Below are positions 1 through 64,000 of a stretch of DNA of 64,000 bases, in pieces. Numbering within the stretch: the first letter of the stretch is position 1; the number at the start of each line of letters is the position of its first letter. Under the pieces are notes generated by a model. That model had not been told where the DNA came from. It ran no database searches and saw nothing but the letters and a program-made list of their open reading frames with translations. Made by a program: the position numbers and the translations under genes. Source of the DNA: Acanthamoeba lenticulata (Eukaryota; Discosea; Longamoebia; Acanthamoebidae); NCBI GenBank assembly GCA_002179805.1, contig NAVB01000150.1:32013-96012 (forward strand). The letters run 5' to 3'.

Positions 1-370
1 AAGCCCGGTATCTTCTTCTTCTTCTTCTTTCTTCTTTCTTCTCGTCTGGTCCTGAGCGTGTGTCCTCAACAACTGCTGTGTGTTCTTGTCTTGCCGTACG
101 CCACGGAGCAGGCGCGGTGCTGCCTCCAGCCAGCGCGCTGCCGGACGTGTCGGAGGTCACGTCGCAGGCGCCCATCAACCCGCTCTACAGCTTCAACCCG
201 TTTGGGGGCCTCCCCGCAGTCATGCCCGCCCAGAATCGTACGTGTGTTTGTGTGTGCCCCTTTCGACACCGTGTGGCGTGATCGATCATCACATCATACT
301 AATCTCTTCTATTAACATTGTGCATAAAATTATTTACGGTGCACGCCTAGGCGACCAAGATGACTATTGA
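1..370 (+). CDS. 3' end of an unidentified gene (5' truncated by window)
   Basis: Only the last part of a forward gene is visible. A coding stretch from about 112 (after an acceptor ending at 111) runs to 237, a GT donor follows at 238, and the last exon starts after the AG at 349-350 and stops at 370. The splice phase fits (one base left from the codon at 237, two from 351), giving a C-terminus ending RDQDDY. The stretch contains a Pro/Phe-rich segment (NPLYSFNPFGG). I do not recognise a family. The T/C-rich sequence at 8-60 looks like the polypyrimidine part of an upstream intron. Confidence 0.5.
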
Positions 371-427
371 GCGACCGGAAAGCCGTGCCAGACCAGACCA
401 TACAACATGTTGTTGCAGCTCAAGCTC

Positions 428-704
428 TTAAGAGCTCTTTTCGTTCCTGCTTTTCAGTTTCTTGGCCTCCTTCTCGTGGGTCCACCTGAGGCCGCAGACG
501 TTGCAAAGCGTGCCTCGGCCGTGCGGACCCCAGCGCCACTGGCCCGTCTTGGTCGTGTGGCACTCGAGGCACTCGATGGCCCGTCTTGCCTGGCGGATCA
601 AACTCGTGATGGAAATTGGCCTGCACGAGCAACAACATGTCAGGCCCTGGAGGACTAGCTCCAGGAAGCACGCACCATGAGTAAGGTCTGGTGGCGAAGG
701 TCAT
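428..704 (-). CDS. Small GATA-type zinc finger protein
   Basis: Two exons on the reverse strand, 704-676 and 620-428, join in phase across an intron with donor GTGCGT and an acceptor ending GTGCAG. The predicted product is about 74 residues. Its C-terminal half is one GATA-type finger: C-x2-C (ECLEC), an 18-residue loop with the QWRWGP segment, then C-N-x-C-G-L (CNVCGLRW), followed by a basic tail rich in Lys and Arg. In the family this finger binds (A/T)GATA(A/G) DNA and the basic tail contacts DNA. The ATG at 704 is the first in frame; a stop lies upstream, so a further 5' exon is possible but not seen. The protein is short for a transcription factor, so the start is the weak point. Confidence 0.7.
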
Positions 705-931
705 ACGGCGTCGTGTTGAAGGAGGGGTACATGTGAAGGTTTACCTGTACTGCGCTTTGCCAGTTTTTCTTGCTTCTTTATCCAATCACATTACTCCAAT
801 CATATGACTTTTGTACTAATAACTTTTTACCACAAAAGGGAAAGAGAGGTGCTGCCCCGGTAACGGCCACACATTGCAATCAGATAAGTGCTCATGGGAC
901 AATAGGAACCAAATGTGGACAAGCCCGTCCA

Positions 932-3264
932 TCACCCGACCACAAAGGTGAGGGTAGTCGTGTTGGGTTGCCTCCGGTGGAGCTTCAGAAGAACATTACT
1001 GCTGGCGAGGAGGAGCTCCAACGTTGGAGCGGAGTTGTGGCTCACTTCAGCTAGCGCTCCTTCTCGCGCAAGAACATACGAGAGAAGTACGTACATCTTG
1101 TGCCGGGCAGAAAAAGCGGCGTGGTCAAACTCTCAACATACAGCACGAGAGAACAGTTGACTACCGAACTCTTCCCGATGCGCGTCCTCACCCACAACTC
1201 GCACCAGTATGCTGAGCATTCTTGACTGGGTGGAAACGCCAATCTGGCGTGATGGGCGGACGGTGCGGCTGGCAATCACCACCCGCCCGCTCTTCAGCGC
1301 CAGCTCGTCCACCAATTGGCCCCGTGGCAGTGACACTTGACGGCACGCAGGCCGCCCGCCACGCGCAAAGGACATCACCGCCACCTAATAATGCCACATG
1401 CACAAGAAATCTGTTACCCTCATCTGTTGCTGTGCATGCACCGCTGGAAGAGGTAGGTCTTGTACGCTGTGCTCGCCCGTCTGGCGGTTGTGACGGCAAG
1501 CAACCAGGCGGCGTCTGTGCGACGAGCAAAGGAATACATAATGTGCATGTTAAAATGGGACAGATTGTCACCTCAACAAGAAAGCGGGGCGCACCCGTCA
1601 AAGCAAAGGTGCTTGACCTGGTCAGGCAGTGAGACCGGATGTGCCAGCTCGAGTGCAGGCTCTGCGCTCTTTGCATTCACAAAGTAAACATTCAGTTCAC
1701 GATTGATACTTCATGTGGGTACCCCGCAAGCATTACCTGCAAGGCTAAGCTCCAGCACATCACCTGCTTCGTTGACGCCACAGCCAACCGGTCCTTCTTT
1801 TGGCTGCTCGACGTCACAACCTGCACACTGCACCATCCTTCCGGCAGCGGCAGAATGAAGGGCGCTCCCTTTACCGCCAGAGTTTCCTTTCTCACCACTA
1901 CACTCCAAGAGAATCAGCCACAGCCGAGAAAACAAACAACAGATAACAAAACAATTAACAAAGATATCAATAAATATATAAAAAAAAAATCAAAACCACA
2001 AAACTTACCGATTGCAGGACGCTGCCAAGCTATGAGCACTACGTAGTGCGATGAAAAATGGACTGTCGGTGGAGGCGGCAACAAAGCCTGGCCAGGGTCA
2101 TCCATTTTACGCGCGGCGAGGTGTTGGCCAACCCTAGCTGGCTGCGTTGGGGGCGGTGTTGGGACGGGAATGTCGGCCAAGAGCGGTTTGCCGTCAGCCA
2201 GCGCGTAGATGGTCCACTTGGCGTTGATCAACACCACCACCAGACCGCCGCCGTCGGCCATCGGTCGCGACTGGCGGTGAGTACTTGGTTCCCACCTTCA
2301 CCGCCCATCGAGGCTCGCGGCTGATCCCGCCGTCGTCACCAGCAGCACAACGGTCGTAGGCTTCCAGGACGGGAGAGCCCGGGCGTCGACGCCAGACGAC
2401 GACAGTGTCGGCATCGACTCCGGCCACGGGCACGTTTTCAAACCTCCGTAGGATACGGCCAGTGGCCAGCTCGATCACGATGAGTACGTCGGACTCGGCC
2501 AAGCAAAGAACGCTGAAGGAATTGACGTGCAGGACTGTCTTGAGCTTTGCTTTAACCTCCACCATAGTGTTGCTTCCACGAACCGGCAGGACGTAGAGGG
2601 ACTTACTGTAGGCCACCAACGCCAGAAGCTGTGCGTCACATGCAACACAAAAAGGAAACTGTAAAAAGAAGACCGGTTGAGCTGATATTGGAGGGAAACT
2701 GGAAAGAGTACGCTTGGCGTGTGGCTTGTGCCCATGAGGCAAGACATGTAGGGGCCAGTAGATTTTGTTGTGATCTGGCGCTCCAGTCCTGCATAGGCCT
2801 CATAATGACATGCTATTTTCAAATAAAAAGGCAGCAACACAGGAGGGCAGACGCACCCAAGCGGCAGTCGAGGAGGAGAAAGTAGCGACGCCACCACTCC
2901 TTCTGTTGGCTGATCGAGTTTCCAGCTGCATGCTCTTCCTCTTGCTCACTTGCATCAAGCTCACGCAGCAAAGGGGCAACCGCCTCCCTGCCAGCGATCT
3001 TTGTGAGCTGGAAAAGGTGCTCTGGGGAGGGAGCGCCTATGGTACCGCCAGTAACTTGGATCGAGGCCAAGTTCACGCAGGTGGTGGTTGGTGCTCGCGA
3101 CGGCAAGGACGTCTTGTGGCGCAAGCCATCGCAGAAGCTCGAGCAAGACTTCGTTTGGCAGGTCTGCCACCACAAATACGTCAGTGGCTCTCGATATGTG
3201 CTCTTGAAGAGGAGACAATACCATCAAGACATAGGATGCAGGAACTGTTGGCAAGGCTCTCCAT
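932..3264 (-). CDS. F-box protein with a beta-propeller-like C-terminal region (multi-exon)
   Basis: The N-terminus carries an F-box: after MESLANSSCILCLD a 58-nt intron leads in phase into DLPNEVLLELLRWLAPQD and a second segment ending GLDPSYWR. Another 58-nt intron then joins it to REAVAPLLREL and a Trp-rich stretch (KEWWRRYF). F-box proteins use this region to bind Skp1 in SCF ubiquitin ligases. Later exons (about 2640-2290, 2210-2009, 1897-1750 and below 1500) encode beta-rich repeats such as LALVAYSKSLYVLPV and ALKSGRVVIASRTV. These resemble a propeller substrate-binding domain, but I could not assign WD or Kelch repeats. The introns after 2009 (donor GTAAGT) and near 1100 are in phase. 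The last exon ends TLTFVVG and stop at 932. Joins between 1750 and 1150 are uncertain. Confidence 0.6.
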
Positions 3265-3442
3265 GCCGTTGCAACGGGTCTATTTGATACGAACAAAAGA
3301 AAAAGAACGTACGGTCACTTTCCTGCGTTTTTGGTTGCCGGCTGGCTGGTGTTCTCACGCAACGAACGCATAGTTCAGATGTTTTGGGTAAACAGGCTGG
3401 CTGCATCACGTGAAGAAATCTTTCAATAAAAAATGCAGCCTT

Positions 3443-5279
3443 TCACAACTTCTCCTCGCACTCATTGTCGTCATCGTCATCATTTTCCTCAACACCTGCG
3501 GAGTCGACCTCGCTGTCATCCTCGCTCACGACGCGCTCGGCCTTTTCGCCGTCGCTGTTCTCGCTCACCTCGTCTTCATCCTCGTCCTCGTCCTCCTCGT
3601 GCGCCCATCGCGCGGCCCACCGCGACCCCGCGCCGCTGGCGCCGTAGCGCGAGCCCCAAGAGGGCGCCGCCGGCTCATCGGGCTCGCCCCGCTCGCGGCG
3701 CTGCCGCTCCTCCTCGTCCTCCTGGCGCTGGGCCTCCTCGAGGCCGGCCTCACGCTTGGCCAGCTCTTGGGCCTCCTCGGCCACCCACCGCTGGTACTCG
3801 GCCGAGTTCTCGTCCATGTGCCGGAAGAAGACGCTGTCCTCGCGGTCCTCGGGGTCCTCGAGGGTCTTGGCCCGGTAGGCCGGCGACGCGTAATCGAGGG
3901 TCTTGGCCCAGAAGCCCACCAGCGACGAGCGGCAGTTGGGCAGCTGCCGGTTTTGTGTGATCTCCCGCGTCAGGAAGTCCAGCAACGGCTGCTTGTAGCG
4001 CTGGAAGCCGAGCTCGCCCAGGCTCGTCAGGATCCGCGCTGTGATGAGGTGGCGCCGCGTCAGCATCACGCCCAAGAGCACAGAAGCAAACCCTTCGTCA
4101 GGCGCCAACACACGTACTGATGCGGAGGTTGTTGTGGCCGCTCCAGTTGAGGTTGTCGTAGCGGTCACGCCAGATGCCGGGCCATCTGGCCACCTCGCCC
4201 GTCACCTCCGACACGAGCCGGATGCCGTAGAAGTTGAGCATCAGCCTGTCGTGTGTGCGTGCGCGTTGTTAAGGTGGCGGCAGCGTTGCTGGCGCGTCAG
4301 CAGTTGGGCAGATGATAAAGTGGTGGGGAAGATGATGATGGTGGGTGGGTGGTGGTGGTGGTGGTGAGGAACCTGTAGGAGCGGATGACGCGCGTGGCGA
4401 TATCAAAGTCCTGCCGCATCAGCCGAGCCTCCGACTTGGAAAGCGCTTCGGCGTCCCAGTTGACGCCCGACGACTCGAAGACCGGGAACAGCCACTGGAT
4501 GAACCTGCGCATGAACAAGAACAAGAGAAAGGCCACAAGATGGTGAGCTTGGAGCCGTACGAATGGAAAGGGGGTGGAAGGGTCTCTTCGTTGGGGCATC
4601 GTACGAGTGCTCGTATTCGAGGCGGCGGTAGTCGGCCCACCAGAGCTCATGGAACTGGTGGATGTAGACGCGGTCGGGCAAGGAGGGCGCCTTGCCCGCG
4701 TAGAACATCCAGTTGATGCCCGCGCCAGCAGGTGCTCCTGTGAGGTCTGTTTGTTTGGCGTTAGGGCAAGTCCTCTCCTTTCTTCTTTTTTCTTTTCTTT
4801 AACTTTTGCGGTTTATTGGTATTAATAAATAGCGATAACAATAAATAGATATATTGTGTTGGGGAGGGTGGCGTACCGTGGCGAGGACGAGAGTACCGCG
4901 AAGAGAACCCATACATGTAGGAGGAGACGCCCCTCGCTGCGGGTTGGTTGGCGTTGGCATTGGCGTACCTGGGCACCACCATGAACGGAGGATCGCTATC
5001 GTCATCCTCGTCTTCGTCCTCATCTTCGTCTTCTTCGTCCTCTTCGTCGTCGTCTTCGTCGTCGTCATCTTCCTGGTCCTCGTCATCTTCCTTTTTGGGC
5101 TCGGCAGGATCGGAAGTCGTTGCTCGCCGCCGTGCTCTGGTGCCGGCCGGGTCAACCATCGAATGTGTAGCCTCGGCGTTGGCATTTGCCTGCACATGCG
5201 CGTTCGCGTTCGCGTATGGCGCCGCTCCGGGCTGAGCCACCTGGTGCAGCTCTCTCGGGTCGTTGGCGCTTGGCTCCAT
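3443..5279 (-). CDS. Opioid growth factor receptor (OGFr) conserved-domain protein
   Basis: The start at 5279 opens a first exon (5279-4877) with a low-complexity N-terminus: Asn/Ala repeats and an acidic Asp/Glu run. The following exons assemble the OGFr conserved region. The landmarks are SLPDRVYIHQFHELWWADY, a spliced HS-FIQWLFP block, GVNWDAEALS, LMLNFYGIRL, a DRYDNLNWSGHNNLRI block, and ARILTSLGELGFQRYKQPLL. All are recognisable counterparts of the vertebrate domain, and the splice phases at 4877 and around the FIQWLFP exon are consistent. The C-terminal third is charged (Glu/Arg coiled region, then Asp/Glu-rich) and stops at 3443. In vertebrates OGFr is a nuclear-envelope-associated binder of Met-enkephalin; in protists the domain's role is unknown and no peptide receptor function should be inferred. 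Confidence 0.85.
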
Positions 5280-5410
5280 CTACAGAAGGTTTCCGTTGCC
5301 GGGTCGGGTGAGTATATTTGCAGATTGAATCCTTGAAAAAAAGAAAACAAAATCAATTCCTTGAGGGGACTTTCTGGTTTGGTCATTGTTGTTGCGCCGC
5401 GTTCCGAAAG

Positions 5411-7037
5411 ATGAAGTACGGTGGGGCTGCCATGAAGCCACGACTGGGCTCGAGGTCACGCCAAAGCGCCTACGTGCAGTGGGGCCTGCTCTTTGCCGTG
5501 GTGGCTCTCCTGTCGGTCTACATTTACGTCATGTACGTGACCTTTGGTGGGGACAGTGTGGCCGACACCACCACCTCGAGCTCCGAATCTACTGCGCTTC
5601 GTGACAAAGTTGAGCAAAGCGAGCCGAAGACCGTGTGGATCGATCCAAAGTCGAAGATACACGATGAAGCTCATCAATCCGACCCAATTCTGCAGCGCAA
5701 GCGCAGGATCATCCTTTCAACTGGCCATGGTGCGTTGTGTCAAATGGATTCATGGTTCATTTCGTGAATGGTCAAAACGATTCGCTCAACGCGTCCCTTC
5801 GCCGTGGCCACGGCGCCTAGGCAAGTGGAACACGGGCGTGTGGCCTGCGTGGGGCTATGGCAAAGATGTGACGCTGAACTGGGCCGCCGCGGGCGTAGAA
5901 GTCAACAAGCAGTGCCCCGTCGAGTGCGAGATCGTGCATGAGGGCGGCTCGGGCTACGACGACGCCGACGCCGTGGTGATGGAGCTGACCAACCACCCCA
6001 AGTTTGGCTACGGGGCTGACCTGCCCATCGCGTGGCCCGAGCGGCGGCGGCCGAACCCGCGCCACTGGTACACGACCAAGCTCGACGGCCACCGCGTGCC
6101 GACCAACCTGCCCCTGACGGGCGTCTTCTACTACGAGGCCGCGCAGAGCTACCCGGGCTACACCATCAATGATGAGGCCGTGCGCTCGCGCATCGACTTC
6201 TCCATGACGCCCGACCAGACCTCCACCATGCCGGTCTCGCTCATCTGCCCGTGGGGCCGCACCGTGTCCGAATACCTGCGCCCGGCCCCGGTCAAGTCCG
6301 ACGAGCGCTTCATCGCCTACTTCAACGAGCACGGCGTGGCACCCCAGTTCCGCGACATCATCGACCAGTTCTTCCAGGTCGCCGGCGACCGTCTCCACAG
6401 CTACGGCCCGCACCGCAGCAATCGCGCCATGCCCGACGCCGCCGGTGGCAACCCCTACCAGCTGTCCAAGCGGATCGACTTCATGGGTACCTACAAGTTC
6501 ATCCTCATCACAGAGGCCATTGAGGAAGCCAGCTTTGTGGCGCCCGAGTGGAGCCACGCCCTCCTTGGCGGCGCCGTGCCGGTCTACATCGGCGCGCCCA
6601 ACATCGCCACGCTTGCTCCGGGCCCACGCGCCTTCGTCGACATCCGCAACTTTGCGTCAGGCGCCGAGCTCTGGCAATTCCTCCTCAACTTTGAGGACAA
6701 CCACCAGCGCGGCGGCGTCGAGGCCTACCAGCAGTGGTTCGACTGGAAGCACAGCGCCAAGTTGGCCTACCGCGAGGACGAGGCCAGTGCTGGCCTGGGC
6801 GTGGGCACGGGCGAGGGCGTGCGCCCGGCCTCGGAGATCGACACGGAGCACCTGCGACGCGAGATCGTGAAGTGGACCAAGCCCGTCGTCGAGGGCATCC
6901 AATCCTTTGACTCGGCCCGCGCGGCCGACTTCCACGCGACCGCTGCGCTCGCCTGGCGCTGGTTCCGCATCCACCTGGACCGTTGTGTTCACTACGCCGA
7001 GTGTCGGCTCTGCGAGCTCGTCACTAAGCTCACCTAG
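5411..7037 (+). CDS. GT10-family fucosyltransferase-like type II membrane protein
   Basis: Two exons (5411-5729 and 5821-7037, phase 1 join verified) give about 511 residues. A short basic N-terminus is followed by one membrane segment at about residues 22-45 and a Ser/Thr stem, the layout of a Golgi type II glycosyltransferase. The catalytic half shows GT10 landmarks: a central ERFIAYFNEHG block, then KFILITEAIEEASFVAPEWSH and ALLGGAVPVYIGAPN, which correspond to the GDP-fucose-binding motif of alpha-1,3/1,4-fucosyltransferases. The usual family wording is FE(N)S..DY(V)TEK, so the SFVAPEW version is divergent; donor specificity is therefore inferred. It would act on N- or O-glycans in the secretory pathway. 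The 3' end is followed by about 400 bp before the RhoGEF gene. Confidence 0.82.
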
Positions 7038-7441
7038 CCAGAGTTTACCAACTGCGTTGGTCTCAACACCGCCACACTTAGAAGAGAGCGTCCGAGGGTG
7101 GCTCGTGTCCGTTGATGTTGTTCACTAGGCATTTTTTTAATATGTCGACAAAACCTATGAGTCGGCAGTTAATAGACACAAGGCAAAGGACACCAACGTT
7201 CGCAAATCGAACATCCAAGACGCGTTTGAGAAGATTGGTGGTGCATTGACAGCTTGTGGGCAGAGCTCTGCGGCGACAGATACTGGAAGAGGGGAGCGAG
7301 GGGAGTATTGGTACCTGAGCCCAGTCTGCATTTGCTCCTCGAGAGAAACACTAGATTTTCATTTTTCTCATTCACCTTGGCCAGCGACTTATCACACGCG
7401 TTTCTATTGCAGACGCCAGCCCTTCTTGTAACAATTCGAAA
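7038..7441. other. Intergenic spacer between fucosyltransferase and RhoGEF genes
   Basis: This 404-bp stretch lies between two forward genes. It must contain the 3' UTR of the first and the promoter and 5' leader of the second. It is less GC-rich than the exons and has an AT-rich patch near 7130-7145. Short frames across it lack any family signature. I see no TATA box as clear as the one upstream of the PB1 gene. Confidence 0.5.
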
Positions 7442-10400
7442 ATGGCCGCGCCCGCACCTTCCTGTAGCCGATGTGTAGAATTGGGCCACGAGAGGGCACT
7501 TTCACAAAAGTGTGTGCAAGGCTTCGAGCAGCACGCCTGGCGCTCGGGCATGTGTCGCAACTGCAACCATGCGAGGACGTGTCACATCCACACCGCGGAC
7601 TCGTCCAGCAATGACACGCCACCCGCCCCCGCAGCATCAAAGTCACTCTCGTCCTCGGCCTCGTCGCCCAGCCCAGCGGCTGCATCAGCGACGGTCACAA
7701 CGGTCTTGCGGAGCGGGAGCTTCAACGGCGGCTTCCCTTCTCCTCGCAGCGGCCACTCCTCGCCGCGTGGCGTCGCCAATCAGAGCCCGAGCACCAGCCC
7801 CGGCGGTACTGCGCGAGCCGCCAAGACCGCGGCCAAGGCAGGGCCCGAGTCCAAGAAGGACGCGGCTTCGAAGCCGGCCACTGCCGACGCCTCCTCGGCC
7901 AAGCAGGAATCGAGGCGGGAGCCGCCGCCCCCGCCGACGTCCTCCGTCGCGAGCGCCGCAGCTGAGGCCAAACCCGACGCAAAGTCCACTGAGGCAAAGG
8001 ACGCGGCCAAGGGCTCTCCTTCGGCGAGCAGCAGCAAGTCGCCAGCGAAGGAGTCGAAAGCGCGCAAGAACGCAAAGGAACCGCAGCAACAGCAGCAAGC
8101 CCAAAGTGCGAAGAAGGCGGACTCTGGGGTCGCACCCGCGTCGGCCGACGAGACAGCCCACAACAGCGCTGCGTCCAAGAAGAACAAAAAGGACAAGGAA
8201 AAAGGAGCAAAGGACAAGGATACGCTGAAGAGCAAGCGGACCATCACTAGCCCGGCATCGCTCAACCTCAAGCAGGTCTGGGCCTCCTTTCCAGAGGAGG
8301 ACGACGAGAGGGACAAGCAGGCGGGACCGACCTCCACCAACACTGGTTCGCCAATCCACACTCGCGCCGAACGTGCATTCTCCCCATGTCGCGCGTCGCT
8401 CACACTTGTGTGCCGTCATGCAGGGACCATGAAGCGCTCGCGTTCGATGCCCGATGACACGCCGATCGCCAGTGCCGTGAGCAAAAAGAAGCAGCAGAAT
8501 GGTGGCAAGCAGCAGAGCAAGGCCACGTCTGTGTCCAAGGATGACGTGACGACACAGCCAAAGCGCGCCGCGACCGTTGGGCGCCGCAGCCGCAAGGCCC
8601 GGATCTCCGTCAAGCCGAGCGCCAAGGGGACGCCAGAGCTGGCGGCCTCGGCCGCTCATGCGGCTGTGTCGACGGCCGATGGCAGCGACAAGGCAGGCCA
8701 GCAGCCCTCCAGCCCCCGCCGCTGCCTCTCTGACACCGACCTCAAGGCCACGATTGTGGTTTGTCGCCTCTTGCCTCTGTGCACCTGTGCGCCTGTATCT
8801 ATGTCTCACAGGTATCGCGTGCGTGCAGGCCCACGACGATGCCGTGAACAAGAACCTGGATGAGCTCAAGAGTATGTCCCCTTCGTGTTCAAAAGTCGAT
8901 CGCGGTGGGCTGGATTGTTAAACGTGCTTGGTGTTGGTGTTGGTGGTGGTGGAACAGATCTGGAAATCAACCCGTCGCTGAAGCCCAAGAGCAGGTCGTC
9001 GCGATCCCCGCGGCCGCAAGTGATGGCCATCATCCCCTCGGATGAGGGCCACCTGCAGGTCATCGTCAGCCCGAGGGCCTACCCTCAAGTGCACGAGATC
9101 AAGCTCGGCGGCAGCAACAGCGGCGTCGAAAGCGGCGACAGCGGAAGCCACGCCGCCAATGGTGGTGGTAGCAGCAGTGGCGGCGATGGTGGCGACGGTG
9201 GTGGTGGTGGTGGCGGAGACAGCGACGCCGAGGCGCTCGAGGCGTGCTCCAAGAGCCGCAGTGCGTCAATCGCCGGTATCGTTGAGCAGATGATCGAGGC
9301 CAGCAAGCTGGGATCCAGCAACAACAGTCGGCGCAGCAAGAAGGAGAAGGACACTAAGGAAGCGAAGGAGGCCAAGCGTAGGGAGAGCAATCACGATGAT
9401 GACGATGGTGTCGCCAGCAGCGGCAGTGGCAGCAGTGACACGTCGCCCGTGGCCAAGAGCAGGAAAAAACCAGACAGCGGCGAAGACACATCACGCGTAG
9501 GACTGCCCTTTGTGGTGACCAAGTCGATCCGCACGGGCCACGGGAGCGGCATCCGACGGAACAGTGGATCGCGCGCTGGCCGCTCCAACTCGTTCGATGT
9601 CGCGCTCAAGACTGGCAGCAGTTCGCGCATCGACAGCGGCGAGCTCGACCTCAAGATCCCCTCCTCGGACTCGCCCAAGCGTGCGTCTGGCATTCTCTTT
9701 TATTTTCGTCTTTTTTTAATTATTTATTTTATCTATTACATTCTAGTCTAATTGTTATGAATTGCAGAGGCTCGTAAGAAGGAGCGACAGCAACAACAGG
9801 GCGTGCGAGTACAAGCAGCCGCCAAGCAACATGAAACTATGCGACCGCAGCACCCTCTGGGTTCCGTCCCGGCCAACGCTTCGGTGGGCTTCCTGCGCGC
9901 CGAACTCGACCGCTTCCAAAGCCAGGCCCAAGAGCAAGAGAAGACCATGATCATGTATCGCGTACGTTGTCTTCTTTTTTCATTTTCTTTGAATATTTAG
10001 ATTTTGTAATTATTTTTCTAATCTTGAATAAAATGCAGAGCGAGATAACGCGGCTCAAGCTGGTGAATGAGCAGTGGCGCCATGAGGCGCTGTCTCTGCG
10101 CGAGGAGCTCAAGAATATGCGTGAACATTGCCGATGCGGTGCCGCCGTACGTCTCTTCTCTGTTGTGCCACGCACGCGGAGCCATCGATGCGCAGCCGCT
10201 GCTGACCTATTGGCGCGCAGGAGGGCAAGGGGCGACCATCAGCCGGCAGGATGGGAGGCTCCTCGACTTCGCCCTACTCGCGGCCGCACAACTCTTCGCA
10301 CCCGGCCAGCAGCGGCAGCGGCGGCTCGGGCGTGCGCAGCTACAACTCCTCCTTGTCGTCACTGTCTCTAACGAGCGTGCCCAAGTCACCGCCACCGCCA

Positions 10401-11074
10401 CGGCCGCCCAACTCGACGAAGGCGCCGTCGGGCACCACCATCGGGCGGATGGTCGAGCTGCGGCACGTCGGCGGCAGCGGCGACGTCGTCACTCCGACGT
10501 CGGCCAAGCCCGCTGAGGCCGACGACGTCGAGGGACGGCACAACCGCGGCGGTGAGAAGGCCGAGAGGGAAAAGGACAAGGAAAAGGAAAAAGAAAAGGA
10601 CAAGGACAGAGAGAGCGAGAGAGAGAAGCCAAAGGAAAAGGAAAAAGGGAAGGAGCGGCGACACACGCTCAAGGCCGACAGCCTGGCTGCCCTCTCGTCG
10701 GGCTCCTCGGACTCGTCAGGCTCGTCAGGTTCGGGCTCAAGCGCAGGCTCGGGCTCGTCAGCCTCAACTACGGCGAAGCCCAATAAGGCCCGACGGGCCT
10801 CTGATGGATCCCTTCCTCCCGAGGATACCGCCGCTTCCCCTCCGATCAACTCTTCGTCTTCGTCTTCGTCATCTTCTCCAATATCGTCGACATCATCTTC
10901 GTCCTCATCTACCTCGACGCAGCAGACGCAGTTCTCGGAGGATACGATCGTGATCTCGGCGCCTACGCCCCTTCGCGTCTCCTTCAACCCCACGTCGCCG
11001 TCTCCGTCCAGCAGCACCACCTTGCCTCCTCCGACTCCGCGCGCACCACCGGCCCCTACACTCGATGGTTCGTG

Positions 11075-11122
<48 letters not shown>

Positions 11123-13504
11123 AGCACCAGTGAGCGTGTGCAAGAATGCGGGCTAACAAGCGCGGCATGTGTGTATGTGCGTGTGTGAAAAACAGCAACA
11201 AGCCCGGCGGTGCCGCAGTCCAACCTGAAGTTCCAGCAGCTGATCAAGCACGCGACCAAGCGGATGAGCAAGGCCGAGTACCGCAAGTCCCAGAGCCTTA
11301 AGGGCGGCGAGGTCCGCCTCCTCCAGCAGATGGGTACCGGCCTGGCCTTCTCATCGCCGTCCTCCTTTCGCCGTTCCCGTATCTTAAAGGAATGTGTGGA
11401 ATGCGTGCAGAGATGCGTGAGAATGTGGTGCGCGAGATCCTCACGACGGAGCGCAACTACAAGTCCTGCCTGTCGGCCCTCATCAACGAGTACCAGCAGC
11501 CCCTCAAGGACGCCATCGCCCATGAACCCGACGTAAGTGCCCAACTGCAGCTTTTCTTTGTCTCTTCTTTAAGGGGCTCGTACTGATGACGCGTGTGGTC
11601 TTGTGCAGGAGTGGGACATCACTGCGGACCAAGTCAAGACACTGTTCTGCCAGGTGGAGGTCGTCATGAGCTTCACCACCGTCCTCCTCAACAAGGTGCG
11701 GCCTTGCCTCTATATGACGGCGCGCGCTTTTTCTCGTCTCGTTTCTTGCTGGGCGCTTGTTAACGACGCATGAAAAACCAAAGCTGGAGGCGCGGATTGA
11801 CGGCTGGAACGCGATGACGTCCACCATCGGCGACATCTTTGTGGAGATGGTACGTCTGTCTTCCCATTTGCGCACGCGCCTGACCAGCTGGTGACTCGAG
11901 CCTCATCGCTCGTGTTGTGTCTCTGCGCAGAGCGCGTTCATGAAGGTGTACCGGAGTTACATCGTCAACTACCAGCCGGCGCACGACCTCCTCAAGAAGC
12001 TCAGCGCCGAGAGCAAGAAGTTTTCCGACTTCCTCGCCGTACGGCCTCCTCTTCCCATTGTCCCGTCGTCGCAGGGCCGTCGTTGTTGGGCCGCTCAATT
12101 CTGCTTCTCTTGAATGACGTGAAACAGGGCGTGGATCAGAGGATCAACAAGCAGAAGCAGTTCTTCGGGTACGACATGGAGTCGTTCCTCATCACGCCCG
12201 TCCAACGCGTGCCCCGCTACATCTGTCTCCTTCGTGTACGGACCCGTCACGGCAACTGCACGTGCTTCTACGTGTTGACGCTGTCGTGTGTCGTGCGGTG
12301 CAGTCGCTGCGGCAATACACGACCCCCGACCACGAGGACTTTGACCTGCTGGAGGAGGCCATCGCCCGCGTCGAGGCCGTCGCGCAGGAGAACAACCGGG
12401 CGCACGCGGCCAACTCCAACATCAACAAGCTCCTCGCCCTCCAGGAGATGTTCAACGCCCAGGTCCTCGCCCAGCCCAGCCTCGCCTTTGCTTCGGTCTC
12501 GACCTTGAGCTCATATACGTGTTAATGTGTTGCAGAACATCAACATCGTGGAGCCCGACCGGCGGTACGTGTACGAAGGCCGCGCGTGGATCGGCAAGGT
12601 GGTCAAGGGCAAGGTCATGAAGGCCGACAAGATGCGCTATCTCCTGCTCTTCTCCGACATCGTGGTCGTCTCTAAGACCAAGGAGCGACGCTCGCGCCGT
12701 GCCACCCCCACCATCTCCAAGGACGCTGCCCGTACGCCTTTTGCTCCCTCTTCCTCTTGTAGTCTTCTTTTCATAATTATTCATTTCTGGTGGCTGACGT
12801 GGACGACGTTGATTTGGCTTTTCTACGTCGGTGAACAACAGCCATGTCGCCCAGCGCACAGCCGGCGACGCCAGATCTGATGTTCATGTACCAGCTCGAC
12901 CTGCAGGGCATGAAGCTCTTCACCGAGAAGCTCGAGCTCATCCTCAACAACAGCGTTGATCTCCCGGTCCAGGTCGGTTTTTCACTCCCTTCATCAATGT
13001 TTGTATGTTTGCAAACTTATACTTAGCAAACTTGACTGACGTCATCATCATCACCATCACCGTCATCGTCACCTTGGGCCTCGTCAGAACGCGTTCTTGT
13101 TGATGAACCCGGAGGTGACGTGCTTCGTCTACACGACCACGCTGCAGGAGCGGCAGAAGTGGATCGACGTCCTCACCAAGACGCTGAACGAGTTCAGGGA
13201 GGACGCGCGCACCAAGAACCTCGTGCGCAGCAACACACTGCCGCGCCCGCTGGCCGGCAAGAAGCAGCGCCAGTCCATGCCGGGCGGCACGACGCGAAAC
13301 AAGAAGGCTGGCAGCAACCACAAGGAGAAGGAGAAGGACAAAGAAAAGGAGAAAGAGAAAGAGAAAGAGAAAGAGAAGGACAAGGACAAGGATGGGGACC
13401 ATCACGCGGCCGATGCGGTGCAGGCAGCCGAGGCCATCATCAAGAGCCCACGACAGCCTCGCCATGAAGGTGACGAGCACGGCGGTGCCGATAAGGCCGA
13501 CTAG
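7442..13504 (+). CDS. Rho guanine-nucleotide exchange factor (DH-PH) with Cys-rich N-terminus and coiled coil
   Basis: This is a long multi-exon gene. The first exon starts with MAAPAPSCSRC and a Cys/His-rich segment with a CRNCNHARTCH cluster, followed by a long Ser/Ala/Lys disordered region. A coiled coil (FLRAELDRFQSQAQEQEK and LKLVNEQWRHEALSLREEL) lies at about 9890-10130, followed by Ser/Pro-rich and Lys/Glu-rich sequence. The DH domain spans roughly 11390-12520 over several small exons. Its landmarks are VVREILTTERNYKSCL, the conserved region-3-like block FLITPVQRVPRYICLL, and a helical stretch ending LQEMFN. A PH domain (about 12535-13190) follows, including MRYLLLFSDIVVVSKT and a closing Trp helix (RQKWIDVLTKTL). 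The C-terminal tail is a Lys/Glu-repeat and stops at 13504. DH-PH proteins load GTP onto Rho/Rac GTPases and control the actin cortex. Confidence 0.9.
11072..11121. repeat. (GTGC)n microsatellite in an intron of the RhoGEF gene
   Basis: A run of about twelve GTGC/GCGT units lies just after a coding block that ends LDG, immediately downstream of the donor-like GTTCGTGT. It is probably intronic, because translating through it gives only repeated Cys-Val-Arg-Ala residues. Its length is likely polymorphic between strains. Confidence 0.8.
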
Positions 13505-13992
13505 TCGCGAGACGACATGTATTTGTATTTCCCGATCACCTCGCGCCCGCTCTCGGTCGGCCTCGGGCCGCCATTAAATGTCAAAGTTTTAACACAACCG
13601 ACTCGCCAGCCCGCGAGACGACCGCCACCTGCGGCTTCATCCTCCCCGCCCAGAGAAAGATGTAGAAAAAAAAAAAAAAATCGCTGTTCGGGATAGGCTG
13701 TCTAAGCAGGGTGCTGGTATTCACCTTTTCTGAGCATTTGCGGCGAAAACGGCAACCGCATTGCCCGTCTGACAGCTGGTTTGGCCCGCAATGCCGTTAA
13801 AAGGCCCGAAAAAACTCAGCGAACAGCCAGTCAGAGCGAGGACAAACGTCAATTTTCCCTGCACCGGGCCTTTTAAGAATTTTCACGGCCAAGGGTTTCA
13901 GCACAACCGGGCTATACCTTCGGGCCAGCCCGCAAGTGCCAGCTATAAAAAGGGCTTGTGGTCTTTCCTGCATTCACACACCAAGCAGAGAC
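13505..13992. other. Intergenic region with RhoGEF 3' end and PB1-gene promoter
   Basis: This 488-bp gap holds the 3' UTR of the RhoGEF gene, including a run of about 15 A at 13666-13680, and the promoter of the PB1 gene at its right end. The segment 13780-13930 is rich in short GGCC/AAAGG motifs. I see no coding sequence in it. Confidence 0.5.
13944..13950 (+). promoter_or_regulatory. TATA box upstream of the PB1/His-rich gene
   Basis: The sequence TATAAAA at 13944-13950 is followed by GGG and lies 49 bp before the ATG at 13993. With transcription starting about 25-30 bp downstream, the 5' UTR would be very short, about 15-25 nt. This is the clearest core promoter in the window. Confidence 0.7.
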
Positions 13993-15066
13993 ATGCAAAA
14001 CCCCACCAACCTTACCATCAAGCTTATCTTCACCCCTGACGTCCAGGAGGTCCACGTCATCCAGCTTTCAGAGCAGTCCGAGTTTACTGAGCTCCTGAAC
14101 GCCGCTACCAAGCCCCTATCACCGGAGGACACCACTCAATGCCAGGTCACTTTCTTCTACATCGACGACGAACAGGACCGCATCACCATCAGCTCGACCG
14201 AGGAACTGCGCTATGCCATCGAGAACGCCAAGACCGCTGGTCGCACCCTCCGTCTCCACGTTAAGACCGCGCAAGAGCCCAAGGTGAGCGAGGAACACTG
14301 CAGCAAGCTTCACCCGAAGTCTGACGGAGACATCGACTTCGCGGCTGACAAGTTCTTCCGCAAGTGCAAGGGTCACCGCGGTCATGGCCGCCAGCACGGC
14401 CGTCACCATCATCCCCACCACGCTTACGGCTTCCATCATCATCCGCCTTCATGTCCTCCTCCTCCTCATTCTCAAGAAGCGGCGTGCGATTACCACCGCC
14501 CGCCTCAGTCCCCTCACAGCGAGGATGACGCCGGCAAGACGCAAGCTTGGGGCGAGTTCTGTCCAAGGAGAATGGAGCATCACCACCGTCAGCACCAGCG
14601 CCACCAGCGCCATCACCATTCTCCTTGCTCACCTCCTGGTCACTTCGGCTTTCCGCCTCATCACGCCTTCGGTCATCCACTCTCCCACGGGCCGATGTTG
14701 CCGCCCCCTCCTCCATCCCACTGCAGCTCCCCGCCCCCTGAGGACTTCGATCATCAGCACCGCCAGCACCATCACCGCCGCGGTCATCATCATCACTCTC
14801 ATGGCCCGATGGCGCCCCCCGCCTTCCCGCATCACCACGCGTTCGGTCATCGTCACCATTCCCACGGTGCGGTGTCGCCCCCGCCTTCAGCCCACTACGG
14901 CTTCCCGCCGTTCCATGGCTTTGACCAGCCCCACTGCCCGCGCCACCACCGCCGCGGCCACCACCACTCTTCTGGTTTCATGATGCCGCCTCCGGCCTTC
15001 TGCGGCTTCCCGCCGCACCATCCTTCCTTCAAGCGTCATCATCATCACCGCCACATGGCCCATTAG
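13993..15066 (+). CDS. PB1-domain protein with a long histidine-rich C-terminal tail
   Basis: This is a single-exon gene of 357 residues; the ATG at 13993 is the first one after the TATA box. Residues about 5-95 form a PB1 domain: a first strand with a Lys (LTIKLIF), then the acidic OPCA-type motif (YIDDEQDRITISSTEEL) and a last strand LRLHVKTA. Having both faces suggests a type I/II PB1 able to form head-to-tail oligomers with other PB1 proteins. From about residue 125 the chain is dominated by His, with repeated HHHPHH, HHH-SHGPM and FGFPPHH-like units separated by Pro, Gly and Phe. Such a tail could bind divalent metals or drive condensation, but this is inference. The lack of introns and the strong TATA box fit high, possibly inducible expression. 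Confidence 0.8.
   Translation: MQNPTNLTIKLIFTPDVQEVHVIQLSEQSEFTELLNAATKPLSPEDTTQCQVTFFYIDDEQDRITISSTEELRYAIENAKTAGRTLRLHVKTAQEPKVSEEHCSKLHPKSDGDIDFAADKFFRKCKGHRGHGRQHGRHHHPHHAYGFHHHPPSCPPPPHSQEAACDYHRPPQSPHSEDDAGKTQAWGEFCPRRMEHHHRQHQRHQRHHHSPCSPPGHFGFPPHHAFGHPLSHGPMLPPPPPSHCSSPPPEDFDHQHRQHHHRRGHHHHSHGPMAPPAFPHHHAFGHRHHSHGAVSPPPSAHYGFPPFHGFDQPHCPRHHRRGHHHSSGFMMPPPAFCGFPPHHPSFKRHHHHRHMAH
14390..15060 (+). repeat. Degenerate His/Pro/Gly repeat region inside the PB1 gene
   Basis: The C-terminal coding sequence repeats units built from CATCACCACC-type triplets, encoding HHHS-HGPM-PPPA-F-GF-PPHHAFG-like blocks about 35-40 residues long. At least four units are recognisable (about 14640-14720, 14790-14850, 14830-14900 and 14890-15040). 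They look like internal duplications that have since diverged. Confidence 0.6.
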
Positions 15067-15159
15067 AAACCCCTTAAGGGTTCACAAATCATCAGACATT
15101 TGGTGATCTCTCGTGTTGCCAATGCGCCCAGCCCCACCCTTCTCTTCCGCATGCTTCTC

Positions 15160-15165
15160 AATAAA
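15160..15165 (+). promoter_or_regulatory. Polyadenylation signal AATAAA, PB1 gene
   Basis: AATAAA lies 94 bp after the PB1 stop codon and is followed immediately by an A-run, just before the convergent Ctf4 gene ends at 15219. Confidence 0.6.
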
Positions 15166-15218
15166 AAAAAAAAAAAAGACTTCAGAAAAAGAGCACTTGT
15201 TTGTTTGTTGTTTCGCCT

Positions 15219-18200
15219 TCACGCGTCGGCGCCAAACAGGCCGTCGATCAGGTTCTGCTCGGGCTCTTTGAGGACCGGCGCCGGTTTGCTGCTGGGCTTC
15301 TTGCTGGCCTCTTCTTCTTCAGCCCCCAGCCGGCGTCGCTTGCTGTTGTTCCTCTCGTAGTCGCTCAACTCGTCCTCGTCCTCGTCCTCATCTCCGGCAT
15401 CCTCGTCCTCGTCTTCCTGTTCCTTGTCCTCGTCTTCTTCCTCCTCTCTTGTCCTCTTCTTGCCCGTCTTCGTGTCCTTCCTCCTCGATACCTCTCCATC
15501 TTCAGGCAACTGCGTGTCGTCCTGCTCTTCCACCACCACGGCCTGCCTCTTCGCGACGCTCTGCGCCTTTGTCTTCATCTTGACGGCGCCTTCATCGTCA
15601 TCACCATCGTCGACTTCTTCGCGAGACTGCGGGGCCTTGGCCGCCGAGGGGTTGAGCTTCTCGGCCTTCTTGGCCAGCAGCGCCTCCATGCGGCTCGCCA
15701 ACTCCTGCACTCCATCCCATTCCAATCGGCATCAGATCATCAGTCCTTGGCCGTTGAATCAGAACAGTGAGGAGGGGAGAGCGCACGGTGAGGGAGTGGC
15801 GCTCGGCCAGCTGCACGGCGATGGCCAGCGACTTGGGGAAGATCAGCTGCGCCGCGTAGTCCAGCGCGCGAGCCGCCTTGGACGATCTGCGCACCATCAC
15901 CCACAGTGAGCCGTCGCGCGGCCTAGCGAGCGAGGAGAGGGAGGAGGAGGGGAAGGCAGGCGCATACTGGCAGGCCTTCTGGATCATGCTCAACAGGTGC
16001 TTGTCGGCCTCGACTTGCTCGTGTCTGAGCTCAGCCTCTGCCTTCGCCCCTTCATCCTCCTCCGCGGCCGTGTCCACCATGAACCGCTTGTATTCAATCA
16101 GCAGCTTGTTCCTGGCGAGTGTCGTGTGAGTGTCGACACGTCTCGGGAAGGGAAGTTGATGGGGGGAAGGGAGCAAGTACTTGAGGAGGCGCTCCTCATC
16201 GACGCCGACGGGCGTGTCCTTGACCAGCGGAAGCGACAGCGGGAAGCCGACGATGTCAGGACGGGCAGCATCGGCCCCGGCTGGTGGTTGCTCCGTGTCG
16301 GGATCGCACGCGACGCAGAGGAGCTGCTCCCCGCGCAGGCCCACGACCCAGAACTGCGGCGGCTGTGCGCGCGGATCGTCCAACGACGCCTCGGCCTGCT
16401 GCTCGGCGGCGACGTCGGCAAAGTTGAAGATGGGCACCCAGCTCCATCCAAAGCTGTTGAACAGGCCGTAGACCTGCCCCACCGAGTCTCGCACCAGCGC
16501 CGTGCCCTGGCATTCCCCCAACACCAGGTCAGAGAAAAAGAACAACAGGAGCGACAGAGCGGAGTGAGGGAAAGGGGCATTACGAGGTCGGAGAAGCCCA
16601 GCCATTGGAGCGTGGCGCGCGAGGCGTTCAGCGGAACCGCGGCCGTGGCGATGCACTCGCTGCGTCGGACGTCGATCAGCTTAAGCTCGATGTTCTGCCG
16701 ATCTGTATGCATTCGACACAATCAACTCATGGCTGAGCGGCACTGTAGCGGGGGGGGGGGAGCACACGCACCGCGCGTAGGCGGAGTGAGGTGGTAGGCC
16801 ACGGCCAGGAGGTGCTCGTGGGCGGCGACGGCCACAGCCGGACCCGGCAGAGCGACGACGGCCAATTGAATGCCGCCGGTGGAGATGATTCGCAGCGTGC
16901 TCGTGCTGGTGGCCGCCGCGCACCAGCCGTCGCCCACGGCGATCGCTGCACAGAATACGAGCAGTATAGTCAGCAGGCAGGCCCCACATGTGGGCTGGGA
17001 AGGCGTCTTGCAAGGCAAACGGTCCGTACCGTCAATCTCCTCGTCGGACGGCATCTTGATGGTCCACTCGGCGTTGGCGGCCCAGCTGTTAAAGGGCCGG
17101 AACATCAGGTTCGCCGGGAACCCCTCACCACTACGTGCGGCAAAGAGGGCGCCGCGCGGGCCCATCGCCGCCATTGTGAAGTTGTAGAGGTTGGCCATCC
17201 TAAAGTTCTTGAACGTCGTCGCGTCTGTGAACTCCACTTCGATGAACGACGACGAGTCCTCACGTGTGTACTCGATCAGGCCAAACAGGGTCCAAGCTGG
17301 TCGACATTAAGTATAAAAAGGTGAGAAGACTGGACGGTCCGCGGACGTGGTGAGGGAAGGGGAACGCACCAAGATAGCGTGTAGACTCGATTGCCGGGCC
17401 AGCGTTGGGCTGGAAGGCCGGCTGGGCCTTCATGGGCGGGATGCGCACCACGCGGTAGGGCCGCACCGAAGAGGACGAGGACGAGGAAGAGGACGGCCGA
17501 GCTCGGGTAGACTCGTGCGCAGCTGCGGCGGACTCGTCACCGCCGGCATCGTCATCAAGGCCGGCCAGGTCCATCCCGTCCTCTGGCACTGCGGCCGAAG
17601 TGGCGCCCTCTTCCTCCTCCTCGCCGATCAGATCCTCACCGCGATGACCAGGGATGTCTTCCTCCTCCTCTCCCTGCTGGTCGCCTTCCTCGTCGCCGTC
17701 GGCCTCAACAGCCTCGTCGTCAAACATGCCTGCCAGATCGTCATCTTCGTCCTTGGTGGACGCCTTTTTCGTCTTCCTCACCTTTTTCTCTTTGGTGGCC
17801 TCGGTCTTGGCCTCATCCTCCGCGGCGGCAACGCCCTCGTCGTGGTCAAAGAGGTCTGCGATGAGCGAAGAGGCCGTGGGCCGGGGCGCGCTGGGATCCT
17901 CATGCTCGGCGCCGCTCCCATCGCTTGCAGTGGCCTTCTCTGACTCCTCAGGCGAGCCAAATGGGCTGGGCCAGGCCGGCGGGATGACGTCCTGCCAGAG
18001 AGCCCACTTGCCGCTGGCGTTGATGAGGGCCAAAGCGTTGGCCGCGGGGCTCCACGACAGCCCCAGGACGGCGCTCCGGCAGGTGACCTTGTCGATGGCC
18101 TCGCGGGTGGCCACGCGCCACACAAACACGGTTTGGTCGCGGTGGCCGGCGCTGGCGGCGTAGAGGCCGTTCGGGGACCAGCGGAACAGGTTGACGCCGC

Positions 18201-19212
18201 CCTGGCGGTGCTCGCCCTGGAGCCGCCCGACGACGTCCCACCCATCACGCTTCACGAGCGCCACACCATCGGTCGTGGGCACAGCCAGCAGCGTGCCGTG
18301 CGGATGCCAGTCCAACCGGCTCAGCAGCGGCGCACTGTTGAGCCAGAGTCGTTAGTGGACGACTTCAGGCCAACGAGCAGATCAGAGGGGGTTCGTGCCT
18401 GTCGGGATCGCCCTTGACCAGAAGCGGAAGGGAGGCAACCTCTGTGCACTCGGCGAGGCTCCACACGCGGACCGTGCCGTCGGCGCCGGCCGAGGCGAAG
18501 TAATCGCCGCGCGGGTCGAACGCGAGACTGCGCACGACGCCCTGGTGTCCCTTAAACAGCGTCACCTGCGTGCTCTCGACCAGGTTGACAAGCTTGATGC
18601 TTCCCCTGTTGTTGTTTGCAGCGTCGTGGCACGTGCACACGTGAGAAGAGGGAGAGCGAACAACGAAAAGAAGAGGAGGAGGCGTGCGTACTCGCCGGCT
18701 ACGGCAAGGTAGAGGCCGTCCGGGCTGAAGGCTACGTGTCGCACAGGGCACTGAAGGCGAATGAGAATTTTCTCGAAGGCGCCCGAGGGGTACTTGAGCA
18801 AGTGGACCTGGTTGTCGCTGAACCCCACCGCGATCCACTCTTTCTACAAGCCCACATAAGCGTGCATGAGCATCGGAACGACCCACAGCCATTGAGCGAA
18901 GCTGCCGTTGACTCTGCATGGTGCGATGGACAGCGTACGTTGGTGGAGACGGCGACGCAGGTGGCACTGTCGCTGTGCTCGCAGAGGATGCTCGGGTCTT
19001 GCATGGCGGAAAGGGCTGCGGGACTCGTGTCATATAGTCGTACATGGCCTTCTACGCCTGCTGATATGACCATACTATGCCACAAATTAGGATCAACTGC
19101 CTCTCATTACATCATGCGAGAGCCGAAAATGTGGGCCGTACTACTCCTCGGCATATACAATGTCGCATAGGCCCTCGTTGTGGGCAAACACCCAATCTAA
19201 CTTATCCGTCAT
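15219..19212 (-). CDS. WDHD1: Ctf4/AND-1 (WDHD1) replisome WD-repeat protein
   Basis: The start at 19212 gives MTDKLDWVFAHNEGLCDIVY, and a 65-nt intron joins it in phase to MVISAGVEGHVRLYD. WD repeats follow over several exons (KGHQGVVRSLAFDPRGDYF, ADGTVRVWS, LDWHPHGTLLAVP, GGVNLFRWSPNGLYAA). Next comes an acidic linker and then the second beta-propeller (SepB-like) typical of this family, with VEFTDATTFKNF, FNSWAANAEWTIKMPSDEEI, AVGDGWCAAATSTSTLR and LVRDSVGQVYGLFNSFGWSW. The C-terminal helical part (LLIEYKRFMVDTAAEED, KAARALDYAAQLIFPKSLAIA) precedes a Lys/Glu-rich tail. The region order matches Ctf4/AND-1, the trimeric hub linking the CMG helicase to DNA polymerase alpha. No HMG box was seen at the C-terminus, unlike vertebrate WDHD1; this resembles the fungal form. 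Confidence 0.93.
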
Positions 19213-19520
19213 TGTTGGTAACGTAGAGAATCCTCCTCTCTACCTTTTCTCTGCTTCACCGATGAAGCCAATTCAAATCGCGGTACCGCACAATCCCAAC
19301 AGGCGGCAAAGAACCATGCTTTTCGCGCCAAACTAAAAAATGTGTCGACACATTCTTGTGTCTGGCGAGGAGGGAGCCGTTACGTCGCCCAACTGCAAAA
19401 TCTAGACATCCTGTATCTTGCTGGCAGTGATTGGTGTCACGTTGCGATTATTGTTGCAAACAGCTCGCTGACCGAATTGGTCGAAATTGATTGAGCGGGT
19501 TTGTTTGGAGGCGCGACGAG
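19213..19520. other. Bidirectional promoter region between Ctf4 and SAP/AT-hook genes
   Basis: The 308 bp between the two divergent start codons must carry both promoters. It is less GC-rich than the flanking exons and has no convincing ORF. A sequence TGTGTCGACACATTC near 19341-19355 contains the palindrome TGTGTCGACACA, a possible factor-binding site. Confidence 0.5.
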
Positions 19521-21872
19521 ATGAATGAACACAGTTATGAGGAAGAATCCGCGAGCTTCTTGAGCACGGACGGTAGCGAAGTTATCTCGGCCAGCAATGT
19601 CTCTCATGAGGTACGCCTTCCCATTCCATTTCCGTTTTCTCATTGTCCATCTCTTCCTCCTGGGCTGGGTGTTAGTGTGGCCTCACCGTGACGGCTCCAC
19701 TTCCAGCTCCTTGGCGATCGCTCGGGCTTCACTGAGGCCGACGAGAGCTTTGTAGAGCGCAGCCTTAACGACCCCGACGCTCCGTCCGACACTGGCGAGC
19801 ATGAGGTCTCCCTCGCCGGTGGGGACGATGATGATGATGGCGATGATGATGAGAGCAAGAAGCCGACGCCCATCATGAGCCGGCTCGCCACCAGCATGCG
19901 CAAGAGCTTCACCAACCTCTTCAGCATCTTTGGCGGCGTACGCCCTTCACACCCCGCGCGCACTCCAGCAGTTCAGCCGCAGAGGGCCTCTGACCTGGGT
20001 TGAGGGTGGTGATGGTGCAGCCGACGGTCTCCAATCTGGGCGAGCAGGAGGAGGGCGATGAGGAGGACGAAGAGGACGGTAACTACGAGGACGCCACCGA
20101 AGGCAGCTTCCTCACCGACAACAACGGCAGTGCCCTTGGCGAAGACGATGACTCTGACACCGACGCGGACACTGACCAGGACGCGTCCTCGTCAGCCCGT
20201 GCCATCAACACCAACGACGTTGACGACTTGATGGACCTCATGGTGGGCCAAGGCGTCGTCGGCGACGTGGATCACCGCGAGGCCGCCACCGAGAACGAGG
20301 GCCTCGTGCCCGAGGACGCCGTCCCGCACCCAGCTCAGCCTGTGAGCCTCGCGACCGCTGCCGCCGACGACGACGCGCCATCAGCGCGAGCGGTGCTTCA
20401 AGGAGACGAGGACGAAGAAGAGGAGGAGGAACTAGAGGACGAGCGCGACGTCGAGCACGGCGACGACGTGGAGATTCACAGCCTCTTGCTCGACGAGCCG
20501 CCCGTCGCTCGGGTCCAGACCACGACTGTGCTGCACTCCATGGAGGCGATGGTGGTCGAGGACGAGCAGGTTGTCATGCAGGTCATCCACAGCGGCCAAG
20601 CCGAAGAAAATGATGGCGACGAAGAAGAAGAAGAAGGCGAAGAGGAAGAGGAGGAGGAGGAGAAGGACCAGAACGAGGTCAGCCAGGAGAAGCCGAGCGA
20701 CACGATGGCGGTGGTGGGCGAAGAGGAACAGGAGGACAAGGTTGAGGGAGAGGGCGAGCACGAGGAAGAGGTGTCAGAGAGCTACATCGCGGCACTGGAC
20801 CAGCGACTGCACGCCATGACCAAGAACGAGCTGGCCGCGCAGCTGCGACCGCGAGGAGAGAAGGCCTACGGCCTCAAGGACGAGCTCGTCGTCCGGCTGC
20901 GCAATGCGATCCTCCGTGAGGAGCACGAGAAGCGCCACACGACATCGTCATCAGCCTCGGCCCTGGCCAGGCTGCTGCCTGAGGTCGCCACGCCGAGCGC
21001 CGTCGTCAGCAGTGCCTCCGCTTCAACCAGCAACACGGCGTCGCCTGTGACGCCCGCCCGCAAGCGCGGTCGCCCGCGTAAGGTGCCGCTGCCCGTGGCT
21101 GTGGCTGTGCCGGCCGCCAACGGTGGAGACCACGAGCACATTGTTGTGGACCAGAAGGGCGGCAGCAACGATCATGACGACGAAGCAGACGAGCAGTCGG
21201 TCGTCGCGACCGCCGCCGAGCCGCCGACGCCATCGCGCAAGCTGGCCAAGCGGCGGCGAGTTGCCGCCGCCGCGCCCGCAGAGGTCGAGGATGTGGTCGT
21301 GCCCGACGACCCGCCGGCCGAGGCCACTTTGAGCCAGAGTCAGGCCCAGGTTCAGACTACACACTTGGTCTGGCCCAGCCTCGAGGCCCGGCCGATGCCG
21401 CAGGGCTACGAGCCCACGTGCGGCTGGGGCGCGGCGCTGCCGGCCGTGCTGGCGTCGTCGTCCTCGACGGCGGCGACGTGGAGCCTGCCCGATCCTGCTG
21501 CGACCAGCGAGTGGGACCTGGAGAACAACGAGGCGCTGCGCCGCCAGGTGGCCCTCCTGCGCCTCTGGGTCCTCTCCCAGCCCATCAACCTCGAGCGGAA
21601 GAAGAGCGCCTCGAACCCGACGTTCTTAGAGGTGCTTGAAGGGTGGAGCGAGCCCGACAAGAAAGAGACCCGAAAGGAGCAGGAGCAGCGGTACCACTAC
21701 CGCATTCCAATGTTTCTATTTATTTATTGATTTTTGTTTATTTATTTACTGACTAAAACTTGAAAAAAGGCTGCAGGAAGCGCTTGGGCAGTGGGTGTTT
21801 GGCGTGGTCGAGCCACCACTGCTGCCACAGGAGAAGCCCGCGACTCGCGCGGCCAAGCGGCGAGGCCGTTGA
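19521..21872 (+). CDS. Acidic SAP-like/AT-hook chromatin protein
   Basis: Four exons (19521-19610, 19707-19937, 20021-21690, 21770-21872) have consistent phases. The N-terminal third is acidic and Ser-rich, with a small basic amphipathic patch (SRLATSMRKSFTNLFSIFGG). It is followed by long Glu/Asp runs. Around 20805-20920 a SAP-like helix-extended loop-helix appears (MTKNELAAQLRPRGEKAYGL, then KDELVVRLRNAIL), a motif that binds AT-rich DNA. At about 21050-21090 there is an AT-hook (RKRGRPRKVP), and the last exon ends in a basic RAAKRRGR tail. A Trp-containing segment (TLVWPSLEARP) precedes the end. I do not recognise a named orthologue; SAP plus AT-hook suggests a nuclear scaffold or chromatin protein. 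It shares a promoter region with the Ctf4 gene. Confidence 0.75.
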
Positions 21873-22197
21873 GACATTCGCCTCAAAAGACAGAGGAAGA
21901 AAGAAAAGCAGCAAGCTCGTTTGGCTGGGGGAGAGAGCCCTCCCACCTCTACGAACGGGTCCACCATGTTAATGTTTCTGAAACGTTGTCTTCTATTCTG
22001 TTTCCCTTGCATAAAAGGACGTTGTTTTATTATTCGCGCTGATGTCAGGGCCGGCAGCTTCGTTAAGCAGAGGACGCAGACGCACCACGCTCGGTGCCAA
22101 GACGCACCAACAAGATTACAACAAACACAAATTGTACACAAGGCCGATGGACGCAAAGGCGATGATCAACCCAAAACTGGAAACCAGTAACGACGAG
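21873..22197. other. Convergent 3' intergenic region
   Basis: Two genes end here facing each other. The 325 bp carry their 3' UTRs and no coding sequence I can support. AT-rich patches occur near 22010-22035. Confidence 0.5.
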
Positions 22198-25096
22198 CTA
22201 GGCGGGGGACTTGGGCGGCGGGCGGAAGACACCATTCCAGTTGAGGGTCGGGAAGATGGTGCACACAGCGTCCTTTAGGCTCCCGTAGTGATAGAGCAGG
22301 CACCACAGCAGTTCGGTTCTGGTCGCCCACCCAACACACATGTTGATAAATTAATAAAAAGAATCGAGAATATTTTTTTAAAAAAGGACAAGGCCGTACT
22401 GCTCCTCGGCCAGGCGGGTGGCAGCGAAGCTGGCCCGGCCCTTCTGCTTGTAGCGAGTCTTGGCGGCGGCCTCCAGGCCCGCCTTGTCGAGAAAGCGGAC
22501 GCGCTCGCGGTGATCCTCCTGCCCCTTGCGCACGAGGAAGCTGACCTCCACGCTGGGCGCAAACGTGTGCTGGCACTTGCCACAGCGCGTGAGGGACGAG
22601 CCCTGCGCCCCCGCTTGTTGTTGCTGTTGTTGTAGTTGTTTGCAGGCCTCCATCCCGCTGGTGATCTCGTTCTTGGCCAGCCACGCCGCGCAGCCCGGGC
22701 AGTTCTCCCCAAACACGAACCGCGTCTGCTTCGGGTGGAGCGCCGCCCTCGCCCGTGCCCGCACGAGCTTCTGCCGCGCCTTCTTGCTGCTCTCCTCCTC
22801 CCCGCCGTCCTTCTCCTCGGCCTCGGCTTCCTCTTCGCCATGCCTCCTCGCTTGTCGTCCGTCCCCGCCACCGCCACCAGCAGCCGCCGCCTCGCTGGCG
22901 GCTGCCTTGTCCTGCGTCTCGGCTCGCGGGCTCTTGACCGCCTTTGGCTTGGCCGCCACGCCACTGGTTGACATCGTTGTTGTCGTCGTCGTCGTAGCTG
23001 TTGTGGTGTTGCCGACCGTCGCCTCGGGCAAGGCCTCGGTGGCGGTCCCGCCGCTCGCTTGCGTGCTCGTGGCCGAGGCCGCTGCGGGGCTCTTGGGCCT
23101 GGCCGAGGAGGAGAAGAAGGAGAGGATCGGCCGATGGTCCCGTCGCGTGCGCTCCTCCTCGAGCTGCTTCTTCAAGTTCTTGGGCCGCGGCGTCTTCGTG
23201 GCGGACGTCGCCCCGGGGCGCTGCCCGCCCTCTGTCGCCGCGCCGTCGTCACCGCCGCTGTCGTCTCCGTGGCCGCCCACCCGCAGAAGGTCGACGCCGT
23301 CGACCACGCTCGATGAGGCCGAGCTGAGCACATCAGCCGAGGCCGCGTCCTCCGCTGTCGTCGGCATTGTCACCGTCGCCGTTGTCGCTGTTGTTGTTGC
23401 TGTCACCGTTGTTGTTGGTGATTTCACGGCTGGCATGGTCTTCTGCCTCTTTGGAGGACTGCCTTTGGCCGACGCCCGGGCTCGCCCCTTCAACTTAGGC
23501 CGCGGCATGAGCGGGTCCTCGTCTTCGTCCTCCTCCTCGTTTTCCTCGTTCTTTTCCTTTTCCTTTTCCTCCTCCTCCTTCTCCTTGGCTCCGCTGAGAC
23601 CCTCGGCATCACGGCCAGCACCAAGCGGCCGCTTGCCCTCTCGCGAGACCTGCTGTCTGTCCGCCGCTAGCGTCGGGCTGGGTGCCTTATAAGGTGACGG
23701 CAACATCGGGCCAGGCGCAGAGACCACGAGAGACGGCGCTGTGACTGTGGCTGTCGTTTTCGTTGTCGTTTCCTTTGTCGTTTTCGACGGTAGCAGCGGC
23801 GATGTGGTCACAGCTGCTGTGGTTGGTGGCGGTGGCGGCTTCTTTAGATTCTTTGCGAGCTCGCCGTCCACGCTGTTCATGGGCTCTGACGTGTCGGAGC
23901 TCCTGCGTCGCTTGGCCTGCTTCTGGCGAGGGTCGTCCGGGGCGGCCGGCAGCTTCGTGTCGCTGGACTCGCTGGCAGCGGTCGCGGAGCCCTCGTCGGT
24001 CGGCGCGCGACTTGTGGTCTCTGGATTCGTCCGCTTGCGGAGGGAAAGGCGGCCACGCACCGGCGGCGTCAGAGACGTCAGGGACAGCTGCAGAGGCGGT
24101 GCCAGCACGAAGGGGCTCGTAATGGTGGGCGAGGCCACGGCCGCCGTCGTCGTCGTTGGCGTAGGCGCCGAAGTGCCGACCGCAGCTGTGATGGGACTGT
24201 GACGCTTGCTGTCGGTTGCTGTCGTCGTCGTCGCCGGGGTGTCGACCACAGCCGTGGTAGTGGTGTGGTGATTACCGTCGTCAAGAACGACGATCACGAC
24301 AGGCGCAGCAGCCTCGACGCTAGCTGGACCAGGCTTGCTCTCTTCATGCTGCTGCTGCAGGTCCTGTTGCTCCTGCTGCTCAGCTTGCTCATCGTCTTCC
24401 TCTGGTACCGAGGCGTGCTGGTCGGGCTGCGGCTGATGGTGCTGTTGGAGGCGTTCGCTCAAGGCAGACTTGCGCAGGTTGAACGTCCTTTCAGCCTCAT
24501 CGACGATCGACATCAATTCTGTGGCCACCGGCGTACCTGCGACGAGTTGATGAGGGGAAAAGAAGAAGAAGAAGAAGAAGCAGCAGCAGCAGTGGCAGTA
24601 GCACGTGCACATCAAGACTTACCCCAACCGGGCGAAGCCAGCAGAGTCGAGGGGCTGCTGCGGTAAGTGTTGGCTGGCGTAGAAGGCACGAGCAGCTGCA
24701 CGTCATCTCCACTGCTCTGCTGTTGCTCACTCTCCTGCTGCTCGTTTGCCACCACCTCCTGAGCTTCAGAGTTCCCTCCTTCAGCCGGCGCTGATTCATC
24801 TTCAATCAAATGACAAAAACTGTCAGACGGATACAAATCAATCGCACTTTGATAAGATAAATACCGAGCAACGAAGAAGACGGCAAGCTCGCTTGGGCAG
24901 GTTCCTGTGATCGCAGCAGCAGCTGAAACTGCAACTCGGCCACCTCTTCCGTGCCCCGTGTGACCTCCGCGCGCAAGATGTCATTTTCGTGCTTGAGAGC
25001 AAGCACCCGCTTTACCAACTCCTCGTGGGATAGAGTAAAGAGCTCCGTAAAGGGGCCACCGCGCCCGTCCTGCTGGGGCGTCGCCATCCCCGCCAT
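22198..25096 (-). CDS. Disordered coiled-coil protein with a C-terminal double-CxxC zinc-ribbon-like domain
   Basis: The start at 25096 (MAGMATPQQDG) leads into a short coiled coil (ELVKRVLALKHENDILRAEV). The next exons are Gln/Ser/Ala-rich. The large central exon (about 24530-22385) is strongly disordered, with Thr/Val runs, basic clusters and an acidic KEKEEEEKEKEKNEENEEE-type stretch. Near its end there is an ordered segment with two Cys pairs, ENCPGCAAW and RCGKCQHTF, about 40 residues apart around a Gln run. This probably forms one zinc site. It is followed by SVEVSFLVRKGQEDH, a helix, and an EEQYGLVLF segment. The last exon adds SLKDAVCTIFPTLNWNGVF and stops at 22198. I do not recognise the family. 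The conserved C-terminus with the two CxxC knuckles looks like the functional core. Confidence 0.7.
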
Positions 25097-25448
25097 GGCT
25101 CATCCTCCACCCCGTCGTGCGAAAATTGGCTTCCACGCCAAAATATTTCTAGAAAGAAAAAAAAACAGCGAAATTTGTTTTTGTTTCTTAACTACAAAAC
25201 AACTAAAATTAGATAGTTAAAAAACGATGTTTTTGCTGGAGTACCGTCCCGTCTGTAATGCTGGACCAATCAGGAAACGGCTATCTTTTTAACCTCCGGC
25301 CAATCAACTCCGCTCTCGTGAAGGACATCACAGCATTGTTTTGCACGAGATGTCGCGTGGAGGTACCAAAGGAAGTAACGGAGGATAGGGCAACAAGACC
25401 GAGGTCCTGCGCAAACCTCTTACCAACCTCAAACAACCACAAGCGAAC

Positions 25449-26049
25449 ATGTACACGACAACACTGACATTGCTCCTTGGCGCCTTTTTGTTGTTCTGTC
25501 CCCTCTACGCGCCCGATGGATTGCATCAACAATCGATGCATCATTTTTCTGTCACAGCGGGTACTTGTGGTTCCTGTTCTCCAACCCTTGCTCTGGGCTC
25601 ACGTTCCTTCAACTCCTCCTATGTCAGCGCAGAAGCTTACGGCTTCAATGTGACGACTGCCGTCTCGACTTTACCCGCTTGTGTTGAGCCGTCTGCTGCC
25701 GCGACCATGTCTTCCACCCAACTCTGCGAGTGTGCTGTCGGCCGCCGCAGCAACTTTCTGTGTACAGTACGGCTGCACCCTCTTCTCGCCCCTCGCCCTC
25801 TTTCTCCTCCTACAAGATGCTAACTGTTGTTCCCAGTACGACTGCGCGTGTGCCGCCAACGGTCGGGACTGCCGCTCGTCGGCCTGTCGGCTTACCGACA
25901 ACGCCAGGTCTCTGCTGGTCGTGGCCGGGCTGGCCAGTTTCATTGTCTTGGGCTTCACCGCTCTCGCGCTCTGCCATTTGGGTTTAAGGCGGAGACCCAC
26001 GACAACTTGGCCGCAGCACAGCCAACAGGATCTCCTACTTCCCTTGTAA
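25449..26049 (+). CDS. Small secreted/type I membrane protein, Cys-rich, unknown function
   Basis: Two exons (25449-25766 and 25837-26049, phase 0 join) encode 176 residues. The N-terminus MYTTTLTLLLGAFLLFCPLY is a signal peptide. The ectodomain has paired cysteines (GTCGSCSP, LCECAVG, CTYDCACAANGRDC) and N-glycosylation sequons (NSSY, NVTT). A single membrane helix (SLLVVAGLASFIVLGFTALA) lies near residues 126-150, with a short basic, proline-containing tail. The Cys spacing in the last part of the ectodomain is reminiscent of small disulfide domains but not diagnostic. It starts divergently from the coiled-coil gene at 25096, 352 bp away; that gap is AT-rich near 25150-25230 and contains no other gene I can support. 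Confidence 0.7.
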
Positions 26050-26158
26050 AATCAACTACTTGCGTCGTTCATTGCTTGTATCAAGTGAACCGAATCCTCA
26101 GCTCTAAATGTACATAAAACGTTGTTCTTCCCTCAAGTTGACGATTTCTTTCTTGGGT

Positions 26159-27313
26159 TCATCGTTGAGAGCCTCCATAGTTGATCCAGGCGAGCAGCTG
26201 TTTGCTGGTGAGCGAAAGGATGATAAACCCAACCTCACCGATGATGTAGTTCTCCTTGAAGATGCCCCATTCGGACCATTGCAGCCACAACATAACGGCA
26301 AACGTGTTGTCCTGCCACGAGCCACAGGGCAAAGTAAGTGAAGGTCCACACTTCATCATTGAGGAGGAGCAGGAGCGCACAAGGAAGAAAATGATGAAGA
26401 TGATGGCCCACACGAATCCCGGTGGATCGCCGTTCGACGCCGATTGAAAGAAGTAGCACAAGATAATGAGCCACGCCCCGAGGTGAGGCACAAACCCACT
26501 GATGAGAGGCTGCCAGTTCCTCGGTCGCTCCTTGCTCGAGAAGCCGTAGTACTTCCAGTTGGCCCTGCGCACGAGAGCCGTAACAAGTCAATCACTAGGC
26601 TAGCGTACTCAGGACCAGCAAGGCGACCTGCTCACCTCTCATGCATGGAACCAAAGATCATGGTCGTTGCTGTGAGGACGAAGATGGCAAAGAGGAGGTG
26701 GATCTCGGTCGCGCCAGACAACTGCGCTCCCATGACGTGCATGATGCTGGCCGAGATCGAGTACTCGATCCATCGGAAGTGGTTCTGATTGCGCGTGAGC
26801 CAGTACTTGTACAGCTGCCAGCCGCCAGGAAGGGCCGAGAGGAGATGGTTGAAGGCAGACATCCACAAGAACACCGCCGAGTAGTAGCCAATGGCCATAT
26901 CGGACACTTGCTTCGGGTCAGGCACATAGAAGTCTGGGCTCGACGTCTGCCAGTTCTTGACAAAGTCGCAGTACCAGGGGTAGCGGGTCGAGCTCTTCGT
27001 CAAGCCAGCAATAACCACACCTGAATTGCAAAGTGTAAGTGTCAGACAGTGAATTTTAAATGTGGACGTAGAGGGACTCACCTGTGCACAGCTGAATAAT
27101 TCCCACAATGACGTTGAACAGTCGTAGCTTCCAGTTGGGCGTGGGGCTGACGAAGTAGTCTTGACCTCCATATTCCTCTCGGCCGCAGGACATGAGCACC
27201 ACTGAGTTGGCCACCCTGGCCACAATGGCAGCTCCTCGGGTTGTCTCCTCGCCCCCTTGCTCATCCGCGAAGAAGTCCCTCACCTTGCGCGCCCAGGCCG
27301 TGCACCGTCCCAT
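26159..27313 (-). CDS. Heliorhodopsin (retinal-binding seven-helix protein)
   Basis: Four exons (27313-27082, 27020-26636, 26564-26381, 26311-26159) have verified phases and give 317 residues. The match to heliorhodopsins is strong over the whole length. Helix 3 carries NQNHFRWIEYSISASIM, with the counterion-position Glu at about residue 163. Helix 5 begins around GFVPHLGAW, helix 6 follows PPGFVWAIIFIIF, and helix 7 contains FIILSLTSKQLLAW with the Schiff-base Lys at about 304. A His in the helix 2 region (AFNHLLSA, about 136) also matches a family position. Heliorhodopsins bind retinal with inverted topology (N-terminus cytoplasmic) and do not act as pumps; proposed roles are light sensing or regulation of partner enzymes. 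The N-terminus before helix 1 is about 60 residues, longer than in prokaryotic members. No retinal-synthesis gene is visible in the window. Confidence 0.93.
26312..26380 (-). other. 69-nt stop-free intron 3 of the heliorhodopsin gene
   Basis: The intron starts GTGCGC and ends GGCAG. It is a multiple of three and has no in-frame stop, so reading through it gives a continuous frame with 23 extra residues (VRSCSS... to ...GSWQ). I call it an intron because removing it aligns the helix 6 region with known heliorhodopsins without a gap, whereas keeping it inserts polar and Cys residues in helix 6. Confidence 0.8.
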
Positions 27314-27533
27314 CACGTGCGTTGTTCGTTTGTCTGCTTCGCTTTGGGTACTTCACTTGAATGGTAAGTTCCTTTTTAATCCTCCGGAGAAAGAACTGGT
27401 CGCTGCGTGTGAATCACACGTAATCATCACTATGTTTGCCGTTTTTGTTCGCCTTGACCGAATTCCTCCATTTTGGCCAGTAGCGGAGTGGCTTTTCCCT
27501 TATTTCGGCCAAATACCAAGTGGCTTGATTAGG
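27314..27533. other. Spacer between heliorhodopsin start and copper-ATPase stop
   Basis: These 220 bp hold the promoter of the heliorhodopsin gene and the 3' UTR of the upstream copper ATPase, both on the reverse strand. A GGCC-centred repeat, TTTTGGCCAGTA and TTTCGGCCAAAT, occurs at about 27472-27514. No ORF of interest. Confidence 0.45.
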
Positions 27534-30500
27534 TCAATTAGGCGGGTCGTTGCAAGTGAACCGGTAGAGGCGCAGCATGAGCGAGAAGAGGATGACGGGC
27601 AAGGTGGACAGGATCTCTGAGAGACCCGCCGCCGCTGGCGGGATGACGAAGCCCGTGCCCGGGTAGAGCACGCCCGCGGCCAGCGGGATGGCGACGGCGT
27701 TGTACAGGAGCGCCCAGGTCAGGTTCGCGACAATGACGACGTGCGCACGACGCGCCAGGTCGGTCATGAGCAGCACGCCGCGCATATCGTCGCGCAAGAG
27801 GATGACGTCGCCGGCAGCGATGGCGATGTCCGTGCCACTGCCCACGGCCACCCCGACGTCAGCCTGCGCCAGCGACGGCGCGTCGTTGACTCCATCGCCC
27901 ACCATCGCAACGACGGCCTTCTTCTTCCTCCTCATGCCCTCTTGTTGCTCACTGTCGCTCGAGCTGTCATCATCATCATCGTTGTCATCATCAGAAGCGC
28001 TCGCCTGAAGGCCGCACGCGGAAGCCACGATAGCGGCGGCGCCGAGCTGCAGCCGTCGCACGCGGTCGACCTTGTCCGCCGGAGCGAGGCCGCCAACGGC
28101 GCGGGCCTCGGCGATGCCCAAGCGGCTCGCCACTGAGCGCACAGTGCGCGGCTGGTCGCCGCTCAGCATCCACACGGACGTGCCGCCTCGCTGGAGGCGC
28201 GCGACGACCTCCTTCGCTTCGGGACGAAGCGCATCTTCGAGCGCAAACCCGCACACGGCACGTCCATCGATGGCAGCCCACACGACCGTCCGCCCTTCAT
28301 TTTCGTGTCGCGCCGTGACCTCGTCGTCGTCAGCGTCGGTGTCGTTAGCCAAAGCGACCCTGTTGTCGCGCATCCACTGGCGGTTCCCAACGAGGACGGC
28401 ATGGCCGAGCACGCGCGCAGACAGACCTCGGCCCGGAACGGCGGTGTAGTCCTCCGGCTCGACCAGTTTGCCTGTCGGCAGGCATGTTTCGACGTAGCTC
28501 ACGATGGCTCGCGCGAGAGCGTGCTCGCTTCCCCGCTCAGCTGACCCGATGAGCCCGAGCAGCTGCTGGCGGCGCTGTTCGCTGTCGCCGTCGTCGGCGT
28601 CGCTGGCCTGCTGTTCCGACATGCCCTTCCAGTCTAGCCACCACTGGTCGACTACAGTGAGGCGCCCGGCAGTGAGCGTGCCGGTTTTGTCAAATATGAC
28701 GGCGTCGATGTGGCGGCAAGCCTCGATGGTGGCGCCGCTCTTGAAGACGACACCGTTCTTGGCGCCCACGCCACTGGCCACCATGACCGCCAGCGGCACG
28801 GCGAGGCCGATGGCGCATGGGCACGACACCACGAGCACGGCGATGGCGAACTGCAGCGAGAACGGCACCCAGTGGTTGTCGTCGGTGTCGACCACGCCTG
28901 GCGCGCTGAGGCTGATCCACAGGGCGAGCACGGCCAGAGCGAGCGCGAGTACGACCGGCACGAAATACGACGCGACGACGTCGGCCACCCGCTGCAATCG
29001 CGGCTTGCTGGCCTGCGCATCTTCCACCAGCCGCCCGATCGCTGGCGCGCCGACGTGCGCGTGAGTCGAGCAGAGCTGGCGGGGACAAGTCGACACAAAT
29101 AAGTACCGGCAAGGGCGCTCTCCGAGACCGGGCGGGTGACTTGCACGTGGAGGGCGCCGTGCTGGTTGATGGTGCCGCCCAGAACGAGGCTGCCGGGCCG
29201 CTTGGCCACGGGCAGCGACTCGCCGGTGACCAGCGACTCGTCCACGGCGCTAGTGCCGAGCAGGACCACGCCGTCGACGGGCACCTTGGCGCCCGGCAGG
29301 ACCTTGATCGTGTCGCCCGGCTGGACAAGCTCAACATCTACCTCCCGTTCCTCCTGCTTCGCTTCAGCCGACTCTTCGTTTTCGTCGTCCAATGATGAGA
29401 GAAGGGTGTCGCGGGGAAGAAGCAGCGCGCTTGTGGCCTGCTCGCCGCGCAGCGAGGAGACCACGTCGCAGGCCTTGCCGCGCGCCAGGGCCTCGAGATA
29501 GCGCCCCAGCATGATCAAGGTCAGAAGTATGGCAGATGTTTCGAAGAAGGACTCGCCTGTACAGTGTATTGTGAAATTAAACGTTGAAACATAAAAACGA
29601 AGACGCCTGAGGGACGTACCTTCAAAGTTGACGCCGGCCATGGCGATGATGACGGCGATTGACGAGTAGAGATACGCCGTGAGGGTGCTCAGAATGACGA
29701 GGGTGTCCATGTTGGCCTTGTGGCCATACCACAGGGCACGCACGGAGGAGCCATACAAAGGCCACGCTAGAATAAACTGGACCGGTGTGGCCAGAAGCCA
29801 GCACAAGAAGACACCCAGCGACAGCCCTGCATTCCCTCACTGAATCAGTTCTACCTGCCAAGGGGAAGACCTTGAGGCGGTGGAAGACGGGGTACGGACC
29901 TTGGGTCAGCTCCTCGTCAAAAGCCGAGTCGACGGTCGGCACATGCGGGAACACGAAGGAGATGAGGAAAACCGGCACGCTCAGGAAGGCGCCCACCCAG
30001 AAGCGCCAGCGCCATGACCGCATTTGCTTCTGAGCGCTGTTCTCGCCTGCGTTGTCATCGTTGCATAAATAAGCTCTATGGACGTAGCAGGCAAGCTGGA
30101 GACCACGCGTACCCGACAGCTCGCGGACCACACTCAGGTCGAGCCCAGACGCTGTCAACTCGTCCATCCTTGAACGAATCTCGGCCTTGTGCGGATCGTA
30201 GTCGACGATCAGCAGTCCCTTCTTCCGCTTGTAGACAGCGCGAGCGATGCCTGGCTTTCGTGCCAGCTCGACGACCGCCGCGGAGACGTCGGGAACGTCC
30301 TCTGCGGTCGCCGGCTTGACGCGCAAGACCAGGCGGGCCGCAGACGACGGCGCGCCTATCTCGGCGCCGAAGCCGAGAGCCCTGATGTCCTTCACAATCG
30401 TCGCTTCATCCATGCGCTGGGCGTCAAACGTGACCTCAGCTTTGTTTGTCATGGCGCTGTTGGACAAGGAGGAGTGAGCACACTAAAGCCCAGGACAGTG

Positions 30501-31242
30501 AGAGAGGGCACACCAACCTCACAACCACGCTGACAACAGCTGCGTTTCGCGTGAGCGTACGCTCCACGGTTGATGCACAGTCGGCGCAATCCAAGCCGCT
30601 CAGGTCGAGATGAACCGTCACGAGCGAGCCAGACGGCTTCGTATATTGGCGCTCTAGCGTCAGTTGACGTCAGCGAGGAGAAGGCAAAGAGCGGAAGATC
30701 ACCTGAGCCTTGCTGTCCACGCTGCTGCCAGTGAGCATCGAGGCTCCCAGCTTGCGAAGGCAGCACATGGCGGCGCAGCACAACTGGCGGCAGCAGGCGT
30801 CGGCCTCGAGGCACAAGCGGCAACACTCGGCCGCCACTTCGGCCGCGGCATCCAGAACCACGTCACCGCCGATCATGTCCGTACCCCACTTGCACATGTC
30901 CTCGCCCAGCAGGTTGCTCGAACGCTCACCCTTTTCCAAGTCAAAGGTCGACAGCTCTTCATCAGAGACCTGGACCAGCTGGCGCATGAACCCGTAGCGA
31001 CGAAGATAGCTTCTGCCCTGAGCTTGCTTGCCTTTCTCAGGGGCCTCGCAGCATCCTTTATCGCATGCAGCTGCCTCGTTCTTGTTAGATTTGACTTTCG
31101 ATTTCTTCTTGCTGGTACTCTCGGTCACGGTAGTTGCCGAGAGTTGCTTCTTCGCCGCCGAGGTGGACAATGGGGAAGCTGCTGGTCTCTTAGGCTTTCG
31201 CGCCCCCCACACGACCTTTTGTCCTGAGGCGCTCTGCTGCAT
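27534..31242 (-). CDS. Copper-transporting P1B-type ATPase with Cys-rich N-terminus
   Basis: The start at 31242 (MQQSASGQKVVW) opens a basic N-terminus with a CDKGCCEAPEK motif and a Cys-rich helix at residues 140-161 (CC, C, CC, CC, CC spaced 3-6 apart). A canonical heavy-metal domain follows (LSGLDCADCASTVERTL, about 30600). A second HMA-like fold (VLRVKPATAEDVPDVSAAVV to KGLLIVDYDPHKAEI) lacks the CxxC pair. The membrane and catalytic core is complete: ESFFETSAILLTLIMLGRYLE, the actuator TGESLPV, the ion-binding CPC (VVSCPCAIGLAVPLAVM), phosphorylation DKTGTLT, the hinge VAMVGDGVNDAPSL, and a final helix pair. The HP dipeptide region expected in the nucleotide domain is read as GSEHALARAIV. 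Function: ATP-driven Cu+ export or Golgi delivery (ATP7/Ccc2 type). About eight exons; the stop at 27534 follows FTCNDPPN. Confidence 0.93.
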
Positions 31243-31297
31243 CCACGAGTTGAGCCCAGCACAAAGGAAAGAACAAAGAAAAATTCTATTTGCTGCA

Positions 31298-31303
31298 TTT
31301 ATT
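31298..31303 (-). promoter_or_regulatory. Polyadenylation signal, RNF113/Cwc24 gene
   Basis: TTTATT on the forward strand reads AATAAA on the reverse strand, 16 bp after the stop codon at 31319. The next gene on the same strand begins at 31242, so the intergenic distance is only 76 bp. Confidence 0.6.
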
Positions 31304-31318
31304 GGCGGAGACACGCGC

Positions 31319-32396
31319 TCAAGCGGCCTCTTCATCGTCATCATCCCCTTTGGGCTGGGCTTCGTGCTTCTTGCGAGCATCCTCGAGCTTCTTCTTTTCT
31401 ACTCGAGTGGGCATGGAGAAGGCGCCTGAAGTCTTCTGAGCGCAGACCAAGCACTCTACCTTGCACTTCTTAAGCGCACAACGCTCGCAGAAGAAGTGGC
31501 CACACTTGGTCTTGACCGGGTCGGTGAACGCCTTGCGGCACACGTAGCACGCGAACGGGATGTCCTCATCGTCTTCGGGCTCAGCGGTTTCGCCTGCGTC
31601 GCCGGTCTTAGCAGCCGCCTTCTGTTTCTGCTGTTCATTCCAGTCCCGTTCTAGCTCCCATCCGCTCTTGTAGTCTCCACGGTCATGCATGAACTTGCAG
31701 CTGTCCCCAAACCCGCAGTAACCGGTCTCCTTGTAATCCTTGCAGACGTCGGGCTGGTAGTCCCATCGCGTGATGGCACGCGCGTAAAGCGAAGCACGCA
31801 CCGGGCCAGCGCGGATGCCCGCGCCCTTGATCTGGCCAGACGTATCGCCCCGATCGATGTACTGTGTGTAGTTGGCCTGTCCCCTGTACACTTTCTTGTC
31901 CGGGTCTGTTTCCGCTGTTGTGCTAGCAGTGTTAGAACAGAGCAAGTGCAGCGGCATCGACTGTCGAAAAGGGAAGGGGCGCACCTAGTTCTTGCTGCAG
32001 CTTCTTGGCACGCTCAGCGATGGCCGTTGCGTCCCGGTCGCGCTCGGTCTCTGTCTCCAGCATAGCGGTGGCGATAGCCATCTTGGGAACGGCAGGACCC
32101 TGCATAAACAGCAATAAGGTTAAAAACTACTTAAAAAACGTGCACAGACTCGAAACGGCTATCGTGATTGTACGCACCGCCGAACGTGTAGATTCCCAGG
32201 AGCCGGACACATCTTCTTCGGGTCGTGGTTTCTTGTTGTCTTTTGTTGAGGCAGAAAGTGGTTTACCGGCCCTCTTGCGGAAGTTGCCTCCTGCTCTGCC
32301 CTTTCGAGCCTTGAAGATGGCACACACGCCACCCTCATCGTCCTCGTCATCTATCTTTTTCGCATCTGCGGATGGATTCTGTGGCTCTGTGCTCAT
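31319..32396 (-). CDS. RNF113: RNF113/Cwc24-type CCCH plus RING splicing-associated protein
   Basis: The start at 32396 gives MSTEPQNPSADAKKIDDEDD and a basic region (KARKGRAGGNFRKRAGKP). After two short exons comes the main exon: a conserved lead (YTQYIDRGDTSGQIKGAG, GPVRASLYARAITRWDYQPD), a CCCH finger (VCKDYKETGYCGFGDSCKFMHDRGDYKSGW) and a C3HC4 RING (ACYVCRKAFTDPVKTKCGHF, FCERCALKKCKVECLVC). The order and the linker wording match Cwc24 in yeast and RNF113A in animals. These proteins bind near the 5' splice site in the activating spliceosome; the RING gives E3 ligase activity in animals. The C-terminus is acidic and stops at 31319. Confidence 0.93.
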
Positions 32397-32743
32397 GATG
32401 TGTTGTGGGCTGGACGACTGTTTTTTTTTTCCATTTATTTTCTTTACTGTCCTCTTTTTCTTGGCTTCTTCGCTGCGCGGAAGATGGAGCGCAAATTACA
32501 GGAGGTCCAACAAAAGCTCGCTTGCTCATGGCGCGGACCGTACGGCTGCAGAACTGCAACAAGAGCAAATCATCACGTAATCTGATGAGCCAGCAGCGAG
32601 CCGCAAGGCTTTGGCGCGAAAGTCGACAACAAAACGCAAACGCAGGCAAACAGGGACCGTCCTCACCCGCCACGATATACGTATTGGCCAGTCCTCCCGT
32701 TTCTCTGCTCAAGTACCCAGAGGCAGGAGACTGCACCAGCACG
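32397..32743. other. Divergent promoter region between RNF113 and shugoshin-like genes
   Basis: These 347 bp separate two divergent start codons. A short forward frame beginning with an ATG at 32484 (MERKLQEVQQK) stops at 32585. It could be an upstream ORF, or an alternative first exon of the downstream gene if it splices at GTACGG near 32539, but I could not join it with certainty. Confidence 0.45.
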
Positions 32744-34550
32744 ATGAGCAAGGAACTTCTTGACGTGTTCTCGGCCCGGACTGGGGTGCCAACACCACAG
32801 GCAAGGAGGAGTTTTCTGGGTGGGTCTTCGTGCAGCAGCTGCAAAGAGGTACGCACACTGCGCGATGTTATGCTACTTACGGACGTGTTACAACCTCGTT
32901 CAGCTCACTCCACGAGTTGTAGTTGGCTTTGAAGCTCGACGCCAGCCACAATAGGGAGCTTCAATTGAACAACAGGGAGCTTCAGTGGAAGAACAAGCTT
33001 TTCGAATCGAAGAAAGAGCTCGAGCTCGGTTCGTTACACTACTTCTCCGCGTAGTTGCATTGAGTGATATCATCCAATCCTCCGTTACAGCAAGGAAGAA
33101 GCACAGTGAGATCAACAACGACATTATTCGCGGAAACGTGAGGCTACAGAGCAGATATCCTTCTCTCCCTTGTCCCCTGTTGGTTGTTTCTCTTTTTTCC
33201 TTCCTTATTGGCTGGCTACTTTCCGTAACTTGCTTACTATTCATGAGCTTCAAGCGAAACTCAAGGCGGTAACGGTGGAAAGAGACGACATTCTGCGCCA
33301 GGCAGCGAGGCAAGAGAAAGAAAACATCTCGCTAAAGGTACTTATCAAGCTTTACACAAGCGCTTAGAGCTCAAGCAGCTCTTTGCCGCAGGCAGAAAAC
33401 AAGACCCTGAAGGCACAGCAGAGTGACATCCTTGAGCTGCTCGATCATCGTCTGGCGTCTGCACCGAGCCTTACTCACCTGGACCTTAAGACGAGAAGGT
33501 TTGGAACGACCTCATCTCCCCTCTTCCAAGACTTGCAGACACGGTACGCTTGGCCTCGTTCATTGCTCCTATCGGAACCATGGCTCACAGCTGCTTCTTC
33601 AGAGGTGCTCTCTTCAGTCCGAGTGCTTTCCCTGTTACCAACGCCGACCTGGCCGAGCCGCTGAAGGGAGGCAGCGTTGCGCGCAAGTCGTTCTTGTCCC
33701 GGCCCCAGCAAGCTCGCTCTCTTTCAGACCGCGCAGAACAGGACGACAAGGCTGAATCTCACCGTGAGGAACCGGCCCAACGAACGCTGCCGTCCACCGC
33801 ACAGCAAGACACGGAGTCGGACTCGCACTCGGACATCAGCGATGACAGCGACGACCAAGACCGCATCCACCGCTGGCTAGCAGGGTGGAGCCCCTACTTC
33901 GACGGCGAAGAGGAGCAGGACGCTGCGCCCCTGCCTCTCGCCAAAACGGCTACGCCCAAGAGAAAACGTACTCCTCTGAGTGCCACCCGGTCGGAGCCGA
34001 GGACTCCCAAGCGCCCGAAGAGAGGGAGAGCCGAGCCTCGCTCTTCCTCGGAGTCAGAGGATTCATCCTCGAGCCGACCTTCTCGTTCGGCCAAGGCAAG
34101 GATTACCAGTCTGCGCGAACCAAAGTTGGGGAGGAAACTGCGCGCGGGGTACCCTGGCACCTTTGACCTCGACGGAGCGGTACCTCTTTGGCAAGAACGT
34201 GAGACGAACAGTGCTCCGAAGCCCAAGGCTTCTCGCACCAGTTCTCACCTGGAGGCGCGCAAGACCCTGTTGCTGTCGAGGGGAAAGGACGCGCCAGCTA
34301 CACCTCCTGAAGGGACAACCTCATGGCAGACTCCACTGAAGCCCGTTAGGAAGAGAGACGCTTCCGACATCGAAGTGGAGGAAGACGGCTTCCGTTACTT
34401 CACCAAGGCCGCAAGTACTCCCGGTACGCTTGTCCTTCTGTCTCGTCGCGTCGTCTCGTAGAGCTCTTCGGTAACGTTTATACTCTAGCGAAACGGCTCG
34501 CCTCGCGCCAACCCACTATGTGGACGTCGCCGGACTTCCCGCGCACTTGA
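32744..34550 (+). CDS. Shugoshin-like protein (centromeric cohesin protector candidate)
   Basis: Seven exons join with verified phases: 32744-32848, 32923-33028, 33091-33137, 33248-33337, 33392-33543, 33603-34423 and 34489-34550, giving 460 residues. The N-terminal part is a long coiled coil built by the small exons (ELALKLDASHNRELQLNNRE, LQAKLKAVTVERDDILRQAA, AENKTLKAQQSDILELL). The middle is Ser/Asp/Glu-rich and basic. At about residues 337-349 there is LREPKLGRKLRAG, which resembles the shugoshin C-terminal motif (consensus like YxEPSLNxKLRR) that binds phosphorylated histone H2A. Coiled coil, disordered acidic and basic middle, then a short basic motif is the shugoshin architecture; the coiled coil recruits PP2A in known members. 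Sequence outside the motif is too divergent for certainty. The ATG at 32744 is the best start. Confidence 0.6.
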
Positions 34551-34747
34551 GGCCTGGGTGAATGCAGCCTTTCAAGTACGCCAGAGCTTTGTCGGCGAAG
34601 CGTTTGGGGATTCTTTTCGTTTCGTTGTCTTTTCTTGCGCTTGTCTGCAACAAATGCAACAACTTTGTTTTCGGGGTGACGTAGTCCTGTTTATGCACGA
34701 CCGGAAGTTTGTGTTTTGCTTGTCCATTCTTTTCTTAACACCGCACG

Positions 34748-36752
34748 ATGAGCGGCAGCTTCGCGGAGGAGGAAGCGCTGCTCCCAAAGCACCAAGGGTG
34801 GACGGCAGGCCGTCTACTGAAAGTGCTCGCCACCCAAAAAGCGCAGACAAGTACGCCTCACTCTCCCTCCCTCTTCTGCCTCCGGACTCCGGCCGTCACC
34901 GTCGCACTTACGCTTCTGGCACTGCAGCGCTGTGCTACTATGGGTGCTTCCTCGCGTTGGGCCTGGCAATTGCGGCGCTGGGCCCGTCCCTTCTGGCTTT
35001 GGCCGACAACACCCACAGCACGGTTCGTCCACCTACTCTTTCTCCGTTCATAGCTCAATACAGCGAGCTTGTTGGCCGGGCCATTCACTGGGAGCCGGAG
35101 CAGGTCGCGGGACTGGGCTACGTCTTTTCGGCACGATCAGTGGGCTATCTGTTTGGGTCGGTGGTGGGCGGACCTCTCTTTGACAATTTTGATGGCAACA
35201 AGCTGTTGGCGGTTGCTCTCTTTATCACAGCCATCGGTGCGGCTTTTCAAGCCCTCTTCTTTTCAGCGCTTGATGGCTCTTGTTCAACCGTTGTGTGCGC
35301 TCAGGTCATGCCCTCATCCCGGTGGTGACGAACGTGTGGCTCTTGGCTGCGCTGGTCGTTCTGGTGGGCCTCGCGTACGTCTTTGCGCCCGGCTGTTGCC
35401 CACATTGCAACGCTTAACGAGCCTGACGTGTTTTCGTGTGATGCTGAACGCAGGATGGGGTTCTTGGACACGGGCGGCAACGTGAGCATCATTTGGCTTC
35501 ACGGCGACAATGTTGGTCCCTATCTGCAGGGTGCGCCTCTCACCTGAACACCTCTGCCTCTAGCGAGCCCGCGTCTCCTCACATGTCTTCTCGGTTTGCA
35601 GCGATGCACTTTAGCTTTGGTCTGGGCGCGTTCGTGGCGCCCATGATCGTCGGCTGGTTCATCGACGTGCACGGCGGTGATCCTTCATGGGCCTTCTGGG
35701 CCATCAGTGCCTTCATGCTCTTGCTGCCCATCTGGCTGTTGGTTCTGGGCAGCGCCCCGCGCCGTTCCGGCAAGGAGGAGCAGGACAAACCAAAGACTCC
35801 GCGAGAGAAGGTCATCGTCATCGCCACAGGCCTCTTCCTGCTGATCTACGTCGGAGCTGAAGTCACCGCCGGCGGCTACCTCTACTCCTACGCCGTCCTG
35901 CGCGATCTGGCCACCTCGACTTCGGCCGCGTTCCTCACCTCCGTGTTCTGGGGCGCCTTGACGCTGGGTATGCTTGCCCCCTTAAATAGTGTGGAGCGCC
36001 ACTGGGTTGGTCCCTTGGCTCATTGGAAGGAGGACAGGCCGCTTGATCTCGATTCCGGCATCACTCTACCTGTCCGCCGCCCAAATCTTGGGCGGGCTCA
36101 TGGCTGGGTGCATCGCCAGCAACCTGCTCCTGGCCGTCTTTGACGAGTCTCCGACGATCCTTTGGCTGGGTTCGTCTCCTTCTCCTGTCCTCATCAGCAT
36201 CACCGTTGTTGGCTCACCGCCCGTTTGGTGATCCTGCAGGAACGTTCCTCTACGGTCTTGCCATGTCGTCGTCCTTCCCCACAGCCCTGCACTTGGCAGA
36301 GGACTACGTCTCGCTCACGGGTACGCGTAGCTCCTCTCACGTGTAGCATGTGGCCCTTGTTAGTCATACACAGAACCTGACGAAAGAACAACCACATTAT
36401 CGTCACCACCTTCATCATCATCATCATCATGACGCAAGGCCAAAGCACGAGCGTGATGGTGGTCGGTGCGTCGATTGGCGAGATGCTGATCCCGCTCACG
36501 GTGGCCAACGTGTCGTTCAAGTGGTATAGCCCGGTGACCCTACTCTGGATCCTCCTGGCCTGCTCCGTGGGCGGCCTCCTCGTCTACCTCGCCCTCATCA
36601 CCATCGGCCGACCGCTGGTCCAGGCCAAGAAGCAGGCCGAGGAGACCATGCTCGTCCTCGAAGACGACGAGCTCTCGACCGCCGAGTTCCGCCCGCACGG
36701 CGAGCAGGGCTCGGCCGCAGCCTACGGCACCTTTGCCCAGCAGCGCGACTGA
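34748..36752 (+). CDS. MFS transporter, MFSD4/glucose-transporter-like (tandem copy 1)
   Basis: The start at 34748 gives MSGSFAEEEALLPKHQG and a short acidic N-terminus. Multiple exons then encode about twelve membrane helices. Landmarks: YYGCFLALGLAIAALGPSLL, GYVFSARSVGYLFGSVVGGP (the loop 2-3 signature region), MGFLDTGGNVSIIWLHGD, AMHFSFGLGAFVAPMIVGWF, GLFLLIYVGAEVTAGGYLYS, and SVMVVGASIGEMLIPLTVAN. This wording is that of the MFSD4/Na-dependent glucose transporter-like branch, but the substrate cannot be inferred. The C-tail is charged and ends AAYGTFAQQRD. It lies directly before a close paralogue with the same exon layout, so the pair arose by tandem duplication. A continuous reading near 35290 is broken by an intron. 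Confidence 0.87.
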
Positions 36753-37126
36753 GCACACGGGTGCAGCTGATGCCAACGTTGTCTTGAAACCCTCGCCCAC
36801 CTCACGTGCAAGACCTCAACCGCACCTCCAAGGAAGAAAGGAAAAAGAAAGAAAGCGGAGAAGTGGCGGGTTCGGACTTAAAAATAAGCAGAAGAAGAAG
36901 CTTCCGGCGCCGGTGCGGCTTCACGGAGTGACGCCTCTGTAGTTCTTGGCATTTGTGATAGATCTCTCTCCATCTTTGCGTGCCTCAGGCCTCGGCGGGC
37001 GCTCATCCGTTGACATATTTCGTTCACGCAAGTTGGCGTCCTCCTTGTGCTGTGTTACACCAGTTCAGCTGTCAAATCTATTCTTCTTTTCTTCTACAAC
37101 TTTTTGGCTTTGTGGCGGACCATACC
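36753..37126. other. Spacer between the tandem MFS genes
   Basis: This 374-bp gap holds the 3' UTR of copy 1, with a purine-rich stretch at 36830-36905, and the promoter and leader of copy 2. I see no gene in it. Confidence 0.45.
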
Positions 37127-39438
37127 ATGGCCCGCGAGGATGACTACAAATCAGAATCTGAGGCGCTCGTGCCATCTTCCGAGCGGTGGAGCGCAGCCCG
37201 CTTGCTCCGACTACTTGCCAGCAGCAAAGCGCAGACCAGTACGTCACGGCATCTCCCTCCCACGTTGTTCACGTCCGTTTCGGGTTCGGGGGCTCTCCGA
37301 AAGTAGTTCCGTTCGTTCTTATCTCCGACCTCACCTCGGCGCCGACAACAACAACAACAGCTCTCTGCTATTATGGCTGTTTCCTGGCCCTGGGCCTGAG
37401 CATTGCCGCGCTCGGGCCTGCCCTGCTCGCGCTGGCCAACAACACCGGCAGCACGGTACGCGCCAACCGCACACCCCCGAGCGCGCACGGGTGCATGTCG
37501 TCGGAGCATCTCATCGTCACCACATCTGCTGCGCTCTTCAGGTGGCCGAGATGGGGTACGTGTTTGTTGCGCGATCCGTGGGGTATCTCTTCGGATCCGT
37601 CGTGGGCGGGCCCCTCTTCGACAAGCTCGAGCCAAACAAGCTCCTCGCCCTCGCGCTTGTGCTGACGACCTTTGGTACACACCACGCCAGCGCGCTCTCT
37701 TCTTCCCCTTCCCCCTCGGCCAATGAACTCAAAGATCGTTGAACTTGTCCACTGCAGGCACGGCCCTCATCCCGGTGGTGACGGACGTCTGGCTCTTGGC
37801 TGGGCTCGTCACGCTGATCGGCCTCGCGTACGTCCTCCTGTCTTGCTTGGAGCCTTCCTCCTCAAGTGTTGTTGACATCGACCGTGAGTGTGATGCAAAC
37901 GATGATGTTGATGATGATGGACACACAGGATGGGGTTCTTGGACACGGGCGGCAACGTGAGCATCATTCGGCTTCACGGTGATAACGTCGGTCCCTACCT
38001 GCAAGGTGCTCACCTCCCCCCCCCAACCTTGAAACAGACGAGCCCGGGCCACCTCCCATGTTCACTCACGCATGTCCTCTTCGGTCCGCAGCGATGCACT
38101 TTAGCTTTGGCTTTGGCGCGTTCGTGGCGCCCATGGTCGTCGGCTGGTTCATCGAAGTGCACGACGGCAACCCGGCCTGGTGCGTGTTTCTGCCTTCCTT
38201 GGCGTCGCAGCCGCCAAGTGAAACTGAATGAGTCATCATCGATCACACACAAAAACAGGGCCTTTTGGTCGATGAGCCTCGCGATGGCCCTTCTGCCGGT
38301 GTGGCTCCTGCTGCTCGAGGCAACGCCCCCGACGAGCGCCTCGCAGGAGGAGAAGGGCGTCACTCTCCCTCGCGAGAAGGTGCGTTCCTCTTCTTGCTTG
38401 GATTTGTGTGTTTGGTCGTGGATGGCGCCAAGAAAGCTGACGCGAGGGCGGCCTTTGCCTCCACGTACGACGCGCAGTTCATCGTGATCGCGGCGGGCCT
38501 GTTCCTGTTGGTGGACGTGGGCGCCGAGGTGGCCGCAGGCGGCTATCTCTACTCCTATGCCGTGATCGAAGAACTGGCTTCGGAGACCTCGGCCGCCTTC
38601 CTCACCTCCGTCATGTGGGGCGCCCTCACCATCGGTTCGGTCACCCTTCTCATCATCGTCGTCATCTTCTTCTTCATCCTCCTCTTCTTCATCATACTAA
38701 TCGACATCGTCCGCGACGACAACCATCAGGTCGATTGATCTCCATCCCGGCCTCGCTCTACTTCTCGGCGGCGCAGATCATGGCCGTCCTGGTCACAGGC
38801 TGCATCGCCAGCAACCTCCTCCTGGTCGTCTTCCACGACTCGTCCCTCGTCTTGTGGGTTGGTTCGTGTCCTCGCCCCGGCGACCACCTCCCCGCGCCTT
38901 TTGCCACTGCTCACACACTTGACCCCGTGCACGGGGCAAACAGGCGCCTTCCTCTACGGCCTGTTCATCTCGTCGGTCTTCCCCACGGTCATGCACCTGG
39001 CCGAGGGCTACATCACGCTCACCGGTGCGTGCGCCAGCGCTCGTCTTCATCACAAGAGGCTCATTTCATCTCATCTCACATCTGGTGGTCGGATGGCGCA
39101 CAGGCAAGGTCACGAGCGTGATGGTGGTGGGCGCGTCGCTGGGCGAGATGCTGATCCCGCTCGCCGTGGCCCAAGTCTCGTTCTCGTGGTACAGCCCGGT
39201 GACCTTCCTGTGGGCCCTCCTGGCCTGCTCCGTGGCTGGCCTCGTCATCTACATCGCCATGCTCGTGGTGGGCCGGCCCATCAAGAAGACGGACGACGCC
39301 ATCTTCATCGACGAGGACGAGGACGGTGGCGGCGATGCCTGGATGTCGCTCTCGGCCTACGATCAACAACATGATGGTGAAGCGGGCGCCAACAACGCCT
39401 ACGGCACGTTTTCCTCCGCGGGCAGTGGCCGAGTTTGA
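37127..39438 (+). CDS. MFS transporter, MFSD4/glucose-transporter-like (tandem copy 2)
   Basis: The start at 37127 gives MAREDDYKSESEALVPSSER; the first intron falls after a SSKAQT segment, the same place as in copy 1 (TQKAQT). Landmarks in order: YYGCFLALGLSIAALGPALL, GYVFVARSVGYLFGSVVGGP, ALIPVVTDVWLLAGLVTLIG, MGFLDTGGNVSIIRLHGDN, AMHFSFGFGAFVAPMVVGWF, GLFLLVDVGAEVAAGGYLYS, ISIPASLYFSAAQIMAVLVT, and SVMVVGASLGEMLIPLAVAQ. The product is a close paralogue of the upstream gene, with the two proteins nearly collinear in every exon. The tails diverge: copy 2 has an Asp/Glu-rich stretch and ends NAYGTFSSAGSGRV, keeping the AYGTF motif. The stop is at 39438. Different introns between copies show the duplication is not recent. 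Confidence 0.87.
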
Positions 39439-39710
39439 GTGTTCGCGAACCCCGAAATCGACTCGAGGTCGTGGTGGTCGGTGAAGAGGGAAGAGGTGGT
39501 GGTGAAGAGGCGACGCCTCCTCGGATCTAATGTGTTGTTGAGGGAAAGAGCATGTGTTGTTGTCCGGCAACGAAAAGAAAAAACACAATTAATTCATTTC
39601 ATTTATTTGAGAATACTTTTTGTTTTGAAAACAAGAACTCTCTGAGGGGCGCACATCTTGTTGGCCAACAACGCCAACGCCCTTGACGCGCACACATAAA
39701 CCAGAAGGAG

Positions 39711-42700
39711 ATGGATGAATCTTCGTTGGAAGACGAGGCCTGTTTCGATGGTCGCGGCAATGGGTCGCCCCGGCCAAACCACCGTGGTGGAGGTGGCGGA
39801 GGTGGAGGTGGAGGCTTTCTCGACCAGCTGCAGGGCGATATGCGCCCTGTCGAGGAGTTCGTCGGCCAATATGTACGCCCTGCTCCCCCACCCCTAATAT
39901 TTATTTTATCTATTTTATTTCATTTTATTTCTTCTTTTTGTTTGGCCCCGCCACACGCCCATGTAACAAAATTTATGAACACGCCACACACGTGCTGTGG
40001 CTTTGCGTGCGCCACACTGCAAACCACACCACAGCAAATCGGCAAGATCATAGGCAAAGGCGGGTTTGGAACTGTTCACAAGGGGCGCAACCTCAACTCG
40101 GGTAATCGCGCAACGCGTCCTCGCGCCCCATGTCGTGTGATGAGCAGCGACTCATCTCTCGCCGTACACGACAGGCGAGATTGTCGCGGTCAAGTGTTTC
40201 CGGGCAGAGAAGATCGCCAAGGAGAACATGTCTGTCGTGATGGTGCGCACCACCGCACCGATTGCGCCCTGTCGAGAACGACGAGTGTCGCTTACCCCTG
40301 TCGTTTTCGTTCTTTTCTTCGTTTTCGTTTTCGTTTTCGTTCTTTTCTGCTCGCGCAGGGCGAAGCCGAGTTGCTGACACGTTTGCACCACCAAAACATC
40401 GTCAAGTTCTACGGCTACGTCAAGACCCGCCACTTCCTCGTACGCTCTCTACTCTGTCGTGCCCATTACCAAGGGTATTTAAGGAGGCGGCTGATGTGGT
40501 GGCGTGAAAAATGTCAAGTATTTCGTGCTCGAGTACATGGAGGAGGGCTCGCTGAGCAAGGTGCTCTCCGACTTTGGCGTCATCCCCGAGAAGCTGGCCG
40601 CGTTCTACACGGACCAGATCCTGCGCGGCCTCGCCTACCTCCACGCCCGCCGCGTCATCCATCGCGACATCAAAGGGTAAATTCCCGTCACCGTCTCGGA
40701 CATGAACATGAACATGGCGATGACGCTGATTGAACGCGGCGGCTTCCACAGTTCGAATCTGCTGATCGCCAAGACCGGGGAGGTCAAGCTCGCCGACTTT
40801 GGCGTCTCCGCTCAGCTCAACGAGAGCGAGAAACGCTTCTCCGTCGTGGGCACGCCCTACTGGAGTACAACGTCCCTTCCGCTCCTTTCTCTGCCGCCAT
40901 CATCTTCATCATTCCCTGACTGAACCGGGTCATCTCGTCATCGCCCGCGCAGTGGCCCCGGAGGTGATCGAGATGAGCGGCCACTACACCGAGTCCGACA
41001 TCTGGTACACGCGACGATGCGCACACACACACGCGCGTTTGTGGTGACGAGACCCCGGGACCGGGACAACTTAACGCTGTGTGCGTGCGTGCGTGTGCGT
41101 GTGTGTGTCGGGGCCACGCCGTGCAGGAGCGTCGGGTGCGTCGTGCTGGAGCTGGTCACGGGCCAGCCGCCCTATTACAACCAGCCGGCCATGGCCGCCA
41201 TGTTCCGCATCGTCGCCGACGCGCACCCGCCCCTCCCGCCCAACATCTCGCCCGTGCGTGTCCCCACAATGTCCCGTCGACAGTCCCCAGGCGCGCACCT
41301 GAGCTCAATCAACACTTTGCCGCATGCGCACGCGCAGGAGCTGGAGGACTTCTTGCGGCTGTGCTGGCGCAAGAACCCGCAGGAGCGCCCGTCGGCCAAG
41401 GAGCTGCTCGACCACCCGTGGCTCCGCATCGCGCGCCAGAGCGACGTCCAGGCCGGCGTACGCAAGCCTCTCCTTCTCTCCCTTCCCCCTTCTCGGCCTG
41501 TCGGCCTCACACGAGGGCTGTCATGCAGGGCACGTCGCTGGCGACGGCGCGCTCGTGGATCGAAGACCACAACAAGGACAAGGCGCCGCCCGCCCGGAGG
41601 CGGAGGCCCAGCGACGAGATGGGCGGCGGCGCGGACGATGATGTCCACGACGAGGACGATGAGGAGGATGATGACTACGACAGCCCCGTGGCGACGGTCT
41701 ATGTCAAGTCCAAGCAGCCGTCGCAGGGCGAAGGCGGGGAAGAGAGCGAAGACGAGGCGATCACGGCGACGGCGACGTCGAAGGACGGCTCCGTGCGCAT
41801 TACGCGGCTCGTGCTCCCCGACAAAGCCGTTCCGACGCAACACCAACTAAAGAACGAAAACGACAAAGAACGAAAAGAGAGGGAAAAGCGGGAGAAGAAA
41901 GAGCGAAAGGAGAAGGAGAAGGAGGACAAGAAGCGCACTAAGCAAAAGCATCAGCTGCGAAAGGGCGGGAGCCTGATCATGCACACCAACGAGGTCGACC
42001 CGACGCGTCACGGCGGAGAGGACGATGGCGCCGGGCTGGCCAGCAAGAAGTCGAGGACACAGAGTCTCGACCGCGCGGCGGTGCAGCCGGCCTCGGGCTC
42101 CGCGTCGGGCCCGTTGCCGTCGCTCCTCGGGACGAGCCCAGCGGGGACGCGCGAGCGGAGCACGGCCATGCGCAGCGTCGCCGACGCCGGCGACAAGGTG
42201 CCCACCGTCAACGAGGCCGCCAAGAAGCTGTGGCTCCGGCTCGACGAGGAGATGAAGCGCAGCGTCCGAATGAAGAAGGTGGCCCTCCTCGTCTCGCTGC
42301 TCGTGCTTGGTCTCGTGTCGCGTTGGTGAACTAACACGAAGAGGACAACGATGGCGGCGACGATGCGCAGGAGATGGACGCGATGCGGCTGGAGCTGGAG
42401 CAGATGCGGGCCGAGAAGAACGACCTGCGGGTAAAGGTGGTCGAGATCCGGTCCAAGAACGAGGAGATCGCCACGCTGGCCAAGACCAGCCTCGACTCAT
42501 CGCTCAGCGCCAGCAAGCGCGAGAAGCTCCAACGCCGCCTCGTCATTCTCCTCAGTACGTCCAACATTGCTTGCTTGTGCCTAGGTTCAAGCGTCTGACG
42601 TGCGTCTGGTGCAACTGGCAGAGGAGAACGAGCACTCGGGCTCGCTTGAGGCGGTGACCGAGGCCGACGCGATGCTCCTGCGGTCGCCCAAGAGCAGCAA

Positions 42701-42905
42701 GCGCGGGCCATCCTCGACGGCAGCGGCGCTGCGCGTGGGCGCCTCGACGCGGCTTCTCGGCGACCGCCAGAAGCGCGAGCGCAAGAACAGCCAAAACAGC
42801 GGCGGCAACGATGCCGTGAGTAGCGCCAGCGGCAGCGGTGAAGTTGCCGCGGTCAACGCGACCGACGAAACCGAAGCGCGCGAGAGCCTACGGCGTAGCG
42901 GCTGA
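39711..42905 (+). CDS. Cdc7/MAP3K-epsilon-like (SIN pathway) protein kinase
   Basis: The first exon ([20 protein letters not shown]) is Gly-rich. The kinase domain is spread over small exons: Gly-loop [19 protein letters not shown], Lys in [27 protein letters not shown], hinge [17 protein letters not shown], catalytic loop [24 protein letters not shown], activation segment [23 protein letters not shown], and [20 protein letters not shown]. All catalytic residues are present. The wording is closest to fission yeast Cdc7 and plant MAP3K-epsilon, kinases of the septation initiation/Hippo-like pathway in cytokinesis. The C-terminal half is charged and has two coiled coils ([20 protein letters not shown] and a following block) with a Ser-rich tail ending at 42905. 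A hydrophobic stretch near 42275-42328 is most likely read-through into an intron. Confidence 0.9.
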
Positions 42906-43037
42906 ACAACAATGACAACAACAACAAGAAGAAGATAACATGTGCCCAGCACTAGGACGACACGACCAAGGTTGTATTTGCTGTACACTGAATGAAAAAG
43001 AGTAGAAAGAGTAGAAGAGCGACACATGTATCGCGCG

Positions 43038-43896
43038 CTAGACGTCCTTGTTGTGTTCGGCCGACCGGGACACGGCGCCTTGCTTCTGCTGTTGCTGGTC
43101 GCTGGTCCCTCCTCGCCTAAAGTCCAATATCTGCAGCTGTATGCATCGGAGCGGCACGAGTCAGAGGTAGAGAAGCGAAAGGAAGGGCAGAGAGCCAGCA
43201 GAGGCCGTACGTAGAGGAGGCCATTGGAGAGCGGGTTGAGGATGAGAAGGCCCGCAGGCTTGTACACGCGGTTGTTCTCGCCCTCCAGGAACGCCGATAG
43301 CCGCTTCATGTTCTGTTACTCCAGAAGTCAGCGCTCTCGACGAGGTGCAGTGCAGTGGAATAGGGAAAGAGAGGGGTCACCTTGGTGTAGCGGGCGTCGC
43401 AGCAGAGGTAGTAGGAGTAGAACGTGAGGCACCCGAGCAAGCTTGAGCACGACGGGAAGGAGGGAAGAGTAGTGAGTAAGCGAGGTTTGAGACCCACGCC
43501 TCCAGGTCCGAGCTGCAAGACGCGTGTAGAGGACGCCAAACCTTTCAAGGCATTGGGTGAGCGAGGGGCTCTCCGAGTCGAAGAAGAAGGCGTTGATAGC
43601 GGACAACGTGCGCTCAAAGTCCTCGCGCGAGACCTGCCACACAGGGTGAGGAAACCAGCAGGTTTGCAGCATGACGATCTGCACGTACCCGCCCTTGCAG
43701 TTGTGGAGGGAAGCTGAGCTCAAATCGAGGAATAGTTCCCAAGCTGTAGTCCCGCTCCAACAGAATCTCGCCCTGCCGTCAGTGGCGGAAGAAGATTGAG
43801 ACAAACGTTTCACAAAAAGCAAGAAGCAAATACCTGCGGCTCCGAGCCGATGTCACCCATGTCCGCGCCCTGCAGAGTGAGCTCCCCTAATTCCAT
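43038..43896 (-). CDS. GOLGA7/Erf4-family protein (palmitoyltransferase accessory subunit)
   Basis: The start at 43896 gives MELGELTLQGADMGDIGSEP. The next exons read ILLERDYSLGTIPRFELSFP, then SREDFERTLSAINAFFFDSE, LTFYSYYLCCDARYTK, and MKRLSAFLEGENNRVYKPAG with LLILNPLSNGLLY. This is the Golgin A7/Erf4 domain, whose landmarks are the RDYS-GT start, the IN--F helix, a Cys-containing hydrophobic helix and the VY-PAGLL-NP block. Erf4 and GOLGA7 form a complex with a DHHC enzyme (Erf2/ZDHHC9) that palmitoylates Ras and other proteins at the Golgi. The tail ends in a Gln/Ser-rich stretch (TSDQQQQKQGAVSRS) and stop at 43038. Five or so exons; the first intron donor (GTATTT) is in phase. Confidence 0.88.
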
Positions 43897-44052
43897 CTCA
43901 CCGGTCGAGGCCTCCAGCCTTCCTGCTGGCTGTTTTTTTTTATTAATTATTTTGTGTTTTTGTTTTTCTGTATGTTTTTTCAGCTGAAATTGTCAAGAAA
44001 TGCAATTCCTTTTTTATTGTGTGCGTGGCAGAGGGACACACAACGTCGAGGC

Positions 44053-45735
44053 TCACCAGGAGGCCTCCTGGGGCAGCTGCCACTGGACGCCCTGTTCCGA
44101 GCCAAAAGTGGTGTGCTTCTTCTTGTCGTCGGCAGACCGGAGGCTCCAGGCAAGCGGGTACTCATTGGGAATACGCACTGCAAGAGGCGACACGCCGCCC
44201 GGGTAGGGCACGGTCCAGCGCAGCTCCTCGACCTTGACCAGCAGCAGCGGAGAGTTCGAGTAGCCTTCGATGTAGCGGTCCTCTTCATTGTAGCGCCCGA
44301 GCAAGTTCCAGGTTGGCTGGACGTTCACATGAGGCGCGTTGAAAGGAAGGGGATCGCCCACACAGCCGCAGTCGCGGAGCTCTTGGGTGTACTCAAAGCG
44401 CTTCCCCCGCTTGGTCGGCGCCTCAGAATCTTGCTGGTACAAGTCTCCGGCAAGGAAGAAGCCTTGGTCATCAAAGACCGCGATAGGACCATCCTCAGGA
44501 ACCACAAAGATGCGATCAATCGTGTTGCCATCTTCGTAGGTCATTGCCGCAATCTGGGCGGCGTAGGACAAGTAGAAGTGCAGTCCGGGGCCGACCTCGA
44601 AGTTGCCTGACGCAGACGAGAAGAGCGTCGTGTCCTCGGGGGTGATCTCTCCGCCAAGCGAGCCGATAACGCCGTCAGGGTTCTCGGCGAGGAAGCTTTC
44701 GTTGATGGGGCCCGTGTTGCCACCACCCTTAACGGCAAGTCCAGCGCTGGAGAAGTCCAAGTCGCGCCCCAGGCTGGCGAGCTCAAACGACTCCGTGCCG
44801 TTGCCGCGGTAGAATGAGAGCTCGGGGGAGGAGCCGAAGCCGACCCACGGGGTGAAGAAGTCGGCCGCAGCGTTGTACGCGGTGACGCGCAACAAGCGGA
44901 GGCCGGAACGGCACTTGTCCCGAATCGGGCTGCAGACGGCGAGCTCCTGGTTGTAGAGCTTCGAGAAACGGAGGAAGCCCATGATAGAAGCCTTGCGGTG
45001 GGTGATCTCCTGCCTGCACCACGCCGTTTCGTCCTTGAGTGTCTTGATGTGGGCGACGTCGTCGAACACCAGCGCCTTGCAAGCGTCCAGCGTGCACTGG
45101 GCCACCTCACGACGCTCGCGAGCGGAGCGCATCGCCTCTGCCGACTTGGGGGCGGTCATGGTCTCGTAGGTCTCCCGACTGAAGGCCGGGATGCGCTTCC
45201 TGAGCTTCTTCTCCTCCTTGAAGTAGGGGTGGGGAATGATGGTCTCGCTGATCCGGTGGCGCTTAAAGGGAGTGCGAGGGGACGGCAAGACACGCGCATC
45301 GTTCTCATCGTTGCACTCGGTGAGGTTGGTAAGACACTCGACGGCTAAGGAACGATTACCGTTCCTCCACATCTCGTAGATGTTGTCCTGTTCAACCAGA
45401 GGGGCCAGCTCGGCGAAGCACTGGTCCCGCTGATACTCCCAGTCGGCTTCTTCTGCCACCAGGGCCTTGAGCTCAACCAAGCACGCATCTCGATCCGCTT
45501 CCGGATCAGCTGATTGCCGTTTTTCCTCAACGCTGTCCATCTTGTTCTCCATCTTGCTCTCTTTGGCGAAGAGGTTGGGATGAACATCGGCCTCGTTGCG
45601 AGAATTGCTTTGGGCGAGTTCGTTGTGAATCGCCTTCCTGCGCACCCCGTAGGAGGGAACGCTCCCAAGCAGAACACTCACCACGAGGAGAGTGACAAGG
45701 ATGGACGTACGCATCGTCTTCTTGATCTTCTTCAA
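44053..45735 (-). CDS. Secreted or lumenal orphan protein, single exon, about 560 residues
   Basis: One uninterrupted frame of 560 codons starts MKKIKKTMRTSILVTLLVVS (or at the inner MRTSIL at 45714) with a clear signal peptide cleaving near PSYG. The rest is soluble. The N-terminal third is helical and acidic with scattered cysteines and repeated C-x8-12-C spacing (DACLVELKAL, QCFAELAPLVEQD, ECLTNLTECNDEN). The C-terminal half is beta-rich with Gly turns (FYRGNGTESFELASLGRDLD, GPGLHFYLSYAAQIAAM, IDRIFVVPEDGPIAVFDDQG) and several N-glycosylation sequons (NRS, NLT, NGT, NES). I do not recognise a domain. No introns is unusual in this window, and the stop at 44053 follows QLPQEASW. It might be a cyst-wall, lectin-like or lysosomal protein, but nothing in the sequence decides that. 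Confidence 0.75.
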   Translation of the reverse strand: MKKIKKTMRTSILVTLLVVSVLLGSVPSYGVRRKAIHNELAQSNSRNEADVHPNLFAKESKMENKMDSVEEKRQSADPEADRDACLVELKALVAEEADWEYQRDQCFAELAPLVEQDNIYEMWRNGNRSLAVECLTNLTECNDENDARVLPSPRTPFKRHRISETIIPHPYFKEEKKLRKRIPAFSRETYETMTAPKSAEAMRSARERREVAQCTLDACKALVFDDVAHIKTLKDETAWCRQEITHRKASIMGFLRFSKLYNQELAVCSPIRDKCRSGLRLLRVTAYNAAADFFTPWVGFGSSPELSFYRGNGTESFELASLGRDLDFSSAGLAVKGGGNTGPINESFLAENPDGVIGSLGGEITPEDTTLFSSASGNFEVGPGLHFYLSYAAQIAAMTYEDGNTIDRIFVVPEDGPIAVFDDQGFFLAGDLYQQDSEAPTKRGKRFEYTQELRDCGCVGDPLPFNAPHVNVQPTWNLLGRYNEEDRYIEGYSNSPLLLVKVEELRWTVPYPGGVSPLAVRIPNEYPLAWSLRSADDKKKHTTFGSEQGVQWQLPQEASW

Positions 45736-45927
45736 GCTGTTTCTTCAGCCCAGAGAAGGTCCCACACTGGCGCGTAACCTCTTCCTTTTCTGGTTGGCTC
45801 CGCAAAGGGCAGAGCGTAAATTTGAAACCTGTCCGAAAAATTTCATTAACGTCTCCGAAACGTTAGCTCTGTATTAATATTAATAAAGTGTGGCTACCTG
45901 CTTTGTGTGCGTGCTCGTGCCGAAGAG
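45736..45927. other. Short bidirectional promoter region
   Basis: Only 192 bp separate the reverse secreted-orphan start and the forward methylsterol-oxidase start. It contains ATTAATATTAATAAAG near 45876-45891, an AT-rich element about 40-50 bp before the forward ATG, which could serve as the TATA-like region. Confidence 0.5.
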
Positions 45928-46943
45928 ATGGAGTCCGCTTGGGTTGTGCAGGGCTGGAAGGCGCTCTTTGAGGAGTCGGGCTACCCCGAGTGGGTGGTGG
46001 CGGGTGTCGGCAGCTTCGTGTTGCACGAGTCGCTCTACTTCCTGTTCCACTTGCCCTATCTCATCTCGGACTTTATCCCCGCCCATCACAAGTACAAGAT
46101 TCAACCCGAAAAGAACAACGACTGGCCTCTCTACAAGCGTTGCCTCAAGCAGCTCTTCTTCAGCCACGTTATCATCCAGCTGCCCCTTATTCTCGTGTCC
46201 CATCCTATCTTCCAGTTCCTCGGCATCCACACCGAAGCCGAGCTCATCCCTTCCTGGTGGACCGTTATTGGCTCGTGCGTCCTCTTCCTCATCATCGAGG
46301 ACTTTTACTTCTATTGGATTCACCGGTACGTTCTTCCATCCTCGCGCCGCACACGTCGAGATTTGTAAACTCCCGACCAACGCCGTTTTCGTTCATTTTC
46401 GTGCTTCTTGTTGTGTACGTGTACTGCAGTTTCTTGCACTGGGGCGCTCTGTACCAGCACATCCACAAGATCCACCACCACCACGCGGCGCCGTTCGGCC
46501 TCGCCGCCGAGTATGCCCATCCCGTGGAGACCATCTTCCTCGGCCTCGGGACCATGATCGGCCCGTTCCTGTGCGCCACGCATCTCTTCACCGTCTGGGC
46601 GTGGCTCTTCCTCCGCCTCTTCCAGACCGTCGAGGCTCACGCCGGCTACGACTACCCGTGGAGCCCTCGCCGCTTCATCCCCTTCTGGGGAGGTCCGTCC
46701 ACACAGCCTCCTTGTCTTCCAATGGGTCGTCTATCATGTTGAACAGTCGACTGACACACGTCGAGCGCAGGCGCTGAGTTCCACGACTTCCACCACATGG
46801 CCTTCACGGGCAACTACGCGTCGACCTTCACCGTGTGGGATTGGGTGTTCGGAACCGACGTCAAGTACCACGAGCACCACGAGAAGAAGGAGAAGAAGCA
46901 GCAGCAGCCAGCGAAGCAGGCCAAGGCCAAGAAGACCGAGTAA
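45928..46943 (+). CDS. MSMO1: C-4 methylsterol oxidase (fatty acid hydroxylase superfamily)
   Basis: Three exons (45928-46325, 46430-46692, 46771-46943), phases verified, 277 residues. Hydrophobic helices surround the histidine clusters of this diiron superfamily: [12 protein letters not shown] (formed across the first splice), HIHKIHHHH, and [10 protein letters not shown]. The spacing and the [20 protein letters not shown] segment match ERG25/MSMO1, which removes the C-4 methyl groups in sterol synthesis in the ER with cytochrome b5 electrons. The C-terminus is rich in Lys ([17 protein letters not shown]), consistent with an ER-facing basic retention tail. The product would make ergosterol-type sterols from cycloartenol or lanosterol. 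Confidence 0.92.
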
Positions 46944-47115
46944 AGGGCGATCCTCGTTCAAGCATGCGTTCATTCCAGCGCTTCTGCTGACAACACTTTT
47001 GACGAAGAACCAGCTGTGGCGAACCTCTCCCTTTCTCTTCTCTTCTCTCTCTCTCTCGTTGTCCGCCGCCCTCGTCTCGCTCTCGACTACTACCTGTACA
47101 ATCTGGCCGGCGGCC

Positions 47116-47121
47116 AATAAA
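47116..47121 (+). promoter_or_regulatory. Polyadenylation signal AATAAA, methylsterol oxidase gene
   Basis: AATAAATAAGG lies 173 bp after the stop codon and about 110 bp before the convergent WD-repeat gene ends at 47232. Confidence 0.6.
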
Positions 47122-47231
47122 TAAGGTGGTCCCATCGTCGTCGTCATCATCGTCGTTTGCTGCTGCTGGTGCTGTCTCGGCTCGTCTTGTCCGGGCCGTC
47201 GGCACAGAGGTTCTTCTTCCCTCTTCGTGAC

Positions 47232-48822
47232 TCACACCCGGAGGATCTGCATCTTGGAGGCGAAGGCGATGGAGATCCAATCGGGCTGGCTCAACGACCA
47301 CTGCAGCTGGTTGACCTCGGCCTCGGCATTGTACGCCAGAATCGGGTCTGCGTATCCCGCGGTTCCCCACCACCGCCACGACCACAACAACACCATGGCA
47401 TGAGTCTCCTGCTGGTTGGAGGGGCCGAGGTGGCCACAACAACGGCACCTTCGATGGGCTTGGGCATGGACGAGAGGTCCCAGATGAGCGCTGACGAGTC
47501 GTCGCCCGCCGTCGCCAAGTGGCAGGATGAATGCGGCGCCCTGCCCTCCGCCAAACTCGCGCGTTAGCTCATGCGCGAGGCAAGGAGGGCCAAGTCGCCG
47601 TACCAGGCGAGCGAGTTGATGCACGAGCTGTGACCCGTGAGCTCGGCCGCGGGGAGAGAGGGCACGCGGATGTCGAGAATGATCACCTTGTTGCTGTCCA
47701 TCGAGACCGTCGCCAAGTAGTAGTCGTCCTGTTCTCGCAATTGGGTAAGGGCGAGGAAGAATGGCAGGATTGCATGTGCGTGAACGAATGAGTGAATGAA
47801 TGAGCGAACCTGGCGGTTCCAGCAGAGCCGGAGGAGCGACGACTGATCAGGGCTCTCGTAGATGATGGTCGAGTGCTCGAGGTTGCGGAGGTCAAACATG
47901 CGTACGGAGCCGTCGGCGCCCACCGAAGCAAAGAGGTCGGTGCCCCGGGCGAACGCGATGTCGTAGACCTCCTTGTCGTGCGCGATCAGCTGCGTGATGG
48001 CCGATTGCCTCTGCGCGTTTGTCGCCAGCAGCATGCGCCCACCACACCAGTACATCAGTCGTTGTTCACCATCAGCTGCCAGCAGGCCGGCCAGTCGGCG
48101 GAGCACGCACCTCAATGTCCCAGATGGTGCATGTGGTGTCGATGGACGACGTGCCCAGGATGTTGGGGTTCGTCGAGTTCCAGTCGAATGACGTGAGCGG
48201 CGCACAGAACTCAGAGTTCTTGTTCTGCTCGCATTTTCAAAATTAACTCTAAAAACACATAAAAACAGAAACATAGAGAAGGGAGACGCGCACGTTATTG
48301 AGGAGGCACTTGAGAGTGACTTCACCGCTATCGCCCACTTGCCAGAGGCGCATGTAGTCACCGGTGGTGCCGAGGAGGTCGGGCTTGTCGCCCACGCGGT
48401 CGGGGATCCACATGATCTTTGTTGCCGGGTAGGGGTGCTGATGCACAATAGAACACACAAGAACGAAACTGATCAGCCGGTGTCGGTTGAGCACAGGAGA
48501 AGAGATTTGGGGGGGGGGGGAAGGATGACTCAAGGCACCTTGAACTCGCCGGTCTGCACGAACTCGCCGGTGTCCTCATTGAGTTGCACGATGGAAACTG
48601 ATCATGATCAGATTTGGGAGGGGGTGGATGTTAGATTGTCGTACTTGAATCACTTGAATCACGACGTTCAAACTTCTTTATACCTTTGTTGGTATAATCT
48701 TCGAGGAACGATCCCAAGGCAAGCCTAAATTTCTTGTCGGGCCGCACCGCCCAATTCATGGCGTAAATGAGCCAAGGGGCCTGGTATGTGTAAATTTCCT
48801 TCTTTCGTGCATCGTCTTGCAT
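47232..48822 (-). CDS. DCAF7: DCAF7/WDR68 (TTG1-like) WD-repeat adaptor
   Basis: The start at 48822 gives [20 protein letters not shown], followed by [19 protein letters not shown]. This N-terminus is almost diagnostic. Later exons give [20 protein letters not shown], the strongly conserved [80 protein letters not shown] and [20 protein letters not shown] (spliced). The end reads [20 protein letters not shown] and LRV. Order and wording match human DCAF7/WDR68 and plant LWD1/TTG1. It is a single seven-bladed propeller that scaffolds DYRK/HIPK kinases and CUL4 ligases. About seven exons. Confidence 0.95.
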
Positions 48823-49156
48823 TCTGTTTCTATGATTCAATCACGGCACCCTTCAACGTAGTCACTGTGGCCCTTAATTACTCTGCCGATGCAGTGGACG
48901 CAATGGTGATCTTTTTTGTTTTGTTTTCCCCCGCCTATTCCTGTCCGCTTTTTTATTTGATTTTATAAAATATGAAAAAGGCCACGGCCCCATCGGATGG
49001 GCATCATGGGCAATCCTCATCAAACTCCTTTGCACCGAGTACCATGTACGGACATTCTCAGCAGTTGTTGTTCCACAGTTGTTGACGACCACCACCAAAC
49101 CAAGTGGAACCATGGGAAGTGCACACGCATTGTGTTCTGGTGCATGAGCGTTCTCA
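48823..49156. other. Spacer between DCAF7 start and dehydrogenase stop
   Basis: These 334 bp carry the DCAF7 promoter and the 3' UTR of the upstream dehydrogenase, both reverse-strand. AT-rich near 48950-48980. No ORF of interest. Confidence 0.45.
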
Positions 49157-50488
49157 TCAAAAGCCCTGGACGAGCTCCTCGCTGTAGGTCCACAAGGCGG
49201 CCGCTGTGGCCTCGTCAACGGCATAGGGACGCGCCTCGGCAACCTGCTCGCGGCTGAAGTACTTGCCGCTCACGTGCTCGACCTCGCTCGATACGGTGCA
49301 GTAGACCGTCGTCCTGCCCACAAACCAGACAACAACGTGAGTGCGTTGTGCGCAGACGTCTGTCTCCGCGGCGAGCACGCACCTGGCGCCTTGCTCGGCG
49401 GTGCTGAAGAACAGGCTGGTGATCGGCTTGACGATCCACGACAGGTACCACGGCGTCTCCCTGCCCAGCTCCGTGTTCTGCACAGGAGTGAGTGATGCTA
49501 ATGATGGTGAGAATGACGCCGACAGGGTTTACGCACCACGGTGCCGGGATGGAGGGCATTGACGGTGATCCCGAGCTCCTTTTCCTTGAGCAACTTGGCC
49601 AGGTGGAGCGTGAAGAGCAGGTTGCACAACTTGCTCACGCCGTAGATTTTCATCGCGTCCTGGCAAGGCCAACACACTGCAGTGAGCCGCTTGGATCACC
49701 TGCGCAGCGTAGGCGGGGGAGAGGGGTAAAGCTCACCTTGATGCCAAAGCTGGGAGGGTTGGAGACGAGCTTGAGGTCCTCCTTGAGAGGCCCGCAGAAC
49801 TTGTGCGCCTCCGACGAGACCACCACGATCCTACGCCACGAGAAGAGTCAGTCGTAGGCAGACTGCCATGCGAGTCGTCTTCGTCTTGGCTGGGGGGGGG
49901 GAATGGGACCTGGCGGGCGAGGAGGCGGCCAAGGTGTCGAGTAGCAGCGTGGTGAGGAAGAAGTGGCCCAAGTGATTGGTGGCGAACATGAGTTCATGAC
50001 CTTGCGCTGATGTGCGTGCCTCTGACGTGACGACGCCAGCGTTGAGGATGAGGTAGTGGAGGTGCTGGTGCTTCTCAAGGAAGGCATTCACGAAGGCGCG
50101 CACGGACGTGAGGTCGGACAGGTCGAGCGCCATGGCCTCGAGAGAGACTTCGTCTACGCTCTGCACTTGGGGCACGCCGAACGTGGTCCACTGCTTCTCC
50201 TGACCGCGTCGCTGGTCCAACGTCGTTTGAATGCGCGTGCGCACGTCCTCAATGGCTGCGTTGGCTCTCTCGACGCTGCGGCAGGCCATTACCACATGTA
50301 CCCCTGCCGCCCATAGGCGAACACATAAGCATTATTAGCGTCGTGTTATGTTTTCTATTTGGTAAAGAGGTAGTACCAAGGGCGGCCATCGCCAGGGCGG
50401 TCTCTTTGCCAATGCCTGTATTGGCACCTGTGATAATGCATACTTTGCCATGCATGGTTTGTACTGTCTCGTTGCTCGTTCCCTCCAT
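49157..50488 (-). CDS. Short-chain dehydrogenase (retinol dehydrogenase/WWOX-like)
   Basis: The start at 50488 gives MEGTSNETVQTMHGKVCIIT, followed by TGANTGIGKETALAMAALG, the TGxxxGxG cofactor-binding loop of classical SDRs. Later exons encode VHVVMACRSVERANAAIEDV, LDLSDLTSVRAFVNAFLEKH, LHYLILNAGVVTSE (NAG), FATNHLGHFFLTTLLLDTL, the Ser strand IVVVSSEAHKF, and the catalytic MKIYGVSKLCNLLF (YxxxK), then ITVNALHPGTV. The family fit is retinol dehydrogenase 11-14/WWOX-like NADP(H) SDRs. Retinoid or lipid aldehyde/ketone reduction is typical for these. The C-terminus ends EELVQGF at 49157. It is several genes away from the heliorhodopsin, so a link through retinal is speculative. Confidence 0.9.
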
Positions 50489-51708
50489 TGTGCTGTAGGT
50501 TTGTGTGCTTTGTTTGGTGAGTTTGTTTGAAGCGTACTTTCTTTGCAGGACTTGCCCGTTGCCTAACTGATTGGCCATTAATCCGCGCACGGAAAAACAA
50601 GAAGAAAATCGCTTTTTGGTGGCCAGACCAAGTTCGTCACCGTCTTCGCGTTGCCGGTGAGAGGGCAGTCAGGAGTTGCAGTTTGAGGCCCACGACTGGT
50701 CTGCATCAACAAGGCTGGATGGCTCATTTGCGTTGAGAAAAGCTGCCTGTAGGACGACACTGCGTGAAAGAACGCCATACTCATGCGTTGTCTATGAGAT
50801 GTCTATGTCAGGCCTATATGGCACCCTGCCACGCCAGCCTCATAAAGTTTGTCACTTGCTACATGCAGAACCGCGACGTCTACATTCATAGTGTAGAATA
50901 GTCATGAGCACTCAAAGAGAAACAAGGCAGCAATGGTACCCCAATCCTTTCACGGTACGCGGAGTGCCAACAACCAACATGTTCCTCGTTGTAGTGCAGG
51001 TCAAGAGCAACGAAGGTTGCGGGTAAAAAATGCCGTGTCCCTCCGCACAGTAGTGGATAGCCGGCGCAGATTGGAGGACAGCTTAAAAATCTGACGCAGG
51101 CTCGACGACCTGTCATAGGGTTTTCCACTTACCAAACGCGCGTCGGGAAATCCTTGACCGACGAGCCAATCATGAATCAGTTGTATCCCGATATAACAGC
51201 GACCTGAACCGATAGGCGGGGTTATGACTGATTCGCGGATGGTAGATAGCAAGGGAGCGAGGTCGGCATTGGGCGATCCTTCGGAACCGGTCCGGAAGAC
51301 GGGTGTTCGTTTAGCCGGACCAATCGCTCGTGGCCCTGGTGGCGAGGATAAAAGTCCAAAGGGACGCTTACCGCCGTTTCATCCTCCGCCAACTTGTGCA
51401 CAACCATCACCTACCGCCGTTCCGGTCAAGCCTACCTCCACCTTTGGCCCACGCACCCATCCGCCCTCATCCCACACCATCAGCCACTGTGCAGGTGAGC
51501 CCAACGCCCCACTTCATTTTATCTCTCTCTTGGGAGGCTTCCTCGTCCACTTTGTCTTGAAGGAAGAAACCTCAAACCACACAACTAGAAGATGACCAAA
51601 GCCAGACGCAGAATGATGAACTTACCAAGGTGGTGGCTTGGTGTGTGTAGGTGAGGACTACAACAAGCTACAAGCCAGACGCTTCCATTTGAAAGACCAC
51701 ACAACACG
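50489..51708. other. 1.2-kb intergenic region without a confident gene
   Basis: This gap between divergent genes holds both promoters. Several frames of 60-85 codons occur but show no family, no phase-consistent splicing partner and no codon bias like the neighbours. The part from 51490 on (a CAG followed by GTGAGC) may contain a 5' UTR intron of the acetate-transporter gene. I see no tRNA or repeat. Confidence 0.45.
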
Positions 51709-53002
51709 ATGTCGGACCTCTACAAGGAGGGGCAGGTCACCCTGAGCCTCGATGAACTCTCCCAGCTCCTGCGCTCGGTGCAGAAACCTAGGGAGCCCAA
51801 GTCAGGTGCGCGCACCTCCAGCAAGCTTGTGCTCCTCAACTCCCCCGCGTATCTTGAGCTGGATCCCCAGACACTGACGTCTCTTCTCTGTTTTGTCTGC
51901 GCTTCGTCTGTGTTGACGTATGCCTGTCGGCCATTTCGCGGGGCTTCGCTCTTTGTTCGCGTTCGTTCTTGTTTATTCGGAATCCTTCGTTCTTTGTTTC
52001 AGGTCTCGGCAACCCGGGTCCGCTGGGTCTCGGAGGCTTTGCGCTGACCACCATGACGCTTTCGATCTACAACGCTGGCATCTTGGAGGACACGAACGCG
52101 CTGGTCATCGCGCTGGCCCTCTTCTACGGCGGCATCGCGCAGTTCATTGCCGGCCTCTACGAGTACAAGATCTCCAACACCTTTGGTGCCACGGCCTTCT
52201 GCAGCTATGGCGCCTTCTGGTGCAGCTACGCCGGTTTCGTCTACTTCATCGTCCCCACTCTTCCCGCAAGTACGTCGCGTCGTCTCAAGACCCAACTTCA
52301 TGTTTGGCAGCTCACCCATCGCTTGTTTCGACTTGTCAACAGGCAAAGTCCACGAGGCGTCAGGCCTGTTCCTTCTCATGTGGCTCATCTTCACGCTCTA
52401 CATGACGCTGGCCTCCCTTCGCGTGTCACTCGTCCTTGCGGTCCTGTTCTCCGTGCTCTCCATCACGTTCCTGCTGCTCATGATTGGCGACTTTGCGTAC
52501 GCGCCTCCTTCTCGGCTCCTGTTCGTCATTCATCTTCCTAACGTTCTTGTTCTTCTTGGTTGTCATCTCACAGTGAGGCCCCCAATGTGACCAAGGCTGG
52601 CGGTGCATTCGGCATCATGACGGCCATTGTCGCGTGGTACGGCAGCGCTGCCGTGGTGATCAACTCGACGTGGGGTCGCACCCTGCTCCCTGTTGGTGTC
52701 TGGGTGCAGCCGAAGAAGAAGGCGGTGCGTGTCCTCCCGTCCTGTGCTTCATGCACCACATCATCATGCATGTACGAAGTTGCTGACCCCGTTCTTGGTG
52801 TGTATTTTTTTTCTTGACACAACAGCCCAAGGACGACCTCGACATTCCGCTGATGGCGCTCCGAAAGCGGAGCAGCACCAGCGATGAGCTCAGCGAGGAC
52901 ATCGAGAGCGGCAAGGAGAAGGACAAGGGGACTGAGGAGCCGCGAAGGAAGTCGAGCCTCCTCAACTCGCTGAAGGAGAAGACCTTTGGCTCGAGCCACT
53001 AA
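51709..53002 (+). CDS. Acetate transporter family (GPR1/FUN34/SatP) membrane protein
   Basis: The first exon ([20 protein letters not shown]) is cytoplasmic. After an intron of about 200 bp comes the signature [18 protein letters not shown], counterpart of the NPAPLGL family motif, and six hydrophobic helices: [79 protein letters not shown], and a final segment [20 protein letters not shown]. This family includes yeast Ato1-3 and bacterial SatP, which move acetate, succinate or ammonium. The C-tail is long and rich in Ser, Lys and Glu ([20 protein letters not shown]), looking like a phosphorylation platform. Confidence 0.9.
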
Positions 53003-53515
53003 GCGCCACGCCAAGCCTCTTTCTCCTGCACCACAACACGGCGATGGATCCGGCCACCACACAATCCTGTGCGATTGTGTATTTTTGTACATTACGAGCC
53101 TGCCTCAATAAGGCAGCTCCTGTGAATAAATCCATCCTTCATCAGCAACCCCAACAAAGACCTTGGTTGCCACGCAACGTGCAGCAGAAAGGCTAGCGGC
53201 GAAATGCGATGGAACTTCGTTGAAATTGAAAATGAAATGCAAGAAGGGAAATTTAGGACGTTATCCCGGGAGGGAAGTAGCGCCGCTTCCTCTTGCTGAA
53301 CTTGTACGTGGACGTCGGTCTGGCGCAAGGACCTGTTGTAGTTTTCCCCCTATCCCTCTGTCTGTTCTCACCTCACCTGCCCTGGTTCGTCCCTCCTCAC
53401 CGCAGATCGGATCTTCCATCTTCTCGGAGGATTAACCCTAATCTGAACTCAGGACGTGTCTGCCGTCCAGCAACTGCTACTGCCCCAACAAGAGTCGGTA
53501 GTCTATCATATTATA
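53003..53515. other. Spacer with 3' UTR of the acetate transporter and HD-gene leader
   Basis: The first part is the acetate-transporter 3' UTR with two AATAA-type signals; 53150-53515 is the promoter and leader of the HD-domain gene. No coding sequence supported. Confidence 0.5.
53125..53130 (+). promoter_or_regulatory. Polyadenylation signal AATAAA, acetate transporter gene
   Basis: AATAAA at 123 bp after the stop codon; a weaker AATAAG lies at 53107. Confidence 0.6.
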
Positions 53516-54291
53516 ATGTCTCAGCTGAGCACAGCTCTGTCTCCCGAAGAGGCTCACCGCCTGGCAGTAGAGCGGGCAAACCGCGTCGTCGCCATCCTTC
53601 GCGCATCAACTCACATGGACTACATTGGAGAAGCCATCTCACAGCTCGAGCACGCCCTTCAATGCGCCAAGTTCGCGGCTGACTCAGGTACACTTGTAAC
53701 CCCACCTCGTGCTGAGGTCGGCCGTGGTGCTGAGGTTGTCCTATCGCCCAGGCGCCGATGACGAAACCATCCTCGGCGCCATGCTGCACGATGTGGGCCA
53801 CCTACCGCTCGACGTCGACCAAGACGAGACCCAGCTCGCCCGAATGGGCGATGTTGGCGTGCACCACCACGAGGTACTCGGGGCCAACTACCTCCTCCAC
53901 ATGGGCTTCTCCGCCAAGGTGGCCCAACTCGTACAAGGCCACGTCCAAGCCAAGGTGCCCCCTTCATCATCTTTTGGCTTCCTTCCTCTACTTTGGTTCA
54001 TGTCTAATCTTCTGTCCCTCGATGTAGCGGTATCTGGTGTGGAAGCACGACCACTACGCAGCGAAGCTGTCGCCTGCCAGCCGGCTCACCCTCGAGTACC
54101 AGGGCGGGCCCATGGGCGATGCTGAGGCGCTGGCGTTCGAGAAAAGCCCTCTCTTTGAGGCCATCCTCAAGATGCGGAGCTGGGACGACAAGGCCAAGGT
54201 GGTGGGCCTCCAGGTGCCCGGCCTGGAGCACTACCTGCCCATGATGGTGAAGCACATCACCCACAGCCTCGTATCCCGCAGCCAGCACTGA
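53516..54291 (+). CDS. PhnZ-like HD-domain oxygenase/phosphohydrolase
   Basis: The start at 53516 gives [20 protein letters not shown]. Three exons, with a phase 1 join after FAADSG. The HD metal ligands are all visible: His in [16 protein letters not shown] plus GH in [13 protein letters not shown], His in [16 protein letters not shown], His in [15 protein letters not shown], and Asp in RSWDDKAKV. The segment between, [20 protein letters not shown], is the signature of the PhnZ/TmpB branch, mixed-valence diiron oxygenases that cleave C-P bonds of hydroxylated phosphonates, rather than ordinary phosphohydrolases. Substrate specificity is inferred from the branch only. The product is about 200 residues, close to the family norm, and cytosolic (no signal). 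Confidence 0.87.
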
Positions 54292-54475
54292 GCCAAGTGG
54301 CGGCCCAGCGTTCGATGAAGCGCAGAAGCCACTCGTGAACGCACTTAACAACAACAACAACAACAAGAAGAAGGTGTTTTCTTGTATATAGTTTAACAAG
54401 AAGAAGAGGAATTGGTTGTACACAGAACGTAGACTCCACAACGTTGGAGAGGACGAGGAGGAAGAGTGCCGCCGC

Positions 54476-57400
54476 TTAAAAGGCAGAGGTCAAGAGGTGC
54501 GCCTTCTTGAGTCGTCGCGCCTCGTCGTCGACTCGAAGGCGGGCCTGGTTGGCGAGGCCCCGGACGCCCAGCAGCTCGGCCAGGCCCAGCAGCTCGCGGT
54601 ACAGCGCGGCCTCCTTCTCGGCCGGCAGACGCCCCGCTTCAGCGGCGGTGGCATACGTCGCGCGGGCCTCGCCCGCGTCTGACGTTGGTGGTGATGTTGT
54701 TGTCGGCGTCGTTTGGAGGTTCACCACGCCCGAGTACAAGAAGCGCAGGAGGACAAAGAACGCCGCAAAGTAGTTTGGCTGGACGTCGGCGTCGATGCGA
54801 GAAGGATCGAGCGCGTCGTCGCTCGAGATCCTGCCTGCCGGCTTCTGCTTCGTCGGCGTCTTGTTGTGGGTGGTGGCGGCGGTGGTGGCGTGCGGCAGGA
54901 CCCATCCGCGCATGTCGAGCTCGACCACCCCGTCGGGCGCTTCGGCGGCGAGCTGCGGGAAGCATTTCAGCAAGAACGGCGCGCGCGCGGCGATGATCGC
55001 CCGATGCGCGTGAATGACCGCCACGCTTTCATCCTTGAGTCCTTCCTTCCCTTCTTCTTGTCCTTCTTCCACTTGGTGGCCGCCGTTGCTCCCTCCCGGC
55101 CACGACCCGGCGGAGGACTCGCCGGGTTCGAAGGAGGGCATGTGGCGCCGCCACTCCTCCTCGTCTTCATCATCACCGTCATCGTCCTCCGGGATGTCGT
55201 CCGCATCGGGACGTGGTCGGTGGAAGACGAACCGCACGTCGGCCAGCTCTGCGTTGTTGAACAGAGGCGCCAGGTTGGCGGCCATCGTGGACGCCTCCGG
55301 CTGGATCACCGCCGTGGGCTGAACGTGCGTGAATGTGTGAATAACTTGAATTGATTTAAAAAAACTATAAAATGAAATAAAAAGGAAATGCGTACGTCGT
55401 TGGCTTGTTCGCAGAGGGTGAGGAGGCCGCTGACGGGGTACATCATCGAGAGGCCCATCATCTCGTACACGAGCTCTGTGCATGTGCAGTAGAAGCATGA
55501 TCGGTGAGCTGCTTTCTGCGTCCTTCTGGGCAGAGAAAGAGAAAAGGGCGTACCGGGATCGATCTCGATCGCGTCGGTGTAGAGATAGCGGAGGTAGGCG
55601 TCAATGGCCTGCTCCTGCACGCCCTCGATCTCCACCACCGGCGCCTGGCGGTCGGAGCCTGACGGTCGCGGGATGGCCTCGGACCGCGTTGAGTCCTCTA
55701 TGGCCTGCGCAAACGCCGGGCATCGCGCGCACACGATCGCCTGTTCCCCCGGGGTGATCGTGTGAGCAACTTTGGGCCAAGTTGCAAACGAGAGGTCGAG
55801 GTCGTGGTCCCTACCCGGTGGCAGTAAAACTTGGCCTCGCCGCCGGCGATGATCAGGTCCGCGAACGCCGGATCGTTGAAGACGCGCCCGAGGTTGATCT
55901 TGGACAGCTCACATTGTTCTGCAGAGAGAGACAACGCCGCCGACGACGACGGCAAGGACGAGCATGAGCCACGCGTCCATGACATTGACGTCCAGAAGCG
56001 GCGGGGAGGCAGACCTTTGTAGGCGGTGGCGAACGTGGCGTTGGTCTCGGCGATGAGCTCGGCCGGCGTGCAGCCGTGCTTGTCGTGCGCATTGATGTCG
56101 GCGTTTCGCTCTGCGGCCGGCGTGATGTGAGCCTTCAAGACCACACTTGAGCACCAGGGAAAGGGACGGGAGGAGAAGCGCACCGATGAGGAGGAAGGCG
56201 ATGTTCTCGTGGCCCGCGCGGCAGGCCATGTGCAGCGCGGTCTCGCCCGAGGCCGGGTGGGCAACGTTGAGGAGGAGGCCCGGGTGCTCCAGCAGCGCGC
56301 GCACGATGGCGATGTCCCCGGCCTGCGTCGCGATGTGGAGCGGATACCCGCTGCTCCCGGTCTTGTGGTTGGGGCTGGGCCACATGACAACAGAAAGAGT
56401 CGGTCGGTCAGACGGTTCCACAAGATGGCCACTTGGTGGGAACGTACTCGGCGCCGTTCTGGAGAAGCCACCGGACGGCGACGACCATGCCGGGCGTGTT
56501 GCACGCCAGCTGCAGCGGCGTCTCCTTGCGGCTGCAGCGCGCGAACCCTTTGATCAGGAAAAGAACGAAGAAGGCGATGACCGGGGGGGGGGGAAGGGTG
56601 AAAGAGCGAAGGCAAGGCAAAGTGAGTACCTGTTTTGCTGGAGGATGAGCTCCGATGTCGATGCGGCGGCGTCAAAGTCGCCGATCTTGACGAGCAGCTC
56701 GCGGTAGATGTTGACCAAGAGGTGCTCCGGCAGGTCGGCAAAGGCCGCCGTGGAGCTGATCAGCTGGAACGTGGCCGCGTCCTGCGTGATAAAGGCCAGC
56801 GCCTTGTCCCGCATCTGTGCGTCCTCGTAGATGTGGCCCAGCTGTGCGTGCGTGCATACGTGCGTGCATGAGTCGTGCGAACGCGGACTGGGGGGCGGAC
56901 ATGGGTAGCCACGCACCTCGTAAATGGGGACGGCGTTCTCGGCGCCGATGGCTTCGTTGATGATGACCTCGCACCGCTTGCGGAGCTCGAGGAGCATGCA
57001 CTGATGAGAGGCCTGGTAGAGATCGACCACCGTGTCGGGCTCGATCCGCGGGCAGTCGCCCGTGTAGCAGAACTCGACCACGGCGCGGAAGATGCCGTAG
57101 GGCATGTCGGCGATGACGACCGGGTCGCGCTCGCTGCACACGGCCTTGGCCCACGGGCCCAGCAGCATGGCCTTGAAGAACTCGTTCCTCGCGCAGAGGA
57201 TGATCTTGTGGGCGTAGAGCAGCTTGCCCTCGATGGAGAAGATGACGTCGCTGTAGCGCTTGTTGTTGACCATCGTCCGCATGTTGGCCGCAAAGTGGCT
57301 GATGAGCAGCCGCCGGTCGACGTCGACCGCCGCGGCGCGTCGGCGCTGGTGACTCCGCTCGTAGGCGCGGTTGGTGTCGGCGTCGATGGCGTGGCTGCAG

Positions 57401-59403
57401 AGCTCGCGCAGGCGCGTCTCGCCGTAGCGCTCGGCCATGATCAGCACGTCCGACAGGAAGCCGCCGCGCTCCGAGGCCGAGGTCGCGCCGGTCAGCTGCG
57501 GGAACTGGATGTTGTCCGAGTAGATGTAGTGCAGCATCGCCCGGAACACGTCGTAGCGGCCCTCGTTGACGACGATCTCCAGGCGCTGATGGTCCCTGCC
57601 TCCTCCGCCGCCTCCGCCGCCGTCGCGGCCATCATCGCCGGTCTCGTGCTCCTTGTCGAGGAGGATCTTGCGCCAGTAGGGCGAGCGGGCAAAGAGGACG
57701 GCGCGGCTGCACAGGATCACGCGCGCGCCGGCTTCGAGGTGGAACGCCACGTCGTTGAGCTTTTCGTCGTCGAGCGTGTTGAGGAGGCCCGCTTGGAAGG
57801 CGCGATAGCACTCCTCGAGCAGCTGCAGCCGCTCCTTCTCGTGGGCGCCCACCAGGTCGAAGGGCTTTACCCCCCTGAGGCCGTCCTGCACGTCGACTCC
57901 GGCGTTGCGCTTGATCAGCTGCAGCGCGATGTTGTCGTGCTCGCGCCTGCGCCGACCCGCGTCAAAAAAGAACGAAAACAAAAGCGAAAGCGACGGAAGA
58001 GGGGAGCCTGCGTACGCGATGGCGCGGTGGAGCGGCGTATGGCCGTAGCGCTGTTGGGCGTTGATCAGGTGCGGCGCCATGTCCACCAGCGTGGAGACCA
58101 CCTCGTGCTTGCCCTTGCCGCATGCGATGTGGAGCGGCAGGCGGCCTTTATGGTCGACTAAAGTCACGTCGATGTTCGGCTCCTTGAGCAAGCGCTTGGC
58201 GATGTCGCTCCCGTGCTCGGCCAGCAGAGCCAAATGCAGCTGCGACGCGCAACAAACACAACAAGCGCATGTCAGGCTGGACTCAGGCCCAGCAGCAGCG
58301 ACCGCGCGACGACACGTGTGTAGACACATACGGGAGTGAAGTCATGTTTGTCGGTCGCGTTGATGTTGACCCCGAGCGAGGGCGTGAGCAAGAGCTCCAG
58401 CAGAGGCAGGCCGCCATCGGCCATGTTGACCGCGCAGTGCAGCGCCTACGAGGAAGAAGGGAGGTGGAGGCGGAGCCCCGAGGCGGGTCAACGTCGCCCG
58501 GACAAGAAGAAGGTCAAGAAGCTATGCGATTCGGATGACGAACCGTGCGCCCCTCACTGAGCTTGACGCTGGCGTTGATGTTGGACATGCCTTGCTTGAT
58601 CGCCTTCTGCAGCAGCAGCTCGGCCGCCTGCGCGTGGCCGGCGAGTCAGGCCTTAAAGCCCGGAAGCCTCGAGAGAAGAACCGCCAATTTGTGCGTACCT
58701 TCTGGTGGCCGTAAAGGAGGGCGAGGAAGAGGGGCGTTCGGCCGCGGTTATCGGTCTTCTCGATCGAAGCGCCGTGCTGGAGCAACACCTCGATGACTGA
58801 AGCGAAGCCGTTGCTGGCTGCCACGTGCAAGGGCAAATCAGCCTGGTGATGCGCCATCAGCCCGAAGACACGACGTGAGCCTGCGGCAACCAACACACGA
58901 GTCCAGAATGGGAAAAACACGAACCGAGTTGGGGTTGGCCTTCAGGAGCTCCAGCAGCTCCTTCACGCACTCGGTGAACCCTGCGTGAACGAGAACAAAG
59001 CGACCCACAACCGGTTGGCAAATTAACGACGACACGAAGCAAAGACTGTGTCGCTGTACCGTGATGGGCGGCGATGCCGAGCGGGGTGTAGCCGTGGCAC
59101 TGGATGTTGGGGTTGACGTGCTCCTTTGCCAGCAGGCGGATCATTGCGGGCTTGTTATGTAGCGCGGCCAAGTACAAGGGGGTGCAACCGTGCTGCACGC
59201 CGTTGAGGTTGATAGAATTGCGCCCGCTCAGGTGCATCTTCACTCGCTCGACGTTGCCAGACTTGACGGACTCCCTGGAGTTGGAAGCCACAACCGTTCG
59301 GGTCAGTGAAGGTGCTGTGCACGAACTTTGAGTGCCCCCCAAAGTACCATATGGAGGAAAAGCCGGTTGGGTCAAGGTTGGGTTTGTTCTTTTTGTGGCT
59401 CAT
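54476..59403 (-). CDS. Giant ankyrin-repeat and multi-BTB protein
   Basis: The start at 59403 (MSHKKNKPNLDPTGFSSIW) joins in phase to ESVKSGNVERVKMHLSG. An array of at least eight ankyrin repeats follows (GCTPLYLAALHNKPAMIRLL, GYTPLGIAAHHG, DLPLHVAASNGFASVIEVLL, GRLPLHIACGKGKHEVVSTL, GHTPLHRAIAY). Two BTB domains come next (LNDVAFHLEAGARVILCSRA with YDVFRAMLHYIYSDN; YSDVIFSIEGKLLYAHKIIL with GIFRAVVEFCYTGD). More ankyrin repeats then occur (ETPLQLACNTPGMVVAVRWL, YPLHIATQAGDIAIVRALLE, ETALHMACRAGHENIAFLLI). Two divergent BTB domains complete it (FADLIIAGGEAKFYCHR; LADVRFVFHRPRPDAD with FLLKCFPQLAAEAP). BTB proteins dimerise and often recruit Cul3 ligases; ankyrins bind substrates. Many exons, not all joins checked. 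Stop at 54476 follows KKAHLLTSAF. Confidence 0.85.
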
Positions 59404-59725
59404 GTTTGGCAGGTGGGTGCAGCGTAGTTCGTGACACTTGTCAAGCGCGAGGTGGGCGTTGGCAGCGGAGACAACAAGCTGTTGCTGCGAGCTTGGTGGT
59501 GTTTGTGCCTTCCGTGAATATTCCCCACACCAGCTTTTCTCTTCTTTTTCGTGTATCGTGTTTCTGTTTGCGTGGATGACCTTAGCCGTGCCAGCTGGCA
59601 AAGGAACGCTGAGAACAAAGTTTTGGAGCGCCAAGGCACCTCCTGTCAGTCGTTGCAATCTTCTACTCACAACTACGAGTTTCGTTTTCATTTTTCTGTA
59701 TTATTTCAAGAATTTATTCAGACCC
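59404..59725. other. Spacer upstream of the ankyrin/BTB gene
   Basis: These 322 bp contain the promoter of the ankyrin/BTB gene and the 3' UTR of the RCC1-like gene, both reverse-strand. Frames crossing it look like UTR translations and have no domain. Confidence 0.45.
59713..59718 (-). promoter_or_regulatory. Polyadenylation signal, RCC1-like gene
   Basis: AATAAA on the reverse strand lies 8 bp after the stop codon at 59726, the tightest stop-to-signal distance seen in the window. Confidence 0.6.
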
Positions 59726-62039
59726 TCACAGGTCGTCGCTTCCGTACGAGCCGTCGTTGCTGTCAAAGTTCACGACAGATTGATGGAGGGCTCGTGTCTT
59801 CTTTCGTGTGTGCCTCCTTCGTAGTCGGATCAGAACCACGCCACCGACAATCACGGCCACGACGACCAGTATCGCCGCACTCACCGAAACCACCACGGCC
59901 ACGATAAGACCCACGTCGAGGCCATCCCCGCCCGATGCTGGGTCTGTGCCAACGAGGCGGCCCAGGGAGAGGTTCGGATCATAGATCAACGACCGCGTGA
60001 AGGCGGGCAAGTGGAGCTCGAGCACGTAGGCGGATGACGTTTGGTTGATCGGGACGCGGACCACGTTGTGCGCGAGAGCCACCCGCGCATCGTCGGCAAT
60101 GGCGTCATCAAACACCTCCACGGACAAGGCCACCACTCCGCCTTCCGTTGACGCGGAGGTCGGGAGCACGTAGGTGGTCATCCCTTGCTTGGGATAGTTC
60201 CTTCTCGTGAAGAACTCTGACTGGGCGGAGACCTCCTGGCCTGTCGAAGAGGAGTTCAGGTTGCGCGCGGACAGCTGGTAGCGAAGAGTGAGACCATCTT
60301 CAGGAACGCTGCTGACGCCGGCGGCGGTGAGGTTGATCGACCACTTGACTGTCGAAGCTGCCACGTCAAAGGAGACGCCAGCGTAGTCGTAGGTGGTCTT
60401 CTGGTGATGGAACGTGAAGCGCTGCTCCAGGGACATCGCCTCTTCTCCCGCTCGAGCGCCTCTTCTCCTCGCGGTCGAAAGGGTTGTGGAGTAGATCACC
60501 GTAGAGGAGGAGTTTGAGCTCTCGGTGCTCACTGTGTAGGCTTCAGTTGACCACGTACGCCAAGAATGTTAGCATGCCTTTAATGTATACGTTACTCACG
60601 GATGAATGAATCGTACCAGAGGACACGAGCGAGGCGTTGCCCAATTGCACATCCTGCAGACGAGACTCCACAGCAACGGCTTCCTTGTTCTGGCCAGGCG
60701 AGGTGAGCTCAACGGAGGGTTCTTCCTCGCCAAAGCTCGCCGTCACGTTCGGAAGCAGGACCAAAGCTGGGGCGGGGCTCGATGACGGCGAAGTAGACGA
60801 CGAAGGCAGGCTGCTACCGGAAACGGTGGCGGTGGGACTGGCGCTCGCTGACCGTGACGGAGTTGGGGTCAGCGAACCAGAAGGCGTAGCAGACGGCGAA
60901 GGTGAAGGCGAAGATGAGGGTGATGGGCTGGCGCTCGCTGACCGTGACGGGGTTGGGGTCAGTGAGCCAGAAGGCGTAGCAGACGGCGAAGGTGAAGGCG
61001 TGGGCGAGAGTGAAGGGCTGGGGCTCCGGGGAGCCGAAGACGAAGGCGTGGGCGAGATTGAAGGGCTCACTGTGGGCGAAGATGATTGAGATGCAGCCGG
61101 AGTCACTGACGGGGTGGGCCCGACAAGTCCGCAGGTGGTCATGTACTTGGTGGTGACCTTGTCAAACCAGTATCCTTGCGGTACATTGGTTTCGCCACTG
61201 CCGTTGTTGCCCCAGCACAAGATGCTTCCGGTGTAGAGCATGCCGCACACATACGAGTATCCGCACGTGATCCATGAAAACTGTGTGTTGGAGGCCGGTG
61301 CTCCGCTGAGGTAGGGCCAGCACCGCACCGTGTTGTTTTCCTGATAGAGACCGCATGTCATGTAGTAGCCCGCACAAACCTGCGCAAAGGGGGCGCCCTG
61401 CGGCACGTTGAGTTGGCCCGTTCCGTTGTAGCCCCAGCACGAGATGCCCTGATCGACTGACCGAATGGCGCATGCGTGTTGATCTCCAGCGGCCAACTGT
61501 GAAAACGGCCCAACGGACGGCACCGCAAGTACGCCCGTTGCATTGGTGCCCCAGCACACCACGGCTCCGGCGCTGGTCAAGCCGCACGCAAACTGGCTGC
61601 CCAGGTGGAGCGTCTCGAAGGGCGTCGTGGGTATTTGCTGTATGATCTGCGAATTGGTGGTGTCGCCGTAGCACAGGACCGCGGAGTTATTGGCGAGGAG
61701 GCCGCAAGACACAGAGAACCCGATGGCGAGCTGCTTCCACTGCACGCCGGAGGTGGCGATGCTCAGCTCTCCATACCGGTCCTGGCCCCAGCACCGCGCT
61801 GAGTTATTGATCTGCAGCGCACACACTCCGTACTGACCCGTCGCGAGCTGCACCGCCTGAAGCCCGGTCGGAGGCTGCGCTTGGCCGGTACTGTTCGCTC
61901 CCCAGCACATCACTGAGCGTGGCAAAGAAAGTCGTTCAGCATCTGGGTCGAGTCCTTGTACAGTAATTACTCCGGCAAAGAGTAAGAAGAGGCCGAGCAC
62001 AAGATATAGATGGCAGCAGTTCAGCGAGGTCTTATGCAT
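59726..62039 (-). CDS. RCC1-repeat type I surface protein with mucin-like stalk
   Basis: The start at 62039 gives MHKTSLNCCHLYLVLGLFLL, a signal peptide. The ectodomain begins with RCC1-type (regulator of chromosome condensation) beta-propeller repeats, recognised by units such as CWGANSTGQAQPPTGLQAVQ, CWGTNATGVLAVPSVGPFSQ, CWGYNGTGQLNVPQGAPFAQ and CWGNNGSGETNVPQG. Most repeats carry N-glycosylation sequons. Then comes a Ser/Pro/Thr-rich stalk (SPSPSLSPTPSPSPSATPSG) with a tandem DNA repeat. The second exon (join at 60616 to 60543, phase 1) adds beta-sandwich-like sequence (YDYAGVSFDVAASTVKWSIN, ALSVEVFDDAIADDARVALA) and a membrane helix near 59850-59910, with a basic then Asp/Ser-rich cytoplasmic tail ending DGSYGSDDL. 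It could be an adhesion or lectin-like receptor. Confidence 0.85.
60841..61020. repeat. Two copies of a 90-bp tandem repeat in the mucin stalk
   Basis: The unit starting GCGCTCGCTGACCGTGACGG at 60841 recurs at 60931 with only a few differences. It encodes on the reverse strand a Ser/Pro/Thr unit ending SRSASASP. The two copies are nearly identical, so duplication is recent or homogenised, and the stalk length is likely to vary between strains. Confidence 0.8.
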
Positions 62040-62316
62040 CTAGGCGCGCTTGCTGGAATGATTGGAGTGACTTGTGCGGAGAAGGCCGAAGGTCTGGTTG
62101 TCTTCGTGAACAAGCCGACCAATGGGCACAGGCCCAGTCACGCCGCATGTCATGCATTACTTAAGTAATGACTCCCCTGCAACTGTGGCACAAAAATAAA
62201 CCAACAAGAGAAAAGACAAGAAAAAAAGCTGAAGTCAAAGAAAAGAGGCTGCCGTACCAAGAAAAACGCGGCCTGTGGGCGTGTGCGAAACTCATCGTGG
62301 CCGGCCTGGGGGCACA
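62040..62316. other. Divergent promoter region between RCC1-like and RRG7-like genes
   Basis: The 277 bp between divergent starts contain an A-rich segment at 62190-62250 and the near-palindrome CATTACTTAAGTAATG at 62154-62169, which could be a factor-binding site. Confidence 0.5.
62154..62169. promoter_or_regulatory. 16-bp perfect palindrome in a divergent promoter
   Basis: CATTACTTAAGTAATG reads the same on both strands. It lies between two divergent genes, 115 bp from one start codon and 148 bp from the other. Perfect dyad symmetry suggests a dimeric DNA-binding protein, such as a bZIP or homeodomain factor; the factor is unknown. Confidence 0.5.
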
Positions 62317-63167
62317 ATGCAGGCCAGACCACGACCAAACACACGACCCATTTCTCCAGACTTTGAGAGGAGGACACAAGCAGTGTTGAATGGGGCTGAA
62401 TTAGAAGATCGCGTGGTGCGCATTTTGAAGCGTGAAGGCAAATGGAACGTACGCCGGAACATCATCATGCGTGATCGCTATGGCAACACCAGGTAGCTTA
62501 CACCTAGGCCCGCCCCGTATATTTTTTGTCTCCGATTTTAATCGCATCTCTAATTTCCAACGTGTAGCGAAATAGACATCTCGTACGGCCTGTTCTTCCG
62601 ACGATATGTTGAATGCAAGAACATGCCTCGCGTCGAGCTCGAGCACGTTGCCAAATTCAAAGAGGTAACACTCCCGTACACTGGCCAGAGTCCTCGGCTT
62701 TTGCTTGCGCGTCCAGTCTTGCTGACGGTGTGCAATGCTCTGGGCGGGCGTTGGGGGGGGGGGCAGGTGCTGAACCTGAACAGGATAGCGCCCTCACGAG
62801 GCCTCTTTGTGACGACCGGGTACTACGGACCACGAGCCATCACGATCGGCATCAAGACCATCAACGGGACGGAGCTCAGGGTATCGTCTCCCCTCCATGA
62901 GCTGCTGTGCGCCCTTCACGTGCCAGCGCTCACCTGGCCTGGGCGTGACACGTGCAGGACTGGGAGCAGCGGGCCATGTGGAAGTCGAGGGCCCGGCGCG
63001 CGCTCTTGATAGGCGGCGTGGTGGGAGCCGGGTGGATGGCCTACTCCACCTACGGCCCCATCCATCGGAGGAGCGACCTGCGGCGGGCGTGGACCTACAT
63101 GCAGGCCGACGCGCGACAAACCATGAACCAGGCCAAGCGATTAGCCCGCGACTACTGGCCCTGGTGA
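62317..63167 (+). CDS. RRG7-like (DUF2034) restriction-endonuclease-fold protein, probably mitochondrial
   Basis: Four exons (62317-62492, 62568-62664, 62767-62880, 62958-63167), phases verified, 198 residues. The N-terminus MQARPRPNTRPISPDFERRT is basic with no acidic residue in its first dozen positions, consistent with a mitochondrial presequence. The fold is a PD-(D/E)xK nuclease: helix GAELEDRVVRILKREGKWNV, catalytic Asp in SEIDISYGL, E-x-K in RRYVECKNM, then HVAKFKEVLNLNRIAPSRGL and FVTTGYYGPRA. This arrangement is that of yeast Rrg7 (required for respiratory growth) and related DUF2034 proteins. A hydrophobic helix (RALLIGGVVGAGWMAYSTYG) and a basic tail follow. With D, E and K all present it could be an active nuclease, but Rrg7 activity is not established. 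Confidence 0.85.
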
Positions 63168-63244
63168 ATACGACCGTCCGTGTACACGGTTTAGTTGACT
63201 ATCGAAAAAAATCTTAATTTTGGACTCAATTTTTGTTTGCGATA

Positions 63245-63264
63245 ATAATAAATAAAAATAAATA
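63245..63264 (+). promoter_or_regulatory. AATAAA cluster, 3' end of the RRG7-like gene
   Basis: Three overlapping AATAAA-type hexamers lie 80-95 bp after the stop codon, in the 136 bp between this gene and the convergent gene ending at 63304. Confidence 0.6.
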
Positions 63265-63303
63265 ACTGATGGGCTGTACAACCGGCCATGGAGGATGCTG
63301 CTC

Positions 63304-64000
63304 TCATGAAGAGGGCGAGGTGGGGGAGGCAGGGGGCGAGAGGGCGATGAAGCCGGGCAGCTCGGCGGCACTGGCTGAGTGGCACGTGGCGACCGCAATG
63401 TCCATCACGGCGTAGATGTCCTCCTCGCCACTCAGCTCCTTGTTCAACTCGCGCCGCAAGAAGTCTGTGATGGTGGTCCAGCATCACAAAAACAAGTTGC
63501 ACACATGCACGAGGCAGTGAGCAAACGCTTCTCAAGCCATTTGGCCAAGAAGAAGCGCACCAGCCCAGATGAACTCGGCGAACGGGATGCAGGTGGCCTT
63601 GAAGCCCTTGCGGCTCTTGACCGCCCAAGCCAGGCTCCGGTAGGCGTCGTCGCTCAGCTCACCCACGTTGGCCGGCAACAGGTCCTGTCCCCGCGATATT
63701 ATGTCGTCGTCGTCGTCGTCGTGGTGAGACCCACGCCACGCGCGACGGACGCACGAATACCGGCTAAAGCGGTCGGGGCCGTGTGTACCGGAGAGAGCGG
63801 GTCCTGGCCGTTCTTGGTGAGGTAGGTGCATCGGTTGCGCTTCATCTTGTCCCAGAAGGCCTCGTGGCTCAAGTCCGACAGGTCGGCCAGAATCTGGACA
63901 TGCAGCATCTTCAGGTTCGTGTCCACCTCCGAGTCCTTGTGCGTGCCCCCCCCCCCGCAACAAACTCCCAGAGTCAGCGGAATGCGCAAAAAATGGAAAA
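63304..64000 (-). CDS. Partial gene at the right edge (3' part), unidentified
   Basis: A reverse-strand gene enters from beyond the window. Visible exons encode KDSEVDTNLKMLHVQILADL, SDLSHEAFWDKMKRNRCTYL, then DLLPANVGELSDDAYRSLAW, VKSRKGFKATCIPFAEFIWA, and a last exon (RRELNKELSGEEDIYAVMDI, AVATCHSASAAELPGFIALS) ending SPTSPSS at the stop codon at 63304. The mix of short helices and a hydrophobic stretch does not identify a family for me. A (GTC)n run near 63702-63720 is probably intronic. Confidence 0.55.

Follow-up and report, generated by a model that had tools for sequence, protein, structure and literature searches.

Heliorhodopsins hold their N terminus in the cytoplasm, type-1 rhodopsins have the opposite membrane orientation, and the function of heliorhodopsins is still largely open. 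In the paper passages covered, the work on structure and colour treats bacterial and archaeal proteins, and the work on transport treats viral ones. Within the retinal pocket, Phe203 of TaHeR is described as lying within 4.5 A of retinal (PMC8389987), F206 of 48C12 is one face of the aromatic sandwich that it forms with Y108 around the polyene (PMC6951262), and a retinal fenestration opens above the ionone ring (PMC9385722). A Phe at the corresponding site (BR Trp182) has been termed highly conserved in heliorhodopsins (PMC9448325), and the colour survey of 13 proteins excluded the clade of eukaryotes and viruses (PMC7807009). Transport is represented by V2HeR3 of Emiliania huxleyi virus 202, which moves protons and in which E191 has been proposed to act with W195 as a gate (PMC9448325). 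Regarding partners and sensors, binding of photolyase is reported for a bacterial heliorhodopsin. Two histidine-kinase rhodopsins of Acanthamoeba castellanii, which are of type 1, are described as candidate light sensors (PMC4053784).

The locus presented here lies in a stretch of 64,000 nucleotides of Acanthamoeba lenticulata DNA that was analysed as a whole (hereafter, the window). The gene is real, its family is known, and its pocket differs from that of the prokaryotic proteins in a way that is clade-wide. With a probability of roughly two in three, it is best explained as a heliorhodopsin of the eukaryotic clade that would carry retinal on K304 with E163 as counterion and would function as a slow, membrane-bound light sensor with an altered pocket.

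Gene model, family membership and genomic setting

The spliced translation (Table 1) yields the 317-residue product of the preliminary description and contains the three residues singled out there, in the motifs AFNHLL (H136), FRWIEYS (E163) and SLTSKQLLAW (K304), but the four introns counted at that stage come down to three, all GT..AG. The four-intron model was discarded: with intron 3 read through, the frame stays open and the product would have 340 residues, but none of the other 16 proteins of the alignment, the Balamuthia heliorhodopsin among them, has the 23 residues thus added. Being in frame, this intron is easily misjudged and leaves the 23 surplus residues in place if overlooked. 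The metagenomic relative P0001 (75% identity over 60% of the query) starts just after intron 1 and runs into sequence foreign to the family precisely where introns 2 and 3 lie; since these breaks coincide with the intron sites, all three intron positions are probably common to both genes, as judged from protein evidence.

Table 1. Features of the heliorhodopsin locus and its upstream neighbour, in window coordinates.
Feature	Position	Strand	Evidence
Heliorhodopsin gene, start to stop codon, 317-residue product	26159..27313	-	spliced translation; PF18761 5.3e-73
Exon 1, N-terminal extension of ~60 residues before helix 1, aligns with Balamuthia P0002	27082..27313	-	
Intron 1, 61 nt, phase 1, GT..AG (68 nt in C1510 allele)	27021..27081	-	
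Exon 2, carries H136 and counterion E163	26636..27020	-	
Intron 2, 71 nt, phase 2, GT..AG (71 nt in C1510 allele)	26565..26635	-	
Exon 3, helix 5 and first half of helix 6, carries H233	26381..26564	-	
Intron 3, 69 nt, phase 0, GT..AG, no in-frame stop (66 nt in allele)	26312..26380	-	
Exon 4, rest of helix 6 and helix 7, carries D268, K304 and stop codon	26159..26311	-	
H136 codon (48C12 His80)	26845..26847	-	
E163 codon (Schiff-base counterion, 48C12 Glu107)	26764..26766	-	
H233 codon (48C12 Gly169 site)	26483..26485	-	
D268 codon (TaHeR Phe203, 48C12 Phe206 site), first codon of exon 4	26309..26311	-	
K304 codon (retinal Schiff-base lysine, 48C12 Lys241)	26201..26203	-	
Copper-type P-type ATPase exons, upstream neighbour, same strand, separate from heliorhodopsin	27537..29836	-	Pfam E1-E2_ATPase and Hydrolase; homologues

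The product belongs to the heliorhodopsin family, as had been proposed, with a match to nearly the whole profile: PF18761 is the sole Pfam family at E 0.001 and matches residues 63-315 over profile positions 1-241 of 242 (E 5.3e-73), and the scan of the protein gave no match to PF01036, the family of type-1 microbial rhodopsins, at the same threshold. Moreover, the six PDB sequences that match are all named heliorhodopsin and include 6su3, 6uh3 (48C12), 6is6 (TaHeR) and 9vfc, with E values from 6.4e-29 to 5e-20, far past chance. The SxxxK signature of helix 7 is present (S300 and the retinal lysine K304), as is the single Glu counterion of helix 3 followed by Tyr (E163 and Y164, corresponding to 48C12 E107 and Y108). 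48C12 and TaHeR share with the window protein the family, the Lys Schiff base, the Glu counterion and the Arg, Ser and Glu of the core network, whereas both have Phe at the site of D268, and 48C12 also has Gly at the site of H233 and His at that of Q74. In the profile alignment with both proteins helix 6 has no gaps, and the loop between helices 6 and 7 is one residue longer in the window protein (IFKENY), so that the supposed ungapped helix 6-7 region holds for the helix but not for the loop. The N-terminal extension is unmatched in 48C12 and TaHeR, the PDB matches beginning at query residue 62-63. The AlphaFold2 model of the Balamuthia orthologue, built from 43 sequences (mean pLDDT 86.9), has seven long helices, two strands between helices 1 and 2 (at 78-82 and 103-108) and an N-terminal extension that is mostly of low confidence.

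The assembly from which the window comes (48.48 Mb in 1825 contigs) contains six exon matches to PF18761 at two places, namely this gene and contig C1510. The C1510 copy is 96.9% identical and collinear with the window over ~6 kb, for which reason it is taken as an allele or haplotig, a paralogue being ruled out on the same grounds. The coding sequences differ in 11 codons, eight of them synonymous and three replacements (L40F, C95S, M131L), none of which falls on a named site (H136, E163, K304, H233, D268 and the others); length changes are limited to introns 1 (7 nt) and 3 (3 nt), intron 2 being equal.

Of 20 reading frames chosen for a Pfam scan of the window, nine have a match. The neighbours are of eukaryotic type (WDHD1/Ctf4-like, copper-type P-type ATPase, BTB-ankyrin, CCCH-RING), the WDHD1 and Ctf4 matches being partial and below the Pfam cut-off. 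Introns, allelic copy and neighbours agree with the earlier view of a resident gene, and introns, neighbours and the tree described below rule out bacterial contamination. The assembly is also Acanthamoeba-like, in line with the amoeba-like genome first suggested: its profilin is identical at 114 of 125 positions to PDB profilin II (1f2k) and at 107 of 125 to profilin I (1acf), both presumably proteins of A. castellanii. Among the best 120 of 7993 matches to the window ATPase, the six nearest proteins have 67, 66 and then 46-50% identity, and further matches have ~34-41%, the named ones being from bacteria, archaea and one fungus.

Relatives and the retinal-pocket site 268

A search of 5.8 billion proteins gave 130 matches, of which 120 are listed. 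The second best (P0002, 55% identity over 97% of the query) is an NCBI protein of Balamuthia mandrillaris already named Heliorhodopsin, which makes the window gene a new member of a known family. P0002 resembles the window protein in its N-terminal extension, which can be aligned, in having D at site 268 and in the TSKQLLAWIN stretch of helix 7, whereas ~45% of positions differ. The preliminary description held the spread of the family in amoebae to be little studied; among the titles and abstract starts searched, with preprints and most subscription papers outside this scope, no paper on a heliorhodopsin gene in Acanthamoeba, Amoebozoa or Balamuthia was found, but the name of the Balamuthia protein shows that such a gene had already been recognised in NCBI. 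No row named A. castellanii stands among the best 120 of the 130 matches; a control search with the neighbouring ATPase likewise gave no named Acanthamoeba among its best 120 of 7993 matches, and the absence of the gene from A. castellanii can therefore not be claimed.

A first tree, made by a quick method from 102 rows (the window protein with 81 of the 120 listed proteins and 20 of 80 prokaryotic loci, leaving out the viral locus L038 and the fragment P0112), groups the window protein with P0001 and P0010 (SH-aLRT 99), then with P0003 and Balamuthia P0002 (99). These lie inside a 79-row clade with glaucophyte, choanoflagellate, green-algal and diatom proteins, separate from the 20 prokaryotic loci and three prokaryote-like protein rows (support 100); the long rows P0113 and P0115 are placed unsurely. 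The product thus falls inside the heliorhodopsins with algal and other eukaryotic members, as expected at the outset, and both the profile match to PF18761 (5.3e-73) and the lysine of helix 7 (K304) withstood checking. Most rows of the clade are metagenomic proteins, which are called eukaryotic because they group with named eukaryotes. Two further members of the set may be mentioned: P0271 (eukprot scaffold2.g6951.t1) is a 501-residue protein listed with both heliorhodopsin and PF04832, the SOUL haem-binding domain, and has Tyr at the 268 site, and L038 (positions 5001-5576 of IMG/VR 3300032259_000001) is a distant viral heliorhodopsin-like sequence of 25-27% identity that keeps the sites of E163 and K304.

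D268 of helix 6 falls on TaHeR Phe203, 48C12 Phe206 and BR Trp182; counting from K241 in 48C12 as a check of the numbering places Phe at 206, Gly at 169 and Trp at 173. The site was followed in an alignment of 286 rows, comprising the window protein, the 120 listed matches of the first search, 84 proteins of a second search (257 matches, 120 listed, 36 of those already included), 80 prokaryotic loci (the best 80 of 207 relatives) and L038. Because each of the nine seeds of the second search carries D at the site, that search may favour D rows. On a FastTree tree of 285 rows, built without the 268 column and without the short row P0114, the split chosen as dividing the 268 letters best marks off a eukaryotic-side clade of 158 rows, 148 of which have an acid (D 145, E 3), the others having Y (5), V (2), F (1) or a gap (two). 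Among the 127 rows outside it there are 125 F, two Y and no acid. This split has a support of 100, with five state changes on the tree. The exceptions are partly explained: one V (P0001) is intron read-through, the single F is that of L038, where the alignment is unsure, and the five Y rows include two Chlorella proteins. The letter of L038 differs between two alignments (P or F), which makes this locus uninformative at the site.

An alignment-free text pattern, run on all three sets of rows, gives D 104, F 3, Y 2, V 1, other letters 4 (A, S, S, T) and no match 6 in the 120 first-search rows; D 35, E 3, F 42, Y 3 and no match 1 in the 84 second-search rows; and F 78, Y 1 and no match 1 in the 80 prokaryotic loci. 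The four other letters are taken for pattern matches elsewhere in the protein, and the result is broadly consistent with the alignment (D in 110 of the first 120 rows). With 148 of 158 eukaryotic-side rows acidic, Asp268 of the window protein among them, the Phe at the BR Trp182 site is not family-defining. No description of a TM6 Asp in heliorhodopsins was found in the paper passages covered, and the sequence figures of the eLife paper could show it. The core of the family is retained across this change: among the 282 rows with an acid or an aromatic residue at 268, K304 is kept in 281, E163 in 279, S300 in 281, R160 in 280 and E293 in 280.

The replacement at 268 is accompanied by others. 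At site 233 of TM5 (48C12 Gly169), the 148 acid-268 rows have H 128, W 9, Y 7, Q 3 and F 1, all but one thus carrying H, W, Y or Q, and the 126 Phe-268 rows have G 122, W 2, S 1 and F 1; the seven Tyr-268 rows have F (5) or G (2), and both V-268 rows have H. A tree-aware paired test of the two sites is not significant (four pairs on starred branches, median p 1), the independent changes being too few for the test to reach significance; covariation was accordingly set aside as proof of a contact, strong as the counts are. At site 74 (48C12 His23), the full alignment has Q in 97 and H in 39 of its 149 acid-268 rows, whereas 110 of 133 aromatic-268 rows have H. Of the His80/His23 pair the window protein keeps H136 and has Q74 in place of His23. 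The commonest letter, exceeding 70% in each set, also differs between the acid and aromatic sets at sites 194, 197, 198, 263 and 296. Compared with the pocket of 48C12, the window protein has D268 for F206, Q74 for H23, L275 for Q213 and S303 for A240. The pigment of 540-560 nm that had been predicted rests on prokaryotic heliorhodopsins, and with four differing pocket sites this prediction needs correcting.

Candidate roles and origin of the gene

In the mechanism proposed for a light sensor, K304 would bind retinal with E163 as its counterion, light would isomerise the retinal, the Schiff base would release its proton into the inner hydrogen-bond network, and a cellular partner would sense the altered state of the protein. 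In the window protein and most of its eukaryotic relatives the pocket departs from the studied bacterial and archaeal ones by the replacement of Phe206 by D268, of Gly169 by H233 and, less regularly, of His23 by Q74. D268 and H233 are probably a hydrogen-bonded or size-matched pair beside the retinal, which should alter colour and photocycle, and D268 would introduce a protonatable group into the extracellular half, hydrophobic in the prokaryotic structures. The retinal contact of Phe203/F206 and the departure of V2HeR3 at this site suggest that the eukaryotic Asp is in a position to tune colour or to transfer a proton. Light sensing with a changed photocycle is ranked as the likeliest role, and transport is possible.

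A narrower version of sensing, in which the protein directly regulates a soluble or membrane partner enzyme such as a photolyase, glutamine synthetase or a transporter, has an appreciable chance by analogy, though with the odds against it. Such partners have been reported for bacterial heliorhodopsins (PMC9529153, PMC11109279, PMC9769723), the genome holds a gene of the photolyase/cryptochrome family, and the N-terminal extension can be aligned with that of Balamuthia. The neighbourhood points to no partner, the next gene upstream being the P-type ATPase, but eukaryotic gene order says little in this respect; being a special case of sensing, partner regulation is compatible with the preferred explanation.

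More tentatively, and with the odds clearly against it, the eukaryotic heliorhodopsins may form a mechanistic class of their own, in which the TM6 Asp beside the retinal, held by His, Trp, Tyr or Gln of TM5, would act as an internal proton donor or switch on the extracellular side, the photocycle would be different and some members would move protons. As part of this proposal, the prokaryotic aromatic face and Gly would be replaced, and the His80/His23 pair would often be cut to one His.

It is unlikely that the window protein itself transports protons, whether driven or gated by light, with D268 (aided by H233) returning a proton to the Schiff base on the extracellular side. D268 does remove one of the hydrophobic residues (TaHeR Phe203) that have been cited for the lack of pumping in heliorhodopsins (PMC9529153), V2HeR3 differs from non-transporting heliorhodopsins at this very position and one turn off (PMC9448325), and His23, half of the presumed internal acceptor pair of 48C12 (PMC9726877), is Gln in the window protein. 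With the eukaryotic clade altered at a residue facing the retinal and at a site on the next helix, the argument that a hydrophobic extracellular half precludes transport may not carry over. Conversely, the other residues named for the hydrophobic half of TaHeR (Tyr109, Ala113, Met116 and Phe206) have, by register, the same letters in the window protein (Y164, A168, M171, F271), and the heliorhodopsin of the Emiliania huxleyi host gave no photocurrent with the Glu present (PMC9448325). As for V2HeR3, compared here through the numbering of the paper, it departs from the prokaryotic proteins at the same TM6 position, having Trp195 where the window protein has Asp, but its gate Glu191 is without a counterpart. 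Neither V2HeR3-type mark is present in the window protein, which has I264 in place of Glu191 and D268 in place of Trp195; the absence of the defining Glu argues against this mechanism and led to the rejection of a V2HeR3-type transporter.

Elsewhere in the alignment, 12 other rows have Glu where V2HeR3 has E191 and also carry Asp at site 268. Having two acids in one half of helix 6, they are good candidates for tests of transport; P0034, P0048 and P0052 are rows with E at the E191 site.

A recent arrival from a giant virus or mirusvirus, as a viral remnant, is very improbable for the gene that the preferred reading takes as a resident sensor. Heliorhodopsins are present in many giant viruses and mirusviruses. 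Those of mirusviruses are exchanged with planktonic eukaryotes (PMC10132985, PMC12768974), and mirusviruses are described as intron-rich (PMC12768974). The nearest relatives are, however, two metagenomic proteins that apparently share the intron positions, followed by P0003 and Balamuthia; the nine matches among the 20 window reading frames scanned in Pfam include no virus-named family, and two IMG/VR scans gave a single contig with a relative, distant at 25-27% identity. An ancient viral transfer is conceivable, as mirusvirus proteins are not knowingly among the sampled sequences. Lastly, a degenerate gene that has lost retinal binding is hardly credible given the open frame, the retention of K304 and E163, the eight synonymous against three replacement changes and the confinement of indels to introns.

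Retinal supply and other photoreceptor genes

The assembly contains CrtI, CrtYB-type and RPE65-family genes, identified exon by exon, which makes retinal made by the amoeba plausible. On contig C3 (75289-79768, L025), a CrtI-family desaturase lies divergent beside a gene of CrtYB layout, in which two matches to the CarR lycopene cyclase, only one of them passing the cut-off, precede a phytoene-synthase domain (PF00494); both halves of the CrtI match are under the whole-protein cut-off, the gene being split. The RPE65 family (PF03055) gives 25 exon matches on several contigs, and one of these pieces matches a carotenoid cleavage dioxygenase of the PDB at 2.6e-28. Among NCBIfam models, the best for the cleavage matches is the 8'-apo-carotenoid 13,14-cleaving type, far below cut-off, so that the cleavage site is not fixed. 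Taken together, a pathway from phytoene to retinal in the amoeba is plausible from these gene families, and the retinal of the proposed sensor would probably come from beta-carotene made by the amoeba and then cleaved by a member of the RPE65 family.

A second phytoene-synthase match, on C995, is probably an allele; RPE65/carotenoid-cleavage genes lie on C693 (27912-32531, apparently two in tandem), C1092, C1321, C1294 and C1736; and one carotenoid-cleavage piece has PDB matches to apocarotenoid oxygenases as well as to RPE65/BCO proteins.

Type-1 rhodopsins are represented by matches to PF01036 (E 4e-6) on C784 (14481-14765) and C378 (92456-92740), and on C784 reading frames for a histidine kinase and a response regulator lie downstream of the match. 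The histidine-kinase rhodopsins of A. castellanii are comparable in that they are candidate light sensors in the same kind of amoeba and that a PF01036 match exists in this genome; unlike the heliorhodopsin, they belong to another subfamily and carry output domains of their own. The photolyase/cryptochrome FAD domain (PF03441), a possible partner of the heliorhodopsin, is found on C1224 and C1261. The amoeba combines a single heliorhodopsin locus with at least one type-1 rhodopsin, a gene of the photolyase family and a candidate retinal pathway, and offers a non-photosynthetic setting for testing heliorhodopsin function.
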